Assembly: GCA_937872895.1 (NCBI GenBank)
Contig: CALMUP010000005.1
Span: forward strand, 64,001 to 128,000
Source of the DNA: an uncultured Verrucomicrobiota bacterium
GTDB lineage: Bacteria; Verrucomicrobiota; Kiritimatiellia; CAIVKH01
Reading direction: 5' to 3'
DNA length: 64,000 bases
Position numbers and translations under genes: made by a program. How positions within the stretch are numbered: the first letter of the stretch is position 1; every line of letters begins with the position of its first letter. The notes under the pieces were generated by a model. The model was not told the DNA's origin. It was given only the letters and a program-made list of their open reading frames with translations, and did not search any database. This document shows positions 1-64,000 of the stretch, in pieces.

Positions 1-1
1 G

Positions 2-2029
2 CTGCTGTTCATCGGCCTCGACCGCATGGTCCATGAACGCTCCGTCGCCGGCGGCGCCCTCGCCGGCCTGACCATCGCGCTGGCCAGCTTCGCCGACGCC
101 CACTGCTTCTTCTTCTCCGTCATCGCCACTCCCGCCTGGTTCCTGTTCGCCTGGGCGGTGCGCAGTGCCGGCTCCGGCTTCACCATTACCCGCGACGACG
201 CCAAGGCGACCTTCGGCGGCGGCGCGCTGATCGCCCTGCTTGCCGGTTTCGCGTATTTCGCGCAGAAGCTGATGACCGCGACCATCGAGAAGTCCGAGGC
301 CTCCACCGGACGCACCCTGCAGGAAGTCGCCCTGTTCACCCCGTGGCCGGACGGCCTGCTCTCGTGGACCGTGCACGGCGTGTCGGAACACATCTATGTC
401 GGCTTCACGCTGATCGCCCTGCTGCTGCTCGGCCTCGTCGTCGCCGTACGCGCCCTCCGCCGCGCCTCCGACCGCCCGGCCACCCGCACCGCAGTGGTCG
501 CCCTGGGCCTGACCGCCTTCGGCATCGGCCTGGTCATCGCCCTCGCCCTCGGCGCGAACGGCCCCTTCGAGGGCCGCGTGTTCCTCTGGGCGCGCGAGCT
601 GATCCCGCCGTACAAGATGATCCGCCAGACTGCGAAGGTGTACTGCCTGCTGCCTTCGCTGATCGCGGTGTTCGCCGCGGTCAGCTTCCGCCTGATCCGA
701 CTTGCCCCGTGGAAACCGGCCACCGTCCTGTGGATCGCCCTGGCCGCCGCCGGGGTGCTGGAAATGTATGTGCGGATCACCCCTCGCATCGGCCTGATCC
801 CCGAAGCGCAGGGAGCCTATGCCGCCGTGGCCTACGACGCCCGCGCGAACAACCGCATCCCCCGCGCCCTGGTCGTCACCCTCTGGCCCGGTGAATCGCA
901 CTTCGCCTCGGTGTACCAGCACTGGTCCTCGGAGTACCACATCCGGATGATCAACGGGTACTTCCCCTTCGTCCCTCAATCGTATGTCACCAACGTCTTC
1001 CAGCGCCTGCAAAGCGCGAACATCGGGGCCCTCGACGACACGCAGCTCGACTGGCTGCTCGAACGCGGCTTCCATTACCTGCTGGTCCACGAGAACATCT
1101 ACCCGAACAAGGTCAGCCCTTATCCGGTCGGCTACGCGTTGCATCGGTTGCTGAGCCATCCGCGCGTTGAACCGCTGGCCCAGGACGGCGCGGTCTGGTC
1201 GTTCCGCCTGCGCGAACGACCCCGTGCCGCAACGCCACCCGCACCGCCGGTGGTCTGGCCGACCGACCGTTTTGTCGAGATGGAACGGCTGCGCGCCTCC
1301 CGGGACTTCCTGCGCGACGACCCCGCCGCCTCGGGCGGCCGGTTCGTGGCCCTGACCACGCCCGGCACGACCCTCAACGGACTGCGCTGGGATCTCGGCC
1401 CCGGCATCGTCAACCACATCGCTTTCCGCGTGCGCGGCCAGGGAAACCTCGTGTTCGACCGGCTGGTGGCTGGACAGTCCACCGGCACCATCACCCTGCC
1501 GGTGGACAGCGACACCTGGACCTGGGTGCAGGTCCCGATGCCGCAGCCGGAAACCCGGCGTAATGCCGACACCGTGCTGACCCTCACCGAAGGCGCGATC
1601 GACCTCGACCTCGCCATGCTGGTCGGCGGAACCCTGCCCTCACTGGAGCCCGGCAACGAACTGGCCTTCGCCCCGGCCCACCTGTTCCGCGCCGGCTACA
1701 GCACCCCCGCCTTGTCCGAGGTCGTGTTCGACCCGGCCCGCGAACCGGCCGGCGAACAACTCTACGGCCCGAACCTGCCGCTGCCGGCCGGCCGCTACGA
1801 ACTCCGCGTTGATTTCGCCACGACCGCGCCCGACACCACGCCACTCGGCACCTGGGAGGTCCTGCTGCGTCCGGACCGTCCGCTGGCATCCGCCACCTTG
1901 ATCGCCGGCACCCCGCTGGTCCTGGCCTTCGAGGTTCCCGACAACCTCCCCCTGAACACCATCTTGAAGTTGCATCCCTTCACGCATGCGGTTACCGTCC
2001 GCACCTTTGCGTTGAAACGGATCGAATAG
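2..2029 (+). CDS. Multi-pass membrane protein, GT-C-like (5' partial)
   Basis: The reading frame is open to the left edge (at least eight codons precede the first visible ATG at 26), so the N-terminus is missing. The first ~240 visible residues hold about six hydrophobic segments separated by short loops; the remaining ~430 residues look extracytoplasmic, with beta-rich segments and no further clear membrane helix except at the margins. A charged stretch, RQTAK, follows a membrane helix around residue 200, a layout seen in GT-C/YfhO-like membrane proteins that act on lipid-linked sugars. I cannot name a family with certainty. The next gene starts 2 bases after the stop, so the two are probably co-transcribed. 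Confidence 0.6.
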   Translation: MLFIGLDRMVHERSVAGGALAGLTIALASFADAHCFFFSVIATPAWFLFAWAVRSAGSGFTITRDDAKATFGGGALIALLAGFAYFAQKLMTATIEKSEASTGRTLQEVALFTPWPDGLLSWTVHGVSEHIYVGFTLIALLLLGLVVAVRALRRASDRPATRTAVVALGLTAFGIGLVIALALGANGPFEGRVFLWARELIPPYKMIRQTAKVYCLLPSLIAVFAAVSFRLIRLAPWKPATVLWIALAAAGVLEMYVRITPRIGLIPEAQGAYAAVAYDARANNRIPRALVVTLWPGESHFASVYQHWSSEYHIRMINGYFPFVPQSYVTNVFQRLQSANIGALDDTQLDWLLERGFHYLLVHENIYPNKVSPYPVGYALHRLLSHPRVEPLAQDGAVWSFRLRERPRAATPPAPPVVWPTDRFVEMERLRASRDFLRDDPAASGGRFVALTTPGTTLNGLRWDLGPGIVNHIAFRVRGQGNLVFDRLVAGQSTGTITLPVDSDTWTWVQVPMPQPETRRNADTVLTLTEGAIDLDLAMLVGGTLPSLEPGNELAFAPAHLFRAGYSTPALSEVVFDPAREPAGEQLYGPNLPLPAGRYELRVDFATTAPDTTPLGTWEVLLRPDRPLASATLIAGTPLVLAFEVPDNLPLNTILKLHPFTHAVTVRTFALKRIE

Positions 2030-2031
2030 AC

Positions 2032-2889
2032 ATGCCCATTGCCCAGACCCAGCGACTCGCCATCTCCTATCAGCAATCCGGCATCGGCCCGGATGTGGTC
2101 ATGGTCCACGGCCTCGCCGCCAACCTCGCCTTCTGGTACCTCAAGATCGTCCCCCACTTCACGCCGCACTACCGGGTGACCGCCTACGACCTGCGCGGCC
2201 ACGGCCGCTCCGAGATGCCGCCCACCGGTTACACCACCCGCGACCTGGCCGAGGACCTGATCGCCCTGCTCGATGAACGCGGGATTGAGAAGGCCCACCT
2301 GGTCGGCCACAGCATCGGCGGTTCGGTCTGCGTGCATGCCGCGGTGCTCCACCCCGAACGCGTGGCCAGCCTGACCCTCGTCGAGTGCCGCCTGCACGCC
2401 TTCCAACCGCTGCTCAACCGCGACAACGAGGGATTCTGGGCCAAACACGGACCCGAACTCGAAGCCCGCGGCATCACCATCCCGAAAAACACCCCAAAGG
2501 TGTTCTACGCGCTGATCCAGGAACTCACCCCGCTCGCCGACAAGGGCTTCGTCAACCCGAACGCGATTCCCGGCCTTTCCGGCGGACCGCTCGACGCGAA
2601 GAGCCGCGCCGGCCAACGCTGGGTCAAGCTGATCACCGAGACCACCTTCCCCGGCGACCTGCAGGAGACCGCCGGCCTCACCGCCGACAAGATCACCGCC
2701 ATCCCCCATCCCTGCCTGCTGATGTACGGCTCGCGCTCCAACTTCATGGGTACCTGCGAAGCACTCACCCAGGCCCTCCCCGCCGCCAAGGCCCACATCT
2801 TCGCCGACCGCGGCCACTTCTTCCCGGTCACCGAACCGAACCTGATCTCCCACCACACCCTCGACTTCCTCGCGCAACTGCCCGCCTGA
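2032..2889 (+). CDS. Alpha/beta-fold hydrolase
   Basis: A 285-residue protein with the full alpha/beta-hydrolase signature: oxyanion-hole region VHGLAAN near residue 25, nucleophile elbow GHSIGGS near residue 95, and the catalytic histidine in DRGHFF near residue 263. No signal peptide, so cytoplasmic. Substrate cannot be told from sequence; the closest functional classes are esterases, haloperoxidase-like hydrolases and C-C hydrolases. It starts 2 bases after the preceding membrane-protein gene, suggesting translational coupling. Confidence 0.85.
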   Translation: MPIAQTQRLAISYQQSGIGPDVVMVHGLAANLAFWYLKIVPHFTPHYRVTAYDLRGHGRSEMPPTGYTTRDLAEDLIALLDERGIEKAHLVGHSIGGSVCVHAAVLHPERVASLTLVECRLHAFQPLLNRDNEGFWAKHGPELEARGITIPKNTPKVFYALIQELTPLADKGFVNPNAIPGLSGGPLDAKSRAGQRWVKLITETTFPGDLQETAGLTADKITAIPHPCLLMYGSRSNFMGTCEALTQALPAAKAHIFADRGHFFPVTEPNLISHHTLDFLAQLPA

Positions 2890-3018
2890 CCAAAGGCCTC
2901 CGTTGGGTGACCGTGGCCGGCTACCTCCCGGCCGGCATCGACCTGGCCGACCGCAAACAGATGAGCCGGCGATTCGGCCGTCGGGCATGATCGCCGTTGA
3001 ACCCGAAAAAGAAATTGA

Positions 3019-3055
3019 AACCACGGATGAACACGGATGGACACAGATTCACGGG
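3019..3055. repeat. CACGGAT/AACACGGAT degenerate tandem repeat
   Basis: Three imperfect copies of a ~10-base unit (CACGGATGAA, CACGGATGGA, CACAGATTCA) lie in tandem. A related run occurs at 34138-34169 and, inverted, at 34244-34265, so this is a dispersed family within the window. Such runs are often miscalled as small proteins; no coding role is supported. Confidence 0.7.
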
Positions 3056-3113
3056 GGTGCCCTTCATACCACGGGACTGAAAAGTCAGGGCTCCTTCCTA
3101 TGACGAACCCGTC

Positions 3114-3279
3114 CTAGTCTCCTGTCCCGGAAATAGCTATGCACATGGAGGGGCACGCTTCCGCGTGCCCGCAGTCGCGATATACGCCGTGCGGACGCGC
3201 GGGAGCGCGTCCCTCCAGATCAGAACACGGTCACATGGTATGATAACTGTGATCAGGAATTTCCGGGACAGGAGACTAG
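3114..3279. mobile_element. MITE-like element with perfect 21-bp terminal inverted repeats
   Basis: The ends 3114-3134 and 3259-3279 are perfect 21-base inverted repeats. Each outer end is CTAG, itself a palindrome, so it may be a target duplication with 17-bp true ends. Inside are two GC hairpins, GGGCACGC/GCGTGCCC (about 3150-3170) and GGACGCGC/GCGCGTCC (about 3192-3212), flanked by GGAGG and CCTCC. No coding capacity. This fits a non-autonomous element mobilised in trans by a transposase of unknown family. Confidence 0.65.
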
Positions 3280-3308
3280 TGCCTTCATCCGTATGAATGG
3301 GTGTTAAC

Positions 3309-3341
3309 CCCCGCCGAAGGCGGATCCGCCTATGGCGGGCG
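3309..3341. repeat. Imperfect palindrome around GGCGGATCCGCC
   Basis: CCGCCGAAGGCGGATCCGCC continues into TATGGCGG, giving nested inverted repeats (GGCGGATCCGCC core; CCGCC/GGCGG outer arms). It probably folds as a hairpin. It lies downstream of the inverted-repeat element with no adjacent gene end, so a terminator role is not evident. Confidence 0.5.
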
Positions 3342-3563
3342 TGGTTCCTTCAACTCCGGTTTTCGGGTTGAAACGGGAGCAACCGCCCTCTGGTCACACG
3401 ACCGGAATTTCCGAACCGTCCCGGGCCTTCCGGTGCATGACCCGCTCGGCATCCACGATTAGCAACGAACACCGGCCGTGCACATGGTACGCGCCCTGCA
3501 CGTCGTCATGCGACGATCAGGCAGGTGCATCACACCGGCCGGCTTCCGGATCACCGCGGCGTT

Positions 3564-3713
3564 TCAGCACGAACAGCCGGCGTGGCCGCAGCCCTTCTTG
3601 GTCTTGTGGCCGTCGGCGCAGTGCGGACTGCAATAGAGCTTGCCGCCTTTTTTGACGGCGTTCTTCTCATCCACCTTGCACACGCAGGCGGGACAGGCGC
3701 ATTTGGTCTTCAT
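3564..3713 (-). CDS. Prokaryotic metallothionein (SmtA/BmtA type)
   Basis: A 49-residue protein with nine cysteines in the arrangement KCACPACVC ... YCSPHCADGH ... KGCGHAGCSC, which follows cyanobacterial SmtA almost motif for motif, including the central C-x3-CADGH and terminal CGHxGCxC histidine/cysteine ligands. It would bind Zn, Cd or Cu in a thiolate cluster in the cytoplasm. The start was chosen at 3713 because the family begins here and GGAAG lies six bases upstream. Its ATG overlaps the stop of the ArsR-type regulator gene (ATGA), so both are translated from one transcript. In Synechococcus smtA and smtB are divergent; here they are co-directional. Confidence 0.93.
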   Translation of the reverse strand: MKTKCACPACVCKVDEKNAVKKGGKLYCSPHCADGHKTKKGCGHAGCSC

Positions 3714-4045
3714 GGTGTCTTCCTTTTCGATGAAGGGGAAAGGCATTGATCGGCGTGGTGGGTGATGTCGGCCAGCATGTGGCGGATGTGCCGGTCGGCA
3801 GGCTGGTAATAGACCCGACGGCCATCGCGCTCCGCCTCGACCAACCCGGCGGTGCGCAACAAGCGCAGGTGATGGCTGGTCAGCGGAAGGGACAACCCGG
3901 ACTGGGTGGCCAGCTCGGTGACCGTCCGGGGTTTGACCAGGCAACCCAGCACCAGCGACAGGCGGGTCGGATCGCCGAGCAGGCGGAACATGCGGGCCAT
4001 GCGGACCGTCCGCAGCCGCTCAGGGGATCGGGGTTTGCCTGCCAT
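3710..4045 (-). CDS. ArsR/SmtB-family metal-responsive repressor
   Basis: A 111-residue winged-helix protein with the ArsR core: LLGDPTRLSLVLGC, recognition-helix region SLPLTSHHLRLLRTAGLV, and beta-wing RDGRRVYYQP. The alpha-5 zinc-site pattern is largely kept: D84-x-H86 and H97 match the SmtB spacing, with Q100 where SmtB has Glu, and C101 adjacent. It therefore likely senses Zn/Cd and represses its own operon, which includes the metallothionein overlapping its stop codon. A near-palindrome just upstream of the start (4048-4071) is the likely operator. Confidence 0.92.
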   Translation of the reverse strand: MAGKPRSPERLRTVRMARMFRLLGDPTRLSLVLGCLVKPRTVTELATQSGLSLPLTSHHLRLLRTAGLVEAERDGRRVYYQPADRHIRHMLADITHHADQCLSPSSKRKTP

Positions 4046-4047
4046 GC

Positions 4048-4071
4048 TTTAACACTTCAACATGTGTTTAA
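4048..4071 (-). promoter_or_regulatory. Putative ArsR/SmtB operator
   Basis: TTTAACAC and GTGTTTAA face each other across ATGTTGAA-like spacer sequence, 7 of 8 arm positions complementary. The palindrome lies only three bases upstream of the regulator's start codon, where bound repressor would cover the promoter or ribosome-binding region. ArsR-family operators are typically AT-rich inverted repeats of this size. Confidence 0.6.
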
Positions 4072-4114
4072 GTATGTAAAGCCAATTCCGCCCGGTACGC
4101 GTGCGGCGTGACGG

Positions 4115-4789
4115 TCAGTACCCGGAATCCGGGGCGTCGATGCACAGGCGCAGGCGGGTTTCCCCGGCGTGACGGACCGGATGGGAGCGGTGGACCAGGC
4201 CCTCGCCGCGTTTTCCCGTGTAGCCGGCCCCCTTGAAGACCATGACCGAGCCGGTGGGCGCAACACGCACCATGCCCGGATCCGGCACGATGCGGCGGTT
4301 GGCCTCCTCGATGGAGTATGCCGGTTGACCCAACGCCGCCCGGTTCACGTGCGCACCCGGAACCCACTCCGTCCCCGGCCCGGCATAGGTGCACAACAAC
4401 CGCAGCCGCAGGAAATCGACATGGAACTTGGTGCAACCATCGTCGCGCAGTGTCTCCAGCCGCACCCGGACCTTGTCCCGACCGTCGATCCGGGCGAATA
4501 CCCCGGCGAGGAAGGTGACATCCACCGCAAACGCCCGCAACGCCCTCCCCGGTTCGCAACCGGCATGCATCAACTCACCCAGCAGGCGCGCGGTCATACG
4601 GTGGTCAGGTATCCCAGGGAAATCAATGGATAGGTCACGTTTATGGATCCATGTGGATAGTGATTCAATAATCTCCCGATCCAGGGCACGCTCCCACACC
4701 ACCACATCCCTTCCCGCATCCAGAATGCGCGACAACCCACCGGCATCACCCACGACCACCGCATCCACCGATTGTTCAAGCTCAAGCAT
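4115..4789 (-). CDS. DUF1826 family protein
   Basis: A 224-residue cytoplasmic protein recognised as DUF1826 from RDDGCTKFHVDFLRLRLLC followed by TYAGPGTEW and the C-terminal HRSHPV segment. The conserved FHVD and later His residues suggest a metal-binding, possibly cupin- or dioxygenase-like fold, but no reaction is established. DUF1826 genes commonly sit beside COG0523 GTPases in zinc-responsive loci, as here (COG0523 at 5566). It is divergent from the FmdB-like gene, and a palindromic AT-rich box (4809-4822) lies between them. Confidence 0.8.
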   Translation of the reverse strand: MLELEQSVDAVVVGDAGGLSRILDAGRDVVVWERALDREIIESLSTWIHKRDLSIDFPGIPDHRMTARLLGELMHAGCEPGRALRAFAVDVTFLAGVFARIDGRDKVRVRLETLRDDGCTKFHVDFLRLRLLCTYAGPGTEWVPGAHVNRAALGQPAYSIEEANRRIVPDPGMVRVAPTGSVMVFKGAGYTGKRGEGLVHRSHPVRHAGETRLRLCIDAPDSGY

Positions 4790-4808
4790 TGACAGAACCC
4801 TCTTTATC

Positions 4809-4822
4809 GATATTGTATTATC
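4809..4822. promoter_or_regulatory. Candidate Zur-type operator
   Basis: GATATTGTATTATC is an interrupted palindrome (outer GATA/TATC perfect, 10 of 14 positions symmetric) in the divergent space between DUF1826 and the FmdB-like gene. It resembles the proteobacterial Zur box containing GATATTATAACAT. Context (COG0523, DUF1826) favours zinc control, but binding is inferred. Confidence 0.4.
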
Positions 4823-4872
4823 ATTTAACGGGTTTGTCTACCCCCTGGATAGATGGAAAGGGACGGTTCCTC

Positions 4873-5097
4873 ATGCCGGTGTATGTGTACGAAACGATCC
4901 ATGCGCGCGCGGGCCAGCGTGAACGGTTTGAAGTGCGGCAGGGCATGCAGGACCCGGCGTTGACCCATCACCCGCTCTCCGGAAAACCGGTGCGGCGGGT
5001 TATCACCGGTGGTCTGGGCGTCGTAACCGTACGCACTGCATCGCGTCCGCCAGCCCGCGCCGCGTCCCATGCAGCCTGTTGCCCCGGTTGCCACTGA
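4873..5097 (+). CDS. FmdB-like small protein lacking its zinc-ribbon cysteines
   Basis: A 74-residue protein following the FmdB/zinc-ribbon layout (MPVYVYETI, then FEVRQGMQDPALTHHPLSGKPVRRVITGG), matching the family's usual FEV-x-QSM-x-DPPLT ... VRRLISGG. The two CxxC knuckles are replaced by ARAG and HPLSG, so the canonical zinc site is absent; a different CCPGCH cluster sits at the very C-terminus. The start was taken at 4873 because the family begins MPxYxY and AAGGGA lies upstream. Such zinc-free paralogues are typical of zinc-limitation regulons, fitting the neighbours. Function of FmdB-like proteins is not established. Confidence 0.7.
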   Translation: MPVYVYETIHARAGQRERFEVRQGMQDPALTHHPLSGKPVRRVITGGLGVVTVRTASRPPARAASHAACCPGCH

Positions 5098-5109
5098 TCC
5101 CGAACGTCC

Positions 5110-5569
5110 ATGCGATTCCACTCAAGCCATCGTTGGTTTCCGGGAATCCTGCCCGGTGCACCGGAACCCCGGGCCCTGGAAGACCAGACCGACGAAGTCC
5201 GTCGTGTGGTGAAACGGCTGCTCGCCTTGCTGGATGAGCACCAGGAGCAGGCCGTGCGGCTCAAGACGGATTTCTCCCGCGCCGATGCGGTCGCGGTGAT
5301 CGATGCCCTGCTCGCCGAAGCCGACCGCAACGACCCGCGTCCGTGGCTCAAGACCACCGACCCGATGCACGAATACCTGCGCTGCACGCTGTACGATGAA
5401 TGGCTGGGCGAATCCGAGCAACGTGCTCTATACCACGCGGGTGAACGAGGACACGGTGCGTTACGAGGCGATGCCTGGCAATGTGTGGAAAACCTGCCTG
5501 ATCACCTTGCGCCGGTTGATTCAGCCGGAAGCACCCTCCCAACCAAGCCCCCACGGAAACCTCCCATGA
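5110..5569 (+). pseudogene. Unrecognised protein gene with apparent frameshift
   Basis: From 5110 the frame reads a plausible cytoplasmic protein (HRWFPGILPG, RRVVKRLLALLDEHQEQ, PMHEYLRCTLYDEWLG) to about 5420. The same frame then turns unlike protein (GERGHGALRGDAW), while another frame gives RYEAMPGNVWKTCLITLRRL and ends with TGA at 5567-5569, overlapping the next gene's ATG as ATGA. That coupled stop argues the true C-terminus is in the second frame, with a shift between about 5411 and 5445. It may be a sequencing error, a real mutation or programmed frameshifting. Product about 150 residues; no family recognised. Position suggests a role with the COG0523 GTPase. Confidence 0.6.
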
Positions 5570-6531
5570 CCCCGCTCATCCTGCTCACCGGCTTTCTCGG
5601 TTCCGGTAAAACCACCTTGTTGCGGCAGTTGATTCCGCTCCTGGCCGCGCGCAACCTGGCCCCGTGCGTCATCCTCAACGATTACCGGAATGCCCACCTC
5701 GAAGCGGAGACCTTGCGCAACCTGACCGACCAGATCGTGCCGATCGGCGGTACCTGTGTGTGTTGCGACTCGCGGTATCCGTTGATGGAGGCCTTGTCCT
5801 CCGCAACCCTGACCGACCGTTCGGTGATGCTGCTCGAGGCGAACGGGACGGCGGACGCCCCGGAACTGATCGAATTGCTCTCCGCCGATCCCGGCGTGGC
5901 CCGCTATACCCTGCCGGTGCAGGTGGCCGTGGTGGACGTCCAGCGCTGGCAGAAACGGTATTTCCATAACAAGCTGGAGCGTTCCCAGGTTCCGACCGCC
6001 GGCTACCTCGTGCTGACCCGCGCGACCGAGGTACCGGCCTTTCGCCTCCAGCAGGTCACCGACGAACTGGCCGCGATCGCCCCGCGGGCCACCCGGCAAA
6101 CCCCGGATACCCTCGCCGACCTGATGACCGAGTTGACCCTCTCGGCCCACCACCTGCCCGCCCGGCGTTTTTCCGCCGGGACCGCCATGCCACCCGCGCA
6201 CCATCCCCGTCACCGCCATTCCGCGCAACACCACTTCTCCTCCTGCGAACTGCGCCTGCCGCCACGCGTGGACCTCGAGGACCTGCGTACCTTCCTCACC
6301 GGATTGCCGCCCGAAGTGATCCGTGCCAAAGGCGTGGCCTACGAGAACAACGCCGCGAATACCCCGTGGTACTTCCAGAAGGTCGAGGGTCGCGACGAAG
6401 TGACCTTCCACCGGATCGACGCCCAGATCGTGTACGATCCGGTCATGATCCTGATCGGGGTGTTGATCAATCCCGCGGATTACCGGGTGCCGCTGGCCGC
6501 GCTCGGGGCGGCGGCGGATCCTGTTCCCTGA
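5566..6531 (+). CDS. COG0523 (CobW-like) GTP-dependent metal chaperone
   Basis: A 321-residue G3E-family GTPase starting MTPLILLTGFLGSGKTTLL (Walker A residues 8-18). It carries the family's metal-binding CxCC motif in GGTCVCCDS near residue 65, and a His-rich stretch (HHPRHRHSAQHH) near residues 208-219 before the C-terminal CobW domain. Such proteins insert or deliver Zn, Co or Ni to target proteins; the zinc-scarcity subset is linked to DUF1826 and FmdB-like neighbours, as here. The start at 5566 was chosen because it begins exactly at the Walker A strand and overlaps the upstream stop as ATGA. Confidence 0.9.
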   Translation: MTPLILLTGFLGSGKTTLLRQLIPLLAARNLAPCVILNDYRNAHLEAETLRNLTDQIVPIGGTCVCCDSRYPLMEALSSATLTDRSVMLLEANGTADAPELIELLSADPGVARYTLPVQVAVVDVQRWQKRYFHNKLERSQVPTAGYLVLTRATEVPAFRLQQVTDELAAIAPRATRQTPDTLADLMTELTLSAHHLPARRFSAGTAMPPAHHPRHRHSAQHHFSSCELRLPPRVDLEDLRTFLTGLPPEVIRAKGVAYENNAANTPWYFQKVEGRDEVTFHRIDAQIVYDPVMILIGVLINPADYRVPLAALGAAADPVP

Positions 6532-6564
6532 CTCGTTTGATCGCCCTTCCTGCGTGCCTCCGCA

Positions 6565-6594
6565 TTGACACCCACCGCACCGAGTCGCTACGGT
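6565..6594 (+). promoter_or_regulatory. Possible sigma-70 promoter for the SDR gene
   Basis: TTGACA at 6565-6570 is followed 18 bases later by TACGGT (6589-6594), a weak -10. The SDR start codon lies about 20 bases further on. The -35 is perfect, the -10 poor. Confidence 0.35.
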
Positions 6595-6613
6595 GCTGGC
6601 CGGAGAATTTCCC

Positions 6614-7390
6614 ATGAACGAATCTGCCAGCCCATTCAAGGACCAGTCCGTCATCATTACCGGCGGGGCCAGTGGTATCGGTCGCGCCTCGGCGTTGCGG
6701 ATGGCCAAAGCCGGCGCGAAGGTCGCCGTGGTGGACATCAACGAGGCGAACATCCAGTCCATCCTGGCCGAGATCGAGCACACCTGCCCCGGCACCACCA
6801 CCCTCGGCATCCGAACCGACGTCCGTTTCCCCGACCAGGTCGATGCGATGGCCGCGCAGGTGAACGAGGCCTTCGGCCGCATCGATATCCTCATCCACTC
6901 CGCCGGGGTGCTGCGGCCGCCGGGCTCCAGCCCGCGCATCCTGCCGCAAATGGAAACAGCCGATTGCGATGCCCTCATCGACATCAACCTGAAGGGAACC
7001 TTCCTTTGCGACCGCGCCGTGCTGCAGTTCATGATGGCCCAGCGCTCCGGCCAGATCCTGAATATCGCATCGACCTCAGGACTCAAGGGCATCGCCTTTG
7101 ACGCGGTGTATTGCGCGTCGAAATTCGGCGTGGTCGGCCTGACCGAGTCACTGGCCGAGGAGGTGCGGCCGTTCGGCGTCCGTGTCCACCTGCTGCTTCC
7201 CGACGCCGTGGCCACGCCGCTCTGGGACACCAACATCGCCGGTGCACCTGCCGGATCACTTCAACCCGATCGCGTCGCACACGTCATCGAACTCATGCTC
7301 GGCCTGCCCGAGGACATGATCCTCTCGAATGTCGTGGTCGCGCCTTTCAAGACCCGCCGCCGCAAGAAGAAGGACGCGACCGAGTCCTGA
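6614..7390 (+). CDS. Short-chain dehydrogenase/reductase
   Basis: A 258-residue SDR with the Rossmann motif TGGASGIG (residues 16-23), the NAD-preferring acidic residue in VVDIN, HSAGVL in place of NNAG, the catalytic Ser in IASTSGLKG, and YCASK with catalytic Tyr and Lys. A Lys-rich tail (KTRRRKKKD) ends the protein. Substrate unknown. The start at 6614 was chosen because GGAG lies eight bases upstream; a longer frame from 6593 lacks such a site. A 15-bp inverted repeat (7395-7441) follows the stop immediately. Confidence 0.88.
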   Translation: MNESASPFKDQSVIITGGASGIGRASALRMAKAGAKVAVVDINEANIQSILAEIEHTCPGTTTLGIRTDVRFPDQVDAMAAQVNEAFGRIDILIHSAGVLRPPGSSPRILPQMETADCDALIDINLKGTFLCDRAVLQFMMAQRSGQILNIASTSGLKGIAFDAVYCASKFGVVGLTESLAEEVRPFGVRVHLLLPDAVATPLWDTNIAGAPAGSLQPDRVAHVIELMLGLPEDMILSNVVVAPFKTRRRKKKDATES

Positions 7391-7394
7391 AAGG

Positions 7395-7441
7395 TTCCAA
7401 TCCTTGGACACCCGGGGCGCACGGTTGTCCAGGGATTGGAA
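7395..7441. repeat. Inverted repeat TTCCAATCC(T)TGGAC, possible terminator
   Basis: Arms 7395-7409 and 7427-7441 are complementary at 14 of 15 positions around a 17-base loop, starting five bases after the SDR stop. There is no U-run, so it may be a dispersed repeat rather than an intrinsic terminator. A related sequence lies inside the NAD synthetase gene (63831-63880). Confidence 0.6.
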
Positions 7442-7499
7442 TCCCCCATCCACCACGCCGGGACATCCGGATCAACCGGGCGGATAACGGCGCTCCGCT

Positions 7500-7898
7500 T
7501 CAGTCCCGCATCCGGAGGAATCCGACTCCTTGCGCGACAAAGATCGACAGGCAAACGCCGATCACGATGACAAACCCATGCCGACCCGCTTCGGACGCCA
7601 TCATGGCCGGAAGGAGCAACACCGAACCGGCCATCACGAAAAACGACAGCAGCCCGGCCACCAGGTAACACGCCAGTGATGGTTTCACCGATGCTGCTGC
7701 CGCAGCCTCCCGGGACCGCACCATCGAGCGCACCACCAGCGGACCGAGCACCAACAAGCCGGCGATCCATGCCCCCAGGCATACCACCGCCAAGGATTGT
7801 CCCCTCGCATCATGGAGAAATCCGCCCCCCGCCAGAAAGAGCGGCAGGATCGCGATGCCCAACACGATGTACAACCAGCCTTTGGTGCGATTCTTCAT
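7500..7898 (-). CDS. Small four-helix membrane protein, unknown function
   Basis: A 132-residue protein with four hydrophobic helices: GWLYIVLGIAILPLFLA (residues 7-23), the AVVCLGAWIAGLLVLG stretch (37-55), CYLVAGLLSFFVMAGSVLL (77-97) and GFVIVIGVCLSIFVAQG (107-125). No known family is recognised and no motif points to a function. It probably sits in the inner membrane. It lies downstream of, and is separated by a clear terminator from, the outer-membrane protein gene on the same strand, so it is likely transcribed separately or by read-through. Confidence 0.6.
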   Translation of the reverse strand: MKNRTKGWLYIVLGIAILPLFLAGGGFLHDARGQSLAVVCLGAWIAGLLVLGPLVVRSMVRSREAAAAASVKPSLACYLVAGLLSFFVMAGSVLLLPAMMASEAGRHGFVIVIGVCLSIFVAQGVGFLRMRD

Positions 7899-7937
7899 GC
7901 ATCCCTACTTGATCGATCAACCCGCCAGACCGAACAC

Positions 7938-7969
7938 AACAAAAAACCCCGGCATGCGGGCCGGGGTTT
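7938..7969 (-). terminator. Rho-independent terminator of the outer-membrane protein gene
   Basis: On the minus strand AAACCCCGG and CCGGGGTTT form a 9-bp stem with an 8-base loop, followed by TTTTTTGTTG. It lies about 20 bases past the stop of the beta-barrel gene. Confidence 0.85.
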
Positions 7970-7990
7970 CCTGGCTGCACAGGGCGCCGA

Positions 7991-8812
7991 TCAGAACTGC
8001 ACGGAGAGACGAACCGAGGCGAGATCGAACTTGTTCTCGATGTCCGTTTCCTCGCGGTAGGTGCCGCCATACCCGGCGATCTGCACGTCCTCGGTGATCC
8101 GGTAGGCCAGACCAGCCTGCGCCTGGTACGGGGTGTCGTCGAAGTCGTTCTTCTCGAAGATGCGTCCTTCCGCCAGCACGGCGAAACGGTCGCTGATGTC
8201 CCAGACGATCGAACCGGAGATCATGTAGATGTTCTCCTCCTCGTCGCCGATGGTGCGGCCGTTGAAGGCATAGCTCGCATCGATCACGTAGGTGAGCTGC
8301 TCATACATCTTGGTGCCGACCGATATGCCGAAGGTGAAGACCGTCTCGCCCGTGCCGAGGCCCTTGTCCTCGTCGCCGGTGGGCAGCGAGACATCGGCGT
8401 GCGGGATGATGAACGGGTAGCGGAAGATGTCCTGAAAGGCGAGCAGGTCGAGCTTGAGCTCCACATCGCCGATGCCGGTGTTGCTGTCACCGTCGAAATC
8501 GGAGTCCACGAACGGCACCGCGGCCTCGAAGCCCATGTTTTCCCAGAAACCATAACGCCCGTAAACGCCGAGGCTATCGCGGTCGTTGTTGAACTGCTCG
8601 TCGTGCTCGAAGAAGCCACCGACTTCGGCATGGCCGACCTTCGGGAATTTGTTTTCACGGGTCAGCAGCGTGCGCTGCGGTCCGGTGTTGTCGTTGAGGT
8701 ACAACGGACGGATGTCGTTCTTGCCGGCGGAAAAGGTGCGGGGGGGCTGGGCGTACGCGGTTCCGACAAGGGTCAGGCCGCATAGGGCGACGGTCAGGGC
8801 ACGGGTAAACAT
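7991..8812 (-). CDS. Outer-membrane beta-barrel protein
   Basis: A 273-residue exported protein: signal peptide with a hydrophobic core LTVALCGLTLVGTAYA and cleavage after AYA. The mature part is a chain of amphipathic beta strands rich in alternating aromatic residues, with Asp-rich loops (DSDFDGDSN, TGDEDKG), ending in the outer-membrane signature of alternating hydrophobics and terminal F (SVRLSVQF). Size and layout fit a 10-14-strand transporter-like barrel. The start at 8812 was chosen for the signal peptide and the GGAG nine bases upstream; a longer open frame adds residues unlike a leader. Substrate unknown. Confidence 0.8.
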   Translation of the reverse strand: MFTRALTVALCGLTLVGTAYAQPPRTFSAGKNDIRPLYLNDNTGPQRTLLTRENKFPKVGHAEVGGFFEHDEQFNNDRDSLGVYGRYGFWENMGFEAAVPFVDSDFDGDSNTGIGDVELKLDLLAFQDIFRYPFIIPHADVSLPTGDEDKGLGTGETVFTFGISVGTKMYEQLTYVIDASYAFNGRTIGDEEENIYMISGSIVWDISDRFAVLAEGRIFEKNDFDDTPYQAQAGLAYRITEDVQIAGYGGTYREETDIENKFDLASVRLSVQF

Positions 8813-8908
8813 CGGTTGGTCTCCTGCTGGTTCAACTTGTGCTATACCGCCAGACACTAGCCGGTTGCACCACCCTCCGCCAGCCTTTTTTCGCCCGTCC
8901 GGACCATT

Positions 8909-11446
8909 CTAGGAGGCCGAGACGGACAAGGCGCGCCAGGCATCGGCCGGTCGCTGTCGCAGCGCCGAGCGGGCGTTGAGCCAGCCGACCGCCAGGACCA
9001 CCGCCAGCAAGACCGCCATCGTGCCCCACGGCGAACGCCAGTCCGGCGCATACGGCAGCTTCATCGCCACCGTGACCACCGGGGCCATCAAGGCCCAGGA
9101 GAGCGCGAGGCCGCTGACCATGGCGGCGAAGGCGAGCACGGCGAACTCGGCGATCTGGCGGCCGGCGATGACCCTGCGCGAGGCCCCGAGCGTGCGCAAC
9201 AGCACGCTCTCGCGCTGGCGCTGGATCGACCCGGCACGCAGGATGGCCAGCAGCACCAGGAAACCCGCGCCGATGGTGAACCAGGCGATGCCGCGGATCG
9301 CCGCGGCGAGCTGCCGGGTCATCCGCGCCACCGTATCGAGCATCAGCGAGACGTCGATGACCGTGACGTTCGGAAACGCACCGGCCAGTTCGCGCTGGAA
9401 CGCGGCGCGCTGCGTGACATCGTCCATCTGGCTGAACACGAGAAAGGTCTGCGGCGCATCCTCGAGCACCCCGGGCGGGAAGAGCAGGAAGAAATTCGGC
9501 TGCATGCTCTTCCAGTCGACCTCGCGCAGGTTGGCCACCCGGGTGACCACCTCGACACCGTGCACATCGAAGGTGAGCGTGTCGCCGAGGCCGACCCGCA
9601 AGGTCTCGGCGATCCCCTCCTCGAGCGAGATCGGCACCGCCGAGGTCGCCGCACCGGTGAACGGCTGGTCGATCCACGTCCCGGCGACGACCCGCTCGAT
9701 CTCGGGTTTCTGGTGCGCGCGGTAGGTGGTCCGGTATTCGCGCTTCAAGGCCCAGTTCGGACGCGCCTGCGCCGGATCGGCCTCGATGGCCCGCACCGGC
9801 ACCCCGTTGAGCCCGACCAGCCGCATCGTGACCATCGGCTCGACATACGTCGCCGCGGAGTCGTAGCGGCCGAGCACGCCGAGCAACGGCGCCCGCTGGT
9901 CCGGTTGGATGTCGATCATCGCGAGGTTCGGCCGCGACTGCCCGGTCACCTCGAAGTCGCGCACGACATGCTGCTCGAGGACATCGACCGCATTGAGCAG
10001 GAAACAGCCGAGCCCGAGGCTCGCCACCAGCAGGCCGGTCTGGTTCTGCGGGCGGTACAGGCCCGACACCGCGAGCCGCAGCGTGTAGGGCCATCCCGGC
10101 CGCACCACACGCCGGCTGATCGCCCGCACCAGCAATCCGGTCAGCACCAGCAGCGCGAGCACCACCGCCATCCCGCCGAGGTACATGCCGGCCATGCGCC
10201 ACGAGGCGAGCTGGTACCGGGCGAACACCGCGAGCAATCCCACCAACACCGCCATCACGGCGACGCCCGCCGCATCCCAGGTGCGCAGCGAAGGAACGGC
10301 ATGCACCCGCAGGGAATCGAGCGGATGGATCTGCCGCAAACGCGTGACCGGCAGCAACCCGGCCAGCACGGTGAAGACCACGCCCATCACCCACGCCCAC
10401 AGGGCCGCCCCGGGATCGAGACCACCCGCGACCGGGATCGGCAGGAACGCCGCGAGCACACCCGGCAGCAGCGCAGCGGCAATCCACCCCAGGCCGAGCC
10501 CGGCCACCGCACCGATCACCCCCATCACCACCAGTTGCACCACGAACATCGTGGCCGCCGCCGACAGGCTTGCCCCGAGGCAGCGGAGCTGGGCCACCGC
10601 CATCCGCTTGGAGGCGATGAACGTGTACACCGCGCCGGCCACGCCGAGGCAGCCGATCATCAACGCGGTGAACCCCATCAGGCCGAGGTAACGTCCCATG
10701 CGGTCGGTGCGGCCGAGCAGTTGCTCGCGGCGCGAGGCGACCGTCTCGATGCTGAACCCGGCGCGGCGCGCCCGCTCGGCAAAACCGACCACCTGCGCCT
10801 CGGACGCTCCCGCCGGCAGGGCCCCGAACCATTCGAAGCCGGCCATCGTGCCCGGACTCCGCAAGCGCGCCTCATCGACCAGCCGGTAAGGGACATACAC
10901 CTTCGGTGCGATCATCGAACGGGCCGGCACCTCGCCCGGCGATTGCAGCACCGCGCCGGCGATGGTGAACGGCTGGCCACCTACCCGGACCTCGTCGCCC
11001 GGGGACAGGCCCAGTTGCAGCAACACCGTGCGGTCGATCACCACCTGACCGTCCGCGTGGTAGCGCGTACCCGCTTCCGGCGGATCGGTGTCCAGCGCGC
11101 CGTAGAACGGATAGCCCTCCATCGTCGCCTCGACCTCGACCAGCCGCGTGCCGCCGCCGCGCGGGTCGAGCAGCACGGTGCGGTAGTTGATCGAGCGGAC
11201 CGACGGGCCACGCCACGAGGCCAGCAACGCCTCCTGCTCCGCCGTGAATGGCGTTCGGCTGCGCAGTTGCAGGTCGGCCCCGAGCAGGTTGCGGCCCTGC
11301 CCGTGGATCGCCGCGACAAGTTGAATGCGTAGCGAGTCGATCGCCGCGATCGAGCCCACCCCGACCGCGATGGCCAGCGCGTAAAGGATAAAGCGCGACG
11401 GTTTGGCCCGGAAGTCGCGCCAGGCCATCAGCAGCGCGAACCTCAT
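8909..11446 (-). CDS. ybbP: FtsX-family ABC transporter permease (YbbP-like)
   Basis: An 845-residue permease with an N-terminal helix (FILYALAIAVGVGSI), a long periplasmic MacB-type domain, then two blocks of membrane helices typical of COG3127: one around residues 250-460 and one at the C-terminus (FTIGAGFLVLLAIL onward). The start at 11446 overlaps the ATPase stop as ATGA, so the two are translationally coupled. Together with the ATPase and the divergent thioesterase it reproduces the E. coli ybbA-ybbP/tesA layout. The complex is thought to act mechanically on envelope lipids or hydrophobic substrates, but its substrate is unproven. Confidence 0.88.
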   Translation of the reverse strand: MRFALLMAWRDFRAKPSRFILYALAIAVGVGSIAAIDSLRIQLVAAIHGQGRNLLGADLQLRSRTPFTAEQEALLASWRGPSVRSINYRTVLLDPRGGGTRLVEVEATMEGYPFYGALDTDPPEAGTRYHADGQVVIDRTVLLQLGLSPGDEVRVGGQPFTIAGAVLQSPGEVPARSMIAPKVYVPYRLVDEARLRSPGTMAGFEWFGALPAGASEAQVVGFAERARRAGFSIETVASRREQLLGRTDRMGRYLGLMGFTALMIGCLGVAGAVYTFIASKRMAVAQLRCLGASLSAAATMFVVQLVVMGVIGAVAGLGLGWIAAALLPGVLAAFLPIPVAGGLDPGAALWAWVMGVVFTVLAGLLPVTRLRQIHPLDSLRVHAVPSLRTWDAAGVAVMAVLVGLLAVFARYQLASWRMAGMYLGGMAVVLALLVLTGLLVRAISRRVVRPGWPYTLRLAVSGLYRPQNQTGLLVASLGLGCFLLNAVDVLEQHVVRDFEVTGQSRPNLAMIDIQPDQRAPLLGVLGRYDSAATYVEPMVTMRLVGLNGVPVRAIEADPAQARPNWALKREYRTTYRAHQKPEIERVVAGTWIDQPFTGAATSAVPISLEEGIAETLRVGLGDTLTFDVHGVEVVTRVANLREVDWKSMQPNFFLLFPPGVLEDAPQTFLVFSQMDDVTQRAAFQRELAGAFPNVTVIDVSLMLDTVARMTRQLAAAIRGIAWFTIGAGFLVLLAILRAGSIQRQRESVLLRTLGASRRVIAGRQIAEFAVLAFAAMVSGLALSWALMAPVVTVAMKLPYAPDWRSPWGTMAVLLAVVLAVGWLNARSALRQRPADAWRALSVSAS

Positions 11447-12129
11447 GCCCCCGCCTCCGCCAGCAACCGGCCACCCTTCAGCCGCAACGTCTGCGCACAA
11501 CGCGCGGCGAGTTCGCGGTCGTGGGTAACCAGCAGCAGGGTCGTGCCGTGCTCGCGGTTCATCGCGAACAACAGGTCGACGATCTGCGCCGCCGTCGCGT
11601 GGTCGAGGTTGCCGGTCGGTTCATCCGCGAACAGGATCGACGGACGGTTCGCGAAGGCGCGGGCGATGGCCACCCGCTGCTGTTCGCCCCCGGATAGCTG
11701 CGACGGATAGTGGTGCAGCCGGTGACCCAGCCCCACCCGCTCCAGCACGTCGCGCGCCACCGCGGCGGCATCGCGCCGGTTCAGCAACTCCAGCGGGACC
11801 TGCACGTTCTCGATCGCGGTGAGGGTGCTGAGCAACTGGAACGACTGGAAGATAAAGCCCGTTTCGGACAGGCGACGCGCCGCCCGCTGGTCCTCGTCCA
11901 GCCCCTGCCACGAATTCCCGGCCAATGCGACGCGGCCCTCCGTCGGATCATCCAGCCCCGCCGCCAGGCTGAGCAACGTGGTCTTGCCGCTGCCCGAAGG
12001 CCCCAGCAACGCGCAGGTCGATCCACGCGCCAGCGCGAACGACACGCCCTCCACCGCGCTCACGATCCCGTCGGCCGAGGGAAAGCGTTTGGACACCCCA
12101 TCAAAAACGAGTATATGTTCCAGCATCAT
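11443..12129 (-). CDS. ybbA: ABC transporter ATP-binding protein (YbbA/LolD type)
   Basis: A 228-residue ATPase with Walker A GPSGSGKTT, Q-loop in FIFQSFQLL, signature LSGGEQQR, Walker B ILFADEPTG and switch histidine in LVTHD. The family (LolD/MacB/YbbA) pairs with FtsX-type permeases, and its stop overlaps the permease start. Two in-frame ATGs (12129, 12126) are possible. The short divergent space (12130-12155) to the thioesterase gene must hold both promoters or overlap coding sequence. Confidence 0.92.
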   Translation of the reverse strand: MMLEHILVFDGVSKRFPSADGIVSAVEGVSFALARGSTCALLGPSGSGKTTLLSLAAGLDDPTEGRVALAGNSWQGLDEDQRAARRLSETGFIFQSFQLLSTLTAIENVQVPLELLNRRDAAAVARDVLERVGLGHRLHHYPSQLSGGEQQRVAIARAFANRPSILFADEPTGNLDHATAAQIVDLLFAMNREHGTTLLLVTHDRELAARCAQTLRLKGGRLLAEAGA

Positions 12130-12155
12130 GCGTACAACCTAACGGCAAATCCCCC

Positions 12156-12809
12156 ATGCGTCAAAAAACCATCTGCTCCGCTTGGATCGCCCTCGCCCTG
12201 CTGGCGTTCACCGCCCGGGCCGAATCGCCCGAACGCCTGCGCCTTGTTTTCCTCGGCGACAGCCTGACGTCCGGCTACACCCTCGACGCCGACCTCGCCT
12301 ACCCCGCGCTGATCCAGAACCGGATCGACGCCGCCGGCCTGCCCTTCACCGTGCTCAATTCCGGGGTCAGCGCCGACACCACCGCCGGCGGCCTGAGCCG
12401 CCTCAACTGGCTGCTGCGCCAACGCGTCGACGTGCTCGTCGTCGCCCTCGGCGCCAACGACGGCCTGCGCGCCTTCGATCCCGCCGTCCCGCGCCGCAAC
12501 CTCACCGCGATCATCGAGACCACCCGCGAGCGCCAACCCCACTGCGCCATCCTGCTCGCCGGCATGAAGCTCCCCCGCAACATGGGCGACGAGTACGTCG
12601 ATACGTTCGAGGCGATCTTCCCCGAGCTCGCCGCCGCCCACGACCTGCCCCTGCTGCCCTTCCTCCTCGAGGGTGTTGCCGGCAACCCCGACCTGAACAT
12701 GCCCGACGGCATCCACCCCACCGCCGAAGGCCAGCGCATCATCGCCGAACAGATGTGGACCTTCCTCGAACCCACCCTGCGGCGCGTGGCCGGACAAACA
12801 AAGCCCTAA
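12156..12809 (+). CDS. tesA: TesA-like lysophospholipase/arylesterase (SGNH hydrolase)
   Basis: A 217-residue exported SGNH hydrolase. A signal peptide (hydrophobic ALALLAFTARA) is followed by block I LGDSLTSGY with the nucleophilic Ser, block II Gly in NSGVSADT, block III GANDGLR with the oxyanion Asn, and block V DGIHPTAEG with catalytic Asp and His. This matches E. coli TesA, a periplasmic thioesterase I/lysophospholipase L1. It is divergent from ybbA-ybbP, the conserved proteobacterial arrangement, implying an envelope lipid role. Confidence 0.92.
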   Translation: MRQKTICSAWIALALLAFTARAESPERLRLVFLGDSLTSGYTLDADLAYPALIQNRIDAAGLPFTVLNSGVSADTTAGGLSRLNWLLRQRVDVLVVALGANDGLRAFDPAVPRRNLTAIIETTRERQPHCAILLAGMKLPRNMGDEYVDTFEAIFPELAAAHDLPLLPFLLEGVAGNPDLNMPDGIHPTAEGQRIIAEQMWTFLEPTLRRVAGQTKP

Positions 12810-12886
12810 CAATCTACACGGTGCCAATACAATACTAACCATTCGCCTCGTGCATTCCCGCAGGCGCACTTCCACGATGGGTCGGA

Positions 12887-15800
12887 ATGAGCATCCGCGC
12901 CGCCATCTACCACCAGACCACCTACCGCTATGACCGGCCGGTCGGCATCGCCCCCCACACCATCCGCCTCAAACCCGCCCCGCACAGCCGCACGCCCATC
13001 CTCTCGTACGGCCTGAAGATCACCCCGGCGAACCACTTCATCAACTGGCAACAGGACCCCTTCGGCAACTTCCTCGCCCGCGTGGTCTTCCCCGAACCGG
13101 CACAGGAGCTGAAGATCGAGGTGGATGTGATCGCCGATCTGGTGGTCATCAACCCGTTCGACTTCTTCGTCGAGGACTACGCCGAACACGTTCCCTTCGC
13201 GTATCCCACGCAGTTGCAGAAGGAGCTGACCCCGTATGTCGAGTGCGGCGAGAACGGGCCGCGCCTGTCCGCGCTGCTCGCCGGGATCCCCCGCGACCGC
13301 ACCCGCACCGTGTCGTTCCTCGTGGACCTGAACCAGCGCGTGAACCGGCTGGTCTCCTACACCATCCGCCTCGAGCCGGGCATCCAGACCTGCGAGGAAA
13401 CCCTCGAGCGCCGCTCCGGCTCGTGCCGCGATTCGGCCTGGCTGCTGGTCCAGGTGCTGCGGCACCTCGGTCTCGCCGCGCGTTTTGTCTCCGGTTACCT
13501 CGTTCAATTGAAGCCCGATGTGGAATCGCTCGACGGCCCCTCCGGCGCGGCCGAGGATTTCACCGACCTGCATGCCTGGGCCGAGGTGTTCATCCCCGGC
13601 GCGGGCTGGCTCGGCCTCGATCCGACCTCCGGCCTGTTCGCCGGCGAAGGCCACATCCCGCTCGCCTGCACCCCCGATCCGGTCAGCGCCGCCCCGATCA
13701 CCGGCGCGACCGAACCCTGCCAGGTCGAGTTCGGCTACACGAACCAGGTCACCCGCTTCCGCGAAGCCCCGCGCGTGACCAAGCCCTACTCGGACGAACA
13801 GTGGAGCGCGATCGAGGCGCTCGGCCACGCCGTCGATGCCGACATGGCCGCGCACGGCCTGCACCTGACCATGGGCGGCGAACCGACCTTCGTCTCGATC
13901 GACGACATGGAGTCGCCCCAGTGGAACACCGAGGCCGACGGCCCTGAAAAACGCGCCCTCGCCGTGAACCTGATGCGTCGGATGGCCGCCACTTTCGCCC
14001 CCGGCGGCATCTGGTATTTCGGCCAGGGCAAATGGTATCCCGGCGAAGCCCTCCCGCGCTGGCGCTACGGCTGCTTCTGGCGCAAGGATGGCCAGGCCAT
14101 CTGGAACGACCCGCACCGCTTCGCCCACCCCGACATCAACGGCGGCCTGTCGCCCAAGACCGCCAAGACCTTCCTGCGCGCCCTCGCCACCCGCCTCGGC
14201 GTAAACACCCAGAACCTGATCCCCGCCTACGAGGACCTGTTCTACCACCTTTGGAAGGAAGGCACCCTCCCGGTCAACATCGACCCGCTGAAGGTGGATC
14301 TGAAGAGCCCGTTTGAACGCCGCCAGCTCGCGCGCCTGCTCGAACAGGATCCCGGTCAACCGGTCGGCTACGTATTGCCGCTGACCTGGGGTTTCCACCA
14401 CCGCGGCTGGTATTCGAGCCCGTGGCTGTTCCGGCGCGGACGCCTCTACCTGCTGCCCGGCGACTCCCCGATCGGGTACCGCATGCCCCTCGACTCGCTG
14501 CCGTGGATGCCGCCCGAACACAAGGAGCCGCTGCCCGAACGTTCGCTGTGGGCCGAGGACGAGCCGCTGCCCGACCGCGAGGTACTGCCCGTCGCGACCG
14601 CGGAACGCGCCGCCACCGACATCGCCTACACCGCCTTGTGCACCGAGGTCCGCAACGGCAACCTCTGCGTGTTCCTGCCGCCGCTCGGCCTGACCGAACA
14701 CTACCTCGCCCTGGTCAAGGCGATCGAGGAAACCGCGGCCGAGCTGGACATCCCGCTGCTGATCGAAGGCTACGAACCGCCGGCCGACACCCGCATCGAC
14801 AAGTTCTTCATCACCCCCGATCCCGGCGTGATCGAGGTGAACATCCACCCCACCTCCACCTGGGCCGACCTCGTGGACACCACCACGCGCCTGTACCACG
14901 AAGCGCGGCTGGCCCGGCTCGGCACCGAGAAGTTCATGCTCGACGGCCGCCACACCGGCACCGGCGGCGGCAACCACATGACCCTCGGCGGGGCCACCCC
15001 CGCGCAGAGCCCGTTCCTGCGCCGCCCCTCGCTGCTGCGCAGCATGATCACCTACTGGCAACACCACCCGGCCCTGTCGTACCTGTTCTCGGGCCTGTTC
15101 ATCGGGCCGACCAGCCAGGCCCCGCGCGTGGACGAAGGCCGCCCCGATTTCATCTATGAACTCGAACTGGCGCTGAGCCTGATCCCCGACGGCGATGTCG
15201 CACAGCCGTGGCTGGTCGACCGGATCCTCCGCCACCTGCTGGTGGACCTCACCGGCAACACCCACCGCGCCGAGTTCTGCATCGACAAGCTCTACTCGCC
15301 CGACAGCGCCTCCGGCCGCCTCGGCATCGTCGAACTGCGCGGCTTCGAGATGCCCCCGCATCCGCGCATGGCACTCGTCCAGGCCCTGCTGATCCGTTCG
15401 CTCTGCACCTGGTTCTGGAAGACCCCCTACACCAAACCGCTGGTCAACTGGGGCACCGAGCTGCACGACCGGTTCATGCTGCCGTACTACGTGATGAAGG
15501 ACATCCACGACGTCGCACGCGACCTGCGCGACGCCGGCATCCCGTTCGACGAGGCATGGATCGAGCCGTTCTTCGAATTCCGCTTCCCCCGCTACGGCGC
15601 GATCACCCTCGACGGCATCGACCTCGAGGTGCGGGCGGCCATCGAACCCTGGCACGTGCTCGGCGAGGAAGCCACCGCAACCGGCACGGCGCGGTACGTG
15701 GACTCGTCGATGGAACGGCTGCAGGTCCGCCTCCAGGGCCTGACCAGCGAACGCCATATCCTCACCTGCAACGGTCGGCGCGTGGGCCTGCGGCCGACCG

Positions 15801-16204
15801 GCACGCAGGGCGAATTCGTGGCCGGCGTCCGGTACCGCGCCTGGCAACCGTGGTCGTGCCTGCATCCCACCGTCGGCGTGCACACCCCGCTGGTATTTGA
15901 CATCGTGGATACCTGGACCGGCCGCTCGCTCGGCGGCTGCTCCTACCATGTCGCCCACTACGGCGGACGCAACTACTCGACCTTCCCGGTCAACGCCCTT
16001 GAAGCGGAAGCCCGGCGCATCAGCCGGTTCACCGACGATGTGCACACGCCGACACCTCCCGAAGCGCGTCCGGAAACCACCACCCGCACCGGCCGCTTCG
16101 TGCCGCGCCCGGCCCCTCCCGGCGGTCGCGCCATCGCCCCGCCCGAGGAGCCGAACGAGGATTTCCCCTACACCTTCGACCTGCGGCGCCCGGCCCCGCG
16201 CTGA
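12887..16204 (+). CDS. Transglutaminase-like/DUF2126 two-domain protein
   Basis: A 1105-residue protein. Residues 1-290 form the bacterial transglutaminase N-terminal beta domain plus a transglutaminase core with intact triad C180 (RRSGSCRDSA), H229 (DLHAWAEVF) and D245 (GLDPTSG). Residues ~300-1105 are DUF2126 (COG4196), with MGGEPTFVS, FEVNIHPTS-like IEVNIHPTS and GGGNHMTLGG blocks reminiscent of a glutamine-synthetase/amidoligase-like active site. Genes of this type travel with circularly permuted ATP-grasp and alpha-E proteins in predicted peptide-ligation systems; here those lie at 26465-29886 and 59699-62999. It would act in the cytoplasm, as no leader is seen. Confidence 0.88.
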   Translation: MSIRAAIYHQTTYRYDRPVGIAPHTIRLKPAPHSRTPILSYGLKITPANHFINWQQDPFGNFLARVVFPEPAQELKIEVDVIADLVVINPFDFFVEDYAEHVPFAYPTQLQKELTPYVECGENGPRLSALLAGIPRDRTRTVSFLVDLNQRVNRLVSYTIRLEPGIQTCEETLERRSGSCRDSAWLLVQVLRHLGLAARFVSGYLVQLKPDVESLDGPSGAAEDFTDLHAWAEVFIPGAGWLGLDPTSGLFAGEGHIPLACTPDPVSAAPITGATEPCQVEFGYTNQVTRFREAPRVTKPYSDEQWSAIEALGHAVDADMAAHGLHLTMGGEPTFVSIDDMESPQWNTEADGPEKRALAVNLMRRMAATFAPGGIWYFGQGKWYPGEALPRWRYGCFWRKDGQAIWNDPHRFAHPDINGGLSPKTAKTFLRALATRLGVNTQNLIPAYEDLFYHLWKEGTLPVNIDPLKVDLKSPFERRQLARLLEQDPGQPVGYVLPLTWGFHHRGWYSSPWLFRRGRLYLLPGDSPIGYRMPLDSLPWMPPEHKEPLPERSLWAEDEPLPDREVLPVATAERAATDIAYTALCTEVRNGNLCVFLPPLGLTEHYLALVKAIEETAAELDIPLLIEGYEPPADTRIDKFFITPDPGVIEVNIHPTSTWADLVDTTTRLYHEARLARLGTEKFMLDGRHTGTGGGNHMTLGGATPAQSPFLRRPSLLRSMITYWQHHPALSYLFSGLFIGPTSQAPRVDEGRPDFIYELELALSLIPDGDVAQPWLVDRILRHLLVDLTGNTHRAEFCIDKLYSPDSASGRLGIVELRGFEMPPHPRMALVQALLIRSLCTWFWKTPYTKPLVNWGTELHDRFMLPYYVMKDIHDVARDLRDAGIPFDEAWIEPFFEFRFPRYGAITLDGIDLEVRAAIEPWHVLGEEATATGTARYVDSSMERLQVRLQGLTSERHILTCNGRRVGLRPTGTQGEFVAGVRYRAWQPWSCLHPTVGVHTPLVFDIVDTWTGRSLGGCSYHVAHYGGRNYSTFPVNALEAEARRISRFTDDVHTPTPPEARPETTTRTGRFVPRPAPPGGRAIAPPEEPNEDFPYTFDLRRPAPR

Positions 16205-16217
16205 CGCGGGCGACGCA

Positions 16218-19139
16218 TCAGGCGGGCTGGTCGAGCATGGCGCGGATCCGCTCGTTCAGGGTGCGGATGGTGAACGGCTTGGCCACGAAAGGGGTACCCG
16301 GGTCAATGACCCCCTGCGGGCCCAGCACATCGTCCGCATGGCCCGAGATGTACAGCACCTTCAGGCCGGGATGTTCCGGCAAGAGGCGACGGTAGAGCTC
16401 GACGCCGCTTTCCCCCGGCATCATCACATCGGTCAGCAGCAGCCGCAACGTGCCGTCGTAGGCCTTGGCCAGCTTCGCGGCATCCTCGCCGCAGCACGCC
16501 GCATGCACCTGGTAGCCAAGACCGGTCAATCCGCGCACCATCATCTTGAGCACCGCCGGCTCGTCATCGACCACCAGCAGCACCTCGGGTCCGCCCACCG
16601 CGCGGGGCAGCGGGGCTTCCGGTTCGACCGGTGACTCGGGTACGCGGTCCCGCGGGAGGAACACCCGCATCGTCGTGCCTTCGCCGACCTCGCTGTCCAC
16701 CGTGACAAACCCGCCGTTCTGGCGAGCGATCCCGTACACGGTCGGCAACCCGAGCCCGGTCCCCTTGCCCTGCGGCTTGGTGGTGAAGAACGGCTCGAAG
16801 ATCTGGTCGATGATTTCCTCCGGAATCCCGGTCCCCTCGTCGCGCACAGCCAGGCAGGCGAATTCACCCGGAGCCACCTCCAGCGGGAGGCATGGATCAC
16901 CCGGCTCGAAACACGCATTGGACACCTCGATCGCCATCCGGCCGCGCCCCTGCATCGCATCGCGGGCGTTCAGCACGAGGTTGGTCAGGATCTGGTCCAC
17001 CTGGTTCGGATCGATCCGCACCGGAACCACCTCCGGCGCCGCGGCAAAGGTGACCTCGATGTTCTCCCCCAGCACCTGGCCGATCATCCGCAACATGCCC
17101 TTGATCGTCCGGCCCAGGTGGATGCGTTGCGGCGAGACCAGTTGCTTGCTGGCGTAGGCCAGCAATTGGCGGGTCAGTTCGGCGGACTGCTGAGCGGCCC
17201 GCTGGATCTCCATCAACTCCTGCATCAGCGGCGAGGCGACGCCGGCATTCATCGACGCCATCTCGGTAAAGCCGAGGATCGCCTGCAGCTTGTTGTTGAA
17301 TTCGTGCGCGATGCCCCCGGCGAGCAGACCCACGCTCTCCATCTTCTGCGCCTGGGCCAGTTGTTCGCTCAGCTTCAGGCGCTCCAGCTCCGCCTTCTTG
17401 CGTTCCGTGACATCCTGGAAGGCTCCCAGCAACTTCACCGCCTTGCCATCCTCGAAGCGGGCCTGCCCGATGGTGCGGACCCACAGCCGGCGCCCGGTGC
17501 TGCTGGTGAATGGCAGCTCCAGATGGTAGGGCTTGCCGGTGCGCTTCGCCTCCTCGATCGCCTGGACCAGCACCTCCCGGTCCTCGGGATCGTAAAATTC
17601 CAGGGCCTTTTCCACCGTGGGCCGGTAGTCAAGCGGCAGGTCGTGGATCCGGTAGGTCTGTTTCGTCCAGCGCAGTTCGTTGGTGAGCAGGTTCACTTCC
17701 CAGCCACCGACCCCGGCGGCCTGACCGGTTTCATCCAGCAACTCCTCGCTGAGCTTCAGGGCCTGTTCGGAGCGGCGATGCTCGAAGATCCGCCACGCCT
17801 CGTTCGCCATCAACTGCAGGGTTTCGACATCGATGTCCTCGTAATCCTCCGGCTTGTTGCCCACCCCGACGATCATCCGCACCTTGTTGTCCTCCACCAC
17901 CGGCAGCGTGATCATCCGGTTCAGCGTCGCATGCCCCTCCGGCAGGCCACGCCGGCCCTCGGCCCGGTTGAAATCGTTGATGACCACCGGCGCGCGGGTG
18001 TGGAATGAACGGGCCCAGATCCCGGCCTTGGCGATCGGATAATGCCGCTCGAACAGGACCTTGCAACCAGCCGCGATGGTCGCCCGCGACCACGCCACCA
18101 ATTCGATCGTGTCCTGGTCCTCATTTACCAGGTGCATGAAGGCGACCTTGCTCCCGGTCAGTTCCTCGCAGAACTCCATGACCGACTGCAGGAAGGTCGC
18201 CTCATCCTGCTGGCTGGCCAGCAGCGGCGCCTGCAACAGCAGGTGCGCACGGCGCGAGAAATGCCGCAACCGCTGCTCCGCCGCCTTGCGTTCGGTGATG
18301 TCCTCCTTCACCGCCACGAAATGGGTGATCGCCCCGCTTTCGTCACACATCGGCGAGATCGAGGCGAGTTCCCAGAACAGCGTACCGTCCTTGCGGCGGT
18401 TGTGGAATTCGCCCTGCCAGGTCTGTCCGGCCAGCAGGGTCAACCAGAGTGAACGGTAGTTCGACGGATCCATCAATCCCGACTTCAGCACGCGCGGATT
18501 GCGGCCGATCACCTCCTCGCGGGTGTATCCGGTCGTCTGCAGGAACTTCGGGTTCACGTACTCGATGTTCGCATTCCGGTTGGTGATCACGATGCTCGCC
18601 GGACTGTTCTCCATCGCCTGCAGCCGGTTGCGGGCCTGATCCTCGGCGCGGCGACGGGCGGTGATGTCGATCAGGCTGAACAGGATCACCCGGCTGTCGT
18701 CGCTTTCCACCTGCACCGTGGCGGTGGCCTCGATGAGCCGCACCGGTTCATGCAACCCGGAACTGCGCAACTCCAGCTGCACCGACCGTTCCCGGCCGGC
18801 CAACCGGTCCAGGGCATCGTAGCAGGCGGCATGGCATTCGCCGCCGAGCAATCCGACCAGCGGCGTCTTGCCCGACGTGATATGCTGGCGGACCACCCCG
18901 AACAACCGGCAGGCGGCGAGGTTGATGTCCTGGATCGTCCCGTTCACATCGGTGGTGACAAAGCCGACCGGGGCCAGATCGAACAAGCCGAGGTACTTGC
19001 GCCGTGACGTTTCAAGCTTCTGGTAGGCGGTGCGCAGCTCCTCGTTCTGCATCTCGAGCTCCGCCTGGTACAGGCGCAACTCCTGCACCGCATCCGGTGC
19101 TCCGGATGGCGCTCCCGCATCCTGTGGCGTGTCGTTCAT
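16218..19139 (-). CDS. PAS/GAF hybrid sensor histidine kinase
   Basis: A 973-residue soluble kinase. In order: a PAS domain (KYLGLFDLAPVGFVTTD, residues ~45-160), a second PAS/PAC (ENSPASIVITNRNANIEYVN, ~180-300), a GAF domain (~305-455), a PAS_3-like domain (~460-590), HisKA with GIAHEFNNKLQA (phospho-His in HEFNN), HATPase with NLVLNARDAM, DEGTGIP and GTGLGLPTVYG, and a C-terminal receiver with LLLTDVMMPGESG (phospho-Asp) and the conserved Lys in VAKPF. No membrane segment. Its start lies four bases past the stop of the CheB-CheR-PAS gene, so the pair likely forms one signalling unit. Confidence 0.9.
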   Translation of the reverse strand: MNDTPQDAGAPSGAPDAVQELRLYQAELEMQNEELRTAYQKLETSRRKYLGLFDLAPVGFVTTDVNGTIQDINLAACRLFGVVRQHITSGKTPLVGLLGGECHAACYDALDRLAGRERSVQLELRSSGLHEPVRLIEATATVQVESDDSRVILFSLIDITARRRAEDQARNRLQAMENSPASIVITNRNANIEYVNPKFLQTTGYTREEVIGRNPRVLKSGLMDPSNYRSLWLTLLAGQTWQGEFHNRRKDGTLFWELASISPMCDESGAITHFVAVKEDITERKAAEQRLRHFSRRAHLLLQAPLLASQQDEATFLQSVMEFCEELTGSKVAFMHLVNEDQDTIELVAWSRATIAAGCKVLFERHYPIAKAGIWARSFHTRAPVVINDFNRAEGRRGLPEGHATLNRMITLPVVEDNKVRMIVGVGNKPEDYEDIDVETLQLMANEAWRIFEHRRSEQALKLSEELLDETGQAAGVGGWEVNLLTNELRWTKQTYRIHDLPLDYRPTVEKALEFYDPEDREVLVQAIEEAKRTGKPYHLELPFTSSTGRRLWVRTIGQARFEDGKAVKLLGAFQDVTERKKAELERLKLSEQLAQAQKMESVGLLAGGIAHEFNNKLQAILGFTEMASMNAGVASPLMQELMEIQRAAQQSAELTRQLLAYASKQLVSPQRIHLGRTIKGMLRMIGQVLGENIEVTFAAAPEVVPVRIDPNQVDQILTNLVLNARDAMQGRGRMAIEVSNACFEPGDPCLPLEVAPGEFACLAVRDEGTGIPEEIIDQIFEPFFTTKPQGKGTGLGLPTVYGIARQNGGFVTVDSEVGEGTTMRVFLPRDRVPESPVEPEAPLPRAVGGPEVLLVVDDEPAVLKMMVRGLTGLGYQVHAACCGEDAAKLAKAYDGTLRLLLTDVMMPGESGVELYRRLLPEHPGLKVLYISGHADDVLGPQGVIDPGTPFVAKPFTIRTLNERIRAMLDQPA

Positions 19140-19143
19140 CGGA

Positions 19144-22128
<2,985 letters not shown>

Positions 22129-22280
22129 AGCCCGCAACCTTTCGCAGTGAGGCCACTATCAAGCGTCAACCCGTTGTCGCTCAATGCGAATCAGACCCTA
22201 TACCATCATTTCGGGCATTCCCTGATGGCACGAAGGAAAATCGCTACCCGGCAAAAAGTAATGCCAAGCAAATCATACGA

Positions 22281-22308
22281 TTGACATATAGAACAACCGT
22301 ATTATAGT
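22281..22308 (+). promoter_or_regulatory. Sigma-70 promoter of the TonB-dependent receptor operon
   Basis: TTGACA (22281-22286) and TATAGT (22303-22308) are spaced by 16 bases in an AT-rich stretch. The receptor's start is about 60 bases further, preceded by a strong AAGGAG site near 22354. No clear Fur box is seen. Confidence 0.7.
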
Positions 22309-22368
22309 GCGCGCCATTGATTGAAATACACCTGAACAACCGAGAGCGCGTACAAGGAGATCTACAGC

Positions 22369-24495
22369 ATGAGACAGGTTCGATGGATGATGGCGGTATT
22401 GACGGGTTTCGGCCTCAATGTCCTGGCGGAAACGGTGACCTTGCCGGAAGTGCAGGTCGTGGCGGATGAGGCTACCCCGAAGTTCCCGGAAGCGGTGAGC
22501 GGCACGGTGATCTACGACGGCAAGAAGGCTGAATCGATTCGCCTCGACAACCGGCCCGCCGTTGCGAACAGCAACTACCGCCAGGCGCTGGAGCAGACCC
22601 CCGGCCTGCTGCTCAGCGAGGAAACGACCCCGTTGTTGAGCATCGGCTACCGCGGCCTGAACCCGCACCGCGCCCAGTTCACCCAGGTGCTGAAGGACGG
22701 CATTCCGATCCACGCCGACATGTTCGGGTATCCGGAAGCCTATTACGTACCCCCGCTGGAACGGGTCGAACGCATCGACTTCGTGCGCGGCGGCGGCTCG
22801 CTGATGTTCGGCCCCCAGCCCGGCGGCGCGCTGAACTACATCACCGTCAATCCCCGCACCGACGTGCCGGTCGCATTGGAAACCCGCCATGCCTTCGGCA
22901 GCGATGATTTCTATTCGACCTACAATGCCGTGGACGGCACCACCGACAACGTCGGTTACCTCGGCTACGGGCATTACCGCGAGGCCGACGGATTCCGCGA
23001 GGCGAACAGCGATTACGACGTGACCGCGGCCGGCATCAAGCTCGTCCTCGACGCGTCGGAGCAGACCCGCTGGACCATCGTCGGCGACTACTACGACGAG
23101 GAACACGGCGAACCCGGCGGGCTGTCGCTGAAGACCGGCGACGGCATCGCCAACTACAACCAGAACCGCAACGCGACCACCCGCTTCTTCGACCGCTTCG
23201 AACTCGAACGCAATTCGGCCTCGGTCGCGATGGACCACGACCTCTCCGACGACACCCTCATCCAGGTGAAAACCTGGTACACCTTCTACTCGCGCTACAG
23301 CCAGCGCCAGCGCGGCGGCGGTTTCGGCACGCTGCCCACCGGCCCCGACGCGGACAGCAACACCATCGAGCTGCAGGAATTCGACCCCTCGGCCATCGAG
23401 GCCCGCGCCCGCCACGGCTGGTCCGCGTGGGACGAGGAACACACCCTGACCCTCGGCACGATGTACTACTACGTCGACTCATTCCGCACCGAAAAACGCG
23501 GCGCGACCCCCGACGCCCGCGACGGCCGCGTGCGCAGCGATGCCGACCGCACCGTGCACTATGCCCCGGTGTTCCTCGAAAACCGCTTCGTGTTCGGCGA
23601 CCTCTCGGTCACCCCGGGCTTCCGCCTCGAGAACGTCTGGCAGGAAGTGACCGAGAAGGTCAACGTCTCCAAGACCGCCGAAGGCACCCCGCTGGGTGAC
23701 AAGGACGACCACGACACCGTACCGCTGTTCGGCCTCGGCACCGCCTGGAAGGTCCAGCCGGAGGTGGAGCTGTACGCCAACGTGTCGCAGTCCTACCGCC
23801 CGAAACTCTACACCGAGACCGTTCCCACCGGCGGCACCACCCTCGTGCCGGAAGACCTCGACCCGAGCGACATCGTCCAGTACGACCTCGGCGCGCGCGG
23901 CCAGCTCGGATCGTCGCTGGTCTGGGACGCCAGCGTGTTCCAGATGGACATCGATGACCAGATCGGCACCGTCGCCCTCGACGGCGGCCAGTCCACGCTC
24001 GGCAATGTCGGCGACGCCCGCCACCGCGGCATCGAGGCCGCCCTCGAGCTGGACGTCAGCAGCCTGCTCGACGACCTGAACAGCAGCAGCATCAAGGAGG
24101 AGATCGGCACCTTCTCGGTGTTCGGCAACGCCACCCTGCTCGATGCCGAGTTCACCGCCGGCCCCAACGACGGCAACACCCCGCAGTACGCTCCGGACTA
24201 CATCGTCCGCACCGGACTGCGCTATGCCTTCGACGACCGGATCCAGATCGCGCTCGGCGGCACCATCGTCGATGACCACTACGCCGACGACGGCAACCGC
24301 ACCGACCGCTTCATCCCGAGCTACATGGTCTGGGACCTGACCGCCGAAGTGAAGGTATACCGCGACACGGTCAGCCTGTTCGGCGGTATCAACAACCTGT
24401 TCGACGAGGATTACTACGCCCGCATCCGCAACGAGGGCATTGATCCCGCTCCCGAGCGCAATTACTACGCCGGCGTGAAATTCGAGTTCCAGTAA
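22369..24495 (+). CDS. TonB-dependent outer-membrane receptor (FecA-like)
   Basis: A 708-residue receptor: signal peptide (VLTGFGLNVLAE), TonB-box region TLPEVQVVAD just after it, plug domain with LRQTPG-like LEQTPGLLLS and RIDFVRGGGSLMFGPQPGGALNYIT, then a 22-strand barrel ending in ERNYYAGVKFEFQ with terminal aromatic. The plug resembles FecA-type ferric citrate/siderophore receptors, but the ligand is not determinable. It heads an operon with exbB, exbD and tonB, so uptake and energising machinery are co-encoded. A strong Shine-Dalgarno (AAGGAG) and a good sigma-70 promoter precede it. Confidence 0.93.
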   Translation: MRQVRWMMAVLTGFGLNVLAETVTLPEVQVVADEATPKFPEAVSGTVIYDGKKAESIRLDNRPAVANSNYRQALEQTPGLLLSEETTPLLSIGYRGLNPHRAQFTQVLKDGIPIHADMFGYPEAYYVPPLERVERIDFVRGGGSLMFGPQPGGALNYITVNPRTDVPVALETRHAFGSDDFYSTYNAVDGTTDNVGYLGYGHYREADGFREANSDYDVTAAGIKLVLDASEQTRWTIVGDYYDEEHGEPGGLSLKTGDGIANYNQNRNATTRFFDRFELERNSASVAMDHDLSDDTLIQVKTWYTFYSRYSQRQRGGGFGTLPTGPDADSNTIELQEFDPSAIEARARHGWSAWDEEHTLTLGTMYYYVDSFRTEKRGATPDARDGRVRSDADRTVHYAPVFLENRFVFGDLSVTPGFRLENVWQEVTEKVNVSKTAEGTPLGDKDDHDTVPLFGLGTAWKVQPEVELYANVSQSYRPKLYTETVPTGGTTLVPEDLDPSDIVQYDLGARGQLGSSLVWDASVFQMDIDDQIGTVALDGGQSTLGNVGDARHRGIEAALELDVSSLLDDLNSSSIKEEIGTFSVFGNATLLDAEFTAGPNDGNTPQYAPDYIVRTGLRYAFDDRIQIALGGTIVDDHYADDGNRTDRFIPSYMVWDLTAEVKVYRDTVSLFGGINNLFDEDYYARIRNEGIDPAPERNYYAGVKFEFQ

Positions 24496-24512
24496 CCTGC
24501 ACCCTTCTTGCC

Positions 24513-24547
24513 GGCGGCAGGACGGTCCTTCCGTCCTGCCGCCTTTT
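24513..24547 (+). terminator. Strong hairpin between receptor gene and exbB (partial terminator)
   Basis: A perfect 13-bp stem (GGCGGCAGGACGG with its complement, 24513-24525 and 24531-24543) with a TCCTT loop is followed by TTTT. It lies 18 bases past the receptor stop and only five bases before the exbB start. It would lower transcription of exbB-exbD-tonB relative to the receptor. Confidence 0.8.
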
Positions 24548-24552
24548 CCATC

Positions 24553-25254
24553 ATGATCCTTGAAACCCTCAACCAGCTTTTCGCCCGCGGCGGACCGGTG
24601 ATGTGGCCGCTGCTCGGCGCCTCCATCCTCGGACTGGCCATCATCCTCGAACGCGCGGTATTCTTCCGCCGCCACCGCTTGCCGGTGCGCGACTTCGAGG
24701 ACCAGCTCGTCGGCCGGCTGCGGCGCGGCGACCTCGCCGGGGCGAAAACCCTCGCCGCCTCCAGCCGCCATCCGGTCGCCCACATCGCGCGCACCTACCT
24801 GGACAACCTCGGTTGCGCCTTCATCGCCACCCTCTCGGACAGCGAGGCCCTGCGCCAGGACATCCTGAAACGCGAAGGCTCCCGCTGCATGGAGAAGGTC
24901 GAGCAGCACCTGCGCGGACTCAGCCTGATCGCCCACCTGTCTCCGCTGCTCGGCCTGCTCGGCACGGTCACCGGCCTGGTCTCGTCGTTCCACGTCATCG
25001 AAAAACTCGATGGCCTCGCCCAGCCGGCCCAGCTCGCCGCCGGCATCTGGGAGTCGCTGCTGACCACGGTGGTCGGCCTGGTCATCGCCATCCCCTGCCT
25101 CGCCGCCTACCACGGGTTCGAGCAGAAGGCCGACCGCATCGCCCGACGCATGTCGTTCATGATCTCCGAACTCAACGAACATTTCGGCAAGCACGGCGGC
25201 GACCTCGGGGTCGCGCCGTCCGCCGACGACGATCACCGGATGGTCGCATCCTGA
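24553..25254 (+). CDS. exbB: ExbB/TolQ/MotA-type proton channel protein
   Basis: A 233-residue inner-membrane protein with three helices: VMWPLLGASILGLAIILE (residues ~15-33), the LSPLLGLLGTVTGLVSSF segment (~130-155) and LLTTVVGLVIAIPCLAAY (~172-192), the last two carrying the conserved GT.xG and TTxxGLxIAIP motifs of the family. It forms the energising channel with ExbD. Start chosen at 24553 at the family's MxxxxLF beginning. No Shine-Dalgarno is visible because the terminator hairpin occupies that space. It overlaps exbD by one base (TGATG). Confidence 0.92.
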   Translation: MILETLNQLFARGGPVMWPLLGASILGLAIILERAVFFRRHRLPVRDFEDQLVGRLRRGDLAGAKTLAASSRHPVAHIARTYLDNLGCAFIATLSDSEALRQDILKREGSRCMEKVEQHLRGLSLIAHLSPLLGLLGTVTGLVSSFHVIEKLDGLAQPAQLAAGIWESLLTTVVGLVIAIPCLAAYHGFEQKADRIARRMSFMISELNEHFGKHGGDLGVAPSADDDHRMVAS

Positions 25255-25664
25255 TGGAGTTCCTCCGCCCCAGACGCCCTTCGCCGGGCATCGACCTCGC
25301 GCCGCTGATCGACTGCGTGTTCCTGCTGCTGATCTTCTTCATGCTCAGCTCGTCGTTCCTGCAACCGGCCATCCCGCTGCAACTGCCGAGCTCGACCTCG
25401 AAGGAAACCCCCGACCCGAACCGCATCGTGATCAGCGTGGACGCCAACGACACGGTCTTCGTCAACGACGAGCCCGTGGCCATCGAGCAGCTCGGGTCCA
25501 CCCTGCTCCGGTTGAGCAACGGCGAAACCACGCAACCCGTGCTGTTCCGCGGCGACCAGTCGATCCGCTACGACCGGTTCATCGCCGTGGTCACCGAAAC
25601 CCGCAAGGCCGGTTTCCGCCACCTGTCGCTCCAGCACCAACCCGCCGCTCCAGCCACCCCGTAG
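25254..25664 (+). CDS. exbD: ExbD/TolR-type protein
   Basis: A 136-residue protein: a short cytoplasmic Arg/Pro-rich N-terminus, one membrane helix LIDCVFLLLIFFMLSSSF with the essential Asp (D in PLIDCVF) and a periplasmic ExbD domain (RIVISVDANDTVFVND ... FRGDQSIRYDRFIAVVT). Together with ExbB it uses the proton gradient to drive TonB. The start overlaps the exbB stop. Confidence 0.93.
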   Translation: MEFLRPRRPSPGIDLAPLIDCVFLLLIFFMLSSSFLQPAIPLQLPSSTSKETPDPNRIVISVDANDTVFVNDEPVAIEQLGSTLLRLSNGETTQPVLFRGDQSIRYDRFIAVVTETRKAGFRHLSLQHQPAAPATP

Positions 25665-25670
25665 TCCACC

Positions 25671-26351
25671 ATGACCGCGAACCCGGAGCGCCCCTTTCCC
25701 CTGCGCGGCTTCATCGTTGCCTCGCTCGCCCTGCACACCGCCCTGTTCGCCCTCGGCAGCCGCTGGCTCTGGTCGCCACCGATGTTCGACGCACCGATGG
25801 AACCACCTCCGGTCGTGATCAACCTCGAGGAGTGGATCGAACCGGAGCCGCCCCCTCCGCCGGAACCACCACCGCCGCCGGAACCCGAGCCGGAACCGGA
25901 ACCGCTTCCCGAGCCGGAACCTCCGCCCGAACCAGAACCGGAACCCGAGCCGGAGCCGGAGCCGATCCCGGAGGTGGCTCCCGAACCCCTGCCTCCCGAG
26001 CCCACGCCGGTGGAGCCGGAGCCGGAACCCGAGCCGGAGCCGCCCCCGGCGGCCACCGTGATGGCCCTCGAACAGCCAGGCACCCTGCGCAACCCCGCCC
26101 CGCCTTATCCGGCCGAAGCACGGCGCAACGGCTGGGAAGGCCGCGTCCTGCTGCGCGTGGACGTGACCGCCAACGGCCGCGCCCAATCGGTTACCGTCGT
26201 CACCAGTTCCGGTTATCCGGCGCTCGATGACGCAGCCCGCACCACCGTCGCCCGCTGGCGCTTCACCCCGGCCCGGCTGGGCGGCCAACCCACCGCCGCG
26301 ACCGTCGAGGTTCCGGTCTCGTTCACCCTGCGCCGCGACCGCGATCGCTGA
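25671..26351 (+). CDS. tonB: TonB energy transducer
   Basis: A 226-residue TonB. An N-terminal anchor helix (GFIVASLALHTALFALG, with the family's Ser-x3-His face) is followed by a Pro/Glu-rich periplasm-spanning linker (~residues 50-125, built on repeated EPEP units) and a TonB C-terminal domain (PPYPAEARRNGWEGRVLLRV ... SSGYPALDDAA ... WRFTPA). It starts six bases after exbD and completes the uptake operon. The linker is unusually acidic; most TonB linkers alternate Pro-Glu and Pro-Lys. Confidence 0.94.
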   Translation: MTANPERPFPLRGFIVASLALHTALFALGSRWLWSPPMFDAPMEPPPVVINLEEWIEPEPPPPPEPPPPPEPEPEPEPLPEPEPPPEPEPEPEPEPEPIPEVAPEPLPPEPTPVEPEPEPEPEPPPAATVMALEQPGTLRNPAPPYPAEARRNGWEGRVLLRVDVTANGRAQSVTVVTSSGYPALDDAARTTVARWRFTPARLGGQPTAATVEVPVSFTLRRDRDR

Positions 26352-26464
26352 CCCGAACATTCAGGTCCTGTTCCGATTCCATTCACTCTGCCGGAACCGG
26401 CGCGGTGGCACTTGCTAACCTGTTCCACATCCGGTACCTATCGTCTGTGAACCAGAGCCAGGAC

Positions 26465-29014
26465 ATGCTGAATCCCTTGGCCTCGCCGGCCTACGCTGCC
26501 GACGCCTCCTACGATGAGATGTGGGATGCCAACGGCCAGGTCCGCGCCCATTGGCAGCCGTTCATGCGGGCCTTTGACTTGATCGGCGGTCCCGGCCTGG
26601 AGAAATTCCGCCAGGAAGCCCGCCGCGTCTTCCGCGAAAACGGCGTCAGTTACAACGTCTACGGCGACCCCCACGGCCACCAGCGCACCTGGGAACTCGA
26701 CCCGATCCCGCTGGTCATCAGCAGCGAGGACTGGGCCGACATCGAAGCCGGCCTGGTCCAGCGTGCCGAGCTGATGAACCTCGTCCTCGCCGACGTGTAC
26801 GGGCCGCGCAAACTGATCGCGAACCGCCTGCTGCCCGCCGAGTTGATCTTCGGCCATGAGGGGTTCCTGCGCGCCTGCGATCCCTTGCGACACCCCGAGG
26901 CCATGCGGCTGAACGATTTCGCGGTCGACCTCGCCCGCGGCCCCGACGGGCGCATGTGGGTGCTGCGCGACTACACCCAGGCCCCGGCCGGTATCGGCTA
27001 CGCCCTCGAGAACCGCACGGTGATGACCCGCATCCTCCCGCAGTTCTTCCAGGATGGCCACATCCACCGCCTGTCGTTCTTCTTCCGGGCCCTGCGCGCC
27101 GGCCTGGTCGCCCTCCCCAACCGCCGCAAGGACCAGCCGCGCATCGTCGTGCTCACCCCCGGCCCCTACAACGAGCTGTATTTCGAACACGCCTACCTCG
27201 CCTCGTACCTCGGCTATCCGCTGGTGCAGGGCGACGACCTGACCGTGCGCGACGGCCAGGTCTGGCTGAAGACCCTCGACGGCCTGCAGCCGGTGGACGT
27301 GATCATCCGCCGCATCAGCGACCGGTATTGCGACCCGCTCGAACTCGCCGAGGACTCCCTGCTCGGCGTGGCCGGCCTGCTCCAGGCCGCCCGCCTCGGC
27401 CAGGTCGTCATCGTCAATCCGCTCGGCACCGGCGTGCTCGAGAATCCCGGCCTGATCCCGTTCCTCCCCGGCATCGCCCGCTACTACCTCGGCAGCGACC
27501 TCAAGCTTCCCTCCGCCGCGACCTGGTGGTGCGGCCAGCCGAAGGAACGCGCCTACGTGCTCGAACACCTCGACCGGATGATCATCAAAAGCATCTACCG
27601 CACCTACCGGTCGCAATCGGCCTTCGGCGCGCTGCTCTCCAAGGACGAACGCGACGCGTTGCGCGACCGCATCCTCGCCCGCCCGCACCTGTTCGTCGGC
27701 CAGGAACAGGTCAGCTTCTCGACAACCCCGTGCCTGATCAAGGGCCGCATCGAACCGCGCCACGCCGCCATCCGCACCTTCGTCACCACCCACGAAGGCA
27801 AGTACCACGTCATGCGCGGCGGCCTGACCCGTGCGTCCTATGACCGCGGCATGACCGTACCGTCCCGGCACTTCAACAACATCAGCAAGGACACCTGGAT
27901 CATCGCCACCAAGCCGGAACGCCACATCAGCCTGTGGCTCCAGCCCGCGAACGACGAGATGGCCATCGAACGCAGCGGCATCCTGGCCAGCCGCGCGGCC
28001 GAGAACCTCTACTGGACCGGCCGCTACGCCGAGCGCGTCGAGGGCACCGCCCGCATCCTGCGCACGATGCTGATGCAGATGAACCGCGCCGAGGAGTCGG
28101 GCAACGAGACCCACCAGCAGCACATCCACCTGCTGCAGCAGGGGCTGACCGCGGTGACCGAGACCTATCCCGGCTTCCTCGGCGAGGAACCGCTCGACGA
28201 GGCCCAAGCCGAGGCCGAACTGCGCTCGGTCATGATCAACGAGCAACGCGTCGGCAGCATCGCCAACCTGCTCGGGCAGCTCATGGCCGCGGCCTACATG
28301 GTCCGCGACCGCTGGTCGCTCGACAACTGGCGCATCCTCGAGGCGATGAAGAACCACTGGCGCCATGTCCAGTCCAACACCCACGCGCCGATCCTCTCCG
28401 CCGGGTACGAGCTCGACGAACTGGTGACCTCGCTCGCCGCCTTCAGCGGCCTGAACATGGAGAGCATGACCCGCGAACCCGGCTGGCTCATGCTCGACGC
28501 CGGCCGCCGCATCGAGCGCGGCCTGTGGCTGATCCGCCTGATGAAGTCCCTGCTGATCCCCGCCTACGAGGAGAGCCTCGAGCACATGATTCTCGAGTCG
28601 TTCCTGTCGATGCACGAAAGCCTGATCGCCCACCGCCGTCGCTACCGTTCCTACCTCCACCTGCAAAGCACGCTGGACGTGCTGCTGGTCGACGAGAACA
28701 ACCCGCGCTCCCTCGCCTTCCAACTCGAACGCCTGCAGCGCAACCTCGCCCGCCTGCCCCGCCCGCGCCTCGACCGCAAGCTCAGCGCCGAGGAGAAACT
28801 GGCCCTCGAAGCGACCACCCAGCTCAAGCTGGCCGACGTGACCGCGCTCGCCCGCGCGACCCCCGGCGAGGGCTACAAGAAACTCGCCGAGCTGATCACC
28901 TTCATCGAGCAGCGGCTGATGGCGGTGTCCGACACGCTGAACCACGTGTACTTCAGCCACGCCCAGGGCGCGCGCCAACTGACGCCGACCCGCCGGAAAG
29001 GCGGCACGGTATGA
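26465..29014 (+). CDS. Circularly permuted ATP-grasp/alpha-E fusion protein
   Basis: An ~849-residue protein. Residues ~50-480 form the circularly permuted ATP-grasp type 2 domain (VYGDPHGHQRTWELDPIPL, VLRDYTQAPAGIGYALENR, LTPGPYNELYFEHAYLA, IRRISDRYCDPL, NPLGTGVLENPG). Residues ~500-840 are an alpha-E domain (SRAAENLYWTGRYAERVEGTAR). Such enzymes are predicted to form amide bonds on peptides or proteins. In the second locus (59699-62146) the same two domains are separate genes. Starts upstream (GTG 26405 or 26447) are possible; 26465 was chosen as the first ATG with a nearby purine-rich site. The stop overlaps the transglutaminase start as ATGA. Confidence 0.88.
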   Translation: MLNPLASPAYAADASYDEMWDANGQVRAHWQPFMRAFDLIGGPGLEKFRQEARRVFRENGVSYNVYGDPHGHQRTWELDPIPLVISSEDWADIEAGLVQRAELMNLVLADVYGPRKLIANRLLPAELIFGHEGFLRACDPLRHPEAMRLNDFAVDLARGPDGRMWVLRDYTQAPAGIGYALENRTVMTRILPQFFQDGHIHRLSFFFRALRAGLVALPNRRKDQPRIVVLTPGPYNELYFEHAYLASYLGYPLVQGDDLTVRDGQVWLKTLDGLQPVDVIIRRISDRYCDPLELAEDSLLGVAGLLQAARLGQVVIVNPLGTGVLENPGLIPFLPGIARYYLGSDLKLPSAATWWCGQPKERAYVLEHLDRMIIKSIYRTYRSQSAFGALLSKDERDALRDRILARPHLFVGQEQVSFSTTPCLIKGRIEPRHAAIRTFVTTHEGKYHVMRGGLTRASYDRGMTVPSRHFNNISKDTWIIATKPERHISLWLQPANDEMAIERSGILASRAAENLYWTGRYAERVEGTARILRTMLMQMNRAEESGNETHQQHIHLLQQGLTAVTETYPGFLGEEPLDEAQAEAELRSVMINEQRVGSIANLLGQLMAAAYMVRDRWSLDNWRILEAMKNHWRHVQSNTHAPILSAGYELDELVTSLAAFSGLNMESMTREPGWLMLDAGRRIERGLWLIRLMKSLLIPAYEESLEHMILESFLSMHESLIAHRRRYRSYLHLQSTLDVLLVDENNPRSLAFQLERLQRNLARLPRPRLDRKLSAEEKLALEATTQLKLADVTALARATPGEGYKKLAELITFIEQRLMAVSDTLNHVYFSHAQGARQLTPTRRKGGTV

Positions 29015-29886
29015 GGTACCGCGTGATCCACCGCACCGAATACGAGTACAGCGACCAGGCGAACGTGTGCCACAACATCACCCACCTCGCCCCGCGACCC
29101 GACCCGCGCCAGAACTGCGCCAGCCATTACCTGTCGGTCGTGCCCCCGCCCGCCGCCCTGGAGGAACGCATCGACCACTTCGGCAACAAGAGCTGCTACT
29201 TCTCGATCGAGAAACCGCACCGCGGCATGGTCGTCACCGCGACCAGCGTAGTCGAGGTGCGCGGACCCGCCGTTCCGGCATCGCCCTCGACCGCGGCTTG
29301 GGCCTCGTTCGCCGACGACCTGGAGGCGATGCCGCCCGCCGAGGCCGCGGAGGTCCGCGGCTTCATGATGGACTCGCCGATGGTGCCGCCCTTCGCCGAA
29401 CTGTCCGACTATGCCCGGCCGTCGTTCGAGACCCATGCCGGCTTGCGTGACGCGGCGCTGGACCTGATGGGCCGGATCTTCCGCGACTACGCCTACGACC
29501 CGACCTTCACCACCCTGGCCACCCCGCTGCGCGACGTGGTGACCCACAAGCGCGGGGTCTGCCAGGACTTCGCCCACCTCGCCATCGGTAGCCTGCGCGC
29601 CTTCGGCCTCGCCGCCCGCTACATGAGCGGTTACCTCGAGACCCGCCCGCCCGAAGGCAAGGAGAAGCTCGTGGGCGCTGACGCCTCCCATGCCTGGTGT
29701 TCGGTTTTCGTACCCGGCCAGGGCTGGCTCGACCTCGACCCGACCAACAACCAGGTCCCCGACCAGCGCTACATCCTGCTCGGCTGGGGCCGCGATTACT
29801 CCGACGTCCCGCCGCTCAAGGGCGTGGTCTTCGGCGGCGGCACCCCGAAGATGACCGTCGCGGTCGATGTCGAACCCCTGCCCTGA
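29011..29886 (+). CDS. Transglutaminase-like cysteine protease family protein
   Basis: A 291-residue protein: N-terminal beta domain (RVIHRTEYEYSD ... HLAPRPDPRQ, residues 1-100) and transglutaminase core with complete triad C184 (KRGVCQDFAHL), H227 (DASHAWCSVF) and D243 (DLDPTNNQ). It is translationally coupled to the ATP-grasp/alpha-E gene, a conserved pairing in which the transglutaminase-like enzyme may cleave or cross-link the ligated peptide. No leader, so cytoplasmic. Confidence 0.9.
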   Translation: MRYRVIHRTEYEYSDQANVCHNITHLAPRPDPRQNCASHYLSVVPPPAALEERIDHFGNKSCYFSIEKPHRGMVVTATSVVEVRGPAVPASPSTAAWASFADDLEAMPPAEAAEVRGFMMDSPMVPPFAELSDYARPSFETHAGLRDAALDLMGRIFRDYAYDPTFTTLATPLRDVVTHKRGVCQDFAHLAIGSLRAFGLAARYMSGYLETRPPEGKEKLVGADASHAWCSVFVPGQGWLDLDPTNNQVPDQRYILLGWGRDYSDVPPLKGVVFGGGTPKMTVAVDVEPLP

Positions 29887-29997
29887 ACACCCGGCAGACC
29901 CACCCGTTATCCGGTAATTTCGCCGATTGCCCGACCGGGAATCACCGGCGCATGCTCATCCCAGCGACCACCAACCGGCCGTTGACAGGAGCCTGCC

Positions 29998-30678
29998 ATG
30001 ACATTGAGACCACGCTGGGTTACCGTATGTTTCCTGAGCGCACTGCTGCTCCATCCCGCGCGCGCCACGATCCTGAGTTTCGACAACGTCAACGCCACCG
30101 TCACCACGCCGGACGACTATAACTACAACCCGGAAACGGGCGGCGGAACCTACAACGATCCCGGCGCGTCGATCGTCGAGCTCGACGTGAACGGATCCAA
30201 CGCCGACTTCCACACCGGATCCGGCTGGCAAGTCGCCCTCCACACCTCCGGCCTGTTCGCCTACGAGGGTGCGTTGCAGCTCGCCTTCAACGCCGCGATC
30301 AGCGCGGGCACCGGGGCCTGGAGCACCTGGGGATTCCTCGCCGCCGGGGTCTTCGCCCAGAACGCGCACACCGTCGGTGACACCTGGTACTATGCCTTGC
30401 GGCGCGATGAAGGCGGCGGGAATTACGGCTACGGGTGGGTCGAGATTGAACGCAACGCCGCCGACACCTGGACCATCCTCGGCTCCGGCTACAACAGCGA
30501 GGGCGGGATCCTTGCCGGTGAAACGGGATCATCCGGCGGGGGCGGTGAAGGGGGCGGCGGAGGCGAAGGGAGTGTCGTGCCGGAACCGAACGTCATCAGC
30601 TTCTTCCTCATCGGCGCATTCGCCATGTTGTATGCCCGCAACGAACGGTTGCGCCGCCGCCGGCTCGCTCGCGCCTAG
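29998..30678 (+). CDS. PEP-CTERM secreted protein
   Basis: A 226-residue exported protein. A signal peptide (VCFLSALLLHPARA) is followed by a ~130-residue beta-rich domain with aromatic and Gly-rich segments, a Gly/Glu-rich linker (GGGGEGGGGGEG) and a PEP-CTERM tail: VPEP at residues 194-197, a hydrophobic span (ISFFLIGAFAMLYA) and an Arg cluster (RLRRRRLAR). PEP-CTERM proteins are processed by an exosortase; none is in this window. A weak AGGAG lies upstream. Function of the main domain is unknown. Confidence 0.85.
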   Translation: MTLRPRWVTVCFLSALLLHPARATILSFDNVNATVTTPDDYNYNPETGGGTYNDPGASIVELDVNGSNADFHTGSGWQVALHTSGLFAYEGALQLAFNAAISAGTGAWSTWGFLAAGVFAQNAHTVGDTWYYALRRDEGGGNYGYGWVEIERNAADTWTILGSGYNSEGGILAGETGSSGGGGEGGGGGEGSVVPEPNVISFFLIGAFAMLYARNERLRRRRLARA

Positions 30679-30700
30679 GATCGTGACCGCCCTCGCGCCC

Positions 30701-31981
30701 TCACGGCTCGAGTGTTGATGGCGGAACATCCTCCGTGAATTCCGGATAGAGCCGCTTCAGGCATTCCGGGCACATGCCGTGGGTGAATTCGGCATCCGAG
30801 TGGTCGTGGATGTAGCTCTCGATCTGGTTCCAGTAGCCCTTGTCGTCGCGGATCTTCTTGCACGATGAGCAAATGGGCAGCAGGCCGCTGAGGACGCGGA
30901 CCTCGGCCAGCGCCTTTTCGCGTTCGACCAGCAAGCGTTCCCGCTCGTGTTGCTCGGTCAACTGGGCGGTGAGATCGGTAATGACCGAGACCAGGCAGGG
31001 GGTGCCGTCGAGATCAATGTTCGCCCCGGCATAGAGGCCGTGGACCGGGGTTCCATCGCGGCGATGCCAGGTCACCGACAGGTTGTCGACCCTTCCATCG
31101 CGCCGAACCCGATCCATCACCGTATTGCGTTCGGACACCGAAGACCAGATGCCCAGCTCCACCGAGCTGCGACCGCAGGCCTCCTCGGGTGTGAAGCCGA
31201 AGATCCGGGTGAATCCGGGATTCACCTCCAGCACGCAGCCGTCCTCGAACCGACTGAAAATCACCGCCTGTGGTGATGCGCGAAAGGCCTTGGCAAACTT
31301 TTCCCGCTCGGCATCGACGCGCATCAGCAGGCGCTGGTTGATCATCAATCCAATGGTGTAGGTCAGCAATACGAACAGGATCATCACAGCCATGAGGAAA
31401 AAGGCTTCGCGCCAGCCGGATTGGAAATAGTAGGTCTCGAGGTAACTGAACTCGACCAGGGCGAGGGCACGGATGGTGTAGATCACGGCGCAGAGGACAA
31501 AGATCCGACCAACCCAGCGGGTGCAGGTGCGCAACTGCGGTGGGGTTTGCCGCAGCAACAGCCATGCCGACAGGGCGAACACGAAGACGCTGGCCACCGA
31601 CATGTTCAAGGCGCGGATGTTGATGTCCGCACCGCGCAGGATCAGCAGGAGATGCACCACGGTAAACGAGCCGAGCACCACAGTGGCGAGGCGCTTGGGC
31701 CGGCGCACCCCGACAAACTGCTCGAGGCCGAGGTAGCCCAGCCAGCTGCCGAAGACGAAGAGGAGGTTGGGAAGTCCGATCGAGAGCAGGTCGGGAATGC
31801 GGCCACGCAACAGGATCAGGAAAAGCCCGGAACACTGCATGGCGTGGTGCAAGGCCCACAGGCCGAGGCCGGGCAAGGCCTGGCGGTTCTGCCGCCACAT
31901 CGCCACCATCACGAACAGGCACAGGGTTTCGATGGCCACGCCGATCATGACCACCGTCGGCATATGGATCTGGTTCAGCAT
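30701..31981 (-). CDS. Seven-helix membrane PAS sensor with C-terminal Cys motif
   Basis: A 426-residue protein. About seven membrane helices (residues ~5-215) precede a PAS/PAC domain (AFRASPQAVIFSRFEDGCVLEV ... LVSVITDLTAQ, ~225-345), a short coiled coil (EREKALAEVRVL) and a C-terminal Cys module: LLPICSSCKKIRDDKGYW and MCPECLKRLYPE. No kinase or cyclase domain follows, so output must go through the Cys module or a partner. This Cys tail is common at the end of PAS or receiver proteins and probably binds metal. Ligand unknown. Confidence 0.8.
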   Translation of the reverse strand: MLNQIHMPTVVMIGVAIETLCLFVMVAMWRQNRQALPGLGLWALHHAMQCSGLFLILLRGRIPDLLSIGLPNLLFVFGSWLGYLGLEQFVGVRRPKRLATVVLGSFTVVHLLLILRGADINIRALNMSVASVFVFALSAWLLLRQTPPQLRTCTRWVGRIFVLCAVIYTIRALALVEFSYLETYYFQSGWREAFFLMAVMILFVLLTYTIGLMINQRLLMRVDAEREKFAKAFRASPQAVIFSRFEDGCVLEVNPGFTRIFGFTPEEACGRSSVELGIWSSVSERNTVMDRVRRDGRVDNLSVTWHRRDGTPVHGLYAGANIDLDGTPCLVSVITDLTAQLTEQHERERLLVEREKALAEVRVLSGLLPICSSCKKIRDDKGYWNQIESYIHDHSDAEFTHGMCPECLKRLYPEFTEDVPPSTLEP

Positions 31982-32172
31982 CGCACCGCCTGTGAATCCT
32001 GGGCATCAACCGGCCGGGCGTCCGATCGCTGCGGCCTCAATCGCTTGTTGACGGCAAAAGCCTAGCACGCTGGTCGGCACCCAACAAGCCGCGAAGCACC
32101 AGGGGTCAAACTGCTCCTTATCGCGTGCGGCGGCCTTCATGGCACACGCCGGCGGGGTTGCAGGGATCTTCG

Positions 32173-32508
32173 CTAATCGAGGGTGAACGTTGTGAAGGGC
32201 ACGGGAAAGAAGCCCACGGTGAACAGGAGCAGGACCACCAGCACCACGTATTGTGTGCGCAGGGGATACCGCGCGAGGAAGGCATCCTGCCGTTTGACGA
32301 ACCACACCGTGGCCCACCCGGAGGCGGCCAGGCAGAGCAACAGTGCGGCCGTACCCGGCAACGCCGGAATACCATCCCCCGGCAGCAAGACATCAAACAG
32401 GCTGATCATCACCGCCAAACTGGAGACCAGCAGAACGATAAAGGCCCAGGCTCCCAACAGGAATCCCAACAGACTGCGCAACCAGACCGGACGATTGGAT
32501 TCGTGCAT
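32173..32508 (-). CDS. Small three- to four-helix membrane protein, unknown
   Basis: A 111-residue protein with hydrophobic helices around residues 10-36 (LLGFLLGAWAFIVLLVSSLAVMI region), 50-68 and 85-106. No family is recognised. The start at 32508 was chosen because AGGAG lies eight bases upstream. It is flanked by the PAS sensor and the integrase remnant on the same strand, with gaps of about 190 and 270 bases, so it is probably a single-gene unit. Confidence 0.6.
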   Translation of the reverse strand: MHESNRPVWLRSLLGFLLGAWAFIVLLVSSLAVMISLFDVLLPGDGIPALPGTAALLLCLAASGWATVWFVKRQDAFLARYPLRTQYVVLVVLLLFTVGFFPVPFTTFTLD

Positions 32509-32780
32509 CAATGTGCTCCTGGACATTTCATCACGCCCACGCGGGTGGCATGGGACTTCACCTAAAACACTTCATGCGGCCAAGCCACGCGGTCAATGGC
32601 AGCAAAGCTCCTCGACGAACAGGATAGGTGAATCAACCCGGGACGTCCATGCCGGATCCGCCGGGCGGCTGGCTACTTCGTGTGCCAGATCCGAAGTTTG
32701 GATCCCCGGCGGGGCCGCAGCGACGACCGATACCGCTGCCAAGCAGGCAGATCGCGCACCTGCCGGAGCGGCGGCAGGCG

Positions 32781-33440
32781 CTACGCCGCCGTGGTAAAGG
32801 TCAGACCGCCGTGCTGGAGGGCTTGGACGAGGAGCAGCGTGGTCATCAGGTCGCGGTGGCCGAGTCGGTGGTGAATCTCGGCGACGGGGAGTCCTTGATT
32901 GATCCACCGCGTGACACAGGCGTGGCGAAGGGTATTCGAGTGGATGACGCCGATGAAGCCGGTTTCGCCGGCGGCGCGGTCCAGGGCATCGACGATCCAC
33001 GGCACCGGAATGACGAGATTGCCGGAGGTGCGTTCATAGCCGCGAACCGACCAGGCCGGAAACAGCAGCGAATCGGCAAAGCGCACCGGTTCCTCCGTGC
33101 GCGGCATGCGGAACAGGCGGAAGGTGCGGCTCCCCTGCCCTTCATACCGCGGACGCAGGGCGGCGAGGTGATCGGCGAGCGCCGCGGCCAGGCCTTCGGA
33201 GAGCACGAACCGGCGCACGATTGCCGCATCGGTCACCGTCATCGTGCGGCGCGCCAGGCTGAACGCCCGCACCGGCAAACCCGCCACATCATTCAGACGC
33301 AGCCCGGTTTCCACGACCAGCCACGCCATGACCTGGTACGGATCAGGCAGGCGCAGCAGGATCTCGCAGACCTGCTGGTCGTCCGGCAAACCGCACACCA
33401 GTTCATGCTCCACGCCTGTTTTTTCGCTTGTTTTCTTCAT
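32781..33440 (-). CDS. Truncated integron-integrase-like tyrosine recombinase, catalytic Tyr missing
   Basis: A 219-residue catalytic-domain-only protein. Preserved: first Arg in VETGLRLNDVAGL, second Arg in NTLRHACVTRW, and the LGH histidine. Altered: the HxLRH His is Asn, and where the nucleophilic Tyr belongs (TTMIYTHVLK-GG in integron integrases) it reads TTLLLVQALQHGG. The tail after LGH (VQALQHGGLTF) aligns with the integron-integrase signature HVLxxGGxGV. The N-terminal arm-binding domain is absent (usual length ~320-340). It is divergent from lexA across a LexA-box-like palindrome. Likely a decayed or repurposed integrase without strand-cleavage activity. Confidence 0.7.
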   Translation of the reverse strand: MKKTSEKTGVEHELVCGLPDDQQVCEILLRLPDPYQVMAWLVVETGLRLNDVAGLPVRAFSLARRTMTVTDAAIVRRFVLSEGLAAALADHLAALRPRYEGQGSRTFRLFRMPRTEEPVRFADSLLFPAWSVRGYERTSGNLVIPVPWIVDALDRAAGETGFIGVIHSNTLRHACVTRWINQGLPVAEIHHRLGHRDLMTTLLLVQALQHGGLTFTTAA

Positions 33441-33449
33441 GAGGCGATA

Positions 33450-33465
33450 CTATACATCTGTATAG
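33450..33465. promoter_or_regulatory. Putative LexA operator (SOS box)
   Basis: CTATACATCTGTATAG is a perfect 7-2-7 palindrome in the 53-base space between lexA and the integrase-like gene. It resembles the E. coli box CTGT-N8-ACAG in size and AT core but has CTATACA arms. LexA commonly represses itself and integron integrases, so one site could control both genes. Confidence 0.7.
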
Positions 33466-33493
33466 CTTCGGCGGTAAAGGAAAAAGTTGGATC

Positions 33494-34117
33494 ATGGAAC
33501 AACGGTCATTAACGGACAAGCAGGCGGCGGTGCTGGCCTTCGTGGAGGGTTGGGCGGCGCGGCACGGGGTACCGCCGACGGTGCGCGAGGTGGCGGCCCA
33601 TTTCGGATTCCGGTCGCCGCGGGCGGCAGCGGACCACCTGGACGCGTTGGTGCGGAAGGGGGCGTTGCGACGGACCCCGAACACGGCGCGCGGGTTGCGC
33701 GTGGTGGCGACGGGTGACGCGGCGGTGACGGGGACAGCCGGTGTGCCGATCGTCGGAGATGTCGCGGCGGGGTTGCCGATTCTCGCCGTGGAAAACACGC
33801 TCGGGCATTTAACCCTTGAATCGGCCTTTGGCTCGGGCGACCTGTTTGCCGTGCGGGTGCGTGGCGACAGCATGATCGACTACGGGATCCACGAGGGCGA
33901 CTACGTGATCGTGCGCAAGGCGCCGGTGGTCGAACCGGACGCGATCGCGGTGGTATATGTCGAGGGCGAGGCGACGGTAAAGAAACTGCGCAAGACGCGC
34001 ACCGGGTATGAATTGATCGCCGGGAATCCGAACTACGCGCCGGTGGCCATCACCGCCGAGACGCAAGGTTTTGCCGTGGCTGGACCGGTAGTCGGGGTGG
34101 TGCGTTCCATGGCCTGA
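33494..34117 (+). CDS. lexA: LexA SOS repressor
   Basis: A 207-residue repressor: N-terminal winged helix (LTDKQAAVLAFVEGWAARHG ... TVREVAAHFGFRSPRAAADHL), cleavage site A92-G93 (DVAAGLPI), nucleophile S126 (RGDSMID) and general-base K163 (ATVKKL). RecA-stimulated self-cleavage would derepress SOS genes. AAAGGA lies upstream of the start, and the operator-like palindrome at 33450-33465 implies autoregulation. Confidence 0.95.
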   Translation: MEQRSLTDKQAAVLAFVEGWAARHGVPPTVREVAAHFGFRSPRAAADHLDALVRKGALRRTPNTARGLRVVATGDAAVTGTAGVPIVGDVAAGLPILAVENTLGHLTLESAFGSGDLFAVRVRGDSMIDYGIHEGDYVIVRKAPVVEPDAIAVVYVEGEATVKKLRKTRTGYELIAGNPNYAPVAITAETQGFAVAGPVVGVVRSMA

Positions 34118-34137
34118 TCCTGAAGGCGGAAGGTGCA

Positions 34138-34266
34138 GCCACGGATTAACACCGATGAACACGGATGGGAAGTGGAAAGGTGATGCCATGACATTTCAGG
34201 GCAGGACCTATCACGGCAAGGAACTGAACCACGCACGCCATGCCGAATCCGTGTTGATCCGTGGGG
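34138..34266. repeat. CACGGAT-type repeats in inverted arrangement
   Basis: 34138-34169 holds three imperfect tandem units (CACGGATTAA, CACCGATGAA, CACGGATGGG); 34244-34265 carries the same motif on the opposite strand (CCACGGATCAACACGGATTC when reversed). The inverted arms are about 75 bases apart. The same unit occurs at 3019-3055. No gene is supported in 34118-34374. Confidence 0.65.
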
Positions 34267-34374
34267 GCACCTTCCGAATTGAACCACCGATGAACTGGGA
34301 TACCGGGCACGATGGGATGAACGCTTCTTTCCGGGAACATGCGGCGGGAAGGAACCGCCTCGCCGGTGCCGTCA

Positions 34375-35673
34375 TCAATCGCGGGGGACTTCAACGCGCA
34401 GCGTGTAGGTGAGCACCAGCTCGCTGTTCGCGCTGACGGTCGGCCTGAAGACCAGGCGGCGGCCGCGTTGTTCGTAGGGTTGGCTGGAACGCACCGGTAC
34501 CCAGGCGAGTCGGAACGGGGGTTGCTCATCCACGGTCAGCGTTACGGGAAACGGGAACCGGTTTTCCATGCGCAGCTCAAACTGGTGTTCGTAGAATCGG
34601 CCGGGCAGGGTGCGGCGACCGCGATCGACACGGCGGATGCGGATCTCCGGCATGGTCCCGACATCGAGGGTGATCTCGCCGTTGGCCGGGGTGTGCTTGA
34701 ACCAGGCCTGCTGGTGCAGCGCGGTTCGCTGGTTGCCGATGTGGATGAGGGCGCGTCCGGGCGGAACGGCGCGGTTGCCACCGTAGTCGTTGGCATTGGC
34801 GAAACGGATGATCTGCGACGGATGGGCGAACCGGGTGCGGGCATCGGTGGGGATATCCTCGGCACGGATGATGAGCATGCGTTCGACGGGTTTGCGGGTG
34901 ACCGAAACGAGCGAGACCAGGCGTGCCGCGTGTGCGGCGAGGTCCACACGCTCGTCCACCGTGTAGAAGTGGGCGGTGGTGGGTTCCGGGACCTGGTGCC
35001 GCCACAGGTCGGCGAGCGGGGTGTTGTCGTCGAGTTCGAGCAAGCCCGGGGCCTTGGGCTCGGGTGTATAGCCAAGGGAGTCGGTGCCGACCAGCAACAA
35101 CCGGGCATTCTGGTAGGCGCGGCTGGTGGCATTGGACACCTCGACCCAGCCTTCGACGTCCATCGACATCGGACCGGCCACGTCGCGCAGCTCGCCGCGC
35201 AACAGGACGTCGTAGGTCACGCGCCAGGACAAGCCGGTGACCACGTACACCAGATCAAACCGCTTGGCCCCCGGTTCGAGCACGCGCAGGGTGAGGTCGA
35301 GACCGGGATCGAGTCGGGCCAACTCGGGTTCGGGATTCCAGTCGGCGGTAATCTGGCGACCGGCCGCGCGGGTGACGATGGGTGGTGGCCGGGGCGCGCC
35401 GGCGGTGCGGGTCCAGGCCTGCAGGCGGAGTTCGCGGCGACGGTCGATCACCGACAGGGTGGAGAGATCGGCCTCGGGGGGAACGTCCGCGATGCGGACC
35501 CGTCCGTTGGTGTCGGCCAGGGTGACGGTGTAGGTGCTGCGCACCACGGCGCGGTGGGCATCCACCAGCAGGGTCATCGGCCCGTCAGCGAGGGCGACTA
35601 CCGGTTCACTGCGGGTTGGCGGCGCTATGGCCGACGCCACCAGCAGCAACAGGGTCAGCCGGCGCAGGTTCAT
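34375..35673 (-). CDS. DUF4139 domain exported protein (second of tandem pair)
   Basis: A 432-residue exported protein with a signal peptide (LTLLLLVASAIAPPTRS) and a DUF4139 domain over most of its length (LTGLSWRVTYDVLL-type segment, then AYQNARLLLVGTD and the C-terminal ENRFPFPVTLTVDEQPP). The function of DUF4139 is unknown; many members are exported and resemble beta-sandwich, mucoidy-inhibitor-like proteins. The start at 35673 gives the signal peptide and lies one base after the stop of the paralogous gene upstream. Confidence 0.8.
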   Translation of the reverse strand: MNLRRLTLLLLVASAIAPPTRSEPVVALADGPMTLLVDAHRAVVRSTYTVTLADTNGRVRIADVPPEADLSTLSVIDRRRELRLQAWTRTAGAPRPPPIVTRAAGRQITADWNPEPELARLDPGLDLTLRVLEPGAKRFDLVYVVTGLSWRVTYDVLLRGELRDVAGPMSMDVEGWVEVSNATSRAYQNARLLLVGTDSLGYTPEPKAPGLLELDDNTPLADLWRHQVPEPTTAHFYTVDERVDLAAHAARLVSLVSVTRKPVERMLIIRAEDIPTDARTRFAHPSQIIRFANANDYGGNRAVPPGRALIHIGNQRTALHQQAWFKHTPANGEITLDVGTMPEIRIRRVDRGRRTLPGRFYEHQFELRMENRFPFPVTLTVDEQPPFRLAWVPVRSSQPYEQRGRRLVFRPTVSANSELVLTYTLRVEVPRD

Positions 35674-35674
35674 C

Positions 35675-37168
35675 TCACCAGGTATAGCGGACGGTGTAGT
35701 TGATGCTGCGGCGGCCACCCGGCTTGAGTTCGACCTTGAACTCGATGGTCTGCGGCTGGGTCTGGACGTAGTCGGCATCGGCGCGGATGATCTCGTATTC
35801 GGGCCACCGGTAGAGGTGTTCGACGACGCGGATCTCGGCCGGGTCGTCGGAGGTGTTGGTCAGACGGATCTGGAAGGTTTCCTCGTAGATATGGTGCGGC
35901 TTGACCTCGACATAGCCGGTGCGTTCGCGTTCGCCGGTCAGTCCGCGGGCCGGACCGACCCGGAGGTGGCCGGTGCCACCGACCGGGATGGGCAGCAGCA
36001 ACTCCTCGCCGATCAGATCCACCGCGCCATCGGCGCGAACCTGGTACAGGCGGCACAAGCCGGGAGGCAGGTTCACGCCGAGGCCGAAGTTTTCGCGGTT
36101 TTCAAACTCGACGTGGGTCTGCACGATCGTGTGGTACTCGGTTCCGTAATTCCAGTCGGTGCGGCGGTTGCGCTGGAAGCGGTCGAGCCGAACGCCGTCG
36201 TACACATGGAAGCGTTTGATCGGAAGTTCGTTGGCCTGGACGAGTTGGACGAAGGTCGGGCGTTCGTTTTCGAGGGTGACGGTGCGGGGCAGTTCATAGA
36301 TCTCGATCGGGGCCAGGGCGGCGATCGAACGCTCGAAACTGGGCTCGCGCGCGCCGTACTGGTAACGCAACGCGGGACGGACAACCTGCGGGTCGGACTC
36401 GTTGGGCAGGATCGGCGAGGTCATGCCTTTTTCGGTCAGCAACAGGCGGACACGGGCGTTTTCGAAGCGTCCGCCCGACGTATTGTCGATCTGTACCCTG
36501 GCGGCAAAATCGGCCTGCATGGAACCGCTGGCCAGCATCAGCTCGTAGGAGGCTTTCCAGGAAAGTCCTTCGGTCTGGTAGGCGAGACGGAAGTTCTGTG
36601 GTCCTTCCTGGCGGGCACGCACGCGCCAGACAAGACGCGGTTCCACGGCGAGCAGGTCGCGGCCGAACGGGAAGGTCACGGCGTCGATGACATCCACTGG
36701 AATCATCCAGAGGTTCTTCCCGTCGCGGGAGCGGACAGGGATATCGTCGGCCGGAGCCAGGGCATCGGCTAGCAGGATGCCCTCCCGGGTAGCGCCACCC
36801 TGCTGGACAACCACCGGCTGACCGATCATACGGCGCAACAAGGAGCGCCGGTCGGCCAGGTCGTATTGCAGGTATTGCTCCAGGAGGTCAAACGGGGCGG
36901 CGCGCGCGGCAGCGCCATACGACGCACTGGCCGGAACGATCCGGCTCGGAAGGGCGCTGATCAACAGATCACTCTCGCCCGAAGGCAAGGAAACCCGGCG
37001 GGCCTCATTCACCATGCCCAGACCGGTGTCATAGACGGATACGGTGACCCCTTGTGGTGCAGCCACATCGATCCGCGAAGGAGCCTCCTGGGCAACTGCC
37101 GGCCATGCCGCCAAGGCCACGACCCCCACCCCGATCATCCACCATGCACCGCGCACGCCATTCATCAT
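35675..37168 (-). CDS. DUF4139 domain exported protein (first of tandem pair)
   Basis: A 497-residue exported protein. A signal peptide (WWMIGVGVVALAAWPAVAQ) precedes a domain beginning VTVSVYDTGLGMVNEARRVSLP and the DUF4139 core (YQTEGLSWKASYELMLASG, ASYEL motif, IDNTSGGRFENARVRLL, C-terminal NYTVRYTW). It shares the WxAxYEL/NTSGxxFENARVRLL blocks with the following gene, from which it is separated by one base, so the pair is a duplication in one operon. Confidence 0.8.
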   Translation of the reverse strand: MMNGVRGAWWMIGVGVVALAAWPAVAQEAPSRIDVAAPQGVTVSVYDTGLGMVNEARRVSLPSGESDLLISALPSRIVPASASYGAAARAAPFDLLEQYLQYDLADRRSLLRRMIGQPVVVQQGGATREGILLADALAPADDIPVRSRDGKNLWMIPVDVIDAVTFPFGRDLLAVEPRLVWRVRARQEGPQNFRLAYQTEGLSWKASYELMLASGSMQADFAARVQIDNTSGGRFENARVRLLLTEKGMTSPILPNESDPQVVRPALRYQYGAREPSFERSIAALAPIEIYELPRTVTLENERPTFVQLVQANELPIKRFHVYDGVRLDRFQRNRRTDWNYGTEYHTIVQTHVEFENRENFGLGVNLPPGLCRLYQVRADGAVDLIGEELLLPIPVGGTGHLRVGPARGLTGERERTGYVEVKPHHIYEETFQIRLTNTSDDPAEIRVVEHLYRWPEYEIIRADADYVQTQPQTIEFKVELKPGGRRSINYTVRYTW

Positions 37169-37192
37169 GCCAACATCCCCCGATCCGAACGA

Positions 37193-37798
37193 TTACAACT
37201 CGACACATTGCCGCGCGATGGCCAGGTAGGCCACGCCGCTGATGCAAAGGTATAGCGGGGCCGTTACGACCAGACCGATCCCGAAGGGCAAGATGGCCCC
37301 CACGCCGCCGATCAGGGCGGTGAGAATGAAGAAACCCAGCAGCGGTCCCCAGTTCGCGACAAACAGGCTCCACCAGACCGGCGCGGACTGGCGCGGCGCG
37401 ACGCGGCGCGCGACCAGGTGGAAAACCGACAGGGTGGCGAGGGCACCGCCGACGCTCAGCACCACGGTGCTGATGACCTGGCCGATCGCGGGAAGATGGC
37501 TGACTACCCAGTGCAGGGCGGCCAGGGCGTAGAAGGCCAGGGTGACCGGGATGGTGGCGAGGGTGTAGTCAAACCCCTTGAACAATTCGTTCAGGGTCGG
37601 CCGGGCCAGGCGATCATCCTGCAGGTTCAGCACGATCACCGCCATGCCGGCCAGCATCGGACCGGCCAGCAGGCCGAGGGTTACACCGGTGATCGCCACC
37701 GCGACCAGGCCACTGACCAGCAGGATGGAGGCATGGGTGGAAAACAGGGCAAACCCTTTTTGAATCCAATCGCTGAACCGGACATCCAAGACAGTCAT
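37193..37798 (-). CDS. Six-helix integral membrane protein (DUF975/YciC-like)
   Basis: A 201-residue inner-membrane protein with about six hydrophobic segments and a short cytoplasmic N-terminus (DVRFSDWIQKGFALFSTH). The layout (amphipathic start, helices in pairs, loop LNLQDDRLARPTLNELFKGFDY) resembles DUF975/YciC-like proteins, whose function is unknown. It is co-directional with the DUF4139 pair, 24 bases upstream of it, so the three may form one envelope operon. Confidence 0.65.
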   Translation of the reverse strand: MTVLDVRFSDWIQKGFALFSTHASILLVSGLVAVAITGVTLGLLAGPMLAGMAVIVLNLQDDRLARPTLNELFKGFDYTLATIPVTLAFYALAALHWVVSHLPAIGQVISTVVLSVGGALATLSVFHLVARRVAPRQSAPVWWSLFVANWGPLLGFFILTALIGGVGAILPFGIGLVVTAPLYLCISGVAYLAIARQCVEL

Positions 37799-37956
37799 AC
37801 GTTTCCTCGCGCGCTTGCAGAGTTATTGGATAGTCATACCGGGTGTACAGTGATTCGTCAGTAAAGAAACGTGGCCGGACCGGTGTGTCACACATCGTTC
37901 TTGCCGCGGGTGAGCTGCAACCGTTAGGGTGGTGCGCCTTTGATGTGGATGATGCG

Positions 37957-39459
37957 ATGAACCCGGTACACGATGAACCTTTGCTGACCGACCCGAAGTG
38001 GCGGGCCGACGACCTCGGCGCGCCGCTGCCCGAATCGGCGCACGCCAACTCGGTCTGCCTGCCCGGATGGCAGGACGTGGTGGATTACGAGGAGAAGAAC
38101 CCGCGGGTGATCGACCGGTTGCGGGCGGGCTATCCGCGGTTTGTCGTTCCCGTTCAATGCACCCAATTTTTCGCATTGTGCCGGGAGCGCTTCGCCCGCG
38201 AGGGGGAACTGTGCCACGCCTACCCTTCGGAGAAGTCGGCCGCGCGCTGTGTCCGGCTGATCGCCCGCTGGTCCGGCCACGAGGCGCGGGTGCAGTTCTG
38301 GCCGGAACACCGGGTGCATGTCGTCTGTTTTCCCGCTGCGGCGGAGGCCTCCGCACTCAAGTACTGGCGGCATTCCGGCGACGGCATTTCATCACGCCAG
38401 GCGGAAGCTCTGCTGGCGGGGCGACCGGACACGGCACGCACCGCCGTGCGCGACCAGGTGCGTTCACGGATCGCCGCGCATTATGGCGTGCCGGCCGATC
38501 ACGTGTTCCTGTTCAAATCCGGCATGGCGGCCATCTATACCCTGCACCGCATGGCGGTGGCACGGCGGCCGGATGCGGCGTGCATCCAGTTCGGCTTTCC
38601 CTATGTGGACACATTGAAGATCCTGCAGGAATTCGGGGCGCGTTCGGCGTTTTTCCCGCTCGGCAACGCGGTGGACCTGCGCATGCTCAGCCGGATGGCG
38701 GTGATCGACCGGATCGCGGCGGTGTTCTGCGAATTCCCCTCCAACCCGCTTCTCAACAGCCCGGACCTGGCCGTGCTCGCCCAGCATGCCCGCAATGGCC
38801 AGTTCCCGCTGATCGTGGACGACACGCTGGCGGGCGCGGTCAATGTGAACCTGCTGTCCGCCGCCGACCTGGTCGTCACCAGCCTGACCAAGTACTTCAC
38901 CGGCCGTGGCGATGTCATGGGCGGAGCGGCCGTGCTGAACCCGAAGAGCCCGATCCACGACTCCCTGCTCTCCGCCCTGCGCGGGGAGTATGAGGACACG
39001 GTGTGGGGCGAAAACCTCGCCTTGATGGAAAGCTACAGCGCGGACTATGTCGAGCGGATGCAGCACATCAACCGGACGGCGGAACAGGTGTGCGACTGGC
39101 TGGCCGCACGGCCGGAGGTCAAGACCGTGTACTACCCGAAGTTCCGGGCCCGCGAGGTCTATGACCGGTTCCGGGTGGCGGATGGCGGGTATGGCGGGTT
39201 GTTCTCCATCGTACTGCACGAGGCGGCCCGATCGACCGTACCCTTCTACAATGCCCTCCCCTTCTGCAAGGGACCCAATCTCGGGACGGTGTTCAGCCTG
39301 TGCTGTCCATTCACCATGCTCGCCCACTACGACGAGCTGGACTGGGCGGAGCAATGCGGGGTGTCGCGGTACCTGCTGCGGTTTTCGATCGGCCTCGAAC
39401 CGGCCGGGACCCTGATCCAGCGGCTGGAGCAGGCGTTTGCCGCAATCAAACCGGGCTGA
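37957..39459 (+). CDS. Cystathionine gamma-synthase, STR2/YML082W-like
   Basis: A 500-residue PLP enzyme of the Cys/Met metabolism family. The N-terminal ~150 residues (LGAPLPESAHANSVCLPGW, YEEKNPRVIDRLRAGYPRF) follow the extension of fungal STR2-type cystathionine gamma-synthases, which ordinary bacterial MetB (~390 residues) lacks. The PLP domain carries LFKSGMAAIYTL, IVDDTLAG and the Schiff-base Lys K312 (TSLTKYFTG). It likely joins an activated homoserine and cysteine in transsulfuration. The start at 37957 was chosen to include the conserved LGAPLP segment; a longer frame from 37843 adds unconvincing sequence. Confidence 0.8.
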   Translation: MNPVHDEPLLTDPKWRADDLGAPLPESAHANSVCLPGWQDVVDYEEKNPRVIDRLRAGYPRFVVPVQCTQFFALCRERFAREGELCHAYPSEKSAARCVRLIARWSGHEARVQFWPEHRVHVVCFPAAAEASALKYWRHSGDGISSRQAEALLAGRPDTARTAVRDQVRSRIAAHYGVPADHVFLFKSGMAAIYTLHRMAVARRPDAACIQFGFPYVDTLKILQEFGARSAFFPLGNAVDLRMLSRMAVIDRIAAVFCEFPSNPLLNSPDLAVLAQHARNGQFPLIVDDTLAGAVNVNLLSAADLVVTSLTKYFTGRGDVMGGAAVLNPKSPIHDSLLSALRGEYEDTVWGENLALMESYSADYVERMQHINRTAEQVCDWLAARPEVKTVYYPKFRAREVYDRFRVADGGYGGLFSIVLHEAARSTVPFYNALPFCKGPNLGTVFSLCCPFTMLAHYDELDWAEQCGVSRYLLRFSIGLEPAGTLIQRLEQAFAAIKPG

Positions 39460-39492
39460 CCGGGAACGCGCGACGGGGGCACGTCGGCAGGA

Positions 39493-40173
39493 TTACGAAT
39501 CGCGGCCAGGCTGCAATTGCACGATCTGGAGGACTCGGCGGCTGCCATCGTTCACCAACTGCATGGCATGATCACGCAAGTACTGGTCATGCAGGGCCGA
39601 AGCGCGGGCCACGTAGTCCTGGGTCGAACGCGGCAGGCGGCGCAGGTTGAACCCGGCCTCGGCCACCCGGTTCGGCCCGGCGTTGTAGCAGGCCAGCAAG
39701 AGCGACCGCTCGTCGGCCTGCCAACGGTTTTTGTTCGCCTGAAGGAAGCCGTGCAAGTGGGACAGGTACGCAGCACCGACCCGGCGGTTCAGGGTCGGCT
39801 CGAACGCACGGTCAAAACCCACCGGCTTGCCGAGGATCCGGGCGGTGGTCTCCCGCCAGGTTTCACGCTTGATCTGCATCAGCCCCCGTTCACCATGGCG
39901 GCCAACTGCACGGGCGTTCCCGGCCGACTCGATCTGGACCACGGAGTCCACCAGCAGATCGGCCACCAGCGTTTCCGGAAGCTCCGTCGCGGCAGGCGGC
40001 GTGGTGGCAACCGCCACCGGCTCCGACCCGGTTGTTGCCTCTACGGCAGTGTGCACCGGCAACGGCTCAACCGGACGGCTCGACTTCACCGCCACCTCGA
40101 CACCCATCGCCGAGACGGCAAAGGCCATGAATACCGTCCAGACCTTGAACTCACTGATTGCGTTTGTTTTCAT
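39493..40173 (-). CDS. Lytic transglycosylase (SLT domain)
   Basis: A 226-residue protein. An N-terminal hydrophobic anchor (VWTVFMAFAVSAMG) and a Thr/Pro-rich linker precede an SLT domain with catalytic Glu in VVQIESAGNARA, the GERGLMQI motif, and ACYNAGPNRV. It would cleave peptidoglycan glycan strands in the periplasm, either lipid-free or anchored by the N-terminal helix. AGGG lies upstream of the start. Convergent with the STR2-like gene. Confidence 0.9.
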   Translation of the reverse strand: MKTNAISEFKVWTVFMAFAVSAMGVEVAVKSSRPVEPLPVHTAVEATTGSEPVAVATTPPAATELPETLVADLLVDSVVQIESAGNARAVGRHGERGLMQIKRETWRETTARILGKPVGFDRAFEPTLNRRVGAAYLSHLHGFLQANKNRWQADERSLLLACYNAGPNRVAEAGFNLRRLPRSTQDYVARASALHDQYLRDHAMQLVNDGSRRVLQIVQLQPGRDS

Positions 40174-40405
40174 GATCTACCCTGTTGCCCTGAGATCCAT
40201 GCCCTTCGCGCCCTACGCGTGAAACGCACCCTACCGATCGGCCAAGCCATCCGACTTGACCATCGGCAGAACAAGGTACCGGCGAATGGGCTGATGTAAA
40301 GTGCTAAAACGTTCTACATGCTGACCCGGGAAGCCGGCTGATTTTTGCAAATGGGCGCAAAAACGGGGCTTTTAGGGGGTTAGGGCTCGCCGGAGGGGGG
40401 ATCTG

Positions 40406-40427
40406 AGCCCGAAAAAAAGTTCGGGCT
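40406..40427. other. Hairpin-forming sequence
   Basis: AGCCCGAA and TTCGGGCT form an 8-bp stem around an A-rich loop, in the 271-base gap between the lytic transglycosylase start and the RmlD-like gene end. It lies 18 bases past that stop. No U-run follows on either strand, so a terminator role is uncertain. The rest of 40174-40444 shows no gene. Confidence 0.45.
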
Positions 40428-40444
40428 TCCGGGGGCAAAAAGGC

Positions 40445-41338
40445 CTAGGCGGAGGTCGGGAGAACCCCGAAATGGAGGAGGAAGCGGTGGGCGACCTCCC
40501 GGAAGTCGGTAGGGGGCGGGAAGCCGCGGGCGAGCCAGTCGGTCATGTCGAGGTGGGCGTCATCGGGGCGGGTGGCGCGGCGCGGGATGACGGTGGCGCT
40601 GGGGGTGAGGTGGGTGGTGGGCCAGCCGATGAGCTCGGCCATTTCGAGGGCGGCGCGGTAGCGGGTGAGCGGACGGGTGGTGCTGAAGTGGAAGGTGCCG
40701 GCGTGGCCACCGGTGAGCAGGTGGCGCATGGCGATGCCGACGTCGCGGGTCCATACAGGGTAGCGTTTCAGGACATCGTCGAGCGGGCGGGGTTCAGTGG
40801 CGCGCAGGTCGGCGATGAGCTGGCTGAAGAAGCCGGATTGGTCGAAGGACTCGGTCCACCCCATCAGCAGGGGGACGCGCAGGACGATGGACCGGTCGCG
40901 GCCGCGCAGGGCGTCCTCGGCTTCGGCCTTGGATTTTCCGTATTCGCTGAGGGGATGGCGGGGGGCATCGGGGCGGTACGGGGGGGCCTTGCCATCGAAG
41001 ACGTAGTCGGTGCTGACGAACAGGAGCGGGGTCGTGGCGGGGAGCAGTTCGGTCAGGGCGACAACCGGCCGGGTATTCAGGCGGCGGGTTTCCTCCGGGT
41101 GGTCCTCGCAGAAGTCGGGTTCGCGGTAGGCGGCCAGGGCGATGACCACGTCGGGCTGGACCTCGTCGAGGAACCGGGCCAGGGCGTCCCGTTCGCGCAG
41201 GTCGACCGCGCGGAAGGCCTCGCCGCGGGGGCGCATCGAGGTACCAACCACGGTAAACGCCTCCCGGAGCTCGGGCAATGCCCCCGATCCGAGGAATCCG
41301 CTCGCTCCCAATACGGCACAAACCGGCTTCTTGCTCAT
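40445..41338 (-). CDS. RmlD-like NAD(P)-dependent sugar reductase
   Basis: A 297-residue extended SDR with Rossmann motif GASGFLGSG, active-site FVSTDYVFDG and YGKSKAEAE (Tyr and Lys), as in dTDP-4-dehydrorhamnose reductase RmlD. The rest of the rml pathway is not adjacent, so the substrate may be another nucleotide sugar. It is divergent from ugd, with a sigma-70-like promoter for ugd in between. Confidence 0.8.
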   Translation of the reverse strand: MSKKPVCAVLGASGFLGSGALPELREAFTVVGTSMRPRGEAFRAVDLRERDALARFLDEVQPDVVIALAAYREPDFCEDHPEETRRLNTRPVVALTELLPATTPLLFVSTDYVFDGKAPPYRPDAPRHPLSEYGKSKAEAEDALRGRDRSIVLRVPLLMGWTESFDQSGFFSQLIADLRATEPRPLDDVLKRYPVWTRDVGIAMRHLLTGGHAGTFHFSTTRPLTRYRAALEMAELIGWPTTHLTPSATVIPRRATRPDDAHLDMTDWLARGFPPPTDFREVAHRFLLHFGVLPTSA

Positions 41339-41366
41339 GGTTCCCTTTCCCGAAAGGCTTGTACTA

Positions 41367-41395
41367 TTGCAATTCCCGGTTTGCCCGTCTAGTAT
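41367..41395 (+). promoter_or_regulatory. Sigma-70 promoter for ugd
   Basis: TTGCAA (41367-41372) and TAGTAT (41390-41395) are separated by 17 bases, about 40 bases before the ugd start. Confidence 0.65.
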
Positions 41396-41433
41396 GGCCG
41401 TCCTTTAATCGGTTAGGACAACGAGGACGTACT

Positions 41434-42738
41434 ATGAACATTACCGTGGTGGGAACTGGTTATGTCGGTCTGGTGACCGGCGCGTGTTTTTCGGATTGGG
41501 GCCATCATGTCCTGTGTGTGGACAACGACCAGCGCAAAGTGGACATGCTCCACCGGATGGAAATGCCGATCTACGAGATCGGCCTCGAAGAACTGGTCCG
41601 TCGCAACGTTGCGGCCGGCCGGCTGAAGTTCACCACCTCGATCAAGGAAGGCACCGAGTTCGCCGAGGCGATCTTCATTGCCGTCGGCACCCCGCCGGGC
41701 TACCGCGGCGCGGCGAACATGTCGTATGTCGAGCAGGTCGGCCGCCAGGTGGCCGAACACATGACCAGCTACCGCCTTCTCGTCGAGAAGAGCACCGTCC
41801 CGGTCAACACCGGCGAGCAGCTCAAGCGCACGGTCACGAAGTACCTGCGTGCCGACATCCCGTTTGACGTCGCCTCGAACCCGGAATTCCTGAAGGAAGG
41901 CACGGCGATCGAGGACGCGAACGATCCGGACCGCATCGTGGTCGGTGTCGAGAGCGAACGCGCGGCCAAGTTGTTGCGCGACATCTATGACCCGATCATC
42001 AAGAAGACCGGCTGCGCCTTCCTCGAGATGAACATCGCCAGCGCGGAGCTGACCAAGCACGCGTCCAACTCGTTCCTGGCCATGAAGATCTCCTTCGTCA
42101 ACGCGGTAAGCCGCATCTGCGAACTGGCCGGCGCGGACATCGAACAGGTCGCCCGTGGCATGGGCCTCGACAAGCGCATCGGCCCGCGGTTCCTCCAGGC
42201 GGGCGTCGGGTACGGCGGCTCCTGCTTCCCGAAGGACGTCGATGCCTTCGTGCAGATCGGCGACCAGCTCGGCTACAATTTCGAACTGCTCAAGGAAGTG
42301 CAGCGGATCAACAAGACGCAGCGCGAACACGTGATGCAGAAGATCCAGCGCGAGCTGTGGGTGATCCAGGACAAGGTGGTGGCGGTGATCGGCCTCGCCT
42401 TCAAGCCGGGCACCGACGACGTGCGCGAGTCCCCTGCCCTCTACTTCGTCCCGCAGTTGATCGAGGCCGGCGCAAAGGTCCGCCTGTGGGATCCGGTGGC
42501 CGAGGGCCGCTTCGCCGAACTGTTCCCGCAGGAGAAGTATTTCAAGACCCCGCTGGAAACGGCCGACGGCGCCGACCTGCTGCTGATCCTGACCGACTGG
42601 CCGGAGGTGAAGAACATCGACCTCGACGCCTTGAAGGCGAAGATGCGCTGCCCGGTGATCGTGGACGGGCGCAACCAGTTCGACCCCAAGAAGATCCGCG
42701 ACAAGGGCTTCACCTACATCAGCGTGGGCCGCGCCTGA
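41434..42738 (+). CDS. ugd: UDP-glucose 6-dehydrogenase
   Basis: A 434-residue enzyme with NAD-binding GTGYVGLVTG at the N-terminus, the substrate loop SNPEFLKEGTAIED, central-domain AELTKHASNSFLAMKISFVN, catalytic Cys in GYGGSCFPKD and C-terminal FKPGTDDVRESP. It oxidises UDP-glucose to UDP-glucuronate for capsule, LPS or exopolysaccharide. GAGG lies upstream of the start. A longer frame beginning at 41278 is not coding. Confidence 0.95.
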   Translation: MNITVVGTGYVGLVTGACFSDWGHHVLCVDNDQRKVDMLHRMEMPIYEIGLEELVRRNVAAGRLKFTTSIKEGTEFAEAIFIAVGTPPGYRGAANMSYVEQVGRQVAEHMTSYRLLVEKSTVPVNTGEQLKRTVTKYLRADIPFDVASNPEFLKEGTAIEDANDPDRIVVGVESERAAKLLRDIYDPIIKKTGCAFLEMNIASAELTKHASNSFLAMKISFVNAVSRICELAGADIEQVARGMGLDKRIGPRFLQAGVGYGGSCFPKDVDAFVQIGDQLGYNFELLKEVQRINKTQREHVMQKIQRELWVIQDKVVAVIGLAFKPGTDDVRESPALYFVPQLIEAGAKVRLWDPVAEGRFAELFPQEKYFKTPLETADGADLLLILTDWPEVKNIDLDALKAKMRCPVIVDGRNQFDPKKIRDKGFTYISVGRA

Positions 42739-42765
42739 TCCGCCGGGGCGTGCGCCACGAACCGG

Positions 42766-42794
42766 TTGACTTCGTTCACCGGTTCCTCTAGGGT
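42766..42794 (+). promoter_or_regulatory. Sigma-70-like promoter for rpsU
   Basis: TTGACT (42766-42771) and TAGGGT (42789-42794) lie 17 bases apart, about 70 bases before the rpsU start. Confidence 0.55.
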
Positions 42795-42862
42795 GCGCCC
42801 CTTGTTTTTTCAATCCATCCTCCGGGATGATCGAACCGTGAAGGGAGAGTGAATCAGACATC

Positions 42863-43039
42863 GTGACGGAAGTAAAAATTCGCAAAGGGGAATCCGTTGA
42901 CCGCGCCTTGCGCCGCTTGAAGAAGAAGCTGGACAAGGAAGGTATCATGCGCGAAATCCGCGCCCACCGGTACTTCGAGAAACCCAGCGAGCGCCGCCGC
43001 CGCAAGGAAGCGCGGGCCCGTATGCGCCCTGCGCGCTGA
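42863..43039 (+). CDS. rpsU: 30S ribosomal protein bS21
   Basis: A 58-residue basic protein with the bS21 pattern: VKIRKGESVDRALRRLKKK, then GIMREIRAHRYFEKPSERRR and a Lys/Arg-rich tail. It uses a GTG start with GGGAG about 12-16 bases upstream. It forms part of the 30S platform near the mRNA exit, helping Shine-Dalgarno pairing. A strong terminator follows at 43062. Confidence 0.95.
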   Translation: MTEVKIRKGESVDRALRRLKKKLDKEGIMREIRAHRYFEKPSERRRRKEARARMRPAR

Positions 43040-43061
43040 TCCACTTGATGGTTTCCATCAC

Positions 43062-43092
43062 AGACTCCCCTCCGGGGGAGTCTTCCTTTTTT
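43062..43092 (+). terminator. Rho-independent terminator of rpsU
   Basis: AGACTCCCC pairs with GGGGAGTCT across a four-base loop, followed by TCCTTTTTTA. It lies 22 bases past the rpsU stop. Confidence 0.88.
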
Positions 43093-43120
43093 ATACGATA
43101 GACGACGAGTTCGCGAGCTG

Positions 43121-44047
43121 ATGCACTTTTCCGTTTCCACGCATTGGAACACCTACCGGCACACCACCGGCGAGGCGATGATCGAGGAGATCCTCGGCCT
43201 CGGCGTGGATGCGGTGGAACTCGGGTACGACCTCCGCATCGACATGGTTCCCGGCGTCCGGGCCATGGTGGCCGCCAAGGCGGTGAAGGTCGACAGCGTC
43301 CACAACTACTGCCCGGTGCCGATGGGCGCGCACCGCGGCCACCCCGAACTGTACACCCCGGCCAGCACCGAGCGGACCACCCGCGACAACGCCGTGCTGC
43401 ACATGAGCAAGACCATCGCCTTTGCCGCCGAGGTCGGGGCCCGGGTCGTCGTGGCGCATGCCGGCAACGTGGACATGTCCCGGATGAGCCGGGAGATGAT
43501 CGAATGGTGCGAACAGGGACGCCAGTACTCCCCGGCCTACGAGAAACTGAAGCTCAAGGTCATGACCACCCGCGACAAGAAGGCGCCGAAGCAGCTCGAT
43601 TACCTGCGCGAGAGCATCGACCGCCTGCTGCCGGTGCTGGAGCAGTACCGCATGGTCCTCGCCTTCGAAAACCTGCCGACCTGGGAGTCGATCCCGACCG
43701 AGATCGAGATCGAACGCCTGCTCTCCTCCTACCAGTCCCCCTGGCTGCGCTGCTGGTTCGATTTCGGCCACGCCCAGATCCGCCAGAACATCGGGTTCAT
43801 CAACGCCGAACGCTGGGCCCAGCGGCTCGCCCCGTGGATGGCCGGGATGCACATCCACGATGTGCGGCCTCCGGTGCAGGACCATGTCATGCCGCCCAAG
43901 GGACAGATCCCCTTTGACCAATACCGCGAAATCGCCAACCGCGACCTGATCCGGGTCATCGAACCGGCCCCCGGCACCGAGGCCGGGGAGATCAAGGATG
44001 CGATTGCCTTCCTGCGCGGGTGTTGGCACACTCCGCCTCCGACGTAA
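43121..44047 (+). CDS. Sugar phosphate isomerase/epimerase family (TIM barrel)
   Basis: A 308-residue protein of the xylose-isomerase-like/AP-endonuclease-2 TIM-barrel superfamily. Metal-site features in order: GLGVDAVELGY, VVVAHAGNVD, AFENLP (Glu ligand), CWFDFGHAQ (Asp and His) and GMHIHDVRPP. The substrate cannot be told. It precedes gmd by 21 bases and may belong with the nucleotide-sugar operon, although the family also includes unrelated enzymes. Confidence 0.78.
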   Translation: MHFSVSTHWNTYRHTTGEAMIEEILGLGVDAVELGYDLRIDMVPGVRAMVAAKAVKVDSVHNYCPVPMGAHRGHPELYTPASTERTTRDNAVLHMSKTIAFAAEVGARVVVAHAGNVDMSRMSREMIEWCEQGRQYSPAYEKLKLKVMTTRDKKAPKQLDYLRESIDRLLPVLEQYRMVLAFENLPTWESIPTEIEIERLLSSYQSPWLRCWFDFGHAQIRQNIGFINAERWAQRLAPWMAGMHIHDVRPPVQDHVMPPKGQIPFDQYREIANRDLIRVIEPAPGTEAGEIKDAIAFLRGCWHTPPPT

Positions 44048-45037
<990 letters not shown>

Positions 45038-45041
45038 CCCG

Positions 45042-45983
45042 ATGCGTGTCCTGGTCACAGGGGCCGCCGGCTTTGTCGGCGGGCACGCGTTGACCGAACT
45101 CCGGCGCGCCGGCCACGAGGTCGTCGCCACCGTGCTGCCCGGCCAGACCGACCAGGTCCCCGGGGCCATCGCCACCGTCGGCGTCGATCTGGTCGATGCC
45201 GACGGCATGGCCCGCCTGTTTTCCTCCCACACCCCCGACGCGGTGCTGCACCTTGCCGGCATGGCCTTCGTGCCGATGGCGTGGGACCAACCGCAGGCCG
45301 CGTTCCAGATCAACACCATCGGCACGATCAACGTGCTCGAGGCCGCACGCCGCCACACCCCGAACGCCCGCTTGCTGGCCGTGACCTCGGCCCAGTTGTA
45401 CGGGCACCAGCCAAGGCCGACCGCGATCCGCGAGGATGACCCGCCTTCGGCCGACAACCTCTACGCGCTGACCAAGTGGTCGGCTGACGCGGCCACGCGG
45501 ATGTATGCCGCACGCTACGGGCTGCACGCGATGACGGCGCGGCCGTGCAACCACATCGGCCCCGGCCAGTCGGAAAGTTTCGTGGTGTCCGCCTTCGCCC
45601 GCCAGCTCATCGCCATCGCGAACGGGAAACAGCCGTCGGTGATGAAGGTCGGCAACCTGGCCAGCCAGCGCGAATTCACCGATGTGCGCGACACCGTGCG
45701 CGCCTACCGGTTGCTGCTGGAGAAAGGCCGCACGGGCTGCGCCTACAACGTGGCCACCGGCGCGCTGACCACGATCCAGGCGCTGTTCGACCGGCTGTGC
45801 GCGATCGTCGGGGTTGCCCCCGAGATCACCATTGATCCGGCACTGTACCGTCCGACCGACAGCCAGCCGATCCTCGACACCTCGCGCATCCTGGAACATG
45901 TCGGATGGCGGCCGGAAATCCCGATCGAGACGACGCTGCGCGATGTCGTCGAGGATTTCCGCCAACGCATCGCCCGCGGTTGA
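45042..45983 (+). CDS. rmd: GDP-4-keto-6-deoxymannose reductase (Rmd-like)
   Basis: A 313-residue extended SDR with GAAGFVGGHAL, SAQLYG (catalytic Ser) and YALTKWSAD (Tyr and Lys), RPCNHIGPGQ and REFTDVRDTVRAY. Downstream of gmd by 4 bases, this points to GDP-D-rhamnose synthesis via Rmd rather than GDP-L-fucose (Fcl), whose epimerase residues I do not recognise. The product would feed O-antigen or exopolysaccharide. Confidence 0.83.
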   Translation: MRVLVTGAAGFVGGHALTELRRAGHEVVATVLPGQTDQVPGAIATVGVDLVDADGMARLFSSHTPDAVLHLAGMAFVPMAWDQPQAAFQINTIGTINVLEAARRHTPNARLLAVTSAQLYGHQPRPTAIREDDPPSADNLYALTKWSADAATRMYAARYGLHAMTARPCNHIGPGQSESFVVSAFARQLIAIANGKQPSVMKVGNLASQREFTDVRDTVRAYRLLLEKGRTGCAYNVATGALTTIQALFDRLCAIVGVAPEITIDPALYRPTDSQPILDTSRILEHVGWRPEIPIETTLRDVVEDFRQRIARG

Positions 45984-46005
45984 AGCGGCGCCCGGGCGGC
46001 ACGGC

Positions 46006-46926
46006 TCACGGTGCCGGCGACGGCTCGGAGGAGGCGGGCAGCGTGGCCAGCAGGTTGGTCGCTTCGACCAGGTTCGGATCGGCCTTGAGCGCGGCCTCGA
46101 GTTCCGCGCGGGCTTCGTCGAACTGGCGGTGCGCAAGGTAGATTTTCCCCAGGCCGAGCGAGGCGCGCGCGCTTTTCTTGCGGATCAGGATGGCGCGGCG
46201 GTATTCGAACTGCGCCTCCTCGTAGCGCTTCAGCTCCAGGTACACATCGCCGGCGGCGATGTAGGACGTTTCCAGGCTGGGATTCAGCCGCGTGGCTTCG
46301 CGGTACTGCAGCACGGCCTCCTCCAGACGACCGAGCGAACGGTACAGGTCGCCGAGGCTGGAACGGATCAGGCCGTTGTTGGGATCGAGCAGCATGGCCT
46401 TCTCAAGGGACGCGATCGCCTTGGCGGAGTCACCGTGTTCGAGGTGGATGCGGCCGACCTGGCGATGGGCCATGGTGAGTTGCGGATTCAGGGCGATGGC
46501 GCGCTCGAAATCGCGACGGGCTTCATCGAAGCGCTGCTGCGTACCGAGCAGGTTGCCGCGCAAGACGTGAGCCTGGGCGTGGGTGGGATCGAGTGCAATG
46601 GCACGGTCGGTGGCGGCGATCGCGGCATCGGCATCGCCGCGTTCGTAGTGGATCGCGGCGAGCAGCAGGTGCGGCTTCGGTTGGTCGGGCGCGGCCGCGG
46701 CGGCCTCGCGGGCGAGCGCTTCGGCCTCGGTCAACTGGCCTCGGTCGTAATGGATCTTCGCCTTGAGCAGCAACGCGTCCGGGTCACGCGGATCCATCCG
46801 CAGCGCGGCGGCGATCTCCTCGAGCGCCTTGTCGTAGTCGCCGGCCTTGAACTGGCTGTGGGCGAAACTGAGGCGGGACTGGACATTGCTGCCCAGTTTC
46901 TTGACCGATGGAATCCATTCCTCCAT
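46006..46926 (-). CDS. Tetratricopeptide-repeat protein
   Basis: A 306-residue protein made of eight or nine TPR units from residue ~17 to 290, each with the W/L-G/A-Y/F-A-P pattern (GDYDKALEEIAAALRMDP, GDSAKAIASLEKAMLLDP). There is no leader, enzyme domain or membrane segment. It would act as a cytoplasmic scaffold. It lies 18 bases downstream of the esterase gene on the same strand. Confidence 0.9.
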   Translation of the reverse strand: MEEWIPSVKKLGSNVQSRLSFAHSQFKAGDYDKALEEIAAALRMDPRDPDALLLKAKIHYDRGQLTEAEALAREAAAAAPDQPKPHLLLAAIHYERGDADAAIAATDRAIALDPTHAQAHVLRGNLLGTQQRFDEARRDFERAIALNPQLTMAHRQVGRIHLEHGDSAKAIASLEKAMLLDPNNGLIRSSLGDLYRSLGRLEEAVLQYREATRLNPSLETSYIAAGDVYLELKRYEEAQFEYRRAILIRKKSARASLGLGKIYLAHRQFDEARAELEAALKADPNLVEATNLLATLPASSEPSPAP

Positions 46927-46944
46927 GCCGCGAACCCGCTGCGC

Positions 46945-47967
46945 CTACAGCGAATGGCGGGTGAAGAATTTCCAGATGATCTCGGAGGCCGAGATGTCGC
47001 GGTTGACCCTGCCGATAAACATTTCGGGCAGGCCGGAATCGCCTCCGGGCCAGGTGTGGCCGGCACCATCGAGTTTCCACAGGATGACCTCGCCGGGCTC
47101 TCCCTCGCGGCCGAAATCCTGGAAACCGGCGTCGCCGCGGCGACCCTGGTCGCGTGGACGGTCGCCGACCTTGTTCCTGGCCAGCCAGAACTTCATCGTC
47201 TCCGGTACGCCAGGACGCGCCACCGGATCAATGCGCTCCAGGCGCGAACCGATGCCGCCCTCGAACGGGATGAATTTGTCATCGAGTCCGTGGAAGTGGA
47301 TGATCGGCATCGTGCGCGACGGCTTGCAATCGGCGGGATCGACGGTCATCACCGCGGCGACCGGGGCGATGGCGGCGATGCGGCCGGAGAGATCCGGATC
47401 GCAGGCGAACCGGTAGCACATCATCCCGCCCTGCGAGATCCCGGTCGCGTAGATGCGCTTGGTGTCGATCGCGTACTTCGCCTGCACATCCTTCAGCACG
47501 GCGCGGATGAACCCGAGGTCATCCTTGTTGTTCGCGGTGGCGAAGGTGTCGCTTTTCAGGATGTTCCAGGAAAGACGGCTGTCGCGGGCGCGTTCCCCGG
47601 TACCGGCGGGATAGATCACGATGAAGCCGTTCTGATCGGATACGCGGTCCATGCCGGTGATGCCGCGTACGGCGGAGGGACTGCCGCCGCCGCCGTGGAG
47701 GACCATGACCAGCGGGACCGGCGTGCCGGGGCGGTACGAGGCCGGGACGTGGACATCGTAGAAGCGGTCATCGCCACCGAACGACAGGTCGCGGCGGAAG
47801 TCGCCGGCCACCGCCTGTGCGCCGGAATTCTTTTCGGACAACGGTTGCATGGCGGTGGCTTCCTGCCGCTTGCGGCGGCCGCCGGCGAAGGCGTCCATCA
47901 TCGTGCCAAGGATACCAAGGATCATAACAACTCCAACGGTGGTGCGGACAAGAGCGGTTCGTTTCAT
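46945..47967 (-). CDS. Exported PHB-depolymerase-like/feruloyl esterase-type hydrolase
   Basis: A 340-residue secreted alpha/beta hydrolase of the LpqC/poly(3-hydroxybutyrate)-depolymerase family. Signal peptide GVVMILGILGTMMDAFA, oxyanion motif VMVLHGGGGSP, nucleophile Ser in ATGISQGGMM, catalytic Asp region in HGLDDKFIPF, and catalytic His in GAGHTWPGG. The start at 47967 was chosen for the signal peptide and AGGAG five to ten bases upstream. Likely an ester-bond hydrolase on plant or polymer esters; substrate unproven. Confidence 0.87.
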   Translation of the reverse strand: MKRTALVRTTVGVVMILGILGTMMDAFAGGRRKRQEATAMQPLSEKNSGAQAVAGDFRRDLSFGGDDRFYDVHVPASYRPGTPVPLVMVLHGGGGSPSAVRGITGMDRVSDQNGFIVIYPAGTGERARDSRLSWNILKSDTFATANNKDDLGFIRAVLKDVQAKYAIDTKRIYATGISQGGMMCYRFACDPDLSGRIAAIAPVAAVMTVDPADCKPSRTMPIIHFHGLDDKFIPFEGGIGSRLERIDPVARPGVPETMKFWLARNKVGDRPRDQGRRGDAGFQDFGREGEPGEVILWKLDGAGHTWPGGDSGLPEMFIGRVNRDISASEIIWKFFTRHSL

Positions 47968-48035
47968 GGCGACTCCTGAAAGGTTTGGTGATCGGGGATT
48001 GATAGCACAGGTGTGCGGGGGCGTCCATCCTGTCG

Positions 48036-50240
48036 TCAGGCCGGGCGTTTCGCCCGGAACACCACGTAGGCATGCACGGGAACGAGCGGACCGTAGACCG
48101 CGGCCTTGGCGTCCTCGACCATCGCGCCGTCGAAGGAGCCATCGATGACCTGCTCCCACAGGTAGAGGTTGAACTTGTGCAGGAAGGCCTGCCAGCAGTC
48201 CCGGGTGGCTTCGCGCACGGTGACCTCGGTGAAGCCGGCGGCTTCGAGCAGCGCGGCAAACGCGGCGGGTGTGTGCGTGCCGGGCCATCCGGCCGCGGGT
48301 CCGCCATGCAACACGGCCGCGCCGGCGAAGAAGCCGCCCGGCTTCAGCACGCGGCGGATCTCCGGCAACCAGCGGCGGGCATGGGAAATCCGGCTCAACG
48401 CTTCGAGATCGGTGACCGCATCGGCCGAGGCATCGGGGTGTTGCAGCAACACGCCGGGACCGGTCACCGAAACGGCATGGGCCTTGAGCCGGTCGGCGGC
48501 GAAACGCCGATCCAGGTTGAGATCCAGTACCACGCGACCTTCGGCCTTGGGCAGGAGGGATTCGACTTCCTCGACCAGCGTCTGCGCGGCATCGATGGCC
48601 GAGGTGCTGCCGCGTCGCCAATAGCCGAACAGCCGGTTGGCCGGATCGCGAAAGAAGGCGGCGATGGCGTGTTCGATGTAGTCGCGCTTGCGTTCTTCTT
48701 CGGTGAGGCCCTCTCGCTCGAAGTCAGGATGCAGGGTAACCGGGGCGGGCGGGGGCTTGAGCCTGGTGAGGTCGTGGGTGGCCGGATGGTGCTGGTGCGA
48801 TCCGAGCCACACCTCGAGTCCGCCGCGCGGATTCGGCTCGTAGGTCCAGCCGGAGGCGCGGTGGATGGCGACGTCGGGGCCGAACGGATTCGCCGTGCCG
48901 ACGAACAGGCCGTGCGGCGTGGTGATCAGCGCACGGATCCCGTAGTTGAACGGGTTGCCGAACCCGTTGGTGGTGACCGGCAACCAGGTCACGCCGTCGC
49001 GCGAGCGCCACAGCGCACAACCGCCGAGCTTGTCGGCCAGCAGGTTCATCCGGTCGCGGTCGAGGATGCGGCGGATGCGTTCAGAGAATTTCTCCTGCGA
49101 GAAGAACTGGATGACACCGGCGATCGAGAAGGTTCCGGCATAGAGCCAGCCGTCGTGGACGCCCATGCGCCATACGTAGGTGTTGAACGGGTTCTCGAAG
49201 CCGGCGGTGAGCCCGCTGAGCGGCATCTTCAGGCCCTGCTCGGTGATGCGCCCTTCGCCCACGACTAGGTCCCAGGTGTCGTCGGGAAACACGCGCAGCA
49301 GCTCCGCGGCGGCCGGGCCGATGCCGTGGTTGCGGTCGTACCCGCCGTTGATGATCGACACGCCGAGGTACAGCGCGCCGTTGAACTCCTTCATGCTGCC
49401 GACGGCCTGGTTGTTCGCGCCGCGTCCGCCGCCGCGGGTGATGACGCGGGTCCAGCGGCAGTGCGGAAATTGCTCGCCGTCGGTCTTCCACAATTGGAAG
49501 CCATCGGGGTTGACCGTGCCGGCGTAGAGGTGGCCGTTGAACGCGGTCATCTCGAAGATGCCCTCGTTGTGCGGATCGCCGAAATTCGTTTCGTTGCACT
49601 GTACCCACGGGGTGCGGGCGGGGTCGTCGGACGCCATGACCAGCGCGGTGCCGGCCGCGCTGCCGGATCCGGTCTTGCCGGTCGGGGCGATCCAGAGCCG
49701 GCCTTTGAAATTCACCATCGGCCGGAACGTGTTGAAGCGCGCAGCGGCGGCGCCGATCAGCTCGATCTGCTCGTAGTTCAGGCCGTCCTCGGTGCGCAGG
49801 ATCATCGGAGTCGGTCCGCCCTTCGGGGCCATCGTCGGCATGTAGAGGGCGTTGCGGCTTTCGCCGGCCGCCTTGAACTCGACCATGTTGCGGATGCCGT
49901 TAAAGTACGGGAAACGCACCCCGTTCTTCGGCTCCATCAGTTCGGCGGTGAGGATCTTCTCCCAGACGTTCGTCGGCGGATGGTAGCGCCAGATCTGGCC
50001 GCGTGCATCGAGGTGCGTGTAGGGATTGCGCTCATCAACCTTGACCGGATAGGGATCCCAGACCGACTCCTTGTGGGAGACGTAGTACAGCAACTGGAAG
50101 ACAAGGCGGGTGGTGGCGACGTAGAGGTGATCGCCGAACCAGGCCATGCCGTGCGGGTACGAATTTGCGCCATCGTTGATGCCGCCCATGGCGACGCAAC
50201 GAAACTCGCCGGGCATCAGGCCGCGTGCATCACTCGACAT
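48036..50240 (-). CDS. Propeller-like/methyltransferase-like fusion protein
   Basis: A 734-residue protein without leader. Residues ~1-480 are repeated beta units with a Gly-Asp-rich rhythm (NGHLYAGTVNPDGFQLW, NGALYLGVSIING, DGWLYAGTFSIAG) that look like a beta-propeller. Residues ~540-734 resemble a class I SAM-methyltransferase C-terminal half (LPEIRRVLKPGGFF ... LLEAAGFTEVTVREAT), but the GxGxG SAM-binding motif is not evident (VLDLNLDRRFAADRL). I do not recognise the family. It overlaps the stop of the phosphodiesterase-family gene by 11 bases, implying co-translation. Confidence 0.65.
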   Translation of the reverse strand: MSSDARGLMPGEFRCVAMGGINDGANSYPHGMAWFGDHLYVATTRLVFQLLYYVSHKESVWDPYPVKVDERNPYTHLDARGQIWRYHPPTNVWEKILTAELMEPKNGVRFPYFNGIRNMVEFKAAGESRNALYMPTMAPKGGPTPMILRTEDGLNYEQIELIGAAAARFNTFRPMVNFKGRLWIAPTGKTGSGSAAGTALVMASDDPARTPWVQCNETNFGDPHNEGIFEMTAFNGHLYAGTVNPDGFQLWKTDGEQFPHCRWTRVITRGGGRGANNQAVGSMKEFNGALYLGVSIINGGYDRNHGIGPAAAELLRVFPDDTWDLVVGEGRITEQGLKMPLSGLTAGFENPFNTYVWRMGVHDGWLYAGTFSIAGVIQFFSQEKFSERIRRILDRDRMNLLADKLGGCALWRSRDGVTWLPVTTNGFGNPFNYGIRALITTPHGLFVGTANPFGPDVAIHRASGWTYEPNPRGGLEVWLGSHQHHPATHDLTRLKPPPAPVTLHPDFEREGLTEEERKRDYIEHAIAAFFRDPANRLFGYWRRGSTSAIDAAQTLVEEVESLLPKAEGRVVLDLNLDRRFAADRLKAHAVSVTGPGVLLQHPDASADAVTDLEALSRISHARRWLPEIRRVLKPGGFFAGAAVLHGGPAAGWPGTHTPAAFAALLEAAGFTEVTVREATRDCWQAFLHKFNLYLWEQVIDGSFDGAMVEDAKAAVYGPLVPVHAYVVFRAKRPA

Positions 50241-51825
50241 AACCGAGTGCGCGCAATTGCTCGTACACCGCGTCCTTTTCTTCCTGCGAGTAGATGTCGG
50301 CGTCCTTGTTCACCGCGGTGGCGGCCGGTTGTTCCTCGAAGGCCGGTTCGCCGGTCACCGGTGGCTGGGCAGCGAGGTGGGCCGGCTCGAACACGCCGGT
50401 GGGCAACACACCCTCGAAATTCGAGGGGATGGGCAGGCCGAGGCTGTAGAGCACCAGCGGGGCGACATCGGTGATGGCGCGGGACTCGATGGATTTGCCG
50501 CGCGCGACGCCAGCGCCGTTGGCGATGAGGATGCCTTCGGGATAATGGGTGCCGATGACATGGCCGACCGGTGTGACCAGACCTTCCGGGCTCTGTGCGG
50601 TGGAGACGAACCCGTGGTCGCCCAACACGACATTCAGGTCGGGCGCACCGGCATTGCCCGCGCCGGGGAACGCCTCGTCGCGGGTCGCCACGGCTTTCAC
50701 CATCGGCTGGCCGGTCAGCGGATTGACCACGGCGCGCAGCGCGGCGGCAATTCTCTCGCGCACCGAATCGTAGTCGGCGGCCGGGATGCCCGGTTGGCCG
50801 GGCTGGCGGCTGACCCGGATGTAGACACCGTTGGTGCTGCGCCGCGGGCAGTAGGCCACGGTGCGGTTCCAGTCGAGTTTCAGCGAACGGTACTTCTCCT
50901 CGTCGGAGATATCTTCGGCGGTGGCCTGCCAGTGCAGGTAGCCGAGCTCGTGCAGCATCTGGTTGATGTTGAAATTCACCTCGGTCGGACCGAAGCCGTG
51001 GTCGGAGGTCAGGATAATGCGCGCCTCCGGGCCGGCCTTCTCCCGCACGCTGCGCAGGAAATCGTCGAGCTTGCGGAAATACGCGTGGCAGGCGGCGATC
51101 ACCTCCTGCTGGCGGGCGTCGGGCGCCGCGGGGATCAGCGCCGGATCCAGAAACTCCCAGCAGACATGCTGCAACTTGTCCACCCCGTCGAGCACCATGG
51201 CCATCAGGTCGGTCGGCTCGTGGTCCATCATGAACCGGAACACCTGGAACCACTGTTCCTCGCGTTCGATATGGTCCTTGACCCAGCCGAGCTGGTCCAC
51301 CGGCAGGCCGGAGCTGACGGCATCGCGTTCGTGGGTCAGGTCCCAGCACAGCGCCTTGCGGTTGAACCAGGGTTGCTCCTTGAGCTTCTCGTAGAAGGTG
51401 GTCGGGAAGGTATAGGTCTTGAGGTATTTCCACTGCACGAGGCCAGGGATCATCACACCGCAGAACGGGTTCACCGGCGAAGTGACCACGAAGTTGAACA
51501 CCGCGGCCTTGCGGTTCTGCCGGTTGGCGATGGCCCAGATGGTCTCGCAACGGACGTTGCGGGAGTCGTTGAACGGGAAGAATACGGTCTCGCCGCTGTC
51601 CTCAACGCGGGTGAAGTCGAACACCCCGTGGTTGCCGGGGGTGCGGCCGGTGTACATGGAGACGAACGCGGGCGGGGTGAGCGGGTGCACCGTGGACATC
51701 AGCGGGGCCTTCACGCCGCCGGCGACGAAATCGCGCAGGAAAGGCATGACCCCCTGCTTCATCAGCGGTTCCAACACGGTGAATGTGGCACCATCCAGGG
51801 CGATTAGAATAGTCGGGGTGGCCAT
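50230..51825 (-). CDS. Alkaline-phosphatase-superfamily phosphodiesterase/nucleotide pyrophosphatase
   Basis: A 531-residue protein with the superfamily metal sites: D in ILIALDGATF, nucleophile Thr in HPLTPPAFVSMYTGRTPGNHG, SDHGFGPTE with Asp and His, and later GDHGF and GTHYPEG. This fits type I phosphodiesterase/nucleotide pyrophosphatase enzymes. No signal peptide is seen, so cytoplasmic. The start at 51825 was chosen because AAGGAG lies upstream; the open frame extends further without support. It overlaps the propeller/methyltransferase gene downstream. Confidence 0.83.
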   Translation of the reverse strand: MATPTILIALDGATFTVLEPLMKQGVMPFLRDFVAGGVKAPLMSTVHPLTPPAFVSMYTGRTPGNHGVFDFTRVEDSGETVFFPFNDSRNVRCETIWAIANRQNRKAAVFNFVVTSPVNPFCGVMIPGLVQWKYLKTYTFPTTFYEKLKEQPWFNRKALCWDLTHERDAVSSGLPVDQLGWVKDHIEREEQWFQVFRFMMDHEPTDLMAMVLDGVDKLQHVCWEFLDPALIPAAPDARQQEVIAACHAYFRKLDDFLRSVREKAGPEARIILTSDHGFGPTEVNFNINQMLHELGYLHWQATAEDISDEEKYRSLKLDWNRTVAYCPRRSTNGVYIRVSRQPGQPGIPAADYDSVRERIAAALRAVVNPLTGQPMVKAVATRDEAFPGAGNAGAPDLNVVLGDHGFVSTAQSPEGLVTPVGHVIGTHYPEGILIANGAGVARGKSIESRAITDVAPLVLYSLGLPIPSNFEGVLPTGVFEPAHLAAQPPVTGEPAFEEQPAATAVNKDADIYSQEEKDAVYEQLRALGYVE

Positions 51826-51913
51826 GCTGTCTCCTTCCACAAGCTGCTTCGAAATTAAAAGGGTCATCATAGGACGGTGACGCACCAGCGTCAACGCCGC
51901 AAGCCGCTCCGGC

Positions 51914-52714
51914 TCAGGCGCGCCGTAGCAGGTAGTAGCCGACGACGTACGACACACGCACGCCACCCGGCGAGGCGTGGTGCCGGGCATAGTGCTCGGT
52001 CAAGGCACGCAGCTCGTTGCGGGTCAGCGGGGCAGCCCCCCGCGAGATATCGCCGCCGGTAACCCCGGTATCATGCAGCACGCGCAGCACGGTCGCTGCG
52101 TCGGGGAGCTCGTGGACCATTGCCTCGACATCGGCCCGGAGGATCTCGATCCCGGGAATTGCACGGAGTGCGGCCTCGACATCGTCCGTTGCAGGCAGGC
52201 GACCGGACGGGGTCTTTGCCGGCGCGACCGCTCGCCGCGCGTCGTGGAGCTCGGTCAGCGTACCCTCGAGCATGAATCCAATCGCGGCATGGCCACCCGA
52301 ACGGACCAGGCCGAGCACGTGGGCCAACGACGGACCAAACGGCCGCAGCCAATGCAGCGCACTGCCGCTGACCACGAGGTCGAACGGAGCATGGCTCCAT
52401 GCCGCCACATCCGCGGTATACAAGGTCAAGGCGGCATCGCCGGTCAACGCGCGACGGCTCTCGTCAATCATACCCGCCGCGACATCGACCCCGGTCAAGG
52501 CCGCCGCAGGCCAGCGGGTTCGTGCCAATTTCAACAGCCGCCCGTGGCCGCACCCGGCATCCAGCACACGGGTTGGCACCACGTCCGTCGGAACAAGATC
52601 GAGCACCTTCCGGGCCACCTCGTCCTGCACCGGAGACAGCTCACCGTATCCGGATGCCGCAGCGGAAAACCGCGATCCGACGTGCCGTTGATGTGCCTGG
52701 AGTTTCGAAACCAT
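51914..52714 (-). CDS. BioC-like SAM-dependent methyltransferase
   Basis: A 266-residue methyltransferase with VLDAGCGHGRLLKLA (SAM motif I), VDVAAGMID (motif II), and VVSGSALHWL (post-I, as in BioC). The N-terminus (FSAAASGYGELSPVQDEVA) follows the BioC pattern, suggesting malonyl-ACP O-methyltransferase activity. It is divergent from an ACP gene, which fits an acyl-carrier substrate. Other bio genes are absent, so assignment is tentative. Confidence 0.7.
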   Translation of the reverse strand: MVSKLQAHQRHVGSRFSAAASGYGELSPVQDEVARKVLDLVPTDVVPTRVLDAGCGHGRLLKLARTRWPAAALTGVDVAAGMIDESRRALTGDAALTLYTADVAAWSHAPFDLVVSGSALHWLRPFGPSLAHVLGLVRSGGHAAIGFMLEGTLTELHDARRAVAPAKTPSGRLPATDDVEAALRAIPGIEILRADVEAMVHELPDAATVLRVLHDTGVTGGDISRGAAPLTRNELRALTEHYARHHASPGGVRVSYVVGYYLLRRA

Positions 52715-52848
52715 GGCGCGTTCTACCACGGGCAACCGGACCGGCGCATCAACAAACGTGGCGCAGGGTCGGCTCCGGCTTTAGGGTGGACAAAAAAACA
52801 CCGAATCCGCATAGTCGCCGAGGACTATACGAGGATTCGAGGATATTC

Positions 52849-53136
52849 ATGCATACCGAAGCGACCATATTGCCCGAACTGACCAGGATGTTGACCGACA
52901 TGACCAGCGATTGGGATCTGGATGATTTTTCCGGCGAGATCACCGGCGATACCCGCCTGGTCGCCGACCTCGCCATGGAGTCGGTTGAACTGGTGCAGTT
53001 GATGGTCGCGATCGAGCAGAAGTTCAAGATCAAGAATTTCTCGGCCGAGAAACTGCTGACCCGCAACGGCCAGATGGTCACCGACCTTACCGTCAAGGAA
53101 ATCGCCTCGTTCCTCGCCGGCATCCTGAAGGCGTAA
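52849..53136 (+). CDS. Acyl carrier protein
   Basis: A 95-residue acidic helical protein. The phosphopantetheine Ser lies in DLAMESVELVQLMVAIEQKF, replacing the usual DSL with MES. The rest follows ACP helices II and III (FSAEKLLTRNGQMVTDLTVKEI). It is longer than AcpP (~78) and its loop differs, so it is a specialised ACP rather than the fatty-acid one. It precedes an SDR by 15 bases; GAGGA lies upstream of the start. Confidence 0.85.
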   Translation: MHTEATILPELTRMLTDMTSDWDLDDFSGEITGDTRLVADLAMESVELVQLMVAIEQKFKIKNFSAEKLLTRNGQMVTDLTVKEIASFLAGILKA

Positions 53137-53151
53137 CCCCCTGCTGCCGAC

Positions 53152-53901
53152 ATGAGCCTGCTGCGCGGCCACGTCACCCTGATTACCGGCGCAGGCAGCG
53201 GCATCGGCTTGGCCACCGCCCACCGGTTTCACCGCGAAGGCGCCACCGTGGTGCTGGTCGCCCGTTCGGAAGCGAGCCTCGACCGGGCCCGCACCCACCT
53301 GACCGGCCCGGCTCCCGTGCTGACCTTGTCGCTGGATGTGCGCAAGGCCGACGACATGGGAACGATGGTTAACCGGACGGTGGAGGCCTTCGGCCGCATC
53401 GATTCCTTTATCGCCAACGCCGGCACGATCGGCCACGTCTCGAAGGAGATGAAACTTCCCTACGCCCTCGCCCACCTGCCGCTGGAGGAATGGGACCTGA
53501 TCATCGACACGAACCTCAAGGGCCTGATCCATGGAAACCGCACTGTCCTGCGGCAGATGATGGCACAAGGTCGGGGCGAAGTGATCAATGTCGGATCGTA
53601 CCCCGCCTCCCTGCGCGGCAGTGCCCATGCCGCCGCCTACAGTGCCTCCAAGCACGCGGTGCGGGGCCTGACCCAGGCCGCGGCGGAAGAGATGCGCCCG
53701 TTCGGCATCCGGATGCAAACGCTGATGCCCGGACCGACCGAGACGCCGATGCTCTACGGCAACAACGCAGTCTCGCGCCACGGGGCCCTGACCCCGGACG
53801 ATGTCGCCCGGCAGATCCTGCACCTGATCACCCTCCCGCGCGACGCCACGCTCGGCGAATCGGTGGTGTATGCGGTCAAGCCGGCTGACCCGGCACCTTG
53901 A
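53152..53901 (+). CDS. Short-chain dehydrogenase/reductase (FabG-like)
   Basis: A 249-residue SDR: ITGAGSGIG (nucleotide binding), NAGTIGH (NNAG equivalent), INVGSYPAS with catalytic Ser, and YSASKHAVRGL with Tyr and Lys. Adjacent to an ACP, it may reduce a 3-ketoacyl-ACP; the SDR fold alone does not prove this. It overlaps the convergent sigma-54 activator gene by 26 bases. Confidence 0.85.
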   Translation: MSLLRGHVTLITGAGSGIGLATAHRFHREGATVVLVARSEASLDRARTHLTGPAPVLTLSLDVRKADDMGTMVNRTVEAFGRIDSFIANAGTIGHVSKEMKLPYALAHLPLEEWDLIIDTNLKGLIHGNRTVLRQMMAQGRGEVINVGSYPASLRGSAHAAAYSASKHAVRGLTQAAAEEMRPFGIRMQTLMPGPTETPMLYGNNAVSRHGALTPDDVARQILHLITLPRDATLGESVVYAVKPADPAP

Positions 53902-55417
53902 CCGCACCGCCCAACGCCTCGCCCCGCTCCACGTATTTCTTCACCGTGCGCCGATCGAGCCCGGTTCGCCGCGCCACGTCCTCGTAGGATCCCATCCGGT
54001 CCCACAAAGTCCGGCAATACGAGGCGGTCAGGGAGTCGACCGTCAAACTCCCGCTTTCCAATTGCTCCAGCCAACGCGGACGATCCGCCGTGGAGACGAC
54101 CTCCGCCACCGGCTCATACCGGCCAGTGAGCAGGACGCGGCGAACCGCCTGTTCGAGCTCCCGCACATTGCCCGGCCACCGGTAGCCCCTACCCGGATGC
54201 GCGGCGAGGGTCGCGGTTACCCGCTCCTGCAAGGCCGACGCGGAATCGGTTCCCAGATGCCGCTCAAGGATCACCGCGACCAGCCGCGGCAGTTCGTCCG
54301 GATCCTCGGCGAATCGATGACGCAACGGCGGAACCTCGATCACATCCGAGCAAAGCCGGTAGTAGAAGTCGTCGCGGAACTGCCCGGTGCGCCGCAGCAC
54401 CGGCAAGGCCCGGTTGGTCGCGGCGATAACCCGTCCGGCGAACCGGCGCTCGACCGAACCGCCCACCGGTACAAACACCCGCTCCTGCAGGACCCGCAGC
54501 AGTTTCAACTGCACCGGGGCCGGCGCGTCGCCAATCTCGTCGAGGAAGATGGTCCCGTGCGGCCGGCACCGGCCCAGCCACCCCTCGCGGTCCGCCACCG
54601 CCCCGGTGAATGCGCCCTTCACATGGCCAAACAACTCGGCCTCGATCAAGGTTTCCGGAAACTGGGCCAGATTCACCGCGATGAACGATCCGGCGAAATT
54701 CTCCCGGAATCGCCGCGTCGCCGGATCGTACGGGATGTACCCCGACAACCCCAACGCCCGCGCCACCGCACCCTTCCCGCTGCCGGTTTCGCCGAGCAGC
54801 AAGGTCGAGAAATCCTCCATCCGCGTCACCATCGCCCGCAGATACAACCGCAGGTCGTGCGTGAACACATTGTTCCAGCAAGCCACCCGCAAGGCCTGCA
54901 TCGCCGGGCTGCTACCGACCAGCTCGCGCCGGATGAAAAAATAGGCCCGCCGCAACTGGTAAAACATGCCGACATCGCGCAAGGCCACCGCCGGCGCCAA
55001 ACCGGCTTCCGCCAACGCCGCCAACGCCTCCACCACAAAGCCCGCCGCCAACGACTCGCCCCGCTGCTGCTCCTGCCGAAGAATCAACCGGTCAAAGTCC
55101 GGCGCCCACCGGTGAAACACATCAAACAACACCGCCGATTCCACCAACCGGCCATCCTCCACCCCATAGCCGTCCACCCGCCCCTGACCTCGCACCCGCA
55201 ACCGCTCCAACACCGCACGCACCCGGGCCAAGGCATCAGCCAACCCTCTACCACCCCGCCCGCCCATCACCCGGTCCAACCGGATGCGCGACTCCGAGAA
55301 TGGATTTACAAACGCCGCCTCATCCACCAAGGCAAACAAGGCGCGATCCTCATCCGACAATACGTGCGGCTTCATACATAAAATGTATATGGCAAGTACA
55401 CTCCTTGCAATCTTCAT
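53876..55417 (-). CDS. Sigma-54-dependent transcriptional activator
   Basis: A 513-residue enhancer-binding protein. Residues ~1-190 form an unrecognised sensory domain without a phosphorylatable receiver. The AAA+ domain has Walker A GETGSGKG, the sigma-54-contact loop GHVKGAFTGAVADR (GAFTGA), Walker B TIFLDEIGD and the sensor R of VREL. A Fis-like HTH ends the protein (YEDVARRTGLDRRTVKKYV). Start: GGAG sits 7 bases before ATG at 55417. A start at 55375 is also possible. It is divergent from the VIT operon, which has a sigma-54 promoter (55485-55500). Confidence 0.88.
   Translation of the reverse strand: MKIARSVLAIYILCMKPHVLSDEDRALFALVDEAAFVNPFSESRIRLDRVMGGRGGRGLADALARVRAVLERLRVRGQGRVDGYGVEDGRLVESAVLFDVFHRWAPDFDRLILRQEQQRGESLAAGFVVEALAALAEAGLAPAVALRDVGMFYQLRRAYFFIRRELVGSSPAMQALRVACWNNVFTHDLRLYLRAMVTRMEDFSTLLLGETGSGKGAVARALGLSGYIPYDPATRRFRENFAGSFIAVNLAQFPETLIEAELFGHVKGAFTGAVADREGWLGRCRPHGTIFLDEIGDAPAPVQLKLLRVLQERVFVPVGGSVERRFAGRVIAATNRALPVLRRTGQFRDDFYYRLCSDVIEVPPLRHRFAEDPDELPRLVAVILERHLGTDSASALQERVTATLAAHPGRGYRWPGNVRELEQAVRRVLLTGRYEPVAEVVSTADRPRWLEQLESGSLTVDSLTASYCRTLWDRMGSYEDVARRTGLDRRTVKKYVERGEALGGAVKVPGQPA
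55374..55388. promoter_or_regulatory. Palindromic candidate enhancer-binding site
   Basis: ATACATAAAATGTAT is a perfect 6-3-6 palindrome about 100 bases upstream of the sigma-54 promoter of the VIT operon, a normal distance for an activator site. It lies in the 5' part of the activator gene. Related palindromes occur upstream of the ATP-grasp operon (59521-59532 and 59559-59573). Confidence 0.5.
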
Positions 55418-55484
55418 CATTCAGCTCCAAAACAAGAATTCTCGCATTTAATTGCACCACATACACATATGCAAATACGTCCGA

Positions 55485-55500
55485 TTGGCACGACAGATGC
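55485..55500 (+). promoter_or_regulatory. Sigma-54 (-24/-12) promoter of VIT operon
   Basis: TTGGCACGACAGATGC matches the consensus TTGGCACR-N4-TTGC: GG at 55487-55488 and GC at 55499-55500 are exactly 12 bases apart. The small membrane-protein start is 45 bases downstream, so a short 5' leader is expected. The divergent sigma-54 activator is adjacent. Confidence 0.8.
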
Positions 55501-55545
55501 CTATAGCTGTTTCATCCGCCACGATGGCGGTCAAGAAAGGATGTC

Positions 55546-55719
55546 ATGAAGACGAAAAGAAAGCTGGGTTGGTGGATGGCGGTGTTGTCGGCGGTGGTGC
55601 TCGGAGCCTTGGCGCTCGGCACGTTGAAAAACCGCGAGTCGTGGGTGAAGGCGATGGACGACGCCTACCTGTACGAGGCGGCGGGCCACCTGCAGAAGCA
55701 ACAGGCGGTGCGGTGGTGA
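55546..55719 (+). CDS. Small single-helix membrane protein (57 aa)
   Basis: A 57-residue peptide beginning MKTKRKLGWWMAVLSAVVLG: a basic N-terminus, one hydrophobic helix (residues ~9-26), then a short acidic/basic amphipathic tail (ESWVKAMDDAYLYEAAGH). It has a good Shine-Dalgarno (AAAGGA) and is the first gene after the sigma-54 promoter, 26 bases before the VIT gene. No family is recognised; it may be a chaperone or membrane partner of the VIT protein or sortase. Confidence 0.65.
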   Translation: MKTKRKLGWWMAVLSAVVLGALALGTLKNRESWVKAMDDAYLYEAAGHLQKQQAVRW

Positions 55720-55745
55720 AACGGACGAAACAACAGGAGCACATC

Positions 55746-57845
55746 ATGAATAGAACGAAGAAACGTTGGACGGGCTGGCTGGGTGGCGCGGTGTTGGCGG
55801 CTGGACTGGCTGTGGTACCGGCACGGGGCGCGGGCCTGCTGGTGGCGGATGGCGGTTTCGGCGGCGCGCTGGAGATCGTGTCGCACGAAGTCGAGGTGAC
55901 GATCAACAACGGCGTCGCAGTGACCAAGGTCGCCCAGGTCTTCCGCAACCTCGAGGACCGGCAGGTCGAGGCCCTCTACACCTTCCCGGTGCCGCGCGGC
56001 GCGAGCGTCGCGAACTTCAGCATGTGGATCAACGGCACGGAAATGGTCGGCGAAGTGCTGGAGAAGCAGCGCGCCCGCGAGATCTACAACAGCTACAAGC
56101 AGGTGCGGCGCGATCCGGGCCTGCTGGAGCAGGTGGACTACCGCACCTTCGAGATGCGGATCTTCCCGATCGCCGCCAAAGCCGAGCAACGGGTCGAGAT
56201 CAGTTACTACCAGGAGCTCGACAGCGACGACGACCAACTGCGCTACGTGTACCCGCTGGCCACCACGACGCGGAAGGACATCCGCGCCGACGTGACCGGC
56301 CCATTCGCGATGCAGGTGCACGTGCGTTCACTGGTGCCGATCACCGCAATGACCAGCCCGAGCCATCCGAACGGCTTCGTGTTCGCCCGGCACAGCGACG
56401 ACTACCACCAGGCCAGCCTGGAAAACCGCGGCGGCCGCCTCGACGAGGATGTCGTGCTGACCTGTACCGTGTCGCGCCCGAAGACCGGACTCGACCTGGT
56501 CACCTCGCGCGAGAAGGGTGACGACGGCTATTTCATGATGACCCTGACCGCCGGCGAGGACCTCGCCGCGCTGGATGAATCGATGGACTATGTCTTCGTT
56601 CTTGATGTCTCCGGCAGCATGGGCAACGACGGCAAACTGGCCCTCTCCCGCGAATCAATCATGGCCTTTGTCGACACGCTCGAGGCGGGCGACCGTTTTG
56701 ATGTCATGACCTTCAACATCCAGCCAACCACCTTGTTCGGCGCGCTGCGCGACGCCTCCGGCAACGCGAACACCGAAGCCCGCCAGTTCCTCGACCGGCA
56801 GTCCGCCCGCGGCGGGACCGTGCTGAATCCCGCCGTGCAGACCGCCTACCGCTACGCCGATCCCGACCGCATGCTCAACGTGGTCATCATGAGCGACGGC
56901 ATGACCGAACAAGCTGAACGCGCCGCATTGCTGAACCTGATCCGCCAGCGCCCGGCCAACTGCCGCGTGTTCTGCATCGGCGTCGGCAATGACGTCAACC
57001 GTCCGCTGCTCGAGCAACTCGCCGACGACAGCGGCGGCCTGGCCGCCTTCCTGTCACGCGGCGACAACCACGAGCTGGCGGCCAAGGCCTTTCGCCGCAA
57101 ACTCATGCGCCCGGCTGCGCAGAACCTGACCCTCGCCATCAACGGCATCGACGCCTACGACATCGAACCCGCCACCCTACCCAACCTCTACCACGGCGTG
57201 CCGCTGCGCATCTACGGGCGCTACCGCGGCGAAGGCGATGCCTCGGTGACCCTGAAGGGCGACGTGCGCGGCAAGGCGTTCGTGTCGAGCGATACGATGA
57301 CCTTCCCCGGCCGCGATGCCGACAATCCCGAAATCGAACGCATGTGGGCGCTGAAGCGCGTGGACCAGTTGCTGAAGAAGGCCGACCGCGATGACCGCCG
57401 CGCCGACGTCGTTCCGGAAATCATCCGCCTCGGCGAGACCTATTCCATCGTGACCGAGTACACCTCGTTCCTCGTGCTCGAGAACGACGCCGAATACCAG
57501 CGCTGGCAGATCGAGCGCCGCAACGACCACCGCTCCGGCCGCGACCGCGCCGCGCAACGCCTGCGCGAGGAACGCCTCGCCGAGATCCGCAACCGCGCCG
57601 TGAGCAACCTCGGCCCCGAAGCGGTCCGCACCGACCAGCCCGTGCAGCTCGCCTCGGCCACGCCGGCGTCGGCCACCCCGGCCGCGACCCCGGGCATCCA
57701 ACCCGCGCGCACCGCGCCGACCCAGTCGCGCGACCAGGGACGCAGCATCGACCTCAACATCGGCACCGGCCCGGTCGGTCCACTGTTCCTGCTGGTCAGC
57801 GCCTGGATGGCGCGACGGAAGCAACGCGGTAACGCGACCGCCTGA
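55746..57845 (+). CDS. VIT-VWA surface protein with C-terminal sorting-like tail
   Basis: A 699-residue exported protein: signal peptide (GGAVLAAGLAVVPARG), VIT domain (residues ~40-170, NFSMWINGTEMVGEV, RTFEMRIFPI), VWA domain with MIDAS DVSGSMG at D287, then an Arg/Ala/Pro-rich linker. The tail GTGPVGPLFLLVSAWMARRKQR (given in parts: GTGPVGP, hydrophobic span, RRKQR) has the tripartite form of a sorting signal. A rhombosortase gene lies 55 bases downstream, as in known GlyGly-CTERM systems, but no GG pair is present. The start at 55746 was chosen for the leader and AGGAG site. Confidence 0.85.
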   Translation: MNRTKKRWTGWLGGAVLAAGLAVVPARGAGLLVADGGFGGALEIVSHEVEVTINNGVAVTKVAQVFRNLEDRQVEALYTFPVPRGASVANFSMWINGTEMVGEVLEKQRAREIYNSYKQVRRDPGLLEQVDYRTFEMRIFPIAAKAEQRVEISYYQELDSDDDQLRYVYPLATTTRKDIRADVTGPFAMQVHVRSLVPITAMTSPSHPNGFVFARHSDDYHQASLENRGGRLDEDVVLTCTVSRPKTGLDLVTSREKGDDGYFMMTLTAGEDLAALDESMDYVFVLDVSGSMGNDGKLALSRESIMAFVDTLEAGDRFDVMTFNIQPTTLFGALRDASGNANTEARQFLDRQSARGGTVLNPAVQTAYRYADPDRMLNVVIMSDGMTEQAERAALLNLIRQRPANCRVFCIGVGNDVNRPLLEQLADDSGGLAAFLSRGDNHELAAKAFRRKLMRPAAQNLTLAINGIDAYDIEPATLPNLYHGVPLRIYGRYRGEGDASVTLKGDVRGKAFVSSDTMTFPGRDADNPEIERMWALKRVDQLLKKADRDDRRADVVPEIIRLGETYSIVTEYTSFLVLENDAEYQRWQIERRNDHRSGRDRAAQRLREERLAEIRNRAVSNLGPEAVRTDQPVQLASATPASATPAATPGIQPARTAPTQSRDQGRSIDLNIGTGPVGPLFLLVSAWMARRKQRGNATA

Positions 57846-57864
57846 ACCTCCCAACGACAACAAC

Positions 57865-57890
57865 GGGGCGGATCCCCACGGATCCGCCCC
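57865..57890 (+). terminator. Hairpin terminator after the VIT gene
   Basis: GGGGCGGATCC and GGATCCGCCCC form an 11-bp stem with a CCAC loop, followed by a weak pyrimidine run. It lies between the VIT stop and the rhombosortase start, which begins only 11 bases later, so it may attenuate rather than stop transcription. Confidence 0.7.
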
Positions 57891-57900
57891 TTCCCATACC

Positions 57901-58488
57901 ATGAAAACCCTTACGCCGTGGCTGCTCGCCCTCCTCGCCGCCGCCAACCTCCCGCTGCTCACCGGCACCCCGGCCACCGCCCTGGTCTTCGACGCCAAGG
58001 CGATTGCGTGCGGTGAGGTATGGCGGATCCTCACCCACCCCTTCGTCCACGTCAGCCTTTACCATGCCGTGCTCGATGCCGGCGCGTTCCTGTTGTTGTG
58101 GGCATTGCGCCCGGAGCCACATCGCCTCGCGGCGGATGCCGCAGTGATGGCGACGCTGATGGCGGGCAGCCTGGCCGGTGCCATCGCGGCCGGCCTTCCC
58201 CCCGGTGGATTCTGCGGACTTTCCGGCGTGGCCCACGGGTTGATGGCATGGCAGGGTGTGCGGTGGATCCGCGACCGCGACCCCGTGAGCCGGCGCATCG
58301 GGTGCGCCATCGTGCTGGTTGTTCTCGGCAAGTCCATCATCGAGACGATCACCGGAACGGTCATCCTCTCCGGAATGCATGCGGGCGTGGTCGGAACCCC
58401 GATCGCCGCCTGCCACCTCGGCGGCGCACTGGCCGGGGCACTACTGGGTGCCACCAAACGGCTCAGATCCACTCGCGTTTGCGGATGA
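57901..58488 (+). CDS. rrtA: Rhombosortase (rhomboid-family intramembrane protease)
   Basis: A 195-residue rhomboid with about six helices. It carries the dyad S108 (GFCGLSGVAHG) and H172 (AACHLGGALAG), plus the rhomboid His region HPFVHVSLYHAVLD. Its short size and position after a protein with a C-terminal hydrophobic/Arg tail fit rhombosortase, which cleaves GlyGly-CTERM tails. No Shine-Dalgarno is visible; the terminator hairpin occupies that space. The 3' end overlaps the convergent CorA gene by 26 bases. Confidence 0.85.
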   Translation: MKTLTPWLLALLAAANLPLLTGTPATALVFDAKAIACGEVWRILTHPFVHVSLYHAVLDAGAFLLLWALRPEPHRLAADAAVMATLMAGSLAGAIAAGLPPGGFCGLSGVAHGLMAWQGVRWIRDRDPVSRRIGCAIVLVVLGKSIIETITGTVILSGMHAGVVGTPIAACHLGGALAGALLGATKRLRSTRVCG

Positions 58489-59422
58489 ACCAGACAAAGG
58501 CCACGATAAATACCACAACCGTTCCCCAGAATCCGGCATACCCGTAACGCCAGGCCAACTCGGGGATGTATTCAAAATTCATACCGTACACACCGCACAG
58601 GAAACTCAGCGGCAGGAAGATCATGCTGAAGATGGTCAGCCGGTTCACGATCTTGTTCGTGCGGTGACTGACCATGCCCATATAGAGGTTCAGGGTTTCC
58701 GCGAGCACGCTGCGTTCGTTCTCCAACTCGTCGCCGAGGCGCTCCATCCGGTCCGAATGGACCCCGAGCATCGGCTGGGCCGTCTCGGCCACAAAGGCCG
58801 ACTTGCGCGTGGCCAGCTCGTTGAACAGGTCGCGTGAGACCAGGACCATGCGGCGGAAGGCGAGGATGTCCGCCGTCAGCCGCGACACCGACAGGAAGAT
58901 GTCGTCGGTCACCTTGCCGAACAAGGTCAACTGGATCCGCTCCACCTCCGCCGCAAACTGCTGGAAAGTGCGCCGGTAGGAATCGAGCAACCGCGACGCC
59001 AGTTCGTACAGGAGAAATCCGGAACTCTTCGCGAACTTGTGGAAATCCTCGCGGTAGATCCGCTGGATCTGCTCCAGCACCGGCGAGCGCCCCGGCGTCA
59101 TCACCGCCAGCACCCGCTCCATCAGCAGATATTCGGTCGTACCCGACCGCAGCGCGCCAGCCTCATACCAGGCCTCGGTCACCGAAAAATGGATGGCACA
59201 GTCGTGCAACTCGAACCGGCCCTCCACCTGCGGTCCCAGCAGCGCACCGACCAATGCCTCCGGCACCTCCAACCGGGCCAACAACGCGGCACCCGCCTCC
59301 TGGTCCTGGGGATCAAATACCACCCAGTAAAACCACCCCGGCTCCGGGCCTTCTGCCGTCAAACGGGAAGCCTCCACCACCCGCTCCACCTTGCGCTCAA
59401 AATCGAATGCCACAATCTGCAT
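58463..59422 (-). CDS. CorA-family divalent cation channel
   Basis: A 319-residue protein: a soluble N-terminal CorA domain (~1-240) and two C-terminal helices, the first ending with the selectivity motif YGMN (in VYGMNFEYIP). Rich in acidic helices as usual for CorA stalks. It probably conducts Mg2+ or another divalent ion into the cell. The start at 59422 was chosen because AAGG lies upstream; an upstream TTG is less likely. Confidence 0.9.
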   Translation of the reverse strand: MQIVAFDFERKVERVVEASRLTAEGPEPGWFYWVVFDPQDQEAGAALLARLEVPEALVGALLGPQVEGRFELHDCAIHFSVTEAWYEAGALRSGTTEYLLMERVLAVMTPGRSPVLEQIQRIYREDFHKFAKSSGFLLYELASRLLDSYRRTFQQFAAEVERIQLTLFGKVTDDIFLSVSRLTADILAFRRMVLVSRDLFNELATRKSAFVAETAQPMLGVHSDRMERLGDELENERSVLAETLNLYMGMVSHRTNKIVNRLTIFSMIFLPLSFLCGVYGMNFEYIPELAWRYGYAGFWGTVVVFIVAFVWFIRKREWI

Positions 59423-59520
59423 GCCGCCGACCTTAACCCATCCTGCCAACCGATGGCAAAAGATTCAGTACGACCCCCGAGCCCTCCACCCAACAGCTTG
59501 TCGAAAACCGTATTGAGATT

Positions 59521-59573
59521 TACATAAATGTAGAATACTTTTCAACACAAGACAGGATTGTATAAAATGTACA
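59521..59573. promoter_or_regulatory. Paired palindromic candidate enhancer sites
   Basis: TACATAAATGTA (59521-59532) is a 5-2-5 palindrome, and TGTATAAAATGTACA (59559-59573) shares ATAAAATGTA with the site at 55374-55388. They lie about 120 and 80 bases upstream of the -24 element, typical of sigma-54 activator sites. The whole 59423-59698 gap is AT-rich and otherwise gene-free. Confidence 0.45.
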
Positions 59574-59653
59574 TTTTTGCATAAACACCGTCATTGATTT
59601 AACTCGTTCTCATTCAATAGCATACATCGCGGAAAGCGCAAAAACGACAATTA

Positions 59654-59669
59654 TGGCACACGAAATGCT
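59654..59669 (+). promoter_or_regulatory. Sigma-54 (-24/-12) promoter of ATP-grasp operon
   Basis: TGGCACACGAAATGCT has GG (59655-59656) and GC (59667-59668) 12 bases apart, with TGGCAC matching the -24 consensus exactly and ATGCT close to TTGCW. Transcription would start near 59680, 20 bases before the ATP-grasp start. Confidence 0.75.
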
Positions 59670-59698
59670 GTTATCTTCGCCAGCACGGACAGCACATC

Positions 59699-61177
59699 AT
59701 GAGATTTGAAGACTATCAGCTCGACGGCTTTTTTGACGAAATGTTTCAGCCGGACGGCTCCCCGCGCCCCGGCTCGGCGTTGCTCTACCAGCGGTTGCGC
59801 TCGCTGTCGGATGGTGACCTGACCCGCTACCAGCAATCGGCCGAGCGCGCGCTGCTGAACCTCGGCATCACCTTCCAGGTGTATTCCGACAAGGAAGGAA
59901 CGGAGAAGATTTTCCCGTTCGACATCATTCCGCGCATCATCGAGGCGGCGGAGTGGCGGGTGATCGAGTCGGGGCTGCGCCAGCGCATCTACGCCTTGAA
60001 CCTGTTCCTTCAGGACATTTACTCCGACGCGAAGATCATCAAGGACGGCATCATCCCGGCCGACGTGATCAAGTCGGCGAAGACCTACCGCGCGAATTGC
60101 GAGGGGCTGAAGCCGCCGCAGGGGATCTGGTGCCATGTGACCGGGACCGACCTGGTGCGCGACCGCGACGGCCAGATGTATGTACTGGAGGACAACCTGC
60201 GCTGCCCGTCCGGCGTTTCGTACGTGCTGGAAAACCGCCGCGTGATGAAGAACACCTTTCCCAGCGTGTTCGCCGACCTGCATGTCCGATCGGTTTCCGA
60301 CTATCCCGGCAAGCTGCTGGACATGCTCCAGAACCTCGCCCCGGCGAACGCGGTGAATCCGGAAGTGGTGGTATTGACCCCCGGCATCTACAATTCGGCC
60401 TACTTTGAACACTCGTTCCTCGCCCAGCAGATGGGTGTCGAGCTGGTCGAGGGCCGCGACCTGGTCGTGCACAACGGCTATGTGCACATGCGAACGACCC
60501 GCGGCCTGCAGAAGATCGATGTGATCTACCGGCGCATCGACGACGACTTCATCGATCCGCAGGCCTTCCGTGCCGATTCGGTGCTCGGAGTGCCCGGCCT
60601 GATGGAGGTTTACCGCGCCGGGCGAGTCGCCTTGGCCAACGCGCCCGGCACCGGTGTGGCCGATGACAAGGTCGTCTATGCCTACGTACCGAAGATGATC
60701 AAATACTACCTCGGCGAGGAGGCAATCCTCCCGAACGTCCCGACCTACCTGTGCTGGATCGACGCTGACCGCCAGCACGTGCTGGCCAACCTCGACAAGC
60801 TGGTGGTGAAGGCGGCCAATGAGTCGGGCGGCTACGGCATGCTGGTCGGCCCGCACGCGAGCGAGGCCGAACGCGAAAAATTCGCCGGGCTGATCAAGGC
60901 GAATCCGCGCAACTACATCGCCCAGCCCACCCTCGGCCTGTCGCGGGTGCCGGTGCTGGTGGATGACACGATCGCCGGCCGCCACGTCGACCTGCGCCCC
61001 TACATCCTCTACGGAAAAGATATTTACGTGTTGCCGGGCGGGCTGACCCGCGTCGCCCTGAAAAAAGGCTCGCTGGTCGTGAACTCCTCGCAGGGCGGCG
61101 GCAGCAAGGACACCTGGGTCCTGTCGAACAACCCCGCCCGCTCGACCCAGCACGGCAACGCCAACGGGAGCACCTGA
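59699..61177 (+). CDS. Circularly permuted ATP-grasp protein
   Basis: A 492-residue stand-alone circularly permuted ATP-grasp enzyme: [100 protein letters not shown] and an Arg/Ser-rich end ([13 protein letters not shown]). It corresponds to the first half of the fusion at 26465-29014. It is predicted to ligate an amino group to a carboxylate by acyl-phosphate chemistry. It heads an operon with alpha-E (gap 3 bases) and transglutaminase-like (gap 7 bases) genes. Confidence 0.9.
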
Positions 61178-61180
61178 GCC

Positions 61181-62146
61181 ATGATGCTGAGCCGCGTCGC
61201 CGATTCGATCTACTGGATGAGCCGCTACATCGAGCGGGCCGAGAACATCGCCCGCTACATCAACGTCAACCTGAGCCTGATGCTCGACCAGCAGCCCGAC
61301 GGCCAGAACCAGTGGGACGCCCTGATCCAGATCACCGGCGACCACGCCGCCTTCAAGGCCAAACACGGTGCGGCCACACTGGCCAGTGTCACCAACTTCC
61401 TCGCCTTCGACCGCGACCATCCGAACTCGATCTTCTCCTGCGTCCGGGCCGCCCGCGAAAACGCCCGCACCGTGCGCGAGGCCATCTCATCGGAGATGTG
61501 GGAATACCTCAACCGCCTGTACCTGAAGGTGCGCGACCGCGCCGCCGCCAAGGACCTGTTCCAGATCGAGGAAGGCAGCCAGTTCTTCACCGAGATCCGC
61601 CTCGCCGGCAACCTGTTCGACGGCATCACCGACAACACGATGACCCACAACGAGGGCTGGCACTTCTGCCGCCTCGGCCGCATGCTCGAACGCGCCGACA
61701 AGACCTCGCGCCTGCTCGACGTGAAATACTTCCTGCTGCTGCCCTCGCTGTCCGACATCGGAACCCCCTACGACGAACTGCAATGGTCCGCCCTGCTCCG
61801 CTCGTCGAGCGCCTACGAGATGTACCGCAAACGCCACGGCCGCATCACCCCGGACAAGGTCGTGGCCTTCCTCGTCCTCGACCACGAATTCCCGCGCGCC
61901 ATGCTCTACTGCATCGCCCGCGCCCAGGAATCGCTCCACAACATCACCGGCACCCCGCTGGGCACCTTCGCCAATACCGCCGAACAGCAACTCGGCAGCC
62001 TGCGCTCCCAACTCGCCTTCTCCAGCGCGAAGGACATCATCCGCAGCGGCCTGCACGAATTCATCGACGAGTTCCAGACCACCCTGAACGAGGTCGATGC
62101 CTCCATCTTCCAGAATTTCTTTGAAATCCGGACCGTACAGGACTAG
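61181..62146 (+). CDS. Alpha-E domain protein
   Basis: A 321-residue all-helical alpha-E (DUF403) protein starting MMLSRVADSIYWMSRYIERAE, with ARENARTVREAISSEMWEYLN and HFCRLGRMLERADKTSRLLD. The Arg/Glu-rich repeated ERA motifs mark the family. It is a likely partner of the ATP-grasp enzyme, perhaps presenting the substrate; no enzymatic activity is known. It is coupled to both flanking genes by short gaps. Confidence 0.93.
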   Translation: MMLSRVADSIYWMSRYIERAENIARYINVNLSLMLDQQPDGQNQWDALIQITGDHAAFKAKHGAATLASVTNFLAFDRDHPNSIFSCVRAARENARTVREAISSEMWEYLNRLYLKVRDRAAAKDLFQIEEGSQFFTEIRLAGNLFDGITDNTMTHNEGWHFCRLGRMLERADKTSRLLDVKYFLLLPSLSDIGTPYDELQWSALLRSSSAYEMYRKRHGRITPDKVVAFLVLDHEFPRAMLYCIARAQESLHNITGTPLGTFANTAEQQLGSLRSQLAFSSAKDIIRSGLHEFIDEFQTTLNEVDASIFQNFFEIRTVQD

Positions 62147-62153
62147 CTACGCC

Positions 62154-62999
62154 ATGCACGTGTCCATCCGCCACCAGACCCAGTACAGCTACAGCCGCCC
62201 GGTCGCCCTCGACCCGCATTCCCTGCGCCTGCGCCCCCGGCAGGACGGCAGCCAGTTGATCCGCCGCTACACACTGGAAATCACCCCGCGCCCGGCCGGC
62301 CTGACCGAATTCACCGACCTCGAAGGCAACGCCGCCTCCCAGGTCTGGTTCAGCGACCTGACCGACACCCTCTCCATCCTCGTCATGGCCGAGGTGGAAA
62401 CCCTGCGCGAAAACCCGTTCGACTTCGTCATCGCCGAACCCGGCGTCATGACCCTCCCCGTCCGCTATCCCGACCTGACCCGCCACAGCCTCCGCCCCTA
62501 CTGCATCCCGACCCAGGGCGACGGCCCCGTGACCTGGTACGCCGACGAAATCGCCCGCGAAACCGGCTGCGACACCCTTCGCTTCCTGACCGCCCTGACC
62601 GAGGACCTCTACGAACGCATCGCCCACGTCGTCCGCCCCGCCGGCGAACCCCAGACCCCCGAAGCCACCCTGAAACTCGGGGCCGGCGCCAGCCGCGACC
62701 TCGCCGTCCTGTTCATCGAAGCCTGCCGCACCCAGGGCATCGCCGCCCGCTTCGCCAGCGGCTACTGGAACGGCCACGCCCCCGACGGCAACCAGTACCT
62801 CCACGCCTGGGCCGAAGTGTACTTCCCCCAGAGCGGCTGGCGCGGCTACGACCCCTCGATCGGCCTCGCCGTCGCCGACCATCACGTTCCCATCGCCTCC
62901 GGCCTCTACCCCGGCAGCGCCGCCAGCATCACCGGAGCCTTCTGGGGCTCCGACGTCCGCTCCACCATGTCCGCCACGGTGGACGTACGCGGCCAGTAA
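62154..62999 (+). CDS. Transglutaminase-like protein with Ser in place of catalytic Cys
   Basis: A 281-residue transglutaminase-like protein: N-terminal beta domain (HVSIRHQTQYSYSRPVALDPH, LRPRQDGSQLIRRYTL) and core where the usual GxCRDxA reads GAGASRDLAVL, with S180 (codon AGC) at the Cys position. H217 (YLHAWAEV) and D233 (GYDPSIG) are retained. Either a non-catalytic binding protein or a Ser-dependent variant. It is seven bases after the alpha-E gene. The other two transglutaminases in the window keep Cys. Confidence 0.88.
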   Translation: MHVSIRHQTQYSYSRPVALDPHSLRLRPRQDGSQLIRRYTLEITPRPAGLTEFTDLEGNAASQVWFSDLTDTLSILVMAEVETLRENPFDFVIAEPGVMTLPVRYPDLTRHSLRPYCIPTQGDGPVTWYADEIARETGCDTLRFLTALTEDLYERIAHVVRPAGEPQTPEATLKLGAGASRDLAVLFIEACRTQGIAARFASGYWNGHAPDGNQYLHAWAEVYFPQSGWRGYDPSIGLAVADHHVPIASGLYPGSAASITGAFWGSDVRSTMSATVDVRGQ

Positions 63000-63102
63000 C
63001 CGGAGCGGCCATGACCCAGGCGACCCGACAAACCCGTTTCGTGCGCACCGTTGCACTACCCGCTTGTAGTTTTCATCCGGCACCGCCACAATTTTGTCGC
63101 AC

Positions 63103-64000
63103 ATGAAACCGCTCACCCTGTTTTTGGCCCAGATCAACCCGACCGTGGGGGCGTTGGAGGCGAATGCCGACCGGATCCTTGCCGCCGCCCGTCAGGCTGC
63201 CGACGCCGGCGCGCACCTCGTGGCCTTCCCCGAACTGGCCCTGAGCGGGTATCCACCCGAGGACCTCGTCCTGAAACGCCACTTCATCGAGGACGTGGCC
63301 GCCCAACTGGACCGGATCGCCACCGCGCTCCCGCCCGCCCTGGTGGCGCTGGTGGGCGCACCGGTGGCCGCGAACGGCCAGGTCTACAACGCCGCCGTGG
63401 CGTTGCGCGATGGCGCGGTGATCGCGACCTACCACAAGATGGCCCTGCCCAATTACGGCGTGTTCGACGAGAAACGCGTGTTTGCCGAAGGCGACGCCCC
63501 CTGCGTGCTCGAGGTGAACGGCGCCCGCATCGGCCTGCACGTCTGCGAGGACTCGTGGTCGGTCACGTTCCCCGCCGTGCAGGCCCTCACCGGCCAGCGC
63601 CTCGACCTGCTCATCAATCTCAGCGCCTCGCCGTTCCACCGCGGCAAACACGCGGTGCGCACCGCGCTGATCGGCGAAACCGCCCGCTTCCTCGGCGTCC
63701 CGGTGGCCTACGTGAACCTGGTCGGCGGACAGGACGAGCTGGTGTTCGACGGCGGCAGCTTCGTCCTCGACGCGCGCGGCGAGGTCGTCGCCCAGGCCCG
63801 CACCTTTGCCGAGGATGTGCTGCGCGTGGATTGTCCATGGACTGGACACGCGCCCGCGCCCGTTGTCCAATCCCTGGACACCGCCGAGGTCTATGCCGCG
63901 CTGCGCCTCGGCCTCGCCGACTACGTGAACAAGAACGGTTTCGCCAAGGCGCTGATCGCGATCAGCGGCGGCATCGACTCCGCCCTCGTCGCCGCCCTCG
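63103..64000 (+). CDS. nadE: Glutamine-dependent NAD+ synthetase (3' partial)
   Basis: The first ~299 codons of a two-domain NAD+ synthetase. The nitrilase-type glutaminase domain shows Glu in FPELALSGYPPEDL, Lys in TYHKMALPNYGVFDE and the nucleophilic Cys in GLHVCEDSW; the synthetase domain begins with the ATP-pyrophosphatase loop ISGGIDSALVAAL at the window edge. It makes NAD+ from deamido-NAD+. A TTGTCCA-N6-TGGACA repeat pair (63831-63880) lies in the interdomain linker. Confidence 0.95.
   Translation, partial: MKPLTLFLAQINPTVGALEANADRILAAARQAADAGAHLVAFPELALSGYPPEDLVLKRHFIEDVAAQLDRIATALPPALVALVGAPVAANGQVYNAAVALRDGAVIATYHKMALPNYGVFDEKRVFAEGDAPCVLEVNGARIGLHVCEDSWSVTFPAVQALTGQRLDLLINLSASPFHRGKHAVRTALIGETARFLGVPVAYVNLVGGQDELVFDGGSFVLDARGEVVAQARTFAEDVLRVDCPWTGHAPAPVVQSLDTAEVYAALRLGLADYVNKNGFAKALIAISGGIDSALVAAL
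63831..63880. repeat. TTGTCCA-N4-TGGACA repeat pair inside nadE
   Basis: TTGTCCATGGACTGGACA (63831-63848) and TTGTCCAATCCCTGGACA (63863-63880) are similar short imperfect palindromes, 14 bases apart, in-frame within nadE. The second resembles the inverted repeat after the SDR gene (AATCCTTGGACA, 7399-7410). It is read as a linker between the two enzyme domains. Confidence 0.55.

Follow-up and report, generated by a model that had tools for sequence, protein, structure and literature searches.

PrsR (TIGR02915) is the regulator family of the PEP-CTERM system, a sigma-54 activator that is tied to a C-terminal sorting system. VIT/VWA proteins that end in a GlyGly-CTERM tail, the signal paired with rhombosortase, have been shown (Haft and Varghese 2011, PMC3237569). 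In Burkholderia cenocepacia, the DUF404/407-DUF403-transglutaminase cluster is sigma-54- and NtrC-dependent (PMC5491218). Its Pseudomonas putida equivalent, PP_2685-2688, is nitrogen-induced, and NtrB/NtrC is held responsible (PMC7801951). A response to nitrogen limitation is also reported for the Anbu operon (PMC5666114).

The window is a stretch of 64,000 nucleotides from an uncultured Verrucomicrobiota bacterium. It corresponds to positions 64001-128000 of contig C5, in an assembly of 3.87 Mb and 51 contigs. Two operons of the window are preceded by -24/-12 promoters, both on the forward strand. The promoter of the VIT operon (55486-55500, TGGCACGACAGATGC) has the exact consensus, and its position is kept in relatives. 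The promoter of the ATP-grasp operon (59654-59668, TGGCACACGAAATGC) is likewise exact and is present in most orthologues. A pattern scan of the 64 kb found only two exact matches to TGGCACN6TGC, namely these promoters. One-mismatch matches are no more numerous than expected by chance, so the weight rests on the exact consensus and on the recurrence of both elements at equivalent positions in relatives. A first-pass annotation had described both promoters correctly and had proposed that the two operons form one regulon under a neighboring activator. The promoters stand, and the joint regulon is not supported. With high probability, they serve two separate sigma-54 circuits, one in which the activator controls VIT/rhombosortase and one in which a nitrogen response controls the ATP-grasp operon.

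The activator, which does adjoin the first promoter as had been claimed, is a 499-aa sigma-54-dependent protein encoded divergently on the reverse strand (53876-55375). It matches PF00158 (145.9 bits), and its translation contains the loop GHVKGAFTGA. The C-terminus carries a helix-turn-helix with a conserved VARRTGLDRRTVKKYV, as seen in an alignment of 14 orthologues. An AAA+ domain with GAFTGA, a C-terminal helix-turn-helix, and operators 80-150 bp from a -24/-12 element are the features of a sigma-54 enhancer-binding protein. The N-terminal domain of ~170 aa is all-helical in the structure model and has no Pfam family match. The model is reliable for this domain alone and poor for the AAA+ part; its top PDB matches are known sigma-54 activators and do not further illuminate the N-terminal domain. 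The protein falls below every NCBIfam equivalog cut-off, and membership in PrsR was rejected (TIGR02915, 169.7 against a cut-off of 502.6). Among 288 genomes of the same class, 63 encode an orthologue (~40-57% identity), and a GTDB scan found others in Desulfobacterota, Beta- and Gammaproteobacteria, Geobacter, Rokubacteria, and elsewhere. This is a widespread sigma-54 family that was apparently not previously described.

The palindrome claimed at the first promoter, ATACATAAAATGTAT (55374-55388), is exact and conserved, and is the predicted operator 1 of the activator. Its TACA-N5-TGTA core (55375-55387) lies 111 bp from the -24 element, and the site overlaps the activator start codon (55373-55375). 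No further exact copy of the palindrome exists in the 3.87-Mb assembly. A probable second operator, TACACTCCTTGCA (55397-55409), is weaker, with one mismatch; its distance is exactly 22 bp to operator 1 and 89 bp to the -24 element. The same arrangement is found at orthologous loci, where an N5 dyad often overlaps the activator start codon, a second dyad often follows 22 bp further, and a -24/-12 element then points toward the divergent gene. Allowing one mismatch, N5 dyads occur at 72 of 122 activator loci (shuffled mean 11, maximum 18), although most of the sites scored adjoin the activator gene and could have been kept there by autoregulation alone. N4 dyads are at chance level (10/122 versus 11.4), and ~40% of activator loci have no N5 dyad within one mismatch. 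The distances from N5 dyad to -24 are mostly 88-89, 99-101, 108-114, and 121-125 bp, in steps of about one helical turn. Such phasing is expected where an enhancer has to be on the same side of the helix as the polymerase.

A mismatch-tolerant search of the genome for the palindrome returned 4 matches, against 18 for the reversed control. The palindrome alone is thus uninformative, whereas operator and promoter together are informative: the combined N5 pattern has 8 matches in 66 genomes, and the reversed control has none. In the source genome, the VIT locus is the sole N5 target detected.

The VIT operon begins with a probable single-TM protein of 57 aa (MKTKRKLGWWMAVLSAVVLGALALG..., 55546-55719, forward strand), known from its translation. 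An ORF of similar size that starts with MKTKR occupies the matching place at orthologous locus L039. Next is the 699-aa VIT and VWA surface protein (55746-57845, forward strand; PF08487 and PF13768), followed by the rhombosortase (57901-58488, forward strand; TIGR03902, 93.9 bits, cut-off 84). The VIT protein ends in GTGPVGPLF, a hydrophobic stretch, and RRK. Across orthologues, this tail is strikingly constant, with G-S/T-GPVGPLF, a very short hydrophobic part, and a basic end. The tail is tripartite and so may work like GlyGly-CTERM. None of the four tails tested scored above the cut-off of any CTERM model, GlyGly-CTERM included; being constant and outside the models tested, it merits a model of its own. 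The protein also falls below the equivalog cut-off of TIGR03788, the marine proteobacterial sortase target (239.5 versus 551.65 bits). A CorA-type transporter gene (58463-59422, reverse strand; PF01544) lies between the two operons.

Each of the 8 close VIT orthologues found comes from a genome that also encodes the activator (hypergeometric 4e-6), with distant VIT proteins (31-37% identity), mostly lacking rhombosortase, operator, and promoter, set aside as a different group. One genome, G007, separates the genes: VIT and rhombosortase are on contig C152 and the activator is on C315, beside an LplT-Aas gene. The C152 locus combines a -24/-12 element with a pair of N5 dyads spaced by 22 bp, and is probably an independent target of the activator in trans. 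From the conserved operator, the phased spacing, this in-trans case, and the co-occurrence with close VIT orthologues, we infer that the activator (53876-55375) very probably controls VIT/rhombosortase via the palindrome at 55374. It would bind the paired TACA-N5-TGTA dyads 22 bp apart, whose helix face would let it loop to the -24/-12 element at 55486 and turn on the 57-aa probable membrane protein, the VIT surface protein, and the rhombosortase dedicated to the latter. The activator probably also represses itself, since its start codon lies under the first dyad. A literature search found no paper that joins sigma-54 with rhombosortase.

The divergent target of the activator family differs among lineages. 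In the class sample, VIT with rhombosortase is divergent to the activator at 8 loci and nearby at 2 more. In the wider GTDB scan, the pair is present at ~12 of 80 activator loci, and most of these ~12 are from other phyla. The commonest neighbor in the class is an MFS-acyltransferase-AMP-ligase protein of LplT-Aas type (~1,110-1,190 aa), often accompanied by an alpha/beta hydrolase; the L039 protein scores above the cut-off of NF006386 (acyl-[ACP]-phospholipid O-acyltransferase). Ten loci have a PUFA-synthase-like ketoacyl synthase protein that resembles PfaA and scores below the PfaA cut-off, and further loci have a desaturase of fatty acids or radical SAM proteins. In L039, L055, L056, L353, and L380, VIT/rhombosortase stands together with a gene of LplT-Aas type (the L353 match is weak). 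In genome G010, an unlinked N5 operator with promoter precedes the gene of an alpha/beta-hydrolase-like lipoprotein, named from sequence and not by a model. Thus, the family faces VIT/rhombosortase or enzymes of membrane-lipid metabolism, depending on the lineage.

Judged by the targets of its orthologues, the activator most likely reports membrane lipid state. In the source genome, the LplT-Aas gene has neither operator nor promoter and VIT is the only N5 target, so the lipid link depends on other genomes. Unlinked LplT-Aas genes tested in other activator genomes have no dyad; the one in G089 has a -24/-12 element without it. A broader proposal, which we regard as speculative and rather unlikely, is that the activator defines a cross-phylum membrane-lipid response, not described before, with rhombosortase as one output. 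The VIT protein would be cleaved and linked through its C-terminus to an ethanolamine lipid, and the partners (LplT-Aas, alpha/beta hydrolases, desaturase, and PUFA-synthase-like protein) would remodel or recycle the lipid.

The second operon is made up of three families in the expected order, identified with Pfam: a circularly permuted ATP-grasp protein (59699-61177; PF14403), an Alpha-E protein (61181-62146; PF04168), and a transglutaminase-like protein (62154-62999; PF08379 and PF01841). All are on the forward strand, as is the following gene nadE, a glutamine-dependent NAD synthetase (63103-64000) that extends beyond the window end. Two palindromes had been reported upstream, and one of them stands: TACATAAATGTA (59521-59532), a TACA-N4-TGTA dyad 133 bp from -24, is exact and conserved and is a predicted nitrogen-type operator. 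The other, TGTATAAAATGTACA (59559-59573), is not conserved as such and was rejected as an element of its own; it overlaps the conserved-position site GACAGGATTGTA (59551-59562), the predicted operator 2, which has one mismatch and lies 30 bp from operator 1 and 103 bp from -24. The palindromes of the two promoters had been called related. They do share the half-sites TACA and TGTA, but the spacer differs, N5 at one promoter and N4 at the other. Within one mismatch, ATP-grasp promoters carry N4 dyads in 21 of 24 relatives (shuffled 1.7, maximum 5), often paired ~30 bp apart, and N5 dyads in 0 of 24.

N4 dyads also mark nitrogen-assimilation genes. When 36 genomes were scanned for an N4 dyad combined with a promoter, 64 matches were found, versus 6 for the reversed pattern. 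Of 50 matches examined, 38 precede nitrogen-type genes or ATP-grasp/transglutaminase: 20 are before amt, 7 before ATP-grasp/transglutaminase, and 5 before urea-type ABC binding proteins. GlnII, a second glutamine synthetase type, urtA, and nirB are further genes behind such sites. Just outside the window, 3' of nadE, is a gene for a NifA-like GAF activator (C5:128752-130326), followed by amtB and a P-II gene. The NifA-like protein passes TIGR01817 narrowly (534.7 bits, cut-off 528.85). Read directly from the sequence, amtB of the source genome is preceded by a -24/-12 element and by two N4 dyads, 30 bp apart, at 145 and 115 bp from its -24. The pattern scan did not pick them up because one, a perfect dyad, is just beyond the scanned gap range and the other carries a mismatch. 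The layout at the ATP-grasp operon (133 and 103 bp) matches that of amtB, the arrangement of the nitrogen regulon.

The N4 spacer, the pair spacing, the persistence of the sites without the activator, and the genes behind N4 sites all indicate that the ATP-grasp operon is a member of a sigma-54 nitrogen regulon. Nitrogen limitation would turn on the ATP-grasp/alpha-E/transglutaminase operon via the paired N4 dyads ~30 bp apart. These dyads are likely bound by the NifA-like GAF activator, whose gene separates nadE from amtB. No sigma-54 activator lies within ~10 kb of the ATP-grasp operon in 20 relatives, so this neighbor is special to the source genome.

That one activator binds all palindromes and switches on both operons jointly, as the first-pass annotation proposed, is now very improbable. 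The half-sites are identical, one protein could, on sequence alone, bind both spacers, and the genes lie within 4 kb. The main point in its favor is that activator and ATP-grasp genes co-occur above chance, with the activator present in 19 of 36 genomes that have the ATP-grasp operon (odds ratio 5.3), which may reflect the shared ancestry of a few genera. Against this, spacer and pair spacing (~30 versus 22 bp) are consistently different, N5 is found at no ATP-grasp promoter, and N4 sites mark nitrogen genes. N4 is also retained at 8 of 9 ATP-grasp promoters in genomes without the activator, namely G002, of the same genus, and seven others. The VIT/rhombosortase arm of that proposal is therefore the part that survives. 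Even this arm would shrink if the N5 operator served autoregulation only and the divergent gene were under other control. Such a reading, improbable in our view, draws on the dyads that overlap the activator start codon in many orthologues, and it is opposed by the helically phased distance to -24/-12 and by the N5 dyads with promoter at the unlinked VIT gene of G007 and the unlinked hydrolase-like gene of G010.

For the ATP-grasp operon, nitrogen control could instead come from a receiver-type, NtrC-like activator encoded elsewhere. This is a possibility of some substance, if the less likely one, since the proteobacterial counterparts use NtrC (PMC5491218, PMC7801951) and the genome has three receiver-type activators, on contigs C8, C13, and C38. 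However, the C8 and C38 proteins are below the NtrC equivalog cut-off, the neighbor passes the NifA cut-off, and the NifA-like gene sits between nadE and amtB in a cluster with N4 sites at both ends. The NifA-like protein thus remains the preferred candidate.

Separating the circuits keeps two regulons from being merged, which would be plausible but wrong. Nitrogen control of the proteobacterial counterparts was already known, and an enigmatic peptide-ligation operon is now placed, in all likelihood, under nitrogen control in a lineage distant from Proteobacteria. What appears to be new is a sigma-54 activator family with VIT/rhombosortase or lipid enzymes (LplT-Aas, PUFA-synthase-like protein, and desaturase) divergent to it. 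That its targets alternate between a surface protein plus rhombosortase and enzymes of membrane lipids suggests a purpose for the poorly understood VIT/rhombosortase system.

Compared with known systems, the activator shares with enhancer-binding proteins of the NtrC/NifA/PspF class the GAFTGA AAA+ domain, the C-terminal helix-turn-helix, the paired upstream dyads, and the -24/-12 element, and it differs in its all-helical N-terminal domain without Pfam match. As in the described rhombosortase/GlyGly-CTERM pairs, the rhombosortase gene immediately follows that of a VIT/VWA protein whose tail is tripartite; the tail differs in its fixed G-S/T-GPVGPLF motif and very short hydrophobic part, and sigma-54 regulation is absent from that description (PMC3237569). 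The ATP-grasp/Alpha-E/transglutaminase operon has the gene order and families of the Anbu operon (PMC5666114, PMC6376114), but the genes behind it are those for NAD synthetase, the NifA-like activator, AmtB, and P-II, with no Anbu gene directly behind. It is likewise related to the nitrogen-controlled ATP-grasp/alpha-E/transglutaminase clusters of B. cenocepacia and P. putida PP_2685-2688 (PMC5491218, PMC7801951), and differs from these NtrC-controlled clusters in its TACA-N4-TGTA operator and NifA-like candidate activator.

The VIT/VWA surface protein ends in a tail (C-terminus at window 57740-57845), composed of a G-S/T-GPVG motif, then a brief hydrophobic segment, and then basic residues. 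VIT tails were compared between the window and further VIT loci (L256-L260, L065, L096, L097, L353, L356, L361, L380, and L399), and the motif is almost constant among them. No match was observed among the CTERM models tried. The G-S/T-GPVG tail resembles a sorting signal dedicated to the neighbouring rhombosortase. Between the promoter and the VIT gene lies a 57-aa small protein (55546-55719) with a probable single TM segment, and locus L039 has a counterpart (N-terminus MKTKR).

The window encodes a second CP_ATPgrasp protein at 26405-29014 (+). It is an 869-aa fusion with AlphaE, and its ATP-grasp part is ~34% identical to the protein encoded at 59699. No good -24/-12 element was found upstream of the fused gene or its relatives.

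In some Pontiellaceae-like loci, a FeeM-like domain-aminotransferase fusion (L063:14548-16353) lies 3' of the LplT-Aas/hydrolase genes. Such loci also encode, close by, a B12 radical SAM protein as well as membrane proteins of the DUF2157/GDYXXLXY type. Other genes are divergent to the activator. A 1,436-aa BadF/DUF2229 CoA-activase-type protein (L060:5793-10103) occupies this position in one genome. A PfaA-like ketoacyl synthase that also carries an NMO/FabK-like domain is found there in L342 (2501-6635) and nine more loci, chiefly from Desulfobacterota, e.g., Desulfoluna.
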